Below, one piece after another: positions 1-47,941 of a stretch of 47,941 nt of DNA. Below the pieces are notes generated by a model. The model was given only the letters and a program-made list of their open reading frames with translations, was not told the DNA's origin and did no database searches. The DNA comes from Candidatus Levilactobacillus faecigallinarum (GTDB lineage: Bacteria; Bacillota; Bacilli; Lactobacillales; Lactobacillaceae), in the NCBI GenBank assembly GCA_019113985.1, contig DXGJ01000044.1, positions 1 to 47,941 of the forward strand. The letters run 5' to 3'. Made by a program: the position numbers and the translations under genes. Position 1 is the stretch's first letter, and each line of letters starts with the position of its first letter.

Positions 1-36
1 ACGGCCGAAACCATTAATACCAATCTTTACAGTCAT
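1..36 (-). CDS. gap: glyceraldehyde-3-phosphate dehydrogenase, N-terminal fragment (cut by window edge)
   Basis: The first 12 codons read MTVKIGINGFGR, the start of the NAD-binding Rossmann fold of glycolytic GAPDH; the rest lies outside the window. A strong GAAGGAGG ribosome binding site sits about 8 bases before the ATG. It lies directly downstream of cggR on the same strand, the usual cggR-gap arrangement in Bacillota, so it is expected to be controlled by CggR. Only the start is visible, but this peptide in this context is diagnostic. Confidence 0.93.
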   Translation of the reverse strand, partial: MTVKIGINGFGR

Positions 37-104
37 ACTGTGATTTCCTCCTTCAGGAAGCAAACAAAGATAATTTTTTTAAAAAGCAGTACATGTTAAG
101 TGTA

Positions 105-1133
105 TCACTTTTTTAAAACAATGTCAGCAGCGCCATCATCGGTTACTAACCAAGTCTGGGCTGGCGCTAAATGCATGTACGCGGCAATTGCGGTCCCCTT
201 CTCCGCGCCACCCGCGACCGCAATCACGAGGGGCTTCTCCGCCAAATCAGCAATATCTAAGCCGATGCGGGGGAACTTACTGACCACGTGGCCAGTATTA
301 TCAAAGAAATAGCCGAAGGCCTCACCCACCGCATGGGCGGCACTCAGGTCGGCAATCACGTGGGCCGACATGCCCCGCCGCTTCGCCATGGTGAGTGCCT
401 GACCAATCCCGTGGATCACCACGGTACTTTGATCGATCAGTTGAAGCACTTCATGAATCGCTGGTTCTGCAAATAACGACTTGTAAGTTGCGGTATTGAG
501 CTGTTCCGGAACAAACAACGACCGGAACTTACCATTGGTGCGTTGCGCCATCTGGGCACTAACCGCGTTGGCCTGAATCGTGGGTGACTCCCCGATACCC
601 CCGCGGGCGGGGACAAACAGAAGGTCACGGTTGACCGACAACGATGGTGTCAAGACTGACGCCACGGTTGCCACGGTGTGGCCGCCCATGACGGCGACCG
701 TACTTGCACCATTGGGTAGCCTATCCGCCAACACCTGCTTGGTCGCCTCGGCCATGCCCCCTAAGGAGCCGGTCGGTGCGGTACTGTCGCCCGGAACGAT
801 GGTGACGTTGGCGATGCCCAACTTCTGGGCCAACTCGCGTTCCCGCTGTTGTCGTCCCGCTAGGTCATCCATCACCGGCGTTAAGCCGCGCAAGACACGT
901 TCACCGGCGGGCGTAATTTGCATCCCCTTGATGGACATCTGAATGAACCCTAGCGTAGCCAATGCATCAGTGGTGGTTCGCACCGTCCGTTCCGTACAGG
1001 CCAGGTGCGTCGCAAGCGTGCGACGACCGACTGGCTGCAAGGTGGCAACGCCCTGTAAGACCCGGTAGCGACTGGTTAGCTTCGTCACCATTTGGGGCAT
1101 AATCGCTTCTACCCATTGCCAATCATCCTGCAT
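105..1133 (-). CDS. cggR: central glycolytic genes regulator CggR
   Basis: This is a 342-residue SorC/DeoR-family repressor. An N-terminal winged helix-turn-helix (about residues 20-75, with TERTVRTTTDALATLGFI as the recognition region) is followed by a sugar-phosphate-binding domain containing VMGGHTVATVA and VPARGGIGES. In Bacillus subtilis CggR represses the gapA operon and is released by fructose-1,6-bisphosphate. Here it is the first gene before gap, 68 bases apart, which supports the same role. Its length matches the family (about 340). A GGGAGGT ribosome binding site precedes the ATG and a clear promoter lies about 110 bases upstream. Confidence 0.93.
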   Translation of the reverse strand: MQDDWQWVEAIMPQMVTKLTSRYRVLQGVATLQPVGRRTLATHLACTERTVRTTTDALATLGFIQMSIKGMQITPAGERVLRGLTPVMDDLAGRQQRERELAQKLGIANVTIVPGDSTAPTGSLGGMAEATKQVLADRLPNGASTVAVMGGHTVATVASVLTPSLSVNRDLLFVPARGGIGESPTIQANAVSAQMAQRTNGKFRSLFVPEQLNTATYKSLFAEPAIHEVLQLIDQSTVVIHGIGQALTMAKRRGMSAHVIADLSAAHAVGEAFGYFFDNTGHVVSKFPRIGLDIADLAEKPLVIAVAGGAEKGTAIAAYMHLAPAQTWLVTDDGAADIVLKK

Positions 1134-1422
1134 CCTCGTTACCTCCCAGTGGGACGTTTAACGACCAGGGTGGCCAAATCGCGCCCACCATGCTCAAAAA
1201 ATATAGGCCAACGCAATTCGTTAACCTTAACTTACTGTGTCAGTATAAGCCCAATCGTTTCGCTTGGCAAGTACTTCTACCTAACTAACACACACGCCAA
1301 AACGCATTTTTCCCATTGATGATGGCCTAAGTTGATGGCCATTCGGGCATTTAACCACCAGTCAGATTCGTTGGGGCATTTCCATCTCCCCAACCACGAT
1401 TATGTTTATCCGCTCAAAGGCA
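1134..1422. other. intergenic stretch between cggR and the first tRNA-Arg
   Basis: No convincing gene. It holds the cggR promoter and leader. The part from about 1290 to 1422 contains nothing I could assign. Confidence 0.6.
1242..1270 (-). promoter_or_regulatory. promoter of cggR-gap
   Basis: On the minus strand a -35 TTGCCA (1265-1270) and a -10 TATACT (1242-1247) are separated by 17 bases, each one mismatch from consensus. The predicted leader to cggR is about 100 bases. The CggR operator, expected as direct repeats in this leader, was not recognised. Confidence 0.7.
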
Positions 1423-1451
1423 CAAAAAAACTCACCGTCAACAACGGTGAG
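1423..1451 (-). terminator. terminator of tRNA-Arg copy 1
   Basis: An 8-bp stem (CTCACCGT / ACGGTGAG, 1431-1451) with a 5-base loop is followed on the minus strand by seven T. The same hairpin, with one stem change, follows the second tRNA copy. Confidence 0.88.
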
Positions 1452-1466
1452 CCATGAAGCTTCTGA

Positions 1467-1538
1467 TGCGCCCGGAGGGAATCGAACCCCCATTTCAAGA
1501 ACCGGAATCTTACGTGCGATCCATTACACTACGGGCGC
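1467..1538 (-). tRNA. tRNA-Arg (anticodon CCG), copy 1
   Basis: The 72-nt cloverleaf has a 7-bp acceptor stem (GCGCCCG / CGGGCGC), a 4-bp D stem with GG in its loop, an anticodon stem with loop TTCCGGT (CCG at positions 34-36) and a T arm with TTCGATT. The discriminator base is A and no CCA is encoded. It reads the arginine codon CGG. An identical copy lies at 2382-2453. Confidence 0.95.
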
Positions 1539-1567
1539 ATATCAAACAACCTCGATAACACTTAATT

Positions 1568-1596
1568 ATCATAACTGATTTTGTATAAAAATACAA
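1568..1596 (-). promoter_or_regulatory. promoter of tRNA-Arg copy 1
   Basis: On the minus strand TTGTAT (1591-1596), a 17-base spacer and TATGAT (1568-1573) lie about 30 bases before the tRNA. This differs in sequence from the promoter of copy 2. Confidence 0.55.
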
Positions 1597-1636
1597 GGGG
1601 GATTTCGAATTCCGCAGGAAAAACCATTCTGGTCTT

Positions 1637-1660
1637 TTTGGGAACCAAACATGCTATAAT
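1637..1660 (+). promoter_or_regulatory. extended -10 promoter of the ECF S-component gene
   Basis: TGC-TATAAT (TATAAT at 1655-1660) is a perfect -10 with an extended TGn element and no good -35. Just upstream, TTTGG and CCAAA arms (1637-1649) form a small inverted repeat where the -35 would be. It could be an operator. Confidence 0.55.
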
Positions 1661-1696
1661 GACGACACCACTTCTTACTTTGGAGGAATTATTGTT

Positions 1697-2293
1697 ATGA
1701 CGCGCCACAAAACGTTTCGTTTAGTTGTGGATGCCCTCTTGATGGCTATCGTCCTCTTGCAGAACATCTTACCGTTTCTGGGGTACATCCCCTTCGGCCC
1801 GTTCAGTCTTACGCTGATTGGCCTGACCGTCCTGATTGCCGGGACCGCGTTAGACCCCCGCGACGGGGCCCTGATTGGTGGCTTCTGGGGAGTCATCACC
1901 TTTATTCGGGCGTTCACCTGGCCCTCAAGCCCGGTCGCACCACTGGTCTTCACCAATCCCCTGATTTCGATCGTTCCCCGGTTACTGATGGGGCTAATCG
2001 CCGGCTGGCTCTATCGCTGGGGTCGTAAACGCTGGTCGAGCACCAACGCCATGCGCATCGCCGCGGCGGCCGGTGCCCTGGTCAACAGTATTCTGGTCCT
2101 GGGACTGGTCTACCTGTTTTACCAGACGCCCGCAGTCGCCACGGCCTTTGGGGCCAAGGGCAATCAGACCTTAGGCTACGTCCTGATGATTTCGCTGGTA
2201 ACCAATGCAATTCCCGAGTTACTGCTCGACGTCATTGTGGTGCCCCTGATTGCGACCCCCCTGCGGCGAAAATGGGACCAAATTCAAGCTTAA
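1697..2293 (+). CDS. ECF transporter substrate-binding (S) component, PanT-like
   Basis: This 198-residue, very hydrophobic protein has about six membrane segments. It matches the S components of energy-coupling-factor vitamin transporters in size and layout. The stretch ALDPRDGALIGGFWGVITFI followed by RAFTWPSSPVAPLVF resembles the pantothenate-type (PanT) branch, but substrate cannot be settled by eye. Such proteins bind the vitamin in the membrane and use a shared EcfA/EcfA'/EcfT module, which is not in this window. GGAGG lies 10 bases before the ATG. It is a single-gene unit with its own promoter and terminator, wedged between two identical tRNA-Arg genes on the opposite strand. Confidence 0.8.
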   Translation: MTRHKTFRLVVDALLMAIVLLQNILPFLGYIPFGPFSLTLIGLTVLIAGTALDPRDGALIGGFWGVITFIRAFTWPSSPVAPLVFTNPLISIVPRLLMGLIAGWLYRWGRKRWSSTNAMRIAAAAGALVNSILVLGLVYLFYQTPAVATAFGAKGNQTLGYVLMISLVTNAIPELLLDVIVVPLIATPLRRKWDQIQA

Positions 2294-2301
2294 CAATGCA
2301 A

Positions 2302-2334
2302 CCCCATCCGGACCCTACCGGATGGGATTTTTTT
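2302..2334 (+). terminator. terminator of the ECF S-component gene
   Basis: A 9-bp stem of CCCATCCGG paired with CCGGATGGG, about eight bases after the stop codon, is followed by a run of T on the plus strand. Confidence 0.88.
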
Positions 2335-2337
2335 GCA

Positions 2338-2366
2338 CAAAAAAACTCACCGCCAACAACGGTGAG
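2338..2366 (-). terminator. terminator of tRNA-Arg copy 2
   Basis: The stem CTCACCG / CGGTGAG (2346-2366) is followed on the minus strand by a T run. It is nearly identical to the terminator of tRNA copy 1. Confidence 0.87.
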
Positions 2367-2381
2367 CCGTGAAGCTTCTGA

Positions 2382-2453
2382 TGCGCCCGGAGGGAATCGA
2401 ACCCCCATTTCAAGAACCGGAATCTTACGTGCGATCCATTACACTACGGGCGC
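2382..2453 (-). tRNA. tRNA-Arg (anticodon CCG), copy 2
   Basis: The 72 nt are identical to the tRNA at 1467-1538: same acceptor stem, anticodon CCG, T arm and discriminator A. About 45 bases of 3' flank are also almost identical, whereas the 5' flank diverges within about seven bases. This indicates a duplication that carried the tRNA and terminator but not the promoter. Confidence 0.95.
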
Positions 2454-2487
2454 ATATAGCAGTTATCCCTTTAACAGAACATTAACT

Positions 2488-2516
2488 ACTATACCCGACC
2501 CCGGTTTTAATTTCAA
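2488..2516 (-). promoter_or_regulatory. promoter of tRNA-Arg copy 2
   Basis: On the minus strand TTGAAA (2511-2516), a 17-base spacer and TATAGT (2488-2493). It looks stronger than the promoter of copy 1. Confidence 0.65.
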
Positions 2517-2541
2517 GAGGTAATCTAACTTTTTCTGATGA

Positions 2542-3282
2542 TCAAACATAGGTGACGGTTAAGCCCGACAGCGACACGTGCCCCTGAACTGTCACTATTG
2601 GGCCCTCACCAGTCGTCTGTCCCTTCTCCTCAACGCCCCCCAAGCTAGGGTCAACATTGATCTTCACGTTCCAAGTGCGTGGCAGGTACAGCTCAACCCC
2701 GCCTAGTGAAACGTTCAAGTCAATCACCGCACCGTCCGGGCTGACCTGGACGTCGTCGAAGTAGAGCTTCGCATCGCCCATATGAACGTCTACGTTGGCC
2801 CGTTGGAAATCCTGGGACTGCAAGTACCGAATGCTACTGCCCATGTGGACGTCGACGTCGACCACCGACTCGTCGGTGGTCATCTTATCAACCCGTTGAT
2901 GGTCGTGGTGGTTGACCTGCGCATTCCGGTGATGCCAATCGCCACTCCGGTAATACTGGTACCTAAAAAAATTATGATGACCAAAAATCAGTGATAGGCC
3001 AATCGTTAGGAGGACGGCCGCCACCAGAATCGTCCAGGGGACCAGGGCCGTGATGCCCAGCGGTTTGGCGAAGACGATGGCGAGAAAGGCCAAGCTAAAC
3101 ACACTACCACCAATGCTGCGGTGGGCTAAGTTATCGACCAACATCGCCACCAGGAAAATGGCAAACAAGAGCTGCCAGAAGCCGAAATGGTAAGGCAGAA
3201 TTCCCAGTTGCCCCACCACCAAGAGAATCGCCCCCACTAAGAAGAACGTCCCCCAAAACCAATTTCGATACCGTCGCATCAT
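2542..3282 (-). CDS. LiaF-like membrane protein
   Basis: The 246 residues have an N-terminal block of about four membrane helices (residues 8-100), a His/Asn/Arg-rich linker, and a soluble C-terminal region (about 130-246) of repeated short beta strands such as VDVHMGSS, VDVHMGDA and LNVSLGG. That is the LiaF C-terminal (cell-wall-active antibiotic response) fold. LiaF proteins act as membrane inhibitors of envelope-stress regulators. It starts 3 bases after the LytTR gene, so the two are co-transcribed. AAAGGGG precedes a tandem ATG-ATG; the first is used here. Confidence 0.8.
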   Translation of the reverse strand: MMRRYRNWFWGTFFLVGAILLVVGQLGILPYHFGFWQLLFAIFLVAMLVDNLAHRSIGGSVFSLAFLAIVFAKPLGITALVPWTILVAAVLLTIGLSLIFGHHNFFRYQYYRSGDWHHRNAQVNHHDHQRVDKMTTDESVVDVDVHMGSSIRYLQSQDFQRANVDVHMGDAKLYFDDVQVSPDGAVIDLNVSLGGVELYLPRTWNVKINVDPSLGGVEEKGQTTGEGPIVTVQGHVSLSGLTVTYV

Positions 3283-3285
3283 TAA

Positions 3286-3735
3286 TTACCCCTTTCGTTC
3301 CAATGCCTGTTTGAGTCCCCCGTAATAGCGCCGCGAGACGTAGAGTTGCTTGTGTGAATTCTGGAACCGCACTAAGTTTCCCGTCAGTGACTTGCTTAGG
3401 GACGCTACCTGATTGCAGTTGAGAATCGCCGACTTGGAAGCCCGTTGAAACTGCCCAGGCAGATTCGCCGCTAATTTATACAGGGGAATCCGGGTGGTCA
3501 GCTGTTGCGTCGCCGTGTGGACCATCACTTGGTGCCCCGCCGACTCGCAAAAAAGAATGTCCGCGACAGCGACCCGTTCCTGGCGGCCGCGGTAACTCAA
3601 GGTCAAGCGGTCGGCCGACTCACCGACCGTTGCCAAGGTCGCTGCAAGTTCGGAAGTGGCCGCAGTTTCAGCTGGAACCCGCAGAACGACTTCTGGTTCT
3701 GTTAAATCTTCATCGACCTCAATTCGTACCCGCAC
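3286..3735 (-). CDS. LytTR-family DNA-binding regulator without receiver domain
   Basis: The C-terminal half (about residues 50-149) is a LytTR domain: ILFCESAGHQVMVHT, FQRASKSAILNCNQV and QLYVSRRYYGGLKQAL. The first 50 residues are not a CheY-like receiver, so this is a one-component LytTR regulator. I chose a GTG at 3735 because GGGAGGTGG lies 4 bases upstream and the protein then starts at the first structured residues (149 aa); a longer reading frame to 3948 has no such signal. It is paired with the LiaF-like gene. The pattern fits LytTR regulatory systems, in which a membrane protein inhibits the regulator. Confidence 0.85.
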   Translation of the reverse strand: MRVRIEVDEDLTEPEVVLRVPAETAATSELAATLATVGESADRLTLSYRGRQERVAVADILFCESAGHQVMVHTATQQLTTRIPLYKLAANLPGQFQRASKSAILNCNQVASLSKSLTGNLVRFQNSHKQLYVSRRYYGGLKQALERKG

Positions 3736-3910
3736 GCGACCACCTCCCTTCCATAGTCTTAGTACACCATAGCCCCTAGCGAAAGTAAATACAGAACGCA
3801 CGACGGGCAGGTTTAACGTCCTGACCGGTAACAGAATACGTGACGTTTGACCGAACTCTGTTATGATAGTGCTAGTCAAGTGGCCGATCAGTTGTAGGTG
3901 AGACATATTG

Positions 3911-3940
3911 TTTGACCTACCCTGACCATAGCGGTACACT
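3911..3940 (+). promoter_or_regulatory. clpP promoter with overlapping CtsR operator
   Basis: The -35 TTGACC (3912-3917), 17-base spacer and -10 TACACT (3935-3940) form a sigma-A promoter. The 17 bases at 3911-3927, read on the minus strand, are GGTCAGG-GTA-GGTCAAA. This matches the heptamer direct repeat with 3-base spacing bound by CtsR, the class III heat-shock repressor. The operator covers the -35. Confidence 0.85.
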
Positions 3941-3996
3941 AGCAACATGTTAGCAATCGCTAGCCATTCAGTTAATTAAAGGGAGGCTATCTCGTC

Positions 3997-4593
3997 ATGA
4001 ATTTAGTACCAACAGTTATCGAACAATCATCCCGTGGCGAACGGGCTTATGATATCTATTCACGACTTTTAAAAGACCGGATCATCATGTTATCCGGCCC
4101 CATCGAAGATGACATGGCCAACGCCATCATTGCGCAGTTGCTCTTCTTGGATGCCCAAGACTCCACCAAGGACATCTCACTTTACATCAACTCACCCGGT
4201 GGTGTGGTCTCTTCCGGCTTAGCCATCTACGATACCATGAACTTCATCCAATCCGACGTGCAAACCATTACGTTGGGGATGGCAGCTTCCATGGCCAGTG
4301 TTTTGGCTTCCTCCGGTGCGAAGGGCAAGCGGTTTGCCTTACCTCACGCCCAAGTCATGATTCACCAACCTTCTGGTGGTGCGCAAGGTCAACAGACCGA
4401 AATTGAAATTGCGGCCCGCGAAATCTTGAAGACCCGGAAGTTGATCAACCAAATCTTAGCCGACAACTCCGGTCAACCGATCGAACGTGTCAACCAAGAT
4501 ACGGAACGGGACAACTACCTGAGTGCGCAAGACGCCGTTGATTATGGTCTGATCGACCACATTATGACCAACAGTAGCGAACAAAAGAAGTAA
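3997..4593 (+). CDS. clpP: ATP-dependent Clp protease proteolytic subunit ClpP
   Basis: The 198-residue serine peptidase forms the barrel that degrades proteins unfolded by ClpC, ClpE or ClpX. The catalytic triad is visible: Ser98 in GMAASMAS, His123 in MIHQP and Asp172 in ERDN. The N-terminal [23 protein letters not shown] is typical and full length. GGGAGG lies about 11 bases before the ATG. It is a monocistronic unit with a CtsR box, as expected for a heat-shock gene. It converges with the next minus-strand gene through a shared hairpin region. Confidence 0.97.
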
Positions 4594-4605
4594 ATCCTTG
4601 CGACA

Positions 4606-4645
4606 TCAAGTCATTTCTCACCAACGTGGGAAATGGCTTTTTTTG
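4606..4645 (+). terminator. clpP terminator
   Basis: A long imperfect stem, AGTCATTTCTCAC paired with GTGGGAAATGGCT, is followed by seven T on the plus strand. The hairpin overlaps the last codons of the convergent gene at 4618-5070. Confidence 0.85.
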
Positions 4646-5070
4646 TGCATCCGGTAGGTCAGAATGCCTATCAGAATCAGGGGTGACAGCAGTAGCCACC
4701 CGAAATTGACTAACACCCGTAGCAACCCCATCGCCAGTTGCGACGGCCGGTCGAAGTCCACGTTGGTGACGTACGAGACCCGGGTGTGGGCCACCCGCCA
4801 GTTTGACCCCCTATCATAAGCGGCAACGTCTTCCATGTGCCGTCTCAACGCCCCCTTGGGTTCGCCAACCAAGTGCAACCGTGCCGTTACCGCTTGTTCC
4901 AACGACCGGGTCAGCGGGTAGCAGGTCGCCCCGACCACCAACAGGTACCAAAATAACGCGTCCGGCCGCATAGTCAGACGAATCCCCACGTACCGCGCCC
5001 CCAATAGGAGCTCCACTCCCAGCCAGCAAGCCACTTGAAAATAGGCTATCACCAGACGTTTCCAGCGCAT
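4618..5070 (-). CDS. small membrane protein of unknown function
   Basis: The protein has 150 residues, with predicted membrane segments near residues 7-30, 38-55 and 115-140 and a basic C-terminus (YRMHKKSHFPRW). The middle (about 58-110) is soluble and charged. I do not recognise a family. It is a single gene convergent with clpP; its 3' end runs into the clpP terminator hairpin. Codon usage resembles its neighbours, so it is probably a real gene, although the start codon has only a weak GGGGATGAG-type site upstream. Confidence 0.55.
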   Translation of the reverse strand: MRWKRLVIAYFQVACWLGVELLLGARYVGIRLTMRPDALFWYLLVVGATCYPLTRSLEQAVTARLHLVGEPKGALRRHMEDVAAYDRGSNWRVAHTRVSYVTNVDFDRPSQLAMGLLRVLVNFGWLLLSPLILIGILTYRMHKKSHFPRW

Positions 5071-5234
5071 CTTCTCATCCCCTTAGCTAAGCTGGCCCCA
5101 TTATAGAAAGGTTGCGGAACAGCTGGCTGCCCAACCACCAGGTAATCTTAATCACCTTACTTAGGCGTAACGGGATTTGTTGGATTCATGCAACAATTTC
5201 GAGTAAACATTCAATTCATGACCGAACTTTGCCG

Positions 5235-5267
5235 AAAAAAAGAAACTGTCTACAAAATCGACAGTCT
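5235..5267 (-). terminator. terminator of the alcohol dehydrogenase gene
   Basis: On the minus strand, arms ACTGTC and GACAGT with a 9-base loop are followed by a run of T. It lies just after the stop codon of the dehydrogenase. Confidence 0.8.
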
Positions 5268-5284
5268 CCTTCACGGATTTATGT

Positions 5285-6328
5285 TTAGTCACTTACGACC
5301 ACGTAAGACTTGATGGCCTTCCGGTCGACCATGGCTTGGTAGGCCTCATCAATCTGGTCTAAGCTGAAGCTCTGTGTGAAGACCTTGCCGGGATTGATCT
5401 TCCCGTCCAGAACGGCCTTCAGGAGCGTCTGCTTGTCGTAGGTGGTAACGGAAGCCGGACCACCAGCCAAGATGATGTTCTTGTAGAATGGTGCCGTCAC
5501 GTCCATCTTACCCCCATGCGGTAAGCCAACCCGGCCAATCACGGCCCCCGGACGGCCGACCTGCATCGCGGTCTCCGTGGAGAGTTCCGTCCCGACACAT
5601 TCGAGAACGGCATCGGCCCCGGCGCCGTTGGTCAAGGCCATAATCTGCTTGACCGCATCGTCGCCCCGGTCGGCCACGTTATCAGTCGCACCAAATTCTT
5701 GAGCCAGTGCTTGACGGTCGGCGTGCCGACTGGTCGAAATAATCTTCTTGGCACCCAACAGCTTAGCGGCCACGATGGCACACTGCCCCACGGCACCGTC
5801 ACCTAACACAACGACCGTGTCGCCAGGGCGCACGTTGGCGACCCGGGCAGCGTGGTAGCCGGTCGCCATCACGTCGGCCAGCGTCAGCAAGGACTTCATC
5901 ATGCCCTCGCTGTAGTCGCTAGGCTGACCGGGCACCTTGACCAGAGCCCACTGGCCATGCTGGAAGCGAATGTATTCGGACTGGTCGCCATCACTGAAGT
6001 TATCCGTGTGGGACTGGCAAACACCATCAAAGCCAGCCAAACAGGCTGGGCAGTGGCCACAGCCGTGGGTAAACGGCGCAATGACAAAATCGCCGGGCTT
6101 GACCGTGGTGATGGCGGACCCCACGCTCTCCACGATGCCCAGGGCTTCGTGACCGGAGTTCTCTGAGTTGGCCGCCTTATCGTCCAGCCCCCGGTAGGCC
6201 CAGAGGTCGGACCCACAGACACAGGCCCGAACGACCTTCAAGATGACGTCGTCGGGTTGTTGAATCATTGGTTTCTCGATGTCTTCGACAACCATCTTAC
6301 CCGCTTTTGCAAATACTGCTGCTTTCAT
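5285..6328 (-). CDS. zinc-dependent alcohol dehydrogenase (medium-chain family)
   Basis: The 347-residue medium-chain dehydrogenase has Cys38 (VCGSD) and His60-Glu61 (SGHEALG) as catalytic zinc ligands. Cys90, 93, 96 and 104 (CGHCPACLAGFDGVC) bind the structural zinc. The nucleotide-binding GDGAVGQCAIVAAKLLGA follows near residue 175. It oxidises or reduces an alcohol/aldehyde pair with NAD(P); the physiological substrate cannot be read from sequence. It is a single-gene unit with its own terminator. A cre-like site at 6389-6402 suggests carbon catabolite control by CcpA. Confidence 0.88.
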   Translation of the reverse strand: MKAAVFAKAGKMVVEDIEKPMIQQPDDVILKVVRACVCGSDLWAYRGLDDKAANSENSGHEALGIVESVGSAITTVKPGDFVIAPFTHGCGHCPACLAGFDGVCQSHTDNFSDGDQSEYIRFQHGQWALVKVPGQPSDYSEGMMKSLLTLADVMATGYHAARVANVRPGDTVVVLGDGAVGQCAIVAAKLLGAKKIISTSRHADRQALAQEFGATDNVADRGDDAVKQIMALTNGAGADAVLECVGTELSTETAMQVGRPGAVIGRVGLPHGGKMDVTAPFYKNIILAGGPASVTTYDKQTLLKAVLDGKINPGKVFTQSFSLDQIDEAYQAMVDRKAIKSYVVVSD

Positions 6329-6388
6329 TTAAAAAAGCCCCACTTTCTAAGGTTAAGTATCTCAAGACGAAACGTTTGCCCATTTAAT

Positions 6389-6402
6389 GGTAAGCGCTAT
6401 CC
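6389..6402. promoter_or_regulatory. cre-like CcpA site upstream of the alcohol dehydrogenase
   Basis: GGTAAGCGCTATCC agrees with the cre consensus TGWAANCGNTNWCA at 12 of 14 positions (only the outer bases differ). It lies about 60 bases before the start codon. Confidence 0.6.
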
Positions 6403-6435
6403 TTACTTTACCCAACTCACCGTCCCGAGTGCAAA

Positions 6436-6467
6436 CAAAAAGGCTCGAGAACGTGTCCCGAACCTTT
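6436..6467 (-). terminator. terminator of rapZ-glmR-whiA
   Basis: On the minus strand, AGGTTCGGG pairs with CTCGAGCCT (one G-T pair) and is followed by a T run, a few bases after the whiA stop codon. Confidence 0.78.
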
Positions 6468-6472
6468 CACCA

Positions 6473-7414
6473 CTACGCGGAGGCTTCGCCCTCCCGGAGT
6501 TGTTTGGCATAATCATTGATTTTCCGGAGCCGGTGATTGATTCCCGACTTCGAGATGGGACCGCCGGGTACCAAGTCACCGAGTTCCTTCAGGCTGACCT
6601 CACGGTGGGCCAACCGGGTCTCGGCAACTTCCCGCAGCTTGTTGGGCAGTTGCCCCAGGCCCACGGTGGCCTCGATGAACTGAATGTTATCGATCTGCCG
6701 GGTCGACGCGTTAGCAACCTTATCCAGGTTGGCACTCTCGCAGTTGACCAAACGGTTGACCGAGTTCCGCATGTCGCGCATGATGCGGACATCCTCAAAC
6801 TTCAGCATTGCCGTGGTCGCCCCAATCAGCGACAGGAAGTTGGCAATCTTTTCGGCCCCCTTGAGGTAGGTGATGTAACCGCTCCGACGCACGATGGTCC
6901 GCGCGTTCAGGTCATAACGATTCATCATATCGGCGATCATCTGGTTGTGCTCCTCATACAAAGAGTAGATCTCCAGGTGATAGCGACTGGTCTCGGGATT
7001 GTTGACGGACCCCCCGGCCAGGAAGGCCCCCCGAAGATAGGAGCGCACCTGTAAATCATCCGCCAAGATTTCCTTAGGCACCGACTCCAGGAGTTGCATG
7101 CCATCGAAAATCCCCAGGTCGGCCAGAACTTCCGACGCACCGGTCTTGACTCGCACGATGTACAGGTTGTTTTTCTTAAGCTTCATTTTCCGCCGAACCA
7201 ACAATTCACTTTCCAGGTTGTAGAACTGCTTGAGCAGCTGGTACATCCGGCGCGCAATCGCTGGATTTTCGGTCTGCACGTTTAACACAAAGTGGTGGTT
7301 GGCGAGTCCCAACGCCCCGTTCATCCGAATCAATGCGACCAGTTCGGCCTTGGCATTGGCCCGGTGAACCTCGAGCGTGGTCAGTTCCTTCTTCACTTCA
7401 CTTGCATAGGACAT
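6473..7414 (-). CDS. whiA: DNA-binding protein WhiA
   Basis: The 313-residue protein fuses an N-terminal LAGLIDADG homing-endonuclease-like domain (about 1-210, beginning [15 protein letters not shown]) to a C-terminal helix-turn-helix (about 225-313, with [20 protein letters not shown]). In Bacillota WhiA influences cell division and growth. It follows glmR with a 2-base gap in the conserved rapZ-glmR-whiA cluster. Length matches the family. Confidence 0.95.
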
Positions 7415-7416
7415 GG

Positions 7417-8430
7417 TTAGGACCCCCGATTCATCCGATAACGCGGTTGCCCAATTAAGTTCAAGAGTTCGGTAACCACCTCTTGACCGTTATGGAACGC
7501 GCCGTTATCGCGTAATTGTAAGAAGTCCGTCGAGATGACCCGGCACCCCTGGTTGCGGAGGCCTTGGAAGTCATGACGGACTGGTTGAGACATTTCGTTC
7601 CAGCGTTGATAGTCGATGTATTGGTCGGGCACCTTGCGGGTGTTGACCAGCACCGTGTCGATGAAGTTCGCGTGCAAATGGGCGTTTAACACCCGCACGT
7701 GATCCGCATCGGTAAAGTTTTCCGTTTCACCCTTTTGGGTCATGATGTTGCAGATATACACCACCTCGGCCTGGCTCTGTAACACGGCCTGGCCGACGCT
7801 TTCAATCATCAGATTGGGGAGGATACTGGTAAACAGGCTCCCGGGCCCCAGAACAATCTGGTCGGCGTTCATGATGGCATCAATGACCGGTTGGACGGCC
7901 TGGGGTTGCTGGTGATGGTCGCTAGTCTCGACCCAGACCCGCTTGATCAGCTTGTGGGCCGCGGTAATCTCCGACTCACCGCTGAGGGTGCTGCCATCCG
8001 CAAACTGGGCGTGCAGCTCCAGGGGTTCGTTGGCGGCTGGGTAGATGTGGCCGTTGACCCGCATCAGTTGTGAGAGTTCCTGGACCGCATCAAAGATCCC
8101 GCCCTTCATCTCGGACAACGCTGCGATGACCAGGTTGCCGATCGCGTGGCCGGCAAAGAAGTCGTCGGTGGTCTCGAAGCGGTACTGGAACAATTCCTTA
8201 TAGATACTTGGCACCTCGGCCAGGGCCACCATCACGTTCCGGATATCACCAGGCGGCACCACGTTCACGTAATGCCGAATGATACCGGAGGACCCCCCAT
8301 CGTCGGCCACGGTCACGACCGCCGTGATATCCACGTCCTGGTCGCGGAGGTTCCGTAAAATCACGGGTAATCCGGTCCCACCGCCAATCACGACGATTTT
8401 CGGCCGATGGCTTTTTGTCAAATCTTTCAT
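7417..8430 (-). CDS. glmR: gluconeogenesis/cell-wall factor GlmR (YvcK)
   Basis: The 337-residue CofD-like protein has [18 protein letters not shown] near the N-terminus, VADDGGSSG at about residue 42 and [12 protein letters not shown] at about 58. Homologues bind UDP-GlcNAc and stimulate GlmS, linking carbon flux to peptidoglycan precursors; they do not make coenzyme F420. Its start overlaps the rapZ stop by 4 bases (ATGA), so translation is coupled, and whiA follows. Confidence 0.93.
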
Positions 8431-9311
8431 GATCGGTTAGCGGACTCCTTTCGCTTCTCGATATCCCGGTGCGTCACGTGCACGGGATACTGGTTTCCCA
8501 GTGCCTGGCCCAAGCGTTGGGTCAGGGCGACCGACCGGTGTTGTCCCCCGGTACAGCCAACGGCAATCGTCAGGTTCGACTTGCCCTCCTTGATATAGCC
8601 CGGCACGATCGATTCCAACAGGCTTAAAAACTGCTGGTAAAATGATTCGGTCTGGGGTTGTTGCATCACGTAGTCGTAGACGGGTTCGTCCAACCCTGTC
8701 TGATCCCGGAGTTCCGGTAGATAGTAGGGGTTGGGGAGGAACCGCACGTCCATCACGATATCGGCGTCGATGGGTAGACCGTACTTAAAGCCAAATGACA
8801 TCAACTCGATATGGAACGTTTCCGTACTTTCGGTCTCGTAGTTGTGGAAAATCTCTTCCCGGAGCTTCCGGGGCGTGATCTTGGTGGTATCGATCACCAG
8901 CTGGGCGGCCTGGCGAATCGGCGCCAGCAACTCCCGTTCGCGCTTGATACCTTCCATCACCCGTCCGTTACGGGCCAGGGGATGGGACCGCCGCGTTTCC
9001 TTGTAGCGGGAAACCAGCTCTTCGTCGGAGGCGTCGAGGAACAGCACCTGGGCCTGCATGGTCCCGTGGACCGCCACGTCGTTGAGCATCCGTACGATTT
9101 CGTCGTAAAAGGCGCGTGAACGCAGGTCGATGACTAAAGCAATCTTGTTTAATTTTCCGGATTCGCGGACCAGGTCCCAGAACTTCGGCAATAAGGTCGG
9201 TGGTAAATTATCGATACAGAAATAGCCGAGGTCTTCGAAGCTTTGCATCGCCACGGTCTTACCGGCACCACTCATTCCGGTAATAATCACTAAATGAACA
9301 CTTTCCGTCAT
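8427..9311 (-). CDS. rapZ: RNase adapter / nucleotide-binding protein RapZ (YvcJ)
   Basis: The 294-residue P-loop protein has Walker A GMSGAGKT at residues 12-19, a Walker B-like ALVIDLR near 58-64 and the C-terminal signature [11 protein letters not shown]. In E. coli the homologue controls GlmZ RNA decay and GlmS; in Bacillus YvcJ affects competence. It is the first gene of rapZ-glmR-whiA. An extended -10 lies about 45 bases upstream. Confidence 0.94.
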
Positions 9312-9352
9312 AACGCTTCCGCCACCCTCTCAGTTCAAAAATGTCTTTTACG

Positions 9353-9361
9353 AGTATAGCA
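9353..9361 (-). promoter_or_regulatory. extended -10 promoter of rapZ-glmR-whiA
   Basis: On the minus strand TGC-TATACT (-10 hexamer at 9353-9358) carries the TGn extension. No good -35 is seen. Confidence 0.5.
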
Positions 9362-9451
9362 CACCGGGCGTGTCTTTCCCACCCATTACCCTAAAACCCG
9401 GTCTCGTCACCCTTATTCGTTATAAAATCGTTACTAATTACGGCGTCCATC

Positions 9452-9478
9452 AAAAAAAGCCGATCCCGTAGGACCGAC
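9452..9478 (-). terminator. terminator of the HdeD-like gene
   Basis: On the minus strand, GTCGGTCC pairs with GGGATCGGC across a 3-base loop and is followed by seven T. Confidence 0.85.
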
Positions 9479-9491
9479 CAGGGTAACGTGT

Positions 9492-10034
9492 TTACCGACT
9501 CCGGGCGAACGCAATCCAAATCGCGTTGATCCCGAAAATCAGGAAGAAAATGGCAACTAGACCGTTTAACGACAATGCCGCAATCACGGGGTGAACGAAC
9601 AACAGGATACCGACGACCAGGGTCAAAACGTCCAAGATCATCGAGATCCAGAAGTACGCGCCACCGAAACGCCGCAAGTGACTCGAAACAATCAGACGCT
9701 CAATCGAATCAATGATAAACCACAGCGCGAACAGGTACCCCAATGTCACGATGGCACTGTTCATGTCGAAGAAAAACACAACGGCAATCAGAATATCCAG
9801 AATCCCCAGTGCTAACGCAAAGTTGGCCCGAATACCGGTGGCGTCACGTAATTTTGAGTACCCCGCAATCGTGGTCAACCCACTCAAGAGGGCCATAACG
9901 GCAAAAATAATGGCTAATCCCGTGAGGCCAATCTTCGGCGACCGGAACAGGCCGTATGAGGCAACTAGGAACAAAATCCCAAGGATAAACTCTCCCCAGT
10001 CAAATCCCCAACGGGAACGATTCATATCAAACAT
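9492..10034 (-). CDS. HdeD/DUF308-family membrane protein
   Basis: The 180-residue protein has six evenly spaced membrane segments arranged as three similar helix pairs, the layout of the HdeD (DUF308) family, whose E. coli member is linked to acid resistance. I start at the ATG at 10034 (MFDMNRSRWG) because a GAGGAG site lies just upstream. The open frame continues to 10154 but that extra 40 residues is polar and has no ribosome binding site. It is a single-gene unit with its own terminator. The function here is unknown beyond family membership. Confidence 0.8.
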   Translation of the reverse strand: MFDMNRSRWGFDWGEFILGILFLVASYGLFRSPKIGLTGLAIIFAVMALLSGLTTIAGYSKLRDATGIRANFALALGILDILIAVVFFFDMNSAIVTLGYLFALWFIIDSIERLIVSSHLRRFGGAYFWISMILDVLTLVVGILLFVHPVIAALSLNGLVAIFFLIFGINAIWIAFARSR

Positions 10035-10128
10035 AGGCTTACAACTCCTCACAATACCAATCATCTGTGGACTGGTTTTTATCCATTGTACTGGTTTTCG
10101 CCCGCCCTCACAAGGTCGATGCGTCCAG

Positions 10129-10167
10129 AAAAGGCGTTCACTCCCAATAATCACTGGGATGAACGCC
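10129..10167 (-). terminator. terminator of uvrBA
   Basis: A GGCGTTCA stem closing an inner CCCA/TGGG stem is followed on the minus strand by TTTTC. On the plus strand the hairpin is also followed by TTGTTTTT, but no plus-strand gene ends here. Confidence 0.7.
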
Positions 10168-10175
10168 CCTTGTTT

Positions 10176-13028
10176 TTAGTCTTGATCTGCTTTGGTCCGT
10201 TGCGTATCACGTTCCAATACCGGCCTCAGGTACTGGCCCGTATAGCTGTTGGTCACTTCGATCAGTTCCTCCGGCGTCCCCGTGGCAACCACGTTTCCAC
10301 CGGCCTCACCACCCTCGGGTCCCAGGTCGATCAGGTGATCGGCCGTCTTGATGACGTCGAGGTTGTGTTCAATGACCAGCACCGTGTTGCCCTTGTCAAC
10401 CAAGCGGTGGAGTACTTCCAGTAACCGCTTGATGTCGTCGGTATGCAACCCGGTCGTGGGTTCGTCCAGGATGTAGAAGTTCTTCCCGTTCTGTTGCTTA
10501 TGCAGCTCGGAAGCCAGCTTCATCCGTTGAGCTTCCCCACCGGACAAGGTCGTGGCGGGCTGACCCAACTTCACGTAGCCCAAGCCCACGTCCTGAATCG
10601 TCTGGAGTTTACGGGTAATCTTAGGAATCGCTTCGAAGAACTTCAGGGCTTCACTGACCGTCATGTCCAACACGTCGGCAATGTTTTTGCCCTTGTATTC
10701 AACTTCCAGGGTCTCGGAATTGTAACGGGTCCCATGGCAAACTTCACACGGCACGTAAACGTCGGGTAGGAAGTTCATCTCAATCTTCAAGATACCATCC
10801 CCGTGACAGGCCTCACAGCGACCTCCCTTAGTGTTAAAGCTGAAGCGGCCCTTCTGGTAGCCCCGCAGCTTGGCGTCGTTGGTCTGAGCGAACAGGGTCC
10901 GCACGTCGTCAAAGACCCCGGTATAGGTCGCCGGGTTACTCCGCGGCGTCCGACCAATGGGACTTTGGTCGATATCGACCAGCCGTTCGATGTTCTTCAC
11001 TCCAGCGATGCTCTTGTACTTCCCGGGCTTCTCGGAGTTATGATTCAACTTCTGAGCCAACGCGCGCTTCAAAATCGTGTTGACCAGCGTGGACTTCCCA
11101 GAACCGGAAACGCCGGTGACCACTACGAACTCCCCTAATGGGAAGTCGACCGTGATGTCCTTCAAGTTGTTCTCGGCCGCCCCGGTCAGGCGAATGGTCT
11201 TACCATTCCCCGGACGCCGAGTCAGCGGAACCGGGATGTATTGCTTGCCCGCTAGGTACTGACCGGTCAGCGACTTGCGGCTGCGCATCACCTGCTTAGG
11301 CGTCCCGGCGGCCATCACGTGGCCCCCGTTCTCCCCGGCTCCCGGGCCAATGTCAACGATGTAGTCGGCGGCCCGCATGGTGTCCTCGTCGTGTTCAACC
11401 ACGATCAGGGTGTTGCCCAGGTCACGCATCTGCTTCAGCGACGCAATCAGCCGGTCGTTGTCCCGCTGGTGCAACCCAATCGAGGGTTCATCCAAGATGT
11501 ACAGCACCCCGGACAGGTTCGAACCAATCTGGGTGGCCAACCGGATTCGTTGGGCTTCCCCACCGGACAGGGTCCGGGCGGAGCGACTCAGCGTCAGGTA
11601 GTCCAGCCCCACGTTGCGTAAGAATGTTAGCCGGTCACGGATTTCCTTTAAAATCGGTTGGGCAATCACCTGGTCCTGTTCCCCGAAGGCCAGGTCCAGG
11701 AAGAAGCTGAGTTCTTTCTCAACGGGCAGGTCGGAGACTTCCCCAATGTGTTGGCCATCGATCTTGACACTCAGGGCCTGCCGGTTCAACCGGTAGCCGT
11801 GACAGGTACTGCAGGTCAGTTCGGTCATGTACTTACGCATCACGTCACGGGTGAAGTCACTGTTGGTCTCCTGGTAACGCCGGTTGATGTTCGGCACCAC
11901 GCCTTCGAAGGCCACGTCGATATCCCGCACGCCACCGAAGTCGTTTTCGTAGTGAAAATGGAATTCCTTACCCTTGGAACCGTACAGGACTAGGTCGCGG
12001 TCGGCCTTAGATAGGTCCTTGAACGGCGTGTCCATGTCAATGCCAAAGGCGTCACAGGCCTGTTCCAGCAAGGCTGGGTAGTACTGCGAACTGATTGGGT
12101 TCCAGGGTTCCAGAGCCCCTTCCTTTAGCGTCTTAGTCCGGTCGGGCACCACTAGGTCAAGGTCGACCTCCAGCTTGACTCCTAAACCATCACAGTCGGG
12201 GCAGGCCCCAAACGGCGCGTTAAAGGAGAAGAGCCGGGGCTCTAATTCACCCACGGTAAACCCACAGACTGGGCAGGCATAGTGTTCGGAAAAAATCATC
12301 GGCTCGCCATCGATCAGGTCGGCGATCGCGTACCCGCCACTCAATCGCAGCGCCGCTTCGAACGAATCGAATAGCCGGGAACGAATCCCCTTCTTGACCA
12401 CGATTCGGTCGATCACGATGGCGATGTCGTGACGTTGGTTCTTATTTAATTCCGGCACATCGTCCAGGTCCTGGGTCTCCCCATCGACCCGCACGCGCAC
12501 GAAGCCTTCGCGGCGAATCTTTTCAAAAATCTGCTTATGCTGGCCCTTTTTGTCCCGCACGATGGGCGACAAGACCTGGAGCTTAGTCCGTTCGGGCAGC
12601 GCCAACACCTGGTCGACCATCTGTTCAACACTCTGGCTGGTAATCTTAGTGCCATCGTTGGGACAGATGGGAGTCCCCACCCGGGCCCAGAGAAGCCGCA
12701 GGTAGTCGTTGATTTCCGTCACGGTTCCCACGGTCGACCGCGGGTTCTTTGACGTGGTCTTTTGGTCGATAGAAATGGCCGGACTCAACCCGTCGATCGA
12801 ATCGACGTCGGGTTTGTCCATCTGGCCCAGGAATTGCCGGGCGTAGGACGAGAGGCTCTCGACGTAGCGCCGTTGACCTTCCGCGTAGAGCGTATCAAAC
12901 GCTAACGAGCTCTTCCCGGAGCCGGATAGGCCACTGATGACCACCAACTTGTTCTTGGGAATCGTCACGTCAATGTTCTTTAAATTATGGGCCCGCGCCC
13001 CGTGAATCACGATTTTATCGTTTATCAA
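10176..13028 (-). CDS. uvrA: excinuclease ABC subunit A
   Basis: The 950-residue tandem ABC ATPase recognises DNA damage in nucleotide-excision repair. The first P-loop [13 protein letters not shown] (about 33-45) and the second [11 protein letters not shown] (about 640) are each matched by an LSGGEAQR signature (about 490 and 830). Zinc-finger cysteine pairs are visible (CPVCG...CPDC and CEAC...CEVC). It starts 20 bases after uvrB in one operon, so it shares the SOS-type promoter. Full length for the family. Confidence 0.98.
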
Positions 13029-13047
13029 ACAAATTCCTCCTCAGGCC

Positions 13048-15054
13048 CTAGTCGCCAATCTGCGTCTTCATATCCATGATGGTATCCCGCAACGAGGCCG
13101 CCTGTTCGAAGTCCAGCTTCTTGGCAGAGGCGCGCATTTGGTCTTCCAACCGCGCAATCAATTTCTCCTGATCCGCCTTATCCATATCATCAAAGTCGTT
13201 TTGAACAAAGTCATCGCTCTCACCGCTATCGTCGCCCTTCTTGGTGACCGCAATCAGGTCCCGAATTGGCTTAATAATGGTGGTTGGCGTAATATTATGC
13301 GCCTTATTGTAGGCAATTTGAATCTCCCGCCGCCGAGCCGTCTCGTCCATCGCGGCCTGCATCGAATCAGTCACGGTATCCGCGTATAGGATGACGTGGC
13401 CGTGGGAGTTCCGAGCGGCCCGCCCAATCGTTTGAATCAACGACCGTTCGTTCCGCAGAAAGCCTTCCTTGTCGGCATCCAAAATGGCGATCAGCGAGAC
13501 TTCGGGAATATCGATTCCTTCCCGCAAGAGGTTGATGCCGACCAGCACGTCGTACTTCCCTAACCGCAAGTCCCGCATAATGGCGGTCCGCTCCAGGGTC
13601 TTGATGTCCGAGTGCAGGTAGGCGACCTTGATGCCTAGGTCCTTTAAGTAGTCCGTTAAGTCTTCGGACATCTTCTTGGTCAGCGTGGTCACAAAGGTCC
13701 GCTCGTTCTTCTCGACCCGGTCGTTGATCTCACCCACCAGGTCATCCATTTGGCCCATGATTGGTCGCACCTCGATGGTCGGGTCTAACAGGCCCGTCGG
13801 TCGAATAATTTGTTGAACCACGTGCTTCGTCTGGTCTTCCTCGTATGGTCCCGGCGTCGCAGACATGTAGACCACCTGGTTGACGTGCTGTTCGAACTCA
13901 TGTAGCGTCAAGGGCCGGTTGTCCAACGCACTCGGCAACCGAAAGCCATAATCGACCAGCTGTTGTTTCCGGGCCTGGTCACCGTTGTACATCCCCCGGA
14001 CTTGAGGCATGGTCACGTGGGACTCGTCGACGACTAACAGGAAGTCCTTCGGGAAGAAGTCGAGGAGCGTGTAAGGTGGTTCACCGGGCTTCCGGCCGTC
14101 CATCCACCGCGAATAGTTTTCAATCCCGCTGGTGTAGCCCATCTCCCGCATCATTTCGATGTCGTAGGTGGTCCGTTGCTTCAGACGCTGGGCCTCAAGT
14201 AGCTTGCCCTGACCCTCCAGTTCGGCGACTCGGTCCTTCAGCTCACCCTCGATACCGTTGGTGGCTGAGGCCATGATGTCATCGTTGGTCATAAAGTGGG
14301 TCGCCGGGAAGATGGCCACGTGTTCGCGGTCCCCGACAATCTCACCGGTCAACGCATCGACCTCCCGAATCCGGTCGATCTCGTCACCGAAGAACTCGAT
14401 GCGTAAGGCCCGTTCGTCCCGAGAAGCCGGGAAGATTTCGACAACGTCCCCGTGAACCCGGAAACGGCCCCGCTGGAAGTCATAGTCGTTGCGTTCGAAC
14501 TGGATGTTGACCAGCTTACGCAGTAAGGCGTCGCGTTCAATTTCCTGACCGACCCGCAACGAGACTACGTGGTTTTTATACTCGGTCGGGTCCCCCAACC
14601 CAAAGATTGAGGAGACGGAGGCCACCACGATCACGTCGTTGCGTTCGAGCAACGAACTGGTGGCCGAGTGCCGTAGCTTATCGATCTCATCGTTGATCGA
14701 CGAATCCTTTTCGATATAGGTATCACTCGAGGGCACGTAGGCTTCCGGTTGATAATAATCATAATAACTAACGAAGTACTCAACCGCGTTGTTCGGGAAA
14801 AACTGTTTGAATTCCCCATAAAGTTGGCCGGCCAACGTCTTATTGTGTGACAACACCAGGGTCGGCTTGTTGACGTTCTTGATGACGTTTGAAATCGTGA
14901 ACGTCTTCCCGGTCCCAGTGGCCCCCAGTAAAATCTGAGCCTTCTCGTGCGCTTCAATGCCCTCAGTCAGTTGCTGAATCGCCTGCGGTTGATCCCCCGT
15001 CGGCTGATACTTAGAAACTAAGTCGAACTTACGATCCGTCTGTCGATCGATCAT
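13048..15054 (-). CDS. uvrB: excinuclease ABC subunit B
   Basis: The 668-residue helicase-like repair protein has Walker A GATGTGKT (44-51). The DNA-gripping beta-hairpin region is [21 protein letters not shown] (about 95-115). Other motifs are [10 protein letters not shown] (DEAD-type), SATPGPYE and [10 protein letters not shown] (helicase motif VI), plus a C-terminal UVR domain. It receives damaged DNA from UvrA and recruits UvrC, which is not in this window. It is the first gene of uvrB-uvrA, behind an SOS box and a terminator-like hairpin in the leader. Confidence 0.98.
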
Positions 15055-15088
15055 GGCAGCTACCCCCTTACCAGTTTTTGATTACAGC

Positions 15089-15117
15089 GAAAAAATGGGA
15101 AACTTAGCGCTCCCCAT
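15089..15117 (-). terminator. terminator-like hairpin in the uvrB leader
   Basis: On the minus strand ATGGGGA pairs with TTCCCAT, followed by six T. It lies between the predicted uvrBA start site (about 15122) and the uvrB ATG. It could end read-through from the upstream GNAT gene, attenuate uvrBA, or both. Confidence 0.55.
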
Positions 15118-15128
15118 CACGTGAAAAC

Positions 15129-15154
15129 ATTCTACCATACCGAACATACTTTCG
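15129..15154 (-). promoter_or_regulatory. SOS (LexA/DinR) box and -10 of uvrBA
   Basis: On the minus strand CGAAAGTATGTTCG (15141-15154) matches the Gram-positive LexA consensus CGAACRNRYGTTYG except for one base. The -10 TAGAAT (15129-15134) follows directly. The operator covers the spacer/-35 side, as expected for repression. Confidence 0.72.
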
Positions 15155-15173
15155 CTAGTTTGGTGATTCACCA

Positions 15174-15695
15174 CTAGAACTTATGTTGGTAAATCGTTAC
15201 GTTTGCGGCGCGGTCGCCCCGGACGACGGTGGTGCGTTGAACAGCTTCCAAGCCCTGGTCTTGCCAGAACTGGGGGGCAATCCGGTCACCCATGAAGACA
15301 CTGAGCTGTAATTGGACCGCGTCAGCCGCTTGAAGCGTGCGAACCAGGCTCTGGTACAGGTCGGCCTGTCGCTGGGTAGTCAGCGTCTTGGCCGGCATCC
15401 ACAAGCCCAACCAGACCAGGCTGGGCAGTGGGTAATCAATGATGAGGTCGACGATTAAGACCAACTCGTCGCCATCAAAAACGCCCAGGTAGGCCTTCTG
15501 GTCGGGCGTCGCGTTCAGCGGCACGTCGTCCACGTCCTGGATGGCCTCCCGGCGGGTCACCGGGTGGTCCTGAAAGTGGCCGTAGTAGGCGGGATGGTCC
15601 GCCTGGAAGCGGTAGATTAGGTCATCGTCGGCGTGGGTCAATTCTCGAGCCTGAACGCCGGTCAAGCTTTGGTTCCAAACAGTTGCTAATTCCAT
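15174..15695 (-). CDS. GNAT-like N-acetyltransferase-fold protein
   Basis: The 173-residue protein has an acetyltransferase-like layout: an N-terminal region, central strands KAYLGVFDGDELVLIVDLIIDYP and SLVWLGLWMPAK, and a C-terminal LYQSLVRTLQAADAVQLQLSVF...FWQDQGLEAVQRT. The typical acetyl-CoA motif (Q/R-x-x-G-x-G/A) is poorly conserved (TTQRQADLYQ), so activity is uncertain. It follows the HD gene with a one-base gap; its GAGGAG site lies inside the end of that gene, so translation is coupled. Acceptor unknown. Confidence 0.65.
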   Translation of the reverse strand: MELATVWNQSLTGVQARELTHADDDLIYRFQADHPAYYGHFQDHPVTRREAIQDVDDVPLNATPDQKAYLGVFDGDELVLIVDLIIDYPLPSLVWLGLWMPAKTLTTQRQADLYQSLVRTLQAADAVQLQLSVFMGDRIAPQFWQDQGLEAVQRTTVVRGDRAANVTIYQHKF

Positions 15696-15696
15696 G

Positions 15697-16344
15697 CTAA
15701 TTCTCCTCGTTGACGGGATTTAATAGTGAATTGGTTAGGGCCGCGAGCTTTTGCCGGTCACTGAAATCGGCGGACAGCAATTCGGGCAGCACCTTGTCCA
15801 GAAAGTATTGGACACAGGCCATTTGTTTAAACTGCAGGATGGTCGATAGGCTTTCCCGGTAGATTTCCGTGTAAACGGGTTCGGGATTGCCCTTCTGAAT
15901 CTCGCCGAAGGACTCGTAGAGCAGGTCGACCTTGTCAGAAACGGAGAGAATCTGCCCCTCTAGCGTATCGTCCTTACCTTCGCCCAGGCGCCGGGTATAG
16001 GCTTCCTGGAACTCTTCCGGGATTTCGTTTTGAATGAAGTTGGCGGTCAACGAATCCTCGACGTCCGCCAACATGTGGCGGAGCTCCGGTGTAGCGTACT
16101 TGACCGGCGTTTTGATGTCGCCGATGAACCGCTCGGTGTAATCGTGATTCAGCGACTTTTCGTAGAGCCGTTGCCAGTTGACGGTGTGACCAGCCTGTTC
16201 CTCAACGTCCCCCAGGAACTGTGCGACCTCGGCCACCTTGAAAGAATGGGCCGCAACGGAATGTTGCTCAAACTTGAAGTACCCCGGTGCTCGGTTAATC
16301 GTTTCCAAATCACTCAAACTTTGTAAAAACTGATTCATACCCAT
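15697..16344 (-). CDS. YfbR-like HD-domain phosphohydrolase (5'-nucleotidase type)
   Basis: This is a 215-residue HD-superfamily protein. Residues Arg18, His33, His67-Asp68, Glu71 and the GDIKTP turn at 75-80 line up closely with the metal and substrate residues of E. coli YfbR, a 5'-deoxyribonucleotidase. SVSDKVD near 134-140 supplies the last aspartate. It therefore probably removes phosphate from nucleoside monophosphates. It is first of a two-gene unit with the GNAT-like gene. Its leader contains structured element A, ending about 50 bases before its ATG. AAAGGGAG is the ribosome binding site. Confidence 0.78.
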   Translation of the reverse strand: MGMNQFLQSLSDLETINRAPGYFKFEQHSVAAHSFKVAEVAQFLGDVEEQAGHTVNWQRLYEKSLNHDYTERFIGDIKTPVKYATPELRHMLADVEDSLTANFIQNEIPEEFQEAYTRRLGEGKDDTLEGQILSVSDKVDLLYESFGEIQKGNPEPVYTEIYRESLSTILQFKQMACVQYFLDKVLPELLSADFSDRQKLAALTNSLLNPVNEEN

Positions 16345-16396
16345 CTGTTGAACTCCCTTTCTAACCGCTTAAAATTGTCCCCGCTACCCGTCCTCC

Positions 16397-16540
16397 GGGT
16401 GGTCCAGGAGGAGCGTGGTCGTGGTGGGCACGACTTGAAGCCAATCATAACCCGATTGTCTTCAAGCTCGACCTTTCTGTAAGCCGGGAAGGACCCCCGA
16501 CTAACAGAAATTTCACCACTTGGCCCCTCCTGGACCACCC
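16397..16540 (-). ncRNA. structured RNA element A (candidate new family; partner at 32577-32722)
   Basis: This is a 144-nt folded element. A perfect 15-bp closing helix joins 16397-16411 to 16526-16540. A GTGGTG/CACCAC helix (16421-16426 with 16514-16519) encloses two arms. One arm is CTTGAAG/CTTCAAG plus CAATC/GATTG (16434-16466). The other is TTTCTGT/ACAGAAA (16474-16510) with an inner CGGG/CCCG. Copy B has the same helices with different bases. The minus strand is favoured as RNA because helix variants are G-U there but A-C on the plus strand. It lies in the leader of the HD-GNAT unit and has no obvious terminator of its own. Confidence 0.7.
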
Positions 16541-16804
16541 TCCAGACTACACAGGTTTGATTCCCATGATTTTTTCGTAATACCCCATTACCAATTTCCG
16601 ACCGTCTGAATGTGAAAAATCCATCCAGCTAGTCATCAGATAATTGTTCTGAGGTTAGCGCGAAATCGCCGTCCTGTAAAGGTCTCGTGTATCTCAACTA
16701 ATCAACTCGTGTGCTTCATGTTGGTCCTAAATCGTGCTTATCCTTAATTGTACGGCTTTTCTGTCTGGACGTCATTCTATCTGTCCGGAGAAATGCCAAG
16801 TTTA

Positions 16805-16838
16805 CAAAAAAGGCGGCGCCCATCGCTGGGTACCGCCG
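16805..16838 (-). terminator. trxB terminator
   Basis: On the minus strand a GC-rich stem with outer arms GGCGG / CCGCC and an inner CCC/GGG pair is followed by six T. Confidence 0.88.
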
Positions 16839-16850
16839 TTCGTTAAGTGT

Positions 16851-17783
16851 TTATTTCGTAATCGACTTCAACGATTCCAGGTAAGCAAAGACTGCTTGCC
16901 CGGCCGTTCCACCTTCACCTACGGCCGTGGTAATCTGCCGTAAGTCCTTTTGGCGCACGTCACCGATAGCAAAGATACCATCAACTGCCGTTGCCATGTG
17001 GTCGTCGGTCTTGATCCAACCAGCATCGTCCGTAATACCTAAGCCCTTGAAAGCCTCGGTCATTGGTAACGTCCCCACGTAAATGAAGACCCCACTGGCG
17101 TCCAGGTGACCATCCTCACCCGTCTGGTTGTTATGCGTCGCAACCCCGGTGACCTTCATATCATCACCCTGGATCTCTGTCACATTGGTGTTCCAAACAA
17201 ATTCGATCTTGTCGTTGGCGAAAGCTCGGTCCTGAATGACCTTTTGAGCCCGTAATTGGTCCCGGCGTACCACGATGGTCACCTTGGAAGCCAAACCGGC
17301 CAGGTAAAGCCCCTCTTCAACAGCGGAGTCCCCACCACCAACTACGATAACTTCACGGTTCTTAAAGAAGGCCCCGTCGCAGACCGCGCAGTAGGAGACC
17401 CCACGGCCACCATACGCATCCTCGCCAGGCACGCCAAGTTTCTTGTACTCGGACCCAGTGGCCACGATGACCGCCTTCGCCGCATAATCACCATCATCCG
17501 TCTTCACGACCTTATGATCGCCATGATCCTCGATGGCCTCAACGCTCCCGTAGGCAAATTCAGCCCCAAATTGGGTTGAGCCCTCGTACATGTCCTTCGC
17601 CAAGTCTGGTCCTAAGACCGACTTGAACCCCGGATAGTTTTCAATGGCTGCCGTGTTGTTCATCTGCCCACCGTAGATACCACGGTCGAGCATCAGGACG
17701 GACAGGTTGGCCCGCGATGCGTACAACGCACCGGTCATGCCGCCTGGTCCCGCGCCAATTACAATTACATCATAGTTTTTCAA
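16851..17783 (-). CDS. trxB: thioredoxin-disulfide reductase
   Basis: The 310-residue FAD/NADPH flavoprotein keeps thioredoxin reduced. It has the FAD-binding GAGPGGMTGALYASRA (10-25), redox cysteines Cys132 and Cys135 in YCAVCDGAFF, the NADPH-binding VVGGGDSAVEE, and a C-terminal GIFAIGDVRQK FAD site. Length is normal. It follows galU on the same strand after a 68-base gap and ends at its own strong terminator. Confidence 0.97.
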   Translation of the reverse strand: MKNYDVIVIGAGPGGMTGALYASRANLSVLMLDRGIYGGQMNNTAAIENYPGFKSVLGPDLAKDMYEGSTQFGAEFAYGSVEAIEDHGDHKVVKTDDGDYAAKAVIVATGSEYKKLGVPGEDAYGGRGVSYCAVCDGAFFKNREVIVVGGGDSAVEEGLYLAGLASKVTIVVRRDQLRAQKVIQDRAFANDKIEFVWNTNVTEIQGDDMKVTGVATHNNQTGEDGHLDASGVFIYVGTLPMTEAFKGLGITDDAGWIKTDDHMATAVDGIFAIGDVRQKDLRQITTAVGEGGTAGQAVFAYLESLKSITK

Positions 17784-17851
17784 GATGACGACTCCCTTCC
17801 GAAATATCTTAGCTTGAATGACACTTTACTAGGAAAAAGTAAGTTTGTCAC

Positions 17852-18757
17852 TTATTTTGACTCGGATTGCTTACCGTCTTCCGCATCCAAACGCTTGCCT
17901 AATTGCTTGATGTATTCGCGGAGTTGTTCCTTAGTCTCTGGGTGCCGCAAGCCGTATTCGATGTTGGTCTGTAACCAGCCAAACTTGTTGCCGACATCGT
18001 AACGCTTACCAGTGTATTCGTGGGCGAACACGCGTTGCGTCTTGTTCAGGTTATCGATGGCGTCCGTCAGTTGGAGCTCGTTACCCAACCCAATTGGTGT
18101 GTTCTCCAGAGCTTCGAAGATTTCCGGCGTGAAAAGGTACCGGCCAATGATGGCTAAATCACTTGGCGCTTCTTCTGGCTGGGGCTTTTCGACGAAGCTG
18201 GTCACATTGTACAGACCCGGCTTGGTCTCTTCGGAGGGGTTGATGACCCCATACTTGGCAGTGTCTTCGTGAGGCACCCGCATCACGGCCAGCGTCGAAG
18301 CGCCGGTCTCGTTGTACCGGTCGATCAGTTGCTTAGTCAACGGCTCCTTGCTGTCGGTCATGTCGTCACCCAACATCACCACAAAAGGTTCGTCACCGAT
18401 GAAGGCCTTGGCAGTCAACACGGCGTCACCCAGTCCACGAGGATAAGGTTGCCGGATAAAGTACAGGTTCATGCCGGTGGTCTCTTGGACCTGCTTGAGC
18501 ATCTTTTCCTTATGCTTGGCTTCCAGGTTGGCTTCCAGCTCCGGGTTAGAATCGAAGTGGTCTTCGATGGACCGCTTGGACTTCCCGTCGACGATCACGA
18601 TGTCTTCGATGCCGGACTTGCGGGCTTCTTCAACAATAAACTGAATCGTTGGCTTATCAACGATGGGCAGCATTTCCTTAGCGAGTGCCTTAGTGGCTGG
18701 TAAAAACCGGGTCCCCAAACCCGCGGCTGGAATGACTGCTTTTCTGACTTTCCTCAT
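17852..18757 (-). CDS. galU: UTP-glucose-1-phosphate uridylyltransferase
   Basis: The 301-residue nucleotidyltransferase makes UDP-glucose for teichoic acid and glycolipid decoration. Its signature [21 protein letters not shown] and the later [11 protein letters not shown] and GKRYDVGNK are clear. I start at the ATG at 18757 (MRKVRKAV) because GGAGGG lies about 10 bases upstream; an in-frame ATG at 18787 lies before that site. It sits downstream of gpsA, consistent with a glycerolipid and envelope precursor cluster. Confidence 0.96.
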
Positions 18758-18789
18758 AACGAATGTTCCCTCCTCAGAGACGTTCATAA

Positions 18790-19803
18790 CTAAAATTCCG
18801 CGCGGCCTTCACGTTGCATCAGGTCGGAAATCGCGGTCTTGATATCTTTGCCTTCATACAGGACTTGGTAAATCGCTTCGGTAATTGGCATGGAAACGCC
18901 CCGTTGTTGGGACAACTCGTAAGCCGCCTTGGTGGTGGCCACCCCTTCGATGACCATGCCCATGTGGCTGACCACGTCGTCTAGGGCCTCGCCCTTACCT
19001 AATTCATCACCGGCCCGCCAGTTCCGTGAATTGGAACTGGTGGCGGTCACAATGACGTCACCGACACCGGATAACCCAATAAAGGTCATCGGGTCCGCGC
19101 CAAACGAGGTCCCTAACCGAGAAATCTCGGCGAGCCCCCGGGTCATCAACGCCGCCTTGGCATTGTCGCCGTAGCCCAGGCCATGCAGGGCACCAGCCCC
19201 CAGGGCGATGATGTTCTTGAGGGCCGCACCAATCTCCACGCCGATCACGTCGGAATTGGTGTAGACCCGGAAGTATGGCGTCATGAACAGCTTCTGGGTG
19301 TACTTGGCTGCCTCGGGGCTGGCACTGGCCGCGGTAATCAGGGTCAGGTCGTGCCGGGCAACGTCTTCGGCGTGACTTGGGCCGGACAGAACGGTTACAG
19401 CCTTGCGGTTCGCAGCTGGAATCTCTTCTTCCAGAACCTGCGAGATCCGTTTGTAGGTCTTCTGTTCGATTCCCTTGCTAGCGTGGATCAATTCTGGCTT
19501 GGCGTGGTTCTGTACCAAGAGTTCCCCCACCTGATGGGCGACCGAACGGACCGCTTTGGTCGGTACGACGAACAGGATGGCATCGACACCGTCGATTGCG
19601 CTGGCTAAATCGGCATAAGCGACCAACGATGGTGAGAAAGTAAAGTTCTTGATGTAGCGGCTATTGGTGTGTTGCGTGTTGAGTTCCTCAACCTGCTTGG
19701 GATTGTAGGACCACAACCGCACATCATGCCCATTTTCGTCTAAGACACTGGCTAAAATCGAGCCCCAAGAACCGGCACCGAGTACGGCAATTTTCTCTGA
19801 CAT
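18790..19803 (-). CDS. gpsA: glycerol-3-phosphate dehydrogenase (NAD(P)+)
   Basis: The 337-residue cytoplasmic enzyme reduces dihydroxyacetone phosphate to sn-glycerol-3-phosphate for phospholipid and teichoic acid synthesis. The dinucleotide-binding motif is [12 protein letters not shown] (7-18). The catalytic lysine region is [17 protein letters not shown], and the substrate site is near [14 protein letters not shown]. It lies 14 bases after lgt. Confidence 0.97.
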
Positions 19804-19817
19804 AGTTTGGATTCTCC

Positions 19818-20675
19818 TTAATTTGAAAGTTTAGCACGTTCACGAAACGGATTTCCCGACAGATAGTCTGCCGGTGGTGTCGCCTGCCGACGACGATAAA
19901 TCACAAGAATCAGGGCCCCCACGAAGAGGACGATTGAGAGTAACTGGGATACCCGAATGGTCCCCAACAGCATCAGACTGTCGGTTCGCATCCCCTCGAT
20001 AAAGAACCGGCCGAACGCATACCACATCACGTAGGCCAAGAAGACCTCGCCCTGCTTAAAGAGTTGCGGGTAATGCCGTAGACTCATCAGGACCACGAAA
20101 CCCATCAGGTCCCAGGTCGATTCATACAGGTAGGTTGGCTGACGGTAAGCGCCGTCGATCAACATCTGATTGATGATCCAGTCCGGCAAGTGTAACCCCT
20201 GAAGGAACGACAAGCTGGTGATACGTCCGAAGGCCTCTTGGTTCATAAAGTTCCCCCAGCGACCAATCGCCTGACCCAAAATAACGGTCGGCGCAGCCAC
20301 ATCAAGCATCAACCAGACCGGGATGAACCGCGAGCGACAGAAGAAGAACACCACCAGGCCGGCCCCAATCAGTGAGCCGTAGATGGCAATCCCCCCGTCC
20401 CAGATGGCGATAATCTCGCCGGGATGCTGGCTATAATAGGGCCATTGGAAGACCACGTAGTACAGCCGAGCGGCAATTAGGGCCGCCGGAAGCGCCCACA
20501 GGATCATGTCGTAGATATCGTCGGGATTGATGCCGCGCTTGCGGCCTTCCCGGACGGCCAGTGTGACCGCGATGATGACACCCGTGGCGATGATAACGCC
20601 GTACCAGTGGACCGCAATGGGGCCCAGATGAACGGCAATTGGATTGAGGGCCGCTAAAATCGGTGTTAACGTCAT
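19818..20675 (-). CDS. lgt: prolipoprotein diacylglyceryl transferase
   Basis: The 285-residue membrane enzyme has about seven helices and transfers diacylglycerol from phosphatidylglycerol to the lipobox cysteine of prolipoproteins. The Lgt signature [13 protein letters not shown] is present near residue 136-148, and the essential YGSLIGAGL-type and HWYG motifs precede it. It lies between hprK and gpsA with gaps of about 15 bases, the usual hprK-lgt linkage of Bacillota. Confidence 0.97.
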
Positions 20676-20690
20676 TTTCTTCCCCCTAGG

Positions 20691-21626
20691 TTAGTTCTTT
20701 TTGGAATTTTGTTTGATCAATCGGTTCAGGTTATCATCGAAGACCTTGGTGGCATCGTACCCCATCGAGCGCGCCCGGAAGTTCATGGCCGCGGCTTCGA
20801 TGATGATGGCCAGATTACGCCCGGTCTTGACGGGTACCGTAATCTTCGGCACCACCACGTCGAAGAAGCGCTGGGTCTCATCGTTATTGCCTAAGCGGTC
20901 GAAATGGTTGTCGTCGTGCCACAATTCAAGGTGCACGATCAAGTCAATATCGGTCTCGCTCCGAACGGCGCCGGCCCCAAAGAGGTTCATCACGTCGATA
21001 ATCCCGATTCCCCGGATTTCGAGGAGGTGACTCAGGATGGCTGGTGCGGCACCGACCAAAGTCTGCTCGTCCTGTTGATAAACTTCGACCCGGTCGTCGG
21101 CAATCAACCGGTGGCCCCGTTTGACCAGTTCTAGAGCGGTTTCACTTTTACCCACGCCGGAATCCCCGGTAATCATGACGCCGACCCCGTAGATGTCGAC
21201 CAGGACCCCGTGGACGGACTGGCGCTCGGCCAGCTTACCTTCCAAAAAGTTGGTCATGTTACTCAGGACCCGTGACGTCGTTAGCTTGGTCCCCAAGATT
21301 GGAATGTGGGCTTCTTCAGCGGACTCCCGCAATTCCTCCGGTGGGTCCAGCTGTGTCGAGATGACAAAGGCCGGGGTCTCGGGTTGACACATCTTCCGCA
21401 TGACGTCGATGAGCTTTTTATGGCTCATCCCCTTTGCGAAGGACGTTTCCGTGATTCCCAATAGTTGGACCCGCTTGGCCGGATAGTAGTTAAAGTACCC
21501 GGTTAATTCCAAGCCAGGCCGTGAGATATCACTGGTAGTAATTTGTCGATCCAGGTCATCTTGACCGGATAAGACATCCAACCGGTTAACCCTGACCAGG
21601 TCGGCAACTGTGACGCTTTCTGGCAT
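20691..21626 (-). CDS. hprK: HPr kinase/phosphorylase
   Basis: The 311-residue enzyme phosphorylates or dephosphorylates Ser46 of HPr and so sets CcpA-dependent carbon catabolite repression. Walker A GDSGVGKS spans 154-161, His139 (SVHG) is conserved, and the signature LEIRGIGIIDVMNLFG is present near 202-217. It starts the hprK-lgt-gpsA-galU run. A TGC-TAAAAT element about 40 bases upstream (21663-21671, minus strand) is a possible extended -10 promoter. Confidence 0.97.
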   Translation of the reverse strand: MPESVTVADLVRVNRLDVLSGQDDLDRQITTSDISRPGLELTGYFNYYPAKRVQLLGITETSFAKGMSHKKLIDVMRKMCQPETPAFVISTQLDPPEELRESAEEAHIPILGTKLTTSRVLSNMTNFLEGKLAERQSVHGVLVDIYGVGVMITGDSGVGKSETALELVKRGHRLIADDRVEVYQQDEQTLVGAAPAILSHLLEIRGIGIIDVMNLFGAGAVRSETDIDLIVHLELWHDDNHFDRLGNNDETQRFFDVVVPKITVPVKTGRNLAIIIEAAAMNFRARSMGYDATKVFDDNLNRLIKQNSKKN

Positions 21627-21715
21627 GAACGCAACCTCCTAACTGCATAGTAAACTAGTTTAATTTTAGCACTTTACCCGGGCAACTCCTATCAAATTCA
21701 ACCCGGGCGCCCCGA

Positions 21716-22087
21716 TTAGTTGTGGGCAAAGTGATCGCTGATAATCGCGTTACACAGCGACAGGATAATGGCCACCAGTAAGGTGACGCCGAAGGACGAG
21801 AAGGCGAAGTTACTGCCGACGAACCAGGCGGTCATTTCCAGCATAATCGCGTTGATGACCACGCTGAACAGGCCCAGGGTCAGAATCGTGATGGGCAACG
21901 ACAGGACGAACAGAATCGGCTTGACCACCGCGTTCAACAGAGCCAACACGAAGCTGGCTAGCAGCGCGATGCCAATCCCAGAAACGTAAAAGGCGTGCTG
22001 ATAACTCCCCGCCAAGCCACTCTGAAAGAAACCCGCCGTGGCCAGAAAAATCAGGGCGTTAACTAGAATTCGTGACCAGGATCCCAT
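21716..22087 (-). CDS. YvlD-like four-helix membrane protein (phage-holin IV fold)
   Basis: The 123-residue protein has four membrane helices, including ALLNAVVKPILFVLSLPITILTLGLFSVVINAIML, the signature of the YvlD group of the 'phage holin family' annotation. Despite the name it is a chromosomal envelope protein. Its ATG directly abuts the stop codon of the PspC gene, so the two are translated together. That pairing matches the B. subtilis yvlC-yvlD arrangement, which is induced by cell-wall stress. Confidence 0.83.
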   Translation of the reverse strand: MGSWSRILVNALIFLATAGFFQSGLAGSYQHAFYVSGIGIALLASFVLALLNAVVKPILFVLSLPITILTLGLFSVVINAIMLEMTAWFVGSNFAFSSFGVTLLVAIILSLCNAIISDHFAHN

Positions 22088-22432
22088 CTACTCACCATCC
22101 TTCGTGTGGGGCTCGTGGACGTCCTGTTCCGTCGCGTGGATGTCCTTACGAGACGTGTCTTCGGTCGACCGGCCGCCTCCCAAGCCACCAAATAGGTCGC
22201 GGAAGCTGGCGGACGTGGTCTGCGTATCATCCAACGGAATGAACGTCATTAACAGGACGTAGACCAGTAACCCCCCAACCACGTGAACGAACGGCATCGC
22301 GATGGACACCAGGACGTAGATCAATCGTAAGAGGTTGGCGTTCCAATTAAAGTATTCAGCGATGCCCCCCAGGACCCCGCCGACCAGTCGGTTCGTCCGA
22401 GAACGAACTAAACGCTTTTTATTTGCTGCCAT
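22088..22432 (-). CDS. PspC-domain membrane protein (YvlC-like)
   Basis: The 114-residue protein has a PspC domain: a basic start (KKRLVRSRTNRLVGGVLGGIAEYFN), then one hydrophobic hairpin (LIYVLVSIAMPFVHVVGGLLVYVLLMTF), then a polar tail. PspC domains act in membrane or envelope stress responses. I start at the ATG at 22432 since AAGGAGAT lies 7 bases upstream; a further in-frame ATG at 22453 lies before that site. It is first of a two-gene unit with the YvlD-like gene. Confidence 0.85.
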   Translation of the reverse strand: MAANKKRLVRSRTNRLVGGVLGGIAEYFNWNANLLRLIYVLVSIAMPFVHVVGGLLVYVLLMTFIPLDDTQTTSASFRDLFGGLGGGRSTEDTSRKDIHATEQDVHEPHTKDGE

Positions 22433-22700
22433 AATTAAGATCTCCTTTTTCACTTTACCGTAGTCGTATTTCCCGCCACTTGGCGACGGGGATCAGCCCG
22501 ACACTCCCCTAACACTCACCGGGGCATTTCGTGGCTAAGCTAGCTTTATCTTATCATTTTACCGCATCCGGGTTCCGCATCACAATTAACCCGGGTTATT
22601 CCTTCAAGATTGGCTCGGAACTCGCCCCCGAAACGGCCATAACCAGTCACCAAACTTCACCAGTGCTCGATACCGCCAAAGCGGCAATCACCCGGCATCT
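22433..22700. other. gene-free gap upstream of the PspC gene
   Basis: Together with the phoU terminator this makes a 425-base gap. I see no convincing gene; a 60-codon plus-strand frame here has no ribosome binding site. The promoter of the PspC unit must be here but no good match stands out. Confidence 0.5.
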
Positions 22701-22751
22701 AAAAAAAGAATAACGAAAGCGGCCACTGAAAGCAAGTTTCCAGTGACCGCT
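22701..22751 (-). terminator. terminator of the pst-phoU operon
   Basis: AGCGGTCACTG pairs with CAGTGGCCGCT (11 bp with one G-T pair); about 10 bases later on the minus strand comes a run of seven T. Confidence 0.75.
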
Positions 22752-22857
22752 AACGGTAATCTTCAATTTCGCGTAAACATTTAATCGCAATCTTCTGGGC
22801 TTATGCGCGATTCGGTTCCGCAGTTACGCTAAGAACCTAACCCGGGAGCTGCCAATA

Positions 22858-23535
22858 TTACTCCTCGCTACCCTCGCTGGCGGAGTTCAACTCAACGATG
22901 TGCCCGGACTTCAGGTAGATGATCCATTCACACACGTTGGTCACGTAATCACCAATGCGGCAAAGGTCTTGGGCCACGTTCAAGTAGATGGACGCCCCGG
23001 TCTCAAAGTCCGAATCGAGCCGCATCTGCTCGTAACTGTGCTCGCGCACCTGGTGGTTCAAGTGGTCTAATTGCCGGTCAACGTGCGCCAGAGCCCGGGC
23101 TTCCTGGTCGTCCTTGTTGACGTAGGCCGCCAACACGTCTTGGACCATCTGGGTGGTCATCTGCCCCATCTGACCTAGCAGCTGTTCCAAAACCGGTACT
23201 TTCTGCTTCTGGTCCATCTTGATGGTCGAATGTGCAATGTTACGCGCGTGGTCCCCTGCTCGCTCAAGATCGGATACCGCCTTTAAGATGGTGACGATTT
23301 CCCGTAGATCCGTGGTCACGGGCTGGTACAACGCAATCATCTCAAAGGTCTTCTTCTCCAGTGCAATTTCCCGTTCATTGATGGCGTGGTCGTTATCGAT
23401 GATCTTCTGCGCCGTCGTCACGTCCCGTTGCATAAACGCGTCGACTGACTGCTGAATGACCTCGCTGACCAACATCCCCATTTCCGTAAAGCCGGCGTCC
23501 AATTCCGCCAACTCATCATCAAATAATCTCCGCAT
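22858..23535 (-). CDS. phoU: phosphate transport regulator PhoU
   Basis: The 225-residue all-helical protein is built of two similar three-helix halves with the metal-binding motifs ERAGDHARNIA (first half) and CRIGDYVTNVCEW (second half). PhoU restrains PstSCAB uptake and PhoR signalling when phosphate is plentiful. It is the last gene of the pst operon, 11 bases after pstB. Confidence 0.95.
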   Translation of the reverse strand: MRRLFDDELAELDAGFTEMGMLVSEVIQQSVDAFMQRDVTTAQKIIDNDHAINEREIALEKKTFEMIALYQPVTTDLREIVTILKAVSDLERAGDHARNIAHSTIKMDQKQKVPVLEQLLGQMGQMTTQMVQDVLAAYVNKDDQEARALAHVDRQLDHLNHQVREHSYEQMRLDSDFETGASIYLNVAQDLCRIGDYVTNVCEWIIYLKSGHIVELNSASEGSEE

Positions 23536-23546
23536 GGCTTGCCTCC

Positions 23547-24305
23547 TTATCCAAAACGACCGCTAATGTAGTCTTCCGTCTGTTTCTCCGCTGGGTTCAT
23601 AAAGATGTTCTTGGTGGCGTCAACTTCAATCAGCTCGCCGTTCATGAAGAAGGCCGTCCGGTCCGCGATTCGCGAAGCCTGCTGGAGGTTGTGCGTCACA
23701 ATAATAATCGTATAATCGTTCCGTAAATTCAAGAGCGTTGTCTCAATTTGACTACTTGAGACCGGATCCAAGGCACTGGTGGGTTCATCTAATAGGATGA
23801 TTTCGGGTGAAACGGCTAAGACCCGTGCGATGCAGACCCGTTGCTGCTGTCCCCCGGATAGCGCCAGGGCGCTCTCGTGGAGGTGGTCCTTGACTTCATC
23901 CCATACAGCTGCCTGCCGTAAGGACTTCTCGACCACCGCGTCCAGCTTTTCCTTGTCATGTTCGCCAGCGATACGCAACCCGTAAATAACGTTGTCGTAG
24001 ATGGAGAAGGGAAACGGGTTAGGTTGTTGGAAAACCATCCCGATTTCCTTACGAATCTGCACCGTGTCGGCGTTAGGGGCGTACAGGTTCTCCCCCTTAA
24101 ACTTGATGGTCCCCGTAATCGTCACCCCCGGAATCAGGTCGTTCATCCGATTAAGGGTTCGCAGGTAAGTGGACTTGCCACACCCGGATGGCCCAATCAA
24201 GGCCGTGATGCCTTTGTCCTTAAAGTTGAGGTTAATCCCCTTGAGGGCCTCTTTATTCCCATAGTACAGATGCAGGTCTTGCGTCGTTAAAATCTCTTCT
24301 CTCAT
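23547..24305 (-). CDS. pstB: phosphate ABC transporter ATP-binding protein PstB (copy 1)
   Basis: The 252-residue ABC ATPase powers phosphate import. Walker A GPSGCGKS (38-45), Q-loop VFQQPNPFP, signature LSGGQQQR and Walker [15 protein letters not shown] are all intact. The PNPFP loop is typical of PstB. It is the second of two tandem pstB genes, a common lactobacillus arrangement; both look functional. It lies 15 bases after the other pstB and before phoU. Confidence 0.96.
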
Positions 24306-24320
24306 GCTGCTCTTCTCCTC

Positions 24321-25145
24321 CTAACCGAAGTTCCCCGAAACGTAATCACTGGTGACTTGAACCTGTGGATTGGTAAAGATATGACTGGTGGTGTCATACT
24401 CCAACACCCGCCCCTGGTTGAAAAACGCCGTGTATTCGCTGATACGAGCCGCCTGTTGCATGTTATGCGTCACGATGATAATCGTGTAGTCGCGCTTCAG
24501 CTTCAACAAGGTGTCCTCCAACTGACTGGTCGAGACCGGGTCCAGGGCGCTGGCCGGCTCATCCAGTAGCAGGATATCCGGCTTTAACGCAATGGCCCGG
24601 GCAATGCACAGCCGTTGGGCCTGGCCGCCGGATAATGCTAGGGCACTCTTGCCCAGTTCATCCTTGACCTGATCCCACAACGCCGCCTGCCGCAAGGACT
24701 GCTCGACAATCTCGTCGAGCCGGTGCTTGTCGGTAATCCCCCGTAATCGCAGGGCAAAGGCAATGTTGTCGTAGATTGACTTGGCAAACGGATTAGGCCG
24801 TTGGAAAACCATCCCAATCCGGCGCCGCATCTCATACACGTCGACGGCCGGCTGGTTCACATCGACCCCGCGATACATAATGCGCCCGGTCACGGTCGCA
24901 ATCCGGTCGTTCATCCGATTCAACGACCGTAAGTAAGTTGACTTGCCAGACCCCGATGGCCCGATTAAGGCCGTAATCTGGTTCTGGGCAAACTTTAAGT
25001 CGCCCTCGAACAGGGCTTCGGATTTACCGTAGAAAACGTGTAAGTCTTCGGTCGATAAGACCGTTGGGTGTTCCGGGTCATGGGGCATCACCAGGTGCCG
25101 GTCTTTCATGGCCCCATCCGTCTTGACATCGTTACTCACAAACAT
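24321..25145 (-). CDS. pstB: phosphate ABC transporter ATP-binding protein PstB (copy 2)
   Basis: The 274-residue paralogue of the adjacent PstB has Walker A GPSGSGKS (62-69), [19 protein letters not shown] and [14 protein letters not shown]. It carries about 20 extra N-terminal residues. Differences in the Q-loop (RPNPFA versus QPNPFP) and signature suggest an old duplication. It may pair with PstC/PstA as a heterodimer with copy 1; this is inference. Confidence 0.95.
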
Positions 25146-25158
25146 GGAACAGCCCTCC

Positions 25159-26046
25159 TTACGCCGACGTTAGGCGTTTGTACAGTCGCTTGCCCAGGTA
25201 ACGGGCCGCTAGGTTAAAGAGTAGAATTGCCAGCACCAACACCGCCGAGGAACCCGACGAGATGGCCTTGGCATCCGGCATGATACCTTCCGAGTTGATC
25301 TTCCAGATGTGAACCGCGAGGGTTTCCGCGGGACGCATCGGGTTCAAAGGACTCGAGATGTTGAACGGGTTCCAATCGGCAAAGTTCAGCGCGGGGGCAC
25401 TTTGGCCGGCCGTGTAGATCAGCGCAGCGGCTTCCCCGAAGACCCGCCCGGCACTCAGAATCACCCCGGTTAGAATGCTGGGAATTGCCGCCGGTAAGAT
25501 GACCCGGGTCACAGTCTCCCAACGCGAGAGCCCCAGTGCCAGGCCCCCCTCACGCTGTTCATCTCCAATGGTGCGCAGAGAATCTTCGATGCTCCGCGTC
25601 AGCAGTGGCAGGTTAAAGAAGGTCAGGGCAAAGGCTCCCGACAGAATCGAGAAGCCCAGGCGCAGCTTGACCACGAAGAACAAGAATCCGAACAGGCCGA
25701 CTACCACGGAGGGAAGTGAACTCAGAATTTCAATGGCCGTCCGGACAGTCGCGGTCACCCAGTTATCCTTGGCGTATTCGTAGAGGTAGATGGCCGCCCC
25801 CAAGGCAATGGGAAACGAAATCAGCATTGCCAGGATCAGCAGGTAAAACGAGTTGAAAAGCTGGACGCCGACCCCACCGCCCTTTAGGAAAGCCTTGGCT
25901 GGAGCCGTTAAGAAGTGCCAGCTCAGTTGTGGCAAGCCGCTGGCCAGAATATACCCCAGCAGGGCCAAGAGAATCAGGACCACCAGTCCTGCGATACCGT
26001 AGAGGGTGCCAATGGCAACTTTATTTTGTAATTTGGCGTTTTTCAT
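25159..26046 (-). CDS. pstA: phosphate ABC transporter permease PstA
   Basis: The 295-residue inner-membrane permease has about six helices and the ABC coupling loop [29 protein letters not shown], where it contacts PstB. It pairs with PstC to form the phosphate channel. Gaps to its neighbours are 1 base (pstC) and 13 bases (pstB), so it is within the operon. Confidence 0.95.
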
Positions 26047-26047
26047 C

Positions 26048-26986
26048 TTAGTTTAGGCGCCCCTTTCGACCAATCAAACGAATAATCAGGTTAAAGACTA
26101 ACGACATCAGTAACAGGACTAGGGCTAAGGACCACAGGGCGTTGTTCTGTAACGACCCCATGACCGTGTTCCCGATACCCGTTGTCAGGACGGACGTCAG
26201 CGTCGCAGCCGGGTCAACCAGGCTATGTGGCATCAACGCCGCATTCCCGATGACCATCTGTACCGCCAGCGCTTCACCGAAGGCCCGGGCCATCCCGAAG
26301 ACCACTGCCGTCATCAGGCCCGGAGTTGCCGCCCGCAGAACCACCTTATAGATGGTCTGCCACTGGGTCGCCCCCAGGGCCAATGAAGCCTCCCGGTAGT
26401 ACCGGGGCACGGCGCGCAAGGCGTCGGCACTCATCGACGTGACCGTGGGTAAAATCATGACAAATAACACGCAGGTCCCAGAGAGAATCCCGAACCCACT
26501 ACCACCGAAGACCGTTCGGGTGAACGGCACCACCACGCTCAGACCAATGAACCCATAAACAACGGACGGAATCCCGACCAACAATTCGGTCACGGGTTGA
26601 AGAATCTTAGCGCCCTTATTGGGTGAAATCTCGTTCATGAATACCGCCGTCCCAATCGCAAACGGCGTCGCAATGATGGCCGAAAGAACCGTGATTAAGA
26701 AGGATCCCACAATCATCGACAGGGCCCCAACTTCGGGCTTACCGTGGGCATCCTTGATGCCCGGGTTCCAATTCTTACCGCTCAAGAAGTCCCAGAGGTT
26801 CACGTGGTTGCTGGTAAAGGTCGCAATCCCCTTTGAAGCCACGAAACCAATGATGGCGACCACGACGGCCACGATAAGCATCAGGGCGGAGAAGCTGATC
26901 ACCCGCCCCCAGACTTCAAGCTTGGCGGCCTTAGACCGCCGCTTTAATTTTTGTTCGAGTTGCGCAACGTTGGTTGACTGTTTCAT
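26048..26986 (-). CDS. pstC: phosphate ABC transporter permease PstC
   Basis: The 312-residue permease has about six helices and the coupling loop REASLALGATQWQTIYKVVLRAA. The PstC-type ELLVGIPSVVYGFIGL and GSGFGILSG segments are present. Its ATG overlaps the pstS stop by 4 bases, so translation is coupled. Confidence 0.95.
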   Translation of the reverse strand: MKQSTNVAQLEQKLKRRSKAAKLEVWGRVISFSALMLIVAVVVAIIGFVASKGIATFTSNHVNLWDFLSGKNWNPGIKDAHGKPEVGALSMIVGSFLITVLSAIIATPFAIGTAVFMNEISPNKGAKILQPVTELLVGIPSVVYGFIGLSVVVPFTRTVFGGSGFGILSGTCVLFVMILPTVTSMSADALRAVPRYYREASLALGATQWQTIYKVVLRAATPGLMTAVVFGMARAFGEALAVQMVIGNAALMPHSLVDPAATLTSVLTTGIGNTVMGSLQNNALWSLALVLLLMSLVFNLIIRLIGRKGRLN

Positions 26987-27870
26987 TCTCGGGCGCCTCC
27001 AATCTGCTTGACCTGGCCGTGCACATCCCGCTCAACGTGCATCTGGTTGGGCGAAAGATAGCCCAACTGACGAACTAGCGTGGTTTGAATCTTCGGGGAT
27101 TGCACGTAATGGACGAAGTCCTTGGTCAAGCCGGTGGGCTGTCCCTTGGTGTATAGGTGTTCGTATGACCAGATTTTCCACTGATTACTGATCACGTTGG
27201 CCTCAGTCGGCGCCACGTGATTCAGTGCCAGGGCCTGAACCGTTTTGTTCACATAAGAAAAAGCCACGTAACTAATGGCCCCCGGCGTGGTCGCCACGAT
27301 TTGGCGGACCATTCCCGAGGAATCCTGTTCCTGGGCTGTCTTGGACCGGTGGCCTGCCAACCCGTACTGTTCGAAGGTTGCTCGGGTCCCACTGCCTTGC
27401 GCCCGGTTGATCAGAACGACTGGCCGGTCGGCCCCGCCAACCTGTTCCCAATTGGTGACCTGTCCGGTGAAAATGGCCACTAACTGCTGGGTCGACAGGT
27501 TCGTGACGCCCGTTTTTTTATTGACGATGGGGGTAATGCCCACGACGGCAACTCGGTGATCAACCAGGCCTTTCCCGGTAATCCCCTTCTGCTCCGTGGC
27601 GAACAGATCGGAGTTCCCAATCTGAACGGCCCCCTCCTGAATCTGGCTGAGCCCGGTTCCCGTACCCCCACCCTGAACGTTCACAAACGTTCCCAGGTGT
27701 TCACTGGTGTACTGTTCACCCGCGGCTTCCACCAGAGGTTGCAGGGCCGTTGATCCAACTGCCGTAATGGACCCGCCCGCGTGACTGACCTGGCGCGTCT
27801 GATACGCAAATCCCAGTAACCCCAGCAGGACCACTAAGACCAGACCTTGCAACCACCGTTTCTTCGTCAT
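26983..27870 (-). CDS. pstS: phosphate-binding protein PstS (no lipobox cysteine)
   Basis: The 295-residue phosphate receptor has a mature part beginning ITAVGSTALQPLVEAAGEQY. Ligand-loop motifs GGGTGTGLSQIQEG and NRAQGSGTRATFEQY follow. The N-terminus has a basic start and a hydrophobic helix (residues 8-22) but no cysteine, so there is no lipobox; the protein is probably held by an uncleaved helix or secreted. It is first in pstS-pstC-pstA-pstB-pstB-phoU, behind the PhoP box. AGGAGG precedes the ATG. Confidence 0.93.
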   Translation of the reverse strand: MTKKRWLQGLVLVVLLGLLGFAYQTRQVSHAGGSITAVGSTALQPLVEAAGEQYTSEHLGTFVNVQGGGTGTGLSQIQEGAVQIGNSDLFATEQKGITGKGLVDHRVAVVGITPIVNKKTGVTNLSTQQLVAIFTGQVTNWEQVGGADRPVVLINRAQGSGTRATFEQYGLAGHRSKTAQEQDSSGMVRQIVATTPGAISYVAFSYVNKTVQALALNHVAPTEANVISNQWKIWSYEHLYTKGQPTGLTKDFVHYVQSPKIQTTLVRQLGYLSPNQMHVERDVHGQVKQIGGARE

Positions 27871-27918
27871 ACCGTTTCCTCCTATCGATTGGTCAGGTAA
27901 CCAATCATTTCATCTGTC

Positions 27919-27972
27919 AGTATACCGGGCGAATGTAAATGTCATGTAGACGTATTGTAAAGGTTGTGTAAA
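27919..27972 (-). promoter_or_regulatory. PhoP box array and promoter of the pst operon
   Basis: Four 6-base repeats on the minus strand (TTTACA, TTTACA, TCTACA, TTTACA) are spaced exactly 11 bases start to start, at plus coordinates 967-972, 956-961, 945-950 and 934-939 of the 27-kb block. This is the TTNACA direct-repeat array bound by PhoP in Bacillota. A -10 TATACT (27919-27924) follows 9 bases downstream, so the array takes the place of the -35. Confidence 0.9.
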
Positions 27973-27992
27973 TGTGACCCAATAATGGCCAA

Positions 27993-28021
27993 TAAAAAAA
28001 GCCGATAGCAACATCGGCTTA
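27993..28021 (-). terminator. terminator of the PDZ-phoP-phoR operon
   Basis: On the minus strand AAGCCGAT pairs with ATCGGCTT around a 6-base loop, followed by a run of T, right after the phoR stop codon. Confidence 0.9.
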
Positions 28022-28025
28022 ATCC

Positions 28026-29387
28026 TTATTTGGTTAATTGGCTACTGGGAAACCGCATGGTGACCGTGGTCCCCTTGCCCAAGACACTCTGTAAGTCTAA
28101 CTTACCATTAAGTGCCTGGACCAGTTCACGCACAATCGCTAAGCCCAGCCCACTCCCACTGACCCGCTGGTTGGAATGGGAAATCTCCGCGCGGTAAAAC
28201 CGCTCGAAGACCCGCAGCTGGTCTTGCGGCGAGATACCAATTCCGGTATCGGCCACCACCAGTGCCCACTCCTGGGGCGTCTGTTGGATACTGACCGTCA
28301 CGGTGCCCCCGGGCCGGTTGTACTTGATGGCGTTACTCAAGACGTTCTTGATAATCTGGTCGAGCTTGCGCTGATCGGTCGCCACGATAAAATCGTCTGG
28401 GACCTGGTTGACAAGCTCGACCTGGTTGACCGCGGCTAACGGCCGTAGCAGGTGGACCTGACTCGCCAGTTGTTGGCCGACAGGCACGGTTTCCAGCTCA
28501 ACGGCGTTCCCCGATTCGATGTGCGAGATGGTCAACACATCGTTAATCAGTTCGACCAGCCGGTCACTTTGCTGGTCGATAATCTGCAGGAACTCCACGC
28601 TCTTTTCCGGATCATCCTTGGCCCCGGCTAACAGGGTCTTGGCGAACCCGGCGATCGCGGTCACCGGCGTCTTCAACTCGTGGGACGCGTTGGAGACGAA
28701 GTCCAGCTGCATCTGCTCGACCGCGTAAACCTCAGTCACGTCGTACAGCAAGACCAGCACTTGGAAATAATCCTGTGACGTGGCCGTATAGATGGCCTGG
28801 GCGTCGACGGTCCGTTCGTTAGGTGAGCCCGGCAACTTCAAGACCCGGTGCTGGCTCTTCCGTTCACTTAAGGCCGAGTTGATCAGGTTGGCCAACTCGA
28901 ACTGGTTCACGTCGACCGTAAACGGGTGCCGCCGGTCCGAAATCCGGTGTTGCAAAAACTGCTCCATCGCCGGATTGGCCAGCTCGACCTTACGGTAACG
29001 GTCGATGACCATGACTCCAATCGGTAGGTAGTCCAGTAGCGTCGCGAACTCCTGATTCTGCCCCGCCATTCGCCGCTGGACCTTCCGTTGGTGGGTCTGC
29101 AGGTAATTGATCTGCAGGGCCAGCTGGTAAAACGGGTCGTGTGGTGACAATAACACGTGCGCGGGTGTCTCCGCGTGACGAATCTTCTCGACCTTTTTGG
29201 TGAGGATGCTGATCCGTTGGTCGATCCAGTTCAGGACCAGGACCACGCCGCCCCACTCAATCAGGCTGAGCGACCAGGCAATAATCAGGGCTGAGACCAG
29301 GTGATGGTCGGGTCGAACCAGGAGAACCAACAGGGAGTTGGCAATCAAGATGACCAGGCCGCTCAACCAGTGCCAACGTTTAGTCAT
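28026..29387 (-). CDS. phoR: sensor histidine kinase PhoR
   Basis: The 453-residue kinase has two membrane helices (about 9-24 and 32-53) with almost no extracellular loop, then a PAS domain (about 112-220). A HisKA box holds the phosphorylated His236 (SNASHELKTPVTAIAGF). The ATPase domain has N box DQIIKNVLSNAIKYN and G boxes ADTGIGIS and GSGLGLAI. The tiny outer loop suggests it senses through the Pst/PhoU complex rather than directly. It overlaps phoP by 8 bases and lies directly before the pst operon, which supports PhoR over other kinases. Confidence 0.92.
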   Translation of the reverse strand: MTKRWHWLSGLVILIANSLLVLLVRPDHHLVSALIIAWSLSLIEWGGVVLVLNWIDQRISILTKKVEKIRHAETPAHVLLSPHDPFYQLALQINYLQTHQRKVQRRMAGQNQEFATLLDYLPIGVMVIDRYRKVELANPAMEQFLQHRISDRRHPFTVDVNQFELANLINSALSERKSQHRVLKLPGSPNERTVDAQAIYTATSQDYFQVLVLLYDVTEVYAVEQMQLDFVSNASHELKTPVTAIAGFAKTLLAGAKDDPEKSVEFLQIIDQQSDRLVELINDVLTISHIESGNAVELETVPVGQQLASQVHLLRPLAAVNQVELVNQVPDDFIVATDQRKLDQIIKNVLSNAIKYNRPGGTVTVSIQQTPQEWALVVADTGIGISPQDQLRVFERFYRAEISHSNQRVSGSGLGLAIVRELVQALNGKLDLQSVLGKGTTVTMRFPSSQLTK

Positions 29388-30087
29388 GGGGCGCCTCGAA
29401 GGTGTAGCCGAAGCCCCGCACGGTCTTCAGCAACTGGGGATGTTTGGGGTCGACCTCAATCTTTTCGCGCAAGTGGGAGACGTGGATGTCAACCATCCGG
29501 GTCTGCCCACTGTAGTCGAAGCCCCAGACGCCCTCGAGCAATTGCTCGCGACTCCAGACCTTGCCCGGGCGCTTCGCAAAGAATAGGAGTAATTCGAACT
29601 CCTTGGGCGTCAAGTCGATGGGGGTCGTCCCCCGCTTGACCTGGAACTTATCCTGGTCGATCTGTAGGCCCGCGATTTGAATCACGTGGCCGTTGTCACT
29701 GGTGGTTACCGGGGCCGCATCCTCGTGGTACCGCCGCATGACCGCCTTCATCCGCGCCAGGACCTCGCGGGGACTGAAGGGCTTGGTAATGTAGTCATCC
29801 GCGCCAAGTTCCAGGCCAAAGACCGTATCGAACTCGCTGGTCTTGGCCGTGATCATAATGATTGGCGTCTGAATCTTCTCCTGTCGTAACCGCTTGGTCA
29901 CTTCGACCCCATCGATCTTCGGCAACATCAGATCCAACAAGATGACGTCAAAATGCTCGTGTTGTGCTAACTGCAAGGCTTGTTCCCCATCGATGGCCGT
30001 GACCACCTGATAATCCGCCTGCTCCAAGTTGTACTGCAACAACGTCACAATTGCTGGTTCGTCGTCCACCACTAGCACTCTACTCAT
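29380..30087 (-). CDS. phoP: response regulator PhoP (OmpR family)
   Basis: The 235-residue regulator has a receiver with acidic pocket DDE (8-10) and phospho-acceptor Asp52 (LLDLMLPK). A C-terminal OmpR winged helix includes LTPKEFELLLFFAKRPGKVWSREQLL and RMVDIHVSHLREKI. It is expected to bind the TTNACA array before pstS. It starts two bases after the PDZ gene and overlaps phoR. Confidence 0.94.
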   Translation of the reverse strand: MSRVLVVDDEPAIVTLLQYNLEQADYQVVTAIDGEQALQLAQHEHFDVILLDLMLPKIDGVEVTKRLRQEKIQTPIIMITAKTSEFDTVFGLELGADDYITKPFSPREVLARMKAVMRRYHEDAAPVTTSDNGHVIQIAGLQIDQDKFQVKRGTTPIDLTPKEFELLLFFAKRPGKVWSREQLLEGVWGFDYSGQTRMVDIHVSHLREKIEVDPKHPQLLKTVRGFGYTFEAPHD

Positions 30088-30089
30088 GA

Positions 30090-31244
30090 TTACCCCTCCT
30101 GATCTCTGAATAGAACAATTCCGATTTCGTGTGGTGCCCCGGAATAAATGGCCGTTTCCGTAACCTTAAGCTCCCCCGCCATGTTGCGAACCCGTAAATG
30201 ACAATACGTCGGGTTCGCTAAGAGGGCCTCGTAGAAGGTCGTTTCACTCCGCACGGCTTGATGATTACATTCTAAAATAATATCGCCTGGCGCCAAGTCG
30301 AGCTTGACCGCCGGCGTCCCCGGTCGAATCGCTAAGACCCGGACACCATCGTCGACCTGAGAATACCAGAACGGCTGGTGCGCATCATAACGTTTGGCTT
30401 GCCATAAACAAGCCCCATAACAAACTAACAAGATGACCAGCGCAAACGGAAGGTCCTGGGGCCGCCAGAACAACCAACCGGTCAACACCACCGCGACCAG
30501 GGCCAACCATAGGAGTTTACGCGCTAGGCGCTGGTAAACCACCCGTGGCGCCTGCCGAAAGATGGTAAACCGGAGTCCCAAGAGTAGTGGCAGAATTAGA
30601 ACGGCAAAGGCGTGGCCGTGAATCGTCAACACCGGCCAGAAGGCCCAGCGACTGGTAAACCAGTCGCCGGGTACCAAGGTCACCATCGGAACCACTAACA
30701 GCTCGCGCCAGGGATAGCCGGCAATGCGTTTGCCCCGTTGCTTGGCATAAATCCGGGGGCTAGTGAAGCGACCACCATAATGGGCCAACCAGTGCCCCGT
30801 GGCCAGGAAAAATAGGGTCACCAACCACAAGAAACTAGCGGCCGGGACGGCGCCCCAGCTCAGACCCGTGGTGCCCAACTCAGGCCGGGTGGTGAGCAGG
30901 TCACCGCCATAGTACGTCAGTAACGTGCTCACCACAATCAGGGTCAACGGCAACACCGTGGTAGGCAGAACCACCAACGTCAGGGTCACCAAAGCCTCGT
31001 AAACCAGAATCCAGAGTAACGGTAGACTCAAGCCCACCACTAAGTTAACCACCGACAACCCAACACCGAGCACCAGGCCCTGCGTTAGCATATGACGTAA
31101 CTCGTAATGGTCACTGTAAACCGCGCTACTAAAGTCATGACGCTCGCGCTTGATCCGCGCCCGACTGGTCAGCCAAACGCGTAAAATGGCTAGCCAAACA
31201 AGGGGCTGCAGAAGATAGCTGCCCACGACTAGTAATGTCCGCAT
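30090..31244 (-). CDS. multi-pass membrane protein with C-terminal PDZ domain (MinJ-like)
   Basis: Of the 384 residues, about 1-285 hold seven or eight membrane helices. The last ~90 residues are a PDZ domain: VRVLAIRPGTPAVKLDLAPGDIILECNHQ, with the usual bound-ligand loop. The layout and length resemble B. subtilis MinJ (YvjD), which links MinCD to DivIVA at division sites; true equivalence is not proven. It is the first gene before phoP-phoR (2-base gap), so the phosphate regulators are co-transcribed with it. AAAGGTG is the ribosome binding site. Confidence 0.75.
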   Translation of the reverse strand: MRTLLVVGSYLLQPLVWLAILRVWLTSRARIKRERHDFSSAVYSDHYELRHMLTQGLVLGVGLSVVNLVVGLSLPLLWILVYEALVTLTLVVLPTTVLPLTLIVVSTLLTYYGGDLLTTRPELGTTGLSWGAVPAASFLWLVTLFFLATGHWLAHYGGRFTSPRIYAKQRGKRIAGYPWRELLVVPMVTLVPGDWFTSRWAFWPVLTIHGHAFAVLILPLLLGLRFTIFRQAPRVVYQRLARKLLWLALVAVVLTGWLFWRPQDLPFALVILLVCYGACLWQAKRYDAHQPFWYSQVDDGVRVLAIRPGTPAVKLDLAPGDIILECNHQAVRSETTFYEALLANPTYCHLRVRNMAGELKVTETAIYSGAPHEIGIVLFRDQEG

Positions 31245-31277
31245 GAAATCGACACCTTTCCTAAAATCATTATCATC

Positions 31278-31283
31278 AGTATA
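31278..31283 (-). promoter_or_regulatory. candidate -10 of the PDZ-phoP-phoR operon
   Basis: TATACT on the minus strand, 35 bases before the ATG. No good -35 is visible; the upstream bases are the prfB terminator. Confidence 0.4.
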
Positions 31284-31290
31284 CCATTAA

Positions 31291-31325
31291 CCAAAAACGG
31301 GTAACACGTCATTCGCGTTACCCGT
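31291..31325 (-). terminator. prfB terminator
   Basis: On the minus strand ACGGGTAACGCG pairs with CGTGTTACCCGT (one G-T pair), 5-base loop, followed by five T. Confidence 0.88.
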
Positions 31326-31367
31326 TCAATCAATTCTTTTTCATTTAGTGAAGACCCTAACGCGCTC

Positions 31368-32484
31368 TTAATCCGGGTTCTTCTGGCTCAACTGCCACTG
31401 CAAGAAGGCGTCGATGAAGGGATCGAGATCCCCGTCCATCACATTTTGCCCCTGGCTGGTCTCGTAGTTGGTCCGATGATCCTTGACCATGGTGTAAGGG
31501 TGGAAGACGTAGGAGCGAATCTGCGACCCCCAACCAATGTCCATCTGGTCGCCTTCCAGGGCGGCCTTCTCCTGGGCCTTCTTCTCTTCTTCCCGTTCGT
31601 AAAGTTTGGCCCGCAACATCCCCATGGCCGTCTGCCGGTTCTGGAGTTGTGACCGTTGGGCCTGACTCTGGGTCACGATCCCCGTCGGCAAGTGGGTGAT
31701 TCGAACGGCCGAAGACGTCTTGTTGACGTGTTGGCCCCCGGCCCCGGATGCCCGGTAAACGTCGACTTTCAAGTCGGCCGGGTTGATTTCAACGTCGACC
31801 GAATCATCGAGTTCCGGTAAAACGTCAATGGAAGCAAATGAGGTGTGTCGACGTCCCGCTGAATCAAACGGCGAGATGCGGACCAGCCGGTGAACACCCT
31901 TCTCGGACCGTAAGTACCCGTAAGCGTTGTGCCCAGCAATCAAGAGGGTCGCGCTACTTAACCCGGCAACTTCGCCCGGTTGGTAGTCCAAGATGGTCAC
32001 CTTAAAATGATGCTGGTCAGCCCACCGTTGATACATCCGCATCAGCATCGCGCCCCAGTCTTGGGATTCGGTGCCGCCAGCGCCCGGATGAATTTCCAAG
32101 ATGGCGTTATTGCGGTCGTACTTCTGGTTCAACAGGAGGTTCAGTCGGTATTGCCGCAGGGCCTCCTGGGTCGTGGCGAAGTTCTCCTCGAATTCCGCCT
32201 GCATGTCGGCGTCGGGCTCGTCGCTCAGCAATTCCACGGCAACGTCGAGGTCGTCAACACTGTTGGCGAGTTGCTGGAACTCGTCGACCTTCTTCTTCAT
32301 GTCGTTGGTCTCGTCGATCAACCCCTGGGCCTTCTGGGCATCATCCCAGAACCCCGGCTCCGCCATCTGGGCCTCGTTGACCTCAATGCTCTCGTTCAGG
32401 GCATCAAAGTCAAAGCGACCTCCTAAAGCCGGCTAATTGGTCACGCATGGTACTAATGTCACGTTTTGCATCACTTAATTCCAT
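31368..32484 (-). CDS. prfB: peptide chain release factor 2, expressed by programmed +1 frameshift
   Basis: Release factor 2 (371 aa after the shift) ends translation at UGA and UAA. The SPF tripeptide (RISPFDSAGRR) that reads the stop codon and the GGQ of SGAGGQHVNK are present. The ATG is at 32484 with AAGGAG upstream. Codons 1-24 run to CTT, then TGA at 32412-32410 is codon 25; the ribosome slips +1 on CTTTGAC and continues LDFDALNESI into the long frame. An AGGAGG (32419-32424) lies three bases before the slip site, the classic stimulator. The shift autoregulates RF2. Confidence 0.95.
32409..32424 (-). promoter_or_regulatory. RF2 frameshift site (internal Shine-Dalgarno + CTTTGAC)
   Basis: Reading on the minus strand: AGGAGG (32424-32419), three bases TCG, then CTT-TGA-C (32415-32409). 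It is the canonical autoregulatory slip signal. Confidence 0.95.
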
Positions 32485-32543
32485 GATGTTGGCTCCTTTT
32501 TGTTTGATTTTTAATTCTTAACATTATTTTGCAATTAGGTTAG

Positions 32544-32576
32544 AAAAAACAAAAGCTTGTGGAAGCTTCCGCTTCC
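32544..32576 (-). promoter_or_regulatory. two mutually exclusive hairpins with U-tract between element B and prfB
   Basis: Hairpin 1 is GGAAGC/GCTTCC (32571-32576 with 32561-32566, four-base loop). Hairpin 2 is AAGCTT/AAGCTT (32563-32568 with 32553-32558, four-base loop), followed on the minus strand by TTG and six T. They share 32563-32566, so only one can form. The arrangement resembles an antiterminator/terminator pair; stems are short, so this is tentative. Confidence 0.45.
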
Positions 32577-32722
32577 GGGGCGGTTCTGGGGGGCCGTGTC
32601 CGTGGTGGGCACGACTTGAAGCCTCACAAAATTCGTGAGTCTCCAAGCTCGGCCTTTGTGTAAGCCGGGAAAATCCCCCGACTAACACAAACTTCACCAC
32701 TCTGGCCCCCCAGAACCGCCCC
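32577..32722 (-). ncRNA. structured RNA element B (partner of 16397-16540)
   Basis: This 146-nt element has the same architecture as element A. A perfect 19-bp closing helix joins 32577-32595 to 32704-32722. GTGGTG/CACCAC is at 32602-32607 and 32695-32700. One arm is CTTGAAG/CTCCAAG plus CTCAC/GTGAG (32615-32647). The other is TTTGTGT/ACACAAA (32655-32691). Helix bases differ from A but pairing is kept, while GGGCACGACTTGAAGCC and GTAAGCCGGGAA are shared. It sits between secA and prfB, 93 bases before the prfB ATG. Immediately upstream on the minus strand, CATGGAC/GTCCATG (32732-32779) may form another stem. Confidence 0.7.
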
Positions 32723-33081
32723 TCCAGCTAACATGGACTTTGCCCATTACAGGACAGGTCGCTCATCATTCGGTCCATGAAAACCACCACTGCCATTACT
32801 TAGCGGCTAATAAGCAACCGCCGGCAAAAAATTCTACTCCATTATTCTCAACTTAAAATTGTCGTTGAGCAGCTCATCGCGAGATTCGGCACAATTTAAA
32901 TAACAAGCAGTATGTCTCACTAACAACTGATAATCAGGTAACTTGCGCTATCATCGGTACCCAATTAAACCGAGTGCGGTAACTGGGAATCTGGCCCTGC
33001 CGCAAACTGACCAAACCAGTGAAACAGTCTACCGTAAGATTGTCAGTCTATTCTTACAACCGTCGCTCTCGCTCATTTCGC

Positions 33082-33112
33082 AAAAACGAGGCCGGAATCA
33101 CTTCCCGCCTCG
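33082..33112 (-). terminator. secA terminator
   Basis: On the minus strand GAGGC pairs with GCCTC and an inner GGAA with TTCC; five T follow. Confidence 0.82.
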
Positions 33113-33124
33113 TCGCTTCCCGCT

Positions 33125-35488
33125 TTAACGGGTAATGTTTTGTCGAATTTCAGACTTCATGAAGAGTCGCGTTGAATCGTAATCGATGTCGGAAATCATT
33201 TCTTCGAACATCCGGAACCCATCTTGTTGGTATTCAACCAACGGGTTCAGTTGTCCGTAACCCCGCAACCCAATCGATTGTCGTAACTGGTCCATCGCAT
33301 CGATGTGGTCCGTCCAGTGTGAGTCGACGACCCGCAGCAGCACAACCTTTTCGAATTCCAGCATTTGGGCTGGGTCGTAAAGTTGCTTAGCCTTTTCGTC
33401 GTAAACGTCGTTCGCCAGACCCATGAAGTAGTCGATGATTTCATCGGCGGTCTTGTCCTTCAAGTCAGCCAAGCTGATCTTGTCAGGCGAAACCATTGCC
33501 GAGATTCCGAAATCAAGCAACGTATCCAGATCCCAATCGGCCTGTTCGCCCTGCGTATGCAGGTTGACCACCCGGGTCACGGTCCGCTTGATCATTGGCA
33601 TCAAGACCCACTTCAGGGACTTGTCCTGTTGAATAATCTGGTTCCGTTCGCCGTAGATGACGTTCCGTTGTTGCCGCATCACATCATCATATTGCAAGAC
33701 GTTCTTCCGGGAATCGTAGTTGTTCCCTTCAACCCGCTTTTGGGCGGATTCGACTTGCTTGGTGATCATCCGGCTCCGAATAACAGCATCTTCACCGTCA
33801 ACGTTCATCCGTTGCAGGAAGTCTTTAACCCGGTCGGAACCGAAACGCCGCATCAGGTCATCTTCCAGTGACAGGTAGAACTGGGTCATACCAGGGTCAC
33901 CCTGCCGGCCAGAACGGCCACGCAGTTGGTTATCGATTCGCCGAGATTCGTGACGTTCCGTCCCAATAACGGCCAAACCACCCAATTCAACCACGCCGGG
34001 TCCCAACTTGATGTCGGTCCCCCGTCCAGCCATGTTGGTGGCGATGGTAACGGCACCCCGTTGACCAGCGTTCTGGATAATGTCGGCTTCCTTCGCGTGG
34101 TTCTTGGCGTTCAAGACCACGTGCGGAATGTTCTCTTGATCCAACCGTTCGGAGAGGTACTCGGAGGTTTCAACCGCCACGGTACCAATCAACATTGGTT
34201 GGCCCTTTTCGTGCAGATTCTTGATTTCACGGACAACCGCATCAAACTTGGACTCCAAGGTTGGGTACAACACATCGGGATGGTCGACCCGGACAACCGG
34301 CTTGTTGGTTGGCACGGTGATGACTTCCATGTTGTAGATTTCCCGGAATTCTTCGGCTTCGGTCTTGGCCGTCCCCGTCATCCCGGCTAACTTGGCGTAC
34401 ATCCGGAACAAGTTTTGGTACGTGATGTTGGCCATGGTCTTGGTCTCTTCTTGAATCTCGACGCCTTCCTTAGCTTCGATGGCTTGGTGCAGCCCGTCGG
34501 AGTAGCGCCGACCTTCCATGACCCGCCCCGTAAAGGAATCGACGATCAAGACTTCGCCGTCTTGAACCACGTAGTCCTTATCGCGGAGCATAATAAAGTT
34601 CGCCCGTAAGGCTTGATCCATATGGTGGGTCAAGGCGGTGTTGTCCGTGTCATACAGGTTCTTCAAGTTGAAGTATTTTTCGGCCTTTTCGATTCCTGAG
34701 TCGGTCAAAGCAACCGTCTTGGATTCCAGGTCGATCTTAAAGTCTTCTTTTTCGTGGAGCGTCTTGGCGAACCGGTCGACCCGCTTGTAGAGCTGGCTGG
34801 TCCCTTCGGACTGTCCAGAAATGATCAACGGTGTCCGGGCCTCATCGATTAAGATGGAGTCCACTTCGTCGACGATGGCGAAGCTCAGTGGCCGTTGAAC
34901 CATGTCTTCTTTGTAAACCACCATGTTATCCCGCAGGTAATCGAACCCGATCTCCCCGTTGGTGGAGTACGTGATGTCGGCCTTGTAGGCTTCACGCTTC
35001 TCATCTGGTGTCTTTTCAGCGGAGTTCAAGCCCACCGTTAAGCCCATCCAGTTGTACAGCTCGCCCATTTCGGTCGCGTCCCGTGCAGACAGGTATTCGT
35101 TAACCGTGACGACGTGAACACCCTTGCCAGCGATGGCGTTTAAATAAACGGGCATCGTGGCGGTCAGAGTCTTCCCTTCACCGGTCTTCATTTCGGCGAT
35201 GTTCCCTTCGTGAAGAACAATCCCCCCCATGATTTGCACATGGAATGGGTACAGGCCTAAGACCCGGCGTGCACCTTCACGACATGCAGCAAAGGCCTCA
35301 GGTAACAGATCATCCAAGGTCTCGCCATCTTGATACCGTTGCTTAAATTCTGGCGTTTTTGCCTTCAAATCTTCATCTGAAAGCTGTTCATATTCATCAG
35401 CGTAGGCGCCAACCTGATCCGCTAATTTACTGAGGCGTCGTAAAGTTCGTCGATCACTTTCGACCCATCGTTTCAAAATATTTGCCAT
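33125..35488 (-). CDS. secA: preprotein translocase ATPase SecA
   Basis: The 787-residue motor drives Sec export through SecYEG. Walker [13 protein letters not shown] lies near 101-112. [14 protein letters not shown] is Walker B, and the second helicase domain has [12 protein letters not shown] and the arginine fingers in [13 protein letters not shown]. It ends at SEIRQNITR without the C-terminal zinc-binding tail seen in many SecA proteins; this short form is usual in lactobacilli as far as I know. It lies between hpf and prfB, the conserved order. Confidence 0.97.
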
Positions 35489-35710
35489 GTGAGAATTCCC
35501 TTCAGTACAGTGTTTAATCGTTTTATTTAAAGTTACCCATAGTTTTGCGATAAATCAACCTACATTTTAACACTAACCCGGCTAAGATGAAACTGTCGAC
35601 CCCAGTTAACGAAGGTTAAACCGTTTCCAATTATCCTAAGTTCCGAAATGCGGTACATCCCATGATACCACGTAACTGTCGCTTGTCACCTCTAACCCTT
35701 AATTGGACGC
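35489..35710. other. secA leader and intergenic region
   Basis: About 220 bases with no gene. A TAAAAT on the minus strand near 35565 may be a -10, but no convincing -35 accompanies it. Confidence 0.4.
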
Positions 35711-35743
35711 AAAAAAGGGAGCCCGTAAGCGCCACGGGTCCCC
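35711..35743 (-). terminator. hpf terminator
   Basis: On the minus strand a GGG-ACCCGT stem pairs with ACGGGCTCCC and is followed by six T. Confidence 0.86.
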
Positions 35744-35772
35744 TTCATTGATACAAGACAAATTCAACTTGC

Positions 35773-36330
35773 TTAAGCTTCGTCGCCAGCCTCAATCAGG
35801 CCGTAACGGCCATCATTCCGACGGTAAACGATGCTGACGCCATCGGTTTCAGCGTCTTGGTAGATAAAGAAGTCATGCCCTAACATATCCATCTGTAAGA
35901 TGGCTTCTTCATTGTCCATTGGCTTCAGCGAAACCCGCTTCGTCCGGACAACCTCTAACGCGTTACTGTCGCTCGCCTTGTCTTCAGCACTCTCTGGTAC
36001 GAAGTCAAGGTTCTTGTAGCCCTTTTCACGGGATTTGCGGTTAACCTTAGTCTTAAACTTCCGAATTTGACGTTCCAGCTTGTCGGTAACTAGATCGACG
36101 CTGGCGTACAGATCCGGCGAGGTCTCCTCTGCCCGTAATGTCAAGTATGGGAGTGGGATCGTTACTTCAACCTTTGCTGTCTTATTTTGGTAGACCTTTA
36201 AGTTGATATGCGCAATCGCCTCAACGTTGTTTTCGAAATATTTCTCTAACTTGCTGATGCGCTTCTGAACGTAATCCCGGATTGCGTCAGTAACTTCGAT
36301 GTTTTCACCACGAATATTAAATGTGAGCAT
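35773..36330 (-). CDS. hpf: ribosome hibernation-promoting factor, long form
   Basis: The 185-residue long HPF has an N-terminal YfiA-like domain (1-105, MLTFNIRGENIEVTDAIRDYVQKRI) that sits in the 30S decoding site. A linker and a C-terminal dimerisation domain (about 128-185, RVSLKPMDNEEAILQMDMLGHDFF) join two 70S ribosomes into 100S dimers. It lies in the conserved hpf-secA-prfB order. The promoter is strong (perfect -10) and carries a cre-like site, suggesting control by carbon status. Confidence 0.96.
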   Translation of the reverse strand: MLTFNIRGENIEVTDAIRDYVQKRISKLEKYFENNVEAIAHINLKVYQNKTAKVEVTIPLPYLTLRAEETSPDLYASVDLVTDKLERQIRKFKTKVNRKSREKGYKNLDFVPESAEDKASDSNALEVVRTKRVSLKPMDNEEAILQMDMLGHDFFIYQDAETDGVSIVYRRNDGRYGLIEAGDEA

Positions 36331-36411
36331 AAAACTTCTCTCCCTTCAGCCAAGAGATACTTGGCTTGCTCAGCACTAGAAGGACCACTCTTCGGTGCTT
36401 TGCTTACTATT

Positions 36412-36452
36412 ATTATAATAGAAAGCGCTTCGATAGACAATTAATCTAATTG
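36412..36452 (-). promoter_or_regulatory. hpf promoter with cre-like site and flanking palindrome
   Basis: -35 TTGTCT (36435-36440), 17-base spacer and -10 TATAAT (36412-36417). The spacer holds AGAAAGCGCTTCGA (36420-36433), 11 of 14 matches to cre. CAATTA-ATC-TAATTG (36438-36452) is a palindrome overlapping the -35. Confidence 0.7.
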
Positions 36453-36465
36453 ATTTTACGTTTTC

Positions 36466-37140
36466 TTAACGGGCTAAAGTCAAGCTGGTAACCGTTTTCG
36501 CGCCGCTTAAATAAATTTGACTGGCGGCGTGGCGGAGGGTCCGGCCGGTGGTGTACACGTCATCCAACAGTAAAATTCGTCGATTTTTCGTTACCGCTTC
36601 CGCCCCAGGCACCAGGGAGAACGGCTGGGGCGTCCGTAACCGTTCCTGCCGGGTCTTGCTGGATTGGGGCCGTGGCTTGGTCGTCTGGGTCACCGTCAGC
36701 ACTTGGTGAAAGGGTTGCCCGCTCAGCCAGCCCGTGACCTGATTGAATCCCCGAGTCCGCCAGGTGGTCGGTGTCACCGGGATGGGAACCAACACGTCAT
36801 AGGTGCTCACCGCCAGGGCTTGGCGCACGGCATCCTGCATCACCAGGCGTAGCTGATAATCCCCCTGGAACTTGTACTGCTGCATATAGGCCTTCAGCGT
36901 CTGGTCGTAGGGGAAGATGGCCCGGTTCCGAAACGCATCCCCCCACCGTTCGCAATCATGACACACTTGCTGGGTGGCCTGCTGGCGTCCACACTGGGGG
37001 CACCGGGGGCCGCTGATGGGCCGCAGGCGTTGCTGACAGGTCCGACAAATTACGGGCGTCGGCAACGGGCGCCACTGCCAGATAACGGCCAGCGTAACCT
37101 CGATGACGATGGGCGCACCACACCAGACACAGGCCCTCAT
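36466..37140 (-). CDS. comFC: ComFC phosphoribosyltransferase-like competence protein
   Basis: The 224-residue protein has an N-terminal zinc ribbon: Cys4/Cys7, Cys32/Cys35, Cys47/Cys50 and Cys60/Cys63. A phosphoribosyltransferase fold follows, with the PRPP loop ILLLDDVYTTGRT near the C-terminus. It acts with ComFA in DNA uptake during natural transformation. I use the ATG at 37140, which overlaps the comFA stop by 4 bases (ATGA); a longer frame to 37236 would run deep into comFA. Confidence 0.9.
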   Translation of the reverse strand: MRACVWCGAPIVIEVTLAVIWQWRPLPTPVICRTCQQRLRPISGPRCPQCGRQQATQQVCHDCERWGDAFRNRAIFPYDQTLKAYMQQYKFQGDYQLRLVMQDAVRQALAVSTYDVLVPIPVTPTTWRTRGFNQVTGWLSGQPFHQVLTVTQTTKPRPQSSKTRQERLRTPQPFSLVPGAEAVTKNRRILLLDDVYTTGRTLRHAASQIYLSGAKTVTSLTLAR

Positions 37141-38453
37141 CGACGCCGCCCGCCCAAGCGGCGACCTCGTCGATTCAGGCTGCGAATCATGCGTTGGGCA
37201 CGCCACACCGTCAACGTCTGACTCTGACAATAGCAAATGACATCGCCCCCCGGATGCTCCCGGTGGCGACCGACCCGACCGGCAATCTGTACCAACGCCG
37301 CCGTCGAGAAGACCGAATCATCGCCCCCGAGGATCAGTACCATCACGTTGGGAAAGGTCACTCCCCGTTCTAGAATCGTGGTGGTAATCAGAAATGGCAC
37401 GGTCTGGTCCCGCATCGCCTGAACCTTTTCACGTCGCTGGGGGTCGGCCGCGTGGACCGTCACGCCACCACGGATTCCATCACGTTTCAGAGCCGCCGCG
37501 ACCGGAACCAGATCACGAACGTGCGGCACGAACAGGAGGAACCGCTGCTGACGTGCTTGATACCCGCGGAGTCGCCGCACCAAGTCCGAGGGCAGACGGC
37601 CCTTCGCCAACCGTTCACGCCATTGCCAGGCGATGCGGACCTGAATCGGTGGTAATAGGTAGCCGTGGTAGCGCAGTGGTAGGTAGGTCACGGAGAGGGT
37701 TCGGCGGCGGACCAGCCGTTGGAGCGCCCCGCCCGGCGTTGCGGTGAGATACAGGTGGCAGCCGTCGGGTTTCTCCGCTTGGTGAATCGCCCCCTGTAGC
37801 ATCGGACTGGTGGCCAACGGAAAGGCGTCCACCTCGTCAACCACGATGAGGTCGAAGGCCGCCGCAAAACGTAATAGTTGGTGGGTCGTGCAGATGGTCA
37901 ACTGCCGGTAGACGTAGGGCTCCGGCTGGCCGCCGTACAACACCACCTGGGAGACCGGCGCAAAGGCCGCGGCCAACCGGGGCGCCAGCTCCAGACAGAC
38001 GTCGATTCGGGGCGATGTCCAGGCGACCCGCCACCCCTGCTGGAGAGCCCAGGCTAACGCGGGATACACGATTTCGGTCTTCCCCGCCCCGGTGACCGCC
38101 CAGAGCAGGTGATTCTGCCGTTGGCGAACTTGCGTCAGCAGTTCCGCAGCAGCGGTTGCCTGCTGCGCGCTCAGAGTGCCAGTCCAAGTCAGGGGTGCTT
38201 CGGTCCGAGCTGGGAACCGATTTGGCTCGGGAATAGTGTATAATTTAGTACGAGCGGTCAGCCGCCCCAACGTCAGACATTGGCGACAGTACGGAATCTG
38301 GTCGGGCAGTTGGTCCGTTGGGGGGATCGCCTGTTGACAGCGAGAACACCGCCAGCGCTGGCGGTCCGTGATCAAGGCTGGTTGACTGGCTAGTGTGGCT
38401 GGCGGTGCCGTCAAAGGCACGCGCCGGCCATAAAGGGTCGTGGAATCAAACAT
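37137..38453 (-). CDS. comFA: ComFA late-competence DNA helicase
   Basis: The 438-residue superfamily 2 helicase is thought to pull single-stranded DNA into the cytoplasm. Four cysteines (36, 39, 56, 59) form the zinc site. Walker A AVTGAGKT spans 119-126, DEVD 206-209, and later motifs include TATPGG, TILERGVTFP and QIAGRVGRH. I start at 38453 because AGAGGAGG lies 7 bases upstream. It is first of comFA-comFC. No com-box was recognised upstream, so competence control is unproven. Confidence 0.92.
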   Translation of the reverse strand: MFDSTTLYGRRVPLTAPPATLASQPALITDRQRWRCSRCQQAIPPTDQLPDQIPYCRQCLTLGRLTARTKLYTIPEPNRFPARTEAPLTWTGTLSAQQATAAAELLTQVRQRQNHLLWAVTGAGKTEIVYPALAWALQQGWRVAWTSPRIDVCLELAPRLAAAFAPVSQVVLYGGQPEPYVYRQLTICTTHQLLRFAAAFDLIVVDEVDAFPLATSPMLQGAIHQAEKPDGCHLYLTATPGGALQRLVRRRTLSVTYLPLRYHGYLLPPIQVRIAWQWRERLAKGRLPSDLVRRLRGYQARQQRFLLFVPHVRDLVPVAAALKRDGIRGGVTVHAADPQRREKVQAMRDQTVPFLITTTILERGVTFPNVMVLILGGDDSVFSTAALVQIAGRVGRHREHPGGDVICYCQSQTLTVWRAQRMIRSLNRRGRRLGGRRR

Positions 38454-38531
38454 GGTGAGACCTCCTCTTATGGGGTTACACACACTAGTTCCGCAGACCG
38501 ACCGCTAAAATTTGAGAAAAGGTGTTAAAAC

Positions 38532-39203
38532 ATGGAAACCGACTATTTAACCATCCGGGCCGCGGGTAATCACGACCTGGAAATCAAGAAATCCCGGTTC
38601 ATTGCCGACCTCGGCCGGGTGGAAAGTGAGGCCGAAGCCCAGGCCTTCATCGCCGCTATCACCAAACGTGAGCCCAAGGCCAACCACCATTGCTGGGCCT
38701 ACCTGATTGGCGAACACGATGAGATTCAGCGGGAAAGCGACAATGGCGAACCCTCCGGAACCGCCGGTGTCCCAATTCTGACTGTGCTTCAACGTAACCA
38801 CCTGCACAACACGATTGCCGTAGTTACCCGGTACTTTGGCGGCATCAAGTTGGGGGCCGGCGGCTTAATTCGGGCTTATAGTAACGCCACCTCGACCGGC
38901 ATCGAGGCCGTGGGCGTGGTCAAGCGGGTTCGCCAGCGGGCCATCACACTGACCGTCGACTACCCCAACTACGACCGGCTGAACCACTACCTGACCGAGA
39001 ACGGTATTACCATTCTTGAGACACTATACACTGCAGCTGTTACCCTGACCATCGCCGTGGACCTAGCAGCCGTCGAGGCTACCCAACAGGCCATCCGTGA
39101 CCTACTCAGTGACCGGTTGACCATGGTGCTGGGCGACGTCGACTACCACGAAGTCCCCGTCGAGATTCACGCTAGCAGCCGCGACGACGTGACAAACGAC
39201 TAA
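38532..39203 (+). CDS. YigZ/IMPACT-family protein
   Basis: The 223-residue protein has an IMPACT/UPF0029 N-terminal domain with the signature TRYFGGIKLGAGGLIRAYS near residue 97-115 and a C-terminal ferredoxin-like domain (about 137-205). Its molecular role in bacteria is unclear, though homologues are linked to translation or nucleic-acid binding. It is divergent from comFA, the conserved yvyE/yigZ-comF arrangement. AAAGGTG precedes the ATG. Confidence 0.92.
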   Translation: METDYLTIRAAGNHDLEIKKSRFIADLGRVESEAEAQAFIAAITKREPKANHHCWAYLIGEHDEIQRESDNGEPSGTAGVPILTVLQRNHLHNTIAVVTRYFGGIKLGAGGLIRAYSNATSTGIEAVGVVKRVRQRAITLTVDYPNYDRLNHYLTENGITILETLYTAAVTLTIAVDLAAVEATQQAIRDLLSDRLTMVLGDVDYHEVPVEIHASSRDDVTND

Positions 39204-39265
39204 TCGTCCGCTTGTTTCTTATGTATATCGAGAGCCGCGTTGCCCAAATAATCCACCGGTTCCAG

Positions 39266-39296
39266 CAAAAAAGCCTACCGTTGCCGGTAGGCTTTT
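39266..39296. terminator. bidirectional terminator between yigZ and tagO
   Basis: AAGCCTACCG pairs with CGGTAGGCTT across a 6-base central segment, with A run on one side and T run on the other, so it can end both convergent genes. Confidence 0.87.
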
Positions 39297-40389
39297 AGTC
39301 TGAACTCTTAGACGTAAACTGTTTAACGATGTGCTTGATCCAGTGTAACAACGGCTGGCGATTCGAACCGACCAAGCCAATGGCCTCAACGAACAGTTCC
39401 AACCCAATCAGGATGGCAATCGTCAGCAGGACCGACCCCCAAATCGTGGATAACGGGTACAGTAGCGCGATGAACGAGAAAATCAACGCAATCCCGTAAA
39501 TCACTAAGACCGTTTGCCGGTGGGTCAATCCTAACTGCATCAACCGGTGGTGCAGGTGGTGCTTATCGGCGTGCGAGATGGGCTGACGGTTCAAGATCCG
39601 CCGAATCATCGCGTAGACCGTATCGGTAATCGGCACCCCCAGGATAATCACGGGGATGATCACCGAGATGAACGTGACGTTTTTCAAGCCGTACAACGAG
39701 AAGCAGGCAATCATGAACCCAATGAACTGGGCTCCGGTGTCCCCCAGATAAATTCGTGCAGGGAAAAAGTTATAAGGTAAGAACCCGACCATGGCCGCGA
39801 CCAACGCAAAAATCATGATGGCGACCCAGGTGTTCGCCAGGTTCAAAAAGAACAACCCGGTGATCCCGGTCGTCGTCAGTGCAATGATCGAAACCCCGGT
39901 CGCCAGACCATCCAACCCGTCAATCAGGTTGATGGCATTGATAATCGCCACAATCCACAACAAGGTAATGGGTAGGGCCAGGAGCCCTAAATGCCAGGTT
40001 CCAATAAAAGGTAACGTCAGGTAACGCATGCGAACTTCGGCAACGAAGTAGACTTCAACTGCCGCGATTAGTTGACCAATCACCTTCTGGTGTGGTTTTA
40101 ATTCATAAACATCATCGATCATTCCCTCGGCAACGATGATACACTCACCGCCGAAGAGCCCCCACAGTTGCTGAGTAGGCATCTGGTCCCGCAATAGGAA
40201 CATCGTGGAAAATGTAAACGCGATAAAGATCGCCAGACCGCCTAACGTGGGCATAGGCACCTTATTGACGCGTCGTTGATTTGGCTTGTCGACCGCTCCA
40301 ATCTTAAATGCGAAGCGCCGGACAAACGGCGTCAGGACCGCAGAAATGATCATGGTAGCAAATAAGCTAACAATAATCTCGAATTTCAT
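39295..40389 (-). CDS. tagO: undecaprenyl-phosphate N-acetylglucosaminyl-1-phosphate transferase
   Basis: The 364-residue MraY/WecA-family membrane enzyme has about eleven helices and starts teichoic acid linkage-unit or polysaccharide synthesis on undecaprenyl phosphate. Signatures: GVDKPNQRRVNKVPMPTLGG-type region (34-52), NLIDGLDGLATG (the substrate-binding aspartates), GDTGAQFIGF, and the cytoplasmic HADKHHLHHRL histidine loop. It is a single-gene unit with its own promoter. tagO versus wecA naming is by analogy with Gram-positives. Confidence 0.9.
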   Translation of the reverse strand: MKFEIIVSLFATMIISAVLTPFVRRFAFKIGAVDKPNQRRVNKVPMPTLGGLAIFIAFTFSTMFLLRDQMPTQQLWGLFGGECIIVAEGMIDDVYELKPHQKVIGQLIAAVEVYFVAEVRMRYLTLPFIGTWHLGLLALPITLLWIVAIINAINLIDGLDGLATGVSIIALTTTGITGLFFLNLANTWVAIMIFALVAAMVGFLPYNFFPARIYLGDTGAQFIGFMIACFSLYGLKNVTFISVIIPVIILGVPITDTVYAMIRRILNRQPISHADKHHLHHRLMQLGLTHRQTVLVIYGIALIFSFIALLYPLSTIWGSVLLTIAILIGLELFVEAIGLVGSNRQPLLHWIKHIVKQFTSKSSD

Positions 40390-40426
40390 TAGGAATCCTC
40401 TTTCTATTCTTTCGGCTCATCTGCTA

Positions 40427-40455
40427 ATTATACAAAGCCAGAAAATTAAACACAA
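40427..40455 (-). promoter_or_regulatory. tagO promoter
   Basis: On the minus strand a perfect -10 TATAAT (40427-40432) and a weak -35 TTGTGT (40450-40455), 17-base spacer, about 38 bases before the ATG. Confidence 0.55.
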
Positions 40456-40510
40456 CCGCAATTTCGGTCCAATCCCTAAAATAATGTGTTTGTTAGGTCT
40501 CCTTAATTTA

Positions 40511-40541
40511 TTCACAAGACTTTCCATCATTTTCTTGTGAA
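40511..40541. repeat. inverted repeat TTCACAAGA / TCTTGTGAA
   Basis: A perfect 9-bp inverted repeat (40511-40519 and 40533-40541, 13-base spacer). The half-site CTTGTGAA recurs near 40738-40746, with degenerate forms near 40603 and 40645. Possible regulator binding sites for lrgAB or tagO. Confidence 0.5.
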
Positions 40542-40565
40542 AAGATAAATTTTTGCAAAACTTTG

Positions 40566-40579
40566 TGTAACCGCTTCCT
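40566..40579. promoter_or_regulatory. cre-like CcpA site upstream of lrgAB
   Basis: TGTAACCGCTTCCT matches the cre consensus at 12 of 14 positions, about 70 bases upstream of the lrgA -35. Confidence 0.5.
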
Positions 40580-40646
40580 TATTGATTTCCTAGCATTCAT
40601 CGCTCACAAGTGGACAAGGCAGACCGCATAAAACCCCAGATTTGTC

Positions 40647-40675
40647 TTGTGCAAATTGGCAAAAAGCCATATAAT
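40647..40675 (+). promoter_or_regulatory. lrgAB promoter
   Basis: -35 TTGTGC (40647-40652), 17-base spacer and perfect -10 TATAAT (40670-40675). Predicted leader about 120 bases. Confidence 0.7.
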
Positions 40676-40800
40676 GAGTTTGTGTCATTGAGAAAGGTTT
40701 CACATTTCATTTTGTATCTGAGCTATTTATCCTATTTTCTTGTGAAATCTTTCTAGCTGTCCGTCACCGTTGGTTTGTATTTTGAAAGGAGATTTTTCTA

Positions 40801-41241
40801 TTGGCTGCTAATGATAAAGCTTCAAAGACCGAAACAGCTAAGGAAGAACAAGATTCACCTATCTTAATCCAAATGGGTATTTTCGCGGCTATTTTATTCG
40901 TGTCTAGCCTCTTATCCCCATTGTTCCCTGCATCCTTCCCTGTACCAACGCCCGTTATGGGTCTGGTTATTCTTTACGTTCTGCTGTGCACCAAGATTGT
41001 TAAACTGCGGAACGTTGCTAAGTTTGGGGACTTCATGATCAGTTTGATCGCCTTTCTGTTCGTTCCATCTGGGATTCAAATGGCCGCTAACCTGGACATT
41101 ATGAAGACCCAAGGGGTTCAAATTGTTATCGTTACGATCATCGCAACCATTGTTATGTTGCTCTGCATTGCCTACACGACCGCTGGTATGATGTGGCTCA
41201 GTAAGCATGTCTTCCATCGTAACACTGAAGTCGAAGAATAA
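40801..41241 (+). CDS. LrgA/CidA family holin-like membrane protein
   Basis: The 146-residue protein has a polar N-terminal tail and four membrane helices. FPVPTPVMGLVILYVLLCTK and FVPSGIQMAANLDIM match the LrgA/CidA signature. In staphylococci and streptococci these proteins modulate autolysis, and LrgAB has been linked to pyruvate uptake. Translation appears to start at TTG (40801), 9 bases after AAGGAG; no ATG fits. It is followed 45 bases later by the lrgB gene. Codon use favours GTT/GCT forms, as in highly expressed genes. Confidence 0.88.
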   Translation: MAANDKASKTETAKEEQDSPILIQMGIFAAILFVSSLLSPLFPASFPVPTPVMGLVILYVLLCTKIVKLRNVAKFGDFMISLIAFLFVPSGIQMAANLDIMKTQGVQIVIVTIIATIVMLLCIAYTTAGMMWLSKHVFHRNTEVEE

Positions 41242-41286
41242 TCGTTCGACCTTTTACGACATAGCATAGAAAAGGATGAATAAATT

Positions 41287-42099
41287 ATGATTAGTTTAGC
41301 TGCTACTGCTACCCCCCATATGGCAGTTTGGGGAAAATGGCTTGGCGACGCCCTCGGGACTAACGCCGCTGGCGCTTCTGCCGGTAATGCTATCTTTGGT
41401 ATTTTTCTTTCATTAGTTGTCTACTTAATTGGGCAATGGCTCTTCAAAATCAGTAAAGGTTTCTTCTTATTCCAACCTCTGTTCGTTGGGATGGTCTTAG
41501 GGATCTTCATTCTGTTCCTGTTCGCCAAGGCCTTCGGGACTGACACCGCAACCTTCTACAAGTCAGCCTACTTACCTGGTGGGAACATCATCTTCTGGTT
41601 CCTGAACCCAGCTACGATTGCCTTCGCCATTCCGCTGTATCGTCGTAACGATATCGTTAAGCGGTTCTGGTTGGAAATCGTTGTTTCCTTGATCATTGGT
41701 CTGTTGATTTCCCTGTTCATCATCTACTACGTTGCCAAGCTGTTTGGTTTGGACAACTCAGGGATTGCTTCCATGTTGCCACAAGCCGCAACGACTGCCA
41801 TCGCGATGCCAGTTGCTGTCTCTGTTGGTGGTAACTCCGCAATCACGGCCATGGCCTGCATCATCAACGCCGTTCTGATCTACGCCTTAGGTGACTTCTT
41901 AGTTAAGGTCTTCCGTCTGAACAGCGATCCTATCGGTGCTGGGCTTGGTCTTGGGACTTCCGGACACGCCGTTGGTACTGCCAAGGCGATCCAATTAGGG
42001 TCCATCCAAGGTTCAATGGCTTCCATCGCGGTTGTTGTTGTTTCCATCGTTGTGGACATCGTGGTTCCACCATTTGCACACATGATGGGCTTATTCTAA
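41287..42099 (+). CDS. LrgB/CidB family membrane protein
   Basis: The 270-residue protein is longer than a typical LrgB (about 230) because it carries about 40 N-terminal residues (LAATATPHMAVWGKWLGDALGTN...). About eight membrane helices follow. Family motifs include MLPQAATTAIAMPVAVSVGG and GLGTSGHAVGTAKA near the C-terminus. It works with the upstream LrgA-like protein as an export or murein-hydrolase control pair. An AAAGGATGAA site precedes the ATG. Confidence 0.9.
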   Translation: MISLAATATPHMAVWGKWLGDALGTNAAGASAGNAIFGIFLSLVVYLIGQWLFKISKGFFLFQPLFVGMVLGIFILFLFAKAFGTDTATFYKSAYLPGGNIIFWFLNPATIAFAIPLYRRNDIVKRFWLEIVVSLIIGLLISLFIIYYVAKLFGLDNSGIASMLPQAATTAIAMPVAVSVGGNSAITAMACIINAVLIYALGDFLVKVFRLNSDPIGAGLGLGTSGHAVGTAKAIQLGSIQGSMASIAVVVVSIVVDIVVPPFAHMMGLF

Positions 42100-42115
42100 A
42101 CCTACTATTTAAGCC

Positions 42116-42148
42116 AAAAACGTTCCGTCAATCGACGGGACGTTTTTT
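42116..42148 (+). terminator. lrgAB terminator
   Basis: AAAAACGTTCCGTC pairs with GACGGGACGTTTTT across a 4-base loop, followed by T. Confidence 0.9.
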
Positions 42149-42170
42149 TGTTGCTCGTGATAACTAAACT

Positions 42171-42204
42171 CAAAAACGGCGACCGCTAACTGACGGCCAC
42201 CGTT
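42171..42204 (-). terminator. terminator of the TSUP transporter gene
   Basis: On the minus strand AACGGTGGCCG pairs with CGGTCGCCGTT (with G-T pairs), followed by TTTTTG. Confidence 0.75.
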
Positions 42205-42208
42205 TCAT

Positions 42209-42949
42209 TCATCGCAGAAAGATGCTAACCCCAAAGTAGATAATCACCAGCCCCATGATGGGCGTCAACCAGCGACTAAGCTTAACCATGTCCAAGCGGT
42301 GTAACAGAAGCGGCGTGATGACCGCCCCCATGACCGAACCAATCATCAGGCTGATTCCCGCCGTCCAGGCAATCGAGCCGGTAAACAAGTGACTGATGGC
42401 GCCAATCACGGCCATCACACTCAGTACGTAGGTCGAGGTCCCAGCCGCCTCTAAGGCGTTAAGTCCCAGAATCGATAACCCGGCCACCGTGGTTCCCCCA
42501 CCGGTCAGACCGCCGATGCCCACCATCAGGCCACTCAGCAGTCCCAGGGCCACGGCAATCCCCGTGCGCGAGCGACCACTGGCCTGCTTGGCCGCCGGAC
42601 GATAAGCTCGGTACAGCACGATGAGACCCATGACTGTCAGGATGCCGCCCACGACCCAGTTATAGAGTTGGTCTGGAATGTACGGCGCGATTCCCGACCC
42701 CACAAGAATTCCCGGTAAGGCTGCCAAAATCATCCTGTTGCCCAAGTCGTAATGGACGTTATGGATGCGCATCTGGGTCGCACAGCCAAAGAGCAACGCG
42801 GGAATCGCCACGATTAAGGAGGTCGGGGCCGCCACCGCAGTCGCTACGCCCAGCTGGCTAGTCAGGATCCCCAGGTACATCGCGGCGCCCCCACCCCCCA
42901 TTACGCTAATAAAGGCCCCAATCAGCAGGCCATAGAACCAAACTACCAT
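42209..42949 (-). CDS. TSUP-family (sulfite exporter TauE/SafE) membrane protein
   Basis: The 246-residue protein has about eight helices in two repeats. The start VVWFYGLLIGAFISVMGGGGAAMYLGILT and the middle GLLSGLMVGIGGLTGGGTTVAGLSIL carry the paired glycine-rich motifs of the 4-toluene-sulfonate uptake permease/TauE family, which move sulfur-containing or organic anions. The actual substrate is unknown. I start at 42949 where AAAGGAAG lies 8 bases upstream; an upstream extension to 43018 would cover the promoter and operators. Divergent from a TetR regulator. Confidence 0.85.
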   Translation of the reverse strand: MVVWFYGLLIGAFISVMGGGGAAMYLGILTSQLGVATAVAAPTSLIVAIPALLFGCATQMRIHNVHYDLGNRMILAALPGILVGSGIAPYIPDQLYNWVVGGILTVMGLIVLYRAYRPAAKQASGRSRTGIAVALGLLSGLMVGIGGLTGGGTTVAGLSILGLNALEAAGTSTYVLSVMAVIGAISHLFTGSIAWTAGISLMIGSVMGAVITPLLLHRLDMVKLSRWLTPIMGLVIIYFGVSIFLR

Positions 42950-42974
42950 TATTATAGCTTCCTTTCTCATAAGT

Positions 42975-43018
42975 GGAACACATTCCATATAATAACTGGA
43001 AATCGTTCCGCTTGTCAA
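42975..43018 (-). promoter_or_regulatory. TSUP gene promoter with two TetR-type operators
   Basis: The -35 TTGACA is perfect (43013-43018), the -10 TATTAT is at 42989-42994, spacer 18. Two GGAA-N4-TTCC palindromes lie at 42975-42986 and 42998-43009, with starts 23 bp apart. One fills the spacer and the other covers the start site. This layout is ideal for repression by the divergent TetR protein. Confidence 0.72.
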
Positions 43019-43034
43019 TAAGGTGGTTACTGGT

Positions 43035-43049
43035 GTACCTTATAGGTAC
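43035..43049. promoter_or_regulatory. palindrome in the TetR gene leader
   Basis: GTACC-TTATA-GGTAC is a perfect 5-bp-arm palindrome 27 bases before the TetR ATG; possible autoregulatory site, different in sequence from the GGAA-N4-TTCC sites. Confidence 0.4.
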
Positions 43050-43075
43050 CGATTTTCCAGAAGGGAGCGCCCACC

Positions 43076-43639
43076 ATGCGTCGAGACGCCGAAGCGAATC
43101 ACCGTAAAATTCTCACCACCGCCACCCAGCTCTTTGCCCAACTAGGCGTCGCCAATGTCGGCATGAAACAGCTCGCTGACGCCGCCGGTATCGGCATCGG
43201 AACCCTATACCGGAACTACCCCAACAAGGGCGCCCTGTGCCTCGCATTGACCCATGACAGCATCCAGGCCTTCGTCGACCAACAGAATGCCTACTTAGAC
43301 GTTACTCAGGCGCCACCCCAGCAACAACTGGCCCACGTCCTGCGAGGCTACCTCGATGTCCGGCACGAAAACCAGGAGCTGCTGACCAGCATCGAGACCG
43401 AGTCTTCGCCGGAGCAGCTGACCAAGCTGCTCCAGACCCCCATCTACGCGGAACGCGTAGCCCTACTGACCCGGGTTCTTCGGCGGGTCCAACCCGCAAG
43501 TGATCACGACTACCTGCAGTTTCAGGCCGACATGGTGGTCGCCATGTTCAAGAGTCGGGTCTACACCTTCGAGCGGTATCACCGCCACCTTTCCACCGAC
43601 GACCTGTTGGCCTACACCCTGAAGCTCCTGAACCACTAA
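43076..43639 (+). CDS. TetR/AcrR family transcriptional regulator
   Basis: The 187-residue protein has the TetR helix-turn-helix in residues 8-55 (ILTTATQLFAQLGVANVGMKQLADAAGIGIGTLYRNYPNKGAL). A helical C-terminal ligand/dimer domain shows no recognisable subfamily. It probably represses the divergent TSUP transporter through the two palindromes in the shared 126-base gap. AAGGGAGCG is the ribosome binding site. Confidence 0.9.
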   Translation: MRRDAEANHRKILTTATQLFAQLGVANVGMKQLADAAGIGIGTLYRNYPNKGALCLALTHDSIQAFVDQQNAYLDVTQAPPQQQLAHVLRGYLDVRHENQELLTSIETESSPEQLTKLLQTPIYAERVALLTRVLRRVQPASDHDYLQFQADMVVAMFKSRVYTFERYHRHLSTDDLLAYTLKLLNH

Positions 43640-43675
43640 AAAACGGACATCCCCCAACCGGCGGATGTCCGTTTT
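43638..43675. terminator. bidirectional terminator between the TetR gene and kimA
   Basis: AAACGGACATCC pairs with GGATGTCCGTTT; T runs lie on both strands, serving both convergent genes. Confidence 0.86.
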
Positions 43676-43691
43676 GCGTGTCACAAGGACA

Positions 43692-45530
43692 CTACTCTCT
43701 TAAATGATAGTTATAAGTTGAAACGATGATGTTTTCCCGCGAATTCAGCACGGCCCGCAAGCGCAACGCCGTCTGGTTATGCAGGATATTCTGCCAAGGA
43801 TGGCGCGGGACGAACTGGGGAACCAGCACCGTGGTGGTGAAGTTCCGTTCGGCCGCCCGCTTGGCGATCACATCACAGAACCGCAACGTTGGCGTCGCGA
43901 TGGACCGATAGGACGAGTGAATGTCCACGAACCGGATGTCCGGGAACTCTTCACGGAATTCCAGCGCCGTCTTGTGTTCCTTCTTGGGATTCTCATCGAA
44001 GGAGACGTGCATGGCAATCACGTAGTCCCCAATCGACCGGGCGTAGTTGATGGCCCCCGTGGTCACCTGGGTCACGTTGCTGACCAGAACGATCACCGTC
44101 GCTCCATCATACTCGTGGACCGTCGCCGCCTTAGCCTTCTCGGCCACCCGCAATTGCCGGGCGACGTTCAGGTAATGCTGGTGAATCCGATAGAACATCC
44201 ACAATAGCAGTGGCATGATGATCAGGTACGGCCAGACGTTCCCGAAGTGTAGGAACAGCAGAAAAACCACCAAGACCAGGGAAATCAAGGCCCCTAACAG
44301 GTTAATAGCCGCCTTACCTAGCCATAAGCCTTCGCGCGTCCGGAACCAGTGAATAATCATCCCAGATTGCGATAAGGTAAACGGCACAAACACGCCGACC
44401 GCGTACAGCGGAATCAGCAGAGTCGTCTGTCCGTGGAAGATAAAGATCAAGACAATGGCTCCGACCGCCAAGGAGATGATCCCGTTGGAGTACCCCAACC
44501 GGTCTCCCCGGTCCAGGTAGGCGTGCGGCAGGAACTTGTCCTTCGCCAGGTTGTAGGCCAGAATTGGAAAGGCCGAGAACCCGGTGTTGGCAGCGACCGC
44601 CAGAATCATGGCCGTCGACAGTTGCAGGATGTAATACATGACTCCGTGACCGAAGACGCCCCCGGCAATCTGTGACAGGACCGTTTGGCTCGACTGCGGC
44701 CGAATTCCCATGTAATAACTCAGGTAGGTGATGCCAGCAAAGAAGATTGCCAGGATACCGGCCATGATGGCCAGCGTCGCTGCGGCGTTGTGCCGTTTGG
44801 GTGCCTTGAAGTTTGGTACCGCGTTACTGATGGCTTCGACCCCGGTCAGGGACGAGGACCCAGAGGAGAAGGCCCGGAAGAACAGTAACAACGTCATCCC
44901 CTTCACGGGAGCGCCCATACTGGCCGCCGCGTGGTAGGTGATGTTACCGGAGACGATGTTGTAGAACCCGACCCCAATCATGACCAAAATCATGATAATA
45001 AACAGGTAGACCGGTACCGTCAGAAAGGCCGCCGACTCCTTCATCCCACGTAAGTTGAGGAGCATAATGCCGATAACAATCAGTACCGATATCAGGACCG
45101 AGTACGGATAAAGCGCCGGGATGGCCGAGGTAATTGCCTCGGTCCCGGAAGTCGTCGAAACGGCCACCGTCAGCATATAATCAACTAACAGCGATCCCCC
45201 AGCCACTAACCCTGCCGACTGTCCCCAGTTGGTACTGGCCACCACATAGGCACCACCACCGGAGGGATAGGCATGGATAATTTGTTGGTAGGAAAGCGTG
45301 ATCGCAAATAACAGTACTAAAACCAAAGCGGCAACCCACAATTGATACATGAGGGCTGCGGCCGATAAGGTAATTAAGACTGTGGTAATTTGCTCAGTAC
45401 CATAAGCCACGGAGGACAGCGCATCGGATGATAACAACGCTAACGCTTTAAACTTGGTCAGCGCTTGACCGCCCTCGTCCATGGTTTTGAGGGGTTTTCC
45501 AATCAAAACCCGCTTTAAATAACGCCACAT
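43692..45530 (-). CDS. kimA: KimA-like high-affinity potassium transporter (APC superfamily)
   Basis: The 612-residue protein matches B. subtilis KimA (YdaO) along its length. It starts with a short cytoplasmic RVLIGKPL and SSDALSSVAYGTEQI. About twelve membrane helices follow, including AYPSGGGAYVVA, FRAFSSGSSSLTGVEAISNA and ANTGFSAFPILAYNLAKD. The C-terminal cytosolic domain (about 455-612) holds HVSFDENPKKE and VDIHSSYRS. KimA drives proton-coupled K+ uptake and is inhibited by c-di-AMP. It is a single gene; I do not see a c-di-AMP riboswitch in its leader. Confidence 0.87.
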   Translation of the reverse strand: MWRYLKRVLIGKPLKTMDEGGQALTKFKALALLSSDALSSVAYGTEQITTVLITLSAAALMYQLWVAALVLVLLFAITLSYQQIIHAYPSGGGAYVVASTNWGQSAGLVAGGSLLVDYMLTVAVSTTSGTEAITSAIPALYPYSVLISVLIVIGIMLLNLRGMKESAAFLTVPVYLFIIMILVMIGVGFYNIVSGNITYHAAASMGAPVKGMTLLLFFRAFSSGSSSLTGVEAISNAVPNFKAPKRHNAAATLAIMAGILAIFFAGITYLSYYMGIRPQSSQTVLSQIAGGVFGHGVMYYILQLSTAMILAVAANTGFSAFPILAYNLAKDKFLPHAYLDRGDRLGYSNGIISLAVGAIVLIFIFHGQTTLLIPLYAVGVFVPFTLSQSGMIIHWFRTREGLWLGKAAINLLGALISLVLVVFLLFLHFGNVWPYLIIMPLLLWMFYRIHQHYLNVARQLRVAEKAKAATVHEYDGATVIVLVSNVTQVTTGAINYARSIGDYVIAMHVSFDENPKKEHKTALEFREEFPDIRFVDIHSSYRSIATPTLRFCDVIAKRAAERNFTTTVLVPQFVPRHPWQNILHNQTALRLRAVLNSRENIIVSTYNYHLRE

Positions 45531-45637
45531 GACTATTTACTCCTTATCTCCACGAATAATAAATGACTCGAAATCCGGTTATTCGCCGGCATCATGAACA
45601 CCACTCGTCTTTTTAAACGAATGCAAACGTCATTCTA

Positions 45638-45823
45638 CTACAACTGACTCCACATTACCACAATTCTTGGTGTTGGCAAGTCGAAAAAATCCCGCCAATC
45701 CGGTATCGCGAGCCGGTCCGCTTCCGTCAATCTAGCGTCGCGTTCCCGGCCCAACAACCGTAAATAGGTGGTTCTGCTAATCAGTCCATCATCAAAACTA
45801 CTAGTTTCCTGTAAGTTCGTCAA
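45638..45823 (-). CDS. small hypothetical open frame, possibly a gene remnant
   Basis: 61 codons from a TTG (LQETSSFDDGLISRTTYLRLLGRERD then ending VVMWSQL). The frame stays open 13 codons further upstream with no ATG or GTG and no ribosome binding site anywhere. The peptide looks protein-like (amphipathic, balanced composition), so it may be the remains of a gene or a protein with an unusual start. I recognise no family. It lies between groEL and kimA, just downstream of a 21-base palindrome. Confidence 0.3.
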   Translation of the reverse strand: MTNLQETSSFDDGLISRTTYLRLLGRERDARLTEADRLAIPDWRDFFDLPTPRIVVMWSQL

Positions 45824-45840
45824 ATGGGTTTTCCCACGGT

Positions 45841-45861
45841 AAATCGTTATGATAACGATTT
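45841..45861. promoter_or_regulatory. 21-base perfect palindrome, Zur/Fur-like operator
   Basis: Two 10-base arms (AAATCGTTAT and its complement) flank one central base. The B. subtilis Zur consensus has the same arms except one base per arm (AAATCGTAAT). It is a likely binding site for a Fur-family metal regulator. Confidence 0.5.
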
Positions 45862-45978
45862 AAGGACGGCGGCCCCTGACCTATCAGGCTTTTCCCGCCG
45901 CAACTCACCGAAAATTTATTTTCAATAGCCACTTTGTACCTATATAGTAAACCGTACAGGTCGCTTAACTTAACACGA

Positions 45979-46018
45979 CAAAAACCCCGACGTTGTCCAC
46001 AAAAACACGTCGGGGTTT
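45979..46018 (-). terminator. groESL terminator
   Basis: On the minus strand AACCCCGACGT pairs with ACGTCGGGGTT, followed by TTTTTG. Confidence 0.9.
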
Positions 46019-46047
46019 CGTTTAATTCATCAATTAATGGAGACGGC

Positions 46048-47682
<1,635 letters not shown>

Positions 47683-47736
47683 TCACCTCATACTAAAATT
47701 TTTAAATCGCGCTTCTGGATGAGTAGTGGGAAAGTT

Positions 47737-47941
47737 CTAGTCGACGATAGCGACTAAGTCCTTTTCGTGTAACACAAGGTACGTCTTATCTTGGTATTTA
47801 ACTTCAGTACCGGCATATTTGTCGAACAATACTTTGTCGCCAACCTTAACGCTAGGCGCAACCTTTTCACCATTGTCCAATACCCGACCGTCACCAACTG
47901 CAACAACGTTGGCCGTTTGAGGCTTTTCTTGTGCGTTACTT
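47737..47941 (-). CDS. groES: co-chaperonin GroES, C-terminal part (cut by window edge)
   Basis: The last 67 residues of the 10-kDa lid of GroEL are visible, including [34 protein letters not shown] and the terminal [10 protein letters not shown]. The start lies beyond the window. It is first of groES-groEL, same strand. Confidence 0.96.

Follow-up and report, generated by a model that had tools for sequence, protein, structure and literature searches.

In the window analysed here, a stretch of 47,941 nucleotides of contig DXGJ01000044.1 from Candidatus Levilactobacillus faecigallinarum (assembly GCA_019113985.1), two non-coding elements, termed A and B, lie between genes encoded on the minus strand (Table 1). 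An earlier note on this DNA had placed A at positions 16397–16540 and B at 32577–32722, within gene-free gaps of 500–640 bases, and both elements and their helices were found at these places. The gap harboring A, from trxB to the YfbR-like gene, comprises 506 bp, and the gap harboring B, from secA to prfB, comprises 640 bp. When copies are aligned, the flanks of A are similar to those conserved in related single copies, and the ends of B are common to the copies L002–L004 with nothing clear shared beyond them (by eye). The fold had been drawn on the plus strand. However, the minus strand folds better in both elements, the z-scores for plus and minus strand being −7.8 and −10.2 for A and −9.5 and −11.3 for B, values not equalled by any of 200 dinucleotide shuffles. 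In the following, copies are turned to the minus-strand sense of the window, called the R sense. The prfB gene carries a programmed-frameshift site (AGGAGG TCG CTTTGA, within window positions 32390–32484), and this motif is present in all 30 prfB loci.

Table 1. Elements A and B and their neighbouring genes in the window
Feature	Position	Strand	Basis
Element A, extended	16384..16549	minus	outer stem 16397–16411 and 16526–16540, plus flanks; sequence, folds and alignment of copies
Element A, conserved three-way-junction core	16419..16523	minus	covariance model R1, 104.9 bits, E 5.3e-21
Element B, extended	32569..32731	minus	outer stem and conserved flanks TTAGCTGGAG ... CGGAAGCGG (minus-strand sense); sequence and folds
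Element B, conserved three-way-junction core	32600..32704	minus	covariance model R1, 113.5 bits, E 5.6e-23
trxB-like gene (name presumed), upstream of A	16851..17783	minus	Pfam Pyr_redox_2, thioredoxin-reductase-like
5′-deoxynucleotidase YfbR-like gene, downstream of A	15697..16344	minus	Pfam
secA, upstream of B	33125..35488	minus	Pfam SecA domains
prfB (presumably release factor 2), downstream of B	31368..32484	minus	Pfam PCRF and RF-1; start taken from the 640-bp gap

The earlier note regarded B as a partner of A 16 kb away. B does exist as a look-alike of A, but it is just one of the 71 matches that the covariance model R1 (107 positions) finds in this genome (G000), a 1.76-Mb draft of 65 contigs and 72% completeness in which blastn with B gives 43 places. 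Including G000, 33 of 35 genomes of the genus have R1 matches; 28 of the 35 have at least 50 matches, G015 has 11, and G021 and G031 have none. In the family, matches were found in 27 of 121 genomes and in 10 of the 40 genera sampled, with 1 to at least 32 matches each. No match was obtained in 23 genomes from other families of the order or, with nine candidates scored per genome, in 397 further genomes sampled from the phylum. As 67, 32 or 9 candidates per genome were scored in the multi-genome searches, the copy numbers from these searches are lower bounds and weak matches may be lost. A pattern scan of named genomes gave at least 107 stretches, and R1 was run on 80 and 57 of its loci; Levilactobacillus, Companilactobacillus, Lapidilactobacillus, Schleiferilactobacillus, Pediococcus, Lacticaseibacillus and Limosilactobacillus are among the matches listed, in a sample of species that is biased because the scan favours copies close to the pattern. 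One pattern match, on a Hydrogenedentota contig (L101), has no R1 match and was taken as chance.

Most of the counts given below (clusters, neighbouring open reading frames, outer stems, ISLre2 ends, CAACGAC motifs, nearest neighbours and terminators) are based on 230 copies from 107 sources, in which G000 is represented by the copies in 20 fetched regions and in the window, and in which genes are crude open reading frames. Eight weak or cut-off matches (L092, L095, L099, L100, L120, L122, L124 and L166) were left out of this set, none of which would create a plus-then-minus cluster. Of 227 copies, 196 have their nearest neighbour within their own species (28 on average and at most 46 after shuffling) and 221 within their own genus; judged by these sequence comparisons, a species-specific amplification of a dispersed repeat appears largely shown.

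In 27 aligned cores the junction and loop bases are invariant and the stems are highly variable, which bears out the earlier statement that conserved bases surround a three-way junction. RNAalifold on these cores yields one three-way junction of 36 pairs, 21 of them with double changes. Pairing was assessed in three alignments: A1 with 27 copies, A2 with 60 copies from this genome and A3 with 121 copies from other species, where A2 and A3 were aligned to R1 and therefore lean towards its structure. The pair cells are paired to 98.0% in A1, 97.7% in A2 and 96.8% in A3, as compared to 84.3, 82.9 and 73.7% after shuffling and to 27–46% in controls with a slid structure (A1–A3). In A3, 32 of the 36 pairs have double changes, and in none of the three alignments did any of 500 shuffles match the observed value on any of five measures. 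Thus, the helix covariation that had been noticed between A and B extends well past these two copies, and the proposed route of building a covariance model and searching lactobacillus genomes leads to homologues with strong covariation. In 226 copies the median length of the outer stem is 21 pairs, compared to 7 with random flanks.

The wobble pairs are unequally distributed between the strands. Read in the R sense, A1 has 60 G–U against 5 A–C cells, and 24 of the 27 copies favour this sense and none the opposite one. The bias is weaker in A3, with 117 G–U against 46 A–C; here 64 copies support it, 17 run counter to it and 40 are balanced. In addition, the R strand is the better folding one in 189 of 226 copies. 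One strand, that of the R sense, seems to be the functional one as judged from the sequences, and an RNA or a folded single strand of DNA would fit the bias equally well. At the centre of helix P2 each of the four Watson–Crick pairs is frequent and wobble pairs occupy 2 of 484 cells; this scarcity may reflect a strict helix geometry or a correction of one arm by the other. Taken at the level of sequence, we consider these data clean evidence that selection acts on the shape and not on the sequence within what appears to be a mobile repeat. Hence, of the signature of selection on folded RNA proposed in the earlier note, selection on a folded strand is supported by covariation and strand-biased wobble, whereas the firm reading as RNA is not supported.

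We could not assign the elements to a recognised family, in agreement with the earlier note. Rfam 15 on the window gave two tRNAs at threshold, both tRNA-Arg (ccg) genes with equal Rfam scores, which lie 915 bp apart on the same strand (window positions 1465–1539 and 2380–2454). For A and B only sub-threshold matches were obtained up to E 10, the best being nqrA-II with 25.1 bits where 55 are needed, and nine loci from other species and subtypes gave no match. In those parts of the literature that were accessible no account of this repeat was found, and a description elsewhere is possible; in the accessible part of PMC3733652 no mention of Lactobacill, Firmicutes or Pediococcus was found. As far as these searches show, we are dealing with a large repeat family in lactobacilli that is unnamed.

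The copies occur alone or in pairs of a defined geometry. The 230 copies form 145 clusters in 107 sources, of which 66 are single copies, 75 contain both orientations and 4 contain one orientation only. All of the 75 mixed clusters run minus then plus, i.e., they are divergent in the R sense, and the folded strand points outward with its 3′ end on both sides. The same holds for 16 of 16 mixed clusters among 29 additional loci, of which two probably repeat places already counted in the named genomes. The space between two paired copies is variable: 20 pair centres of 96–635 bp have in common short end matches and two paralogous centre pairs only, and a shared gene was discarded as their content. 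In two paralogous units of this genome element, centre and element are homologous with 83% identity over 589 bp, and the homology stops at the outer stems, which fits a unit whose ends are the elements themselves.

Of 123 units, 73 lie in co-directional, 34 in convergent and 16 in divergent gaps, with a mild enrichment of convergent gaps (34/123 vs 107/628, p 0.008). Among same-strand neighbouring open reading frames only an ISLre2 pair recurs upstream (25 frames) and only two distant pairs with 26 and 35% identity recur downstream (72 frames). Over 212 copies, terminator-like sites facing the element number 35 on the outward side and 4 on the inner side, with 8 in random pieces, and outward-side sites pointing away from the element number 12, with 13 in random pieces. 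The motif CAACGAC was rejected as a general end motif, being present in 22 of 51 copies of this genome, once on the inner side, in 2 of 67 from other Levilactobacillus and in none of 104 from elsewhere.

Comparison of corresponding gaps between genomes reveals turnover of the sites. The secA–prfB gap varies from 75 to 884 bp among 30 genomes. It contains an R1 match of at least 75 bits in G000, G024, G022 (a pair) and G002, weaker matches in G014 (44.5 bits), G020 (32.0 bits) and G011 (19.9 bits), and four-way-junction relatives of the element in G003, G014, G017, G026 and G011; 18 of the 30 gaps are shorter than 300 bp and have no R1 match. One of these 18, that of G018, looks to the eye like what a deletion has left of the G002 copy. 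At 30 trxB–YfbR loci a strong match is found in G000 only, with weak matches on the same side in G003 (24.7 bits) and G023 (35.7 bits); among the 15 of 30 gap sequences inspected, G003 has a four-way relative and G030 possibly a truncated one (by eye). Since the element is missing from these sites in many sister species and neighbouring genes hardly recur, a leader role for prfB or the YfbR-like gene was set aside, and it is unlikely that A and B are leaders specific to these genes.

Several copies are carried by mobile elements. With B as query, blastn detects 4 of 72,556 plasmid records, all of them mobilizable plasmids, three from L. brevis and one from L. plantarum. In two of the four the element is located past the stop codon of an ISLre2-family transposase and before the right end, and it has the same sense as this gene (NCBIfam 351.5 bits for the L. 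brevis protein). These two units of about 1.7 kb (1.74 kb), one from L. brevis and one from L. plantarum, share 98.7% identity, and in the latter the transposase frame is interrupted. Transposase and ends are found together on one unit in L308, and L309 has a unit of the same type with an interrupted frame. At other ISLre2 loci the ends are accompanied by 9-bp duplications, which are exact in L324, L326 and L327 and were recognised by eye in L321 and L323. Ten copies with 81–98% identity over about 200–345 bp were found in G105, a genome in one contig that belongs to another genus; of these copies of ~330 nt, eight have an ISLre2-like right end and six a clear ISLre2-like left end, and a 9-bp direct repeat was found at one, L294, the sole case among the copies with both ends. 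In the wider set only 5 of 235 copies, namely those of the two ISLre2 elements and the three G105 copies in this set, have an ISLre2-like right end, and no copy in the window does. L. bayanensis has yet another arrangement with units of ~0.5 kb that have inverted ends and two elements each; a target-site duplication was sought in 14 of these units and none was found.

An IS110-derived unit is a further carrier. In G022 a 416-bp insert comprising the C-terminus of an IS110 transposase, the element and an IS110-like right end is absent from G024, whose flanks of the empty site match G022 at 98 and 96% with a 3-bp overlap that may be a shared A run. It occurs at two places in G022 as well as in G012 and G005, with 92–96% identity between these units. 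In most of the cases compared, several of which are the same place, its right end is followed by an AAAGAG- or AAAGGAG-like stretch. At L348, L349 and L356 the unit abuts an A run followed by a terminator-like hairpin, which suggests that such a site is its preferred target. In both the ISLre2 and the IS110-derived cases the folded strand lies downstream of the transposase or its remnant in the same sense.

The one empty site obtained is that of the IS110-derived carrier. It weighs against a mobile repeat that A, B and the plain single copies yielded neither an empty site nor a target duplication; between two L. brevis plasmids compared for an empty site the sole difference cuts through one copy. 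Terminal inverted repeats were not identified for A, B or the Levilactobacillus pairs, whose ends are the elements themselves.

None of the transposases tested follows the repeat in its distribution. ISLre2 as general mover was rejected, as its transposase is above the cut-off in 0 of 33 genus genomes and in 8 of 121 family genomes, only two of which have the repeat; nine ISLre2 loci from these 8 genomes gave no R1 match up to E 5. Mobilisation by Y1/RAYT proteins was rejected as well: 11 of 33 genus genomes are devoid of Y1 and all 11, G000 among them, have the repeat, and Y1 is present in G021 and G031, which are without the repeat. Phage cargo was discarded on the basis of 50,697 phage records without blastn match and viral contigs without exact pattern match. 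Together with the finding of IS110 remnants of this kind in only 8 of 35 genus genomes, the ISLre2 and Y1 results argue that the module is not tied to one transposase. Either it moves on its own or it was captured repeatedly.

Based on these observations we suggest that A and B are probably copies of a non-coding, structure-conserved mobile repeat of the Lactobacillaceae that spreads non-autonomously. Its core is the ~107-nt three-way junction, closed by a long outer stem that varies between copies yet stays paired, and it seems to be read on one strand, the minus strand in the window. The repeat would have spread alone or as divergent pairs around a variable centre with the elements as outer ends, and also as a module inside an ISLre2-family insertion sequence, ISLre2-ended MITEs, an IS110-derived unit and a MITE with its own terminal repeats. 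The fold would persist because a copy has to be well folded to be mobilised or tolerated, be it as RNA or as single-stranded DNA end. If a terminal module is read as one strand, be it as outward transcript or as 3′-end strand, a strand bias and an outward direction like those observed are to be expected. The earlier note had set its RNA family against a transposable palindrome. A dispersed repeat with patchy sites that is lodged in several kinds of mobile element is largely what we find, the structured family stands as well, and both descriptions seem to be true.

The conserved fold could also belong to a stand-alone structured RNA with a cellular function, a cis-regulator or sRNA, that is not mobile. 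We regard this as unlikely. The covariation, the strand-biased wobble, the conserved unpaired junction bases and the better folding R strand are in accord with it, as are two promoter-like sites near A, where shuffles give 0.3; one of the two, at 16775–16747, precedes A on the minus strand. Near B, however, there is a single such site, on the plus strand, with 0.8 expected. Copy numbers that range from at least 50 in most genomes of the genus to 11 and to zero, the scarcity of recurring neighbours and the occurrence in co-directional, convergent and divergent gaps alike do not suit a cellular RNA. Less probable still is that the fold is a guide (bridge or seek) RNA of the IS110 family and that the copies are relics of such elements. 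At several G022 loci an IS110 C-terminus does lie ahead of the element and in its sense, these loci and the full-length IS110 of G019 have a right end like CTTGACTAAACGTAGG in common, and 17 of 27 fetched IS110 remnant loci have an R1 match. On the other side, the ten loci without match include the full-length, Pfam-confirmed IS110 (L352) and the long frames L355 and L357, no match being found beside any of these three; the remnant was not found in this genome, and the module also resides inside an ISLre2 element whose transposase belongs to another Pfam family.

A DNA-level palindrome deserves more weight, and we consider it a real possibility, if short of an even chance. Here the arms would be kept paired by inverted-repeat correction, or a cruciform or hairpin would be needed by a transposase, with no role for RNA. 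The mobile contexts, the long outer stems and the near absence of wobble in P2 speak for it; the strand bias of the wobble pairs, which a folded single DNA strand also fits, and the conserved loop bases speak against it. Gene conversion or inverted-repeat correction could in any case contribute to the species clustering and the paired arms of the mobile repeat that we favour. Going one step further, we tentatively consider, as a rather doubtful possibility, that the repeat is a selfish portable structured RNA (or folded single DNA strand) that is lodged 3′ of the coding region in unrelated insertion sequences (ISLre2 and IS110-derived) as well as in MITEs, that also moves alone or in outward-facing pairs, and whose junction shape is recognised by a mobility factor while the sequence is free to change.

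Among known systems, MITEs resemble the repeat in several respects. The repeat is short, non-coding, intergenic, non-autonomous and present in many copies (71 genome matches; 20 centres without shared gene), with ISLre2-type ends and terminal inverted repeats in the G105 copies and terminal inverted repeats in the L. bayanensis units. An autonomous relative that supplies the ends is found for the ISLre2-ended copies and, as to the right end, for the IS110-derived unit, and none was found for the rest. Unlike MITEs, the repeat has a complex three-way junction with covarying arms, a one-strand bias, carriers from unrelated families and no recognised transposase ends on plain copies. The REP/BIME repeats, which are linked to RAYT proteins (Y1 HUH transposases), are high-copy intergenic palindromes often found in inverted pairs, and so is the present repeat. 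It differs in size, with a ~107-nt junction and a long stem compared to the 20–40 bp given for REP in the accessible part of PMC3733652. In addition, the presence of Y1 transposases does not follow the repeat. IS110-family bridge RNAs and IS1111 seekRNAs are non-coding RNAs encoded in the end of full-length elements. The repeat likewise is a structured non-coding segment beside an IS110-type transposase remnant, but no R1 match was found beside the full-length IS110 examined, and the repeat also occurs in ISLre2 elements. The guide RNAs (omega or reRNA) of IS200/IS605 and IS607 are structured segments near the transposon end downstream of a protein gene; the repeat shares this position 3′ of a protein gene, and the carriers observed for it are ISLre2 and IS110 elements.

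The repeat family occurs in bacteria that include food species and would account for many unannotated intergenic gaps. Recognising its copies would avoid mistaking them for riboswitches of adjacent genes. If the fold is read by a mobility enzyme or a host factor, it would provide a testable system for structure-recognised transposition, and if it is transcribed, one genome may hold dozens of paralogous structured RNAs.

Some related structures were observed in passing. The four-way-junction relatives (L234, L235, L239, L240, L241 and L261) resemble the element in their outer internal loop and have one hairpin more. Between the four-way copies of G026 and G011 at secA–prfB one arm differs, each keeps a mismatch and there is no compensated pair (by eye), which weighs against the reading favoured here. 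If the repeat is a selfish unit, these relatives would make up another branch of its superfamily. In another ISLre2 element (L326, L327 and L321, from G112, G151 and a Loigolactobacillus backii plasmid) the 3′ region is folded and contains blocks similar to those of the repeat (GTGTCG, CTTAG and CGACCCAC); this region gives no R1 match at the three loci and is possibly a distant relative of the repeat. Finally, the secA–prfB gaps of G019 (L244), G007 (L236) and G001 (L237), which are without R1 match, contain a second type of repeat with blocks like GCGAGCATTAACG ... GTTAAGCGGAAC ... CACGTTTCGGCAA (by eye), present twice in tandem in G019.
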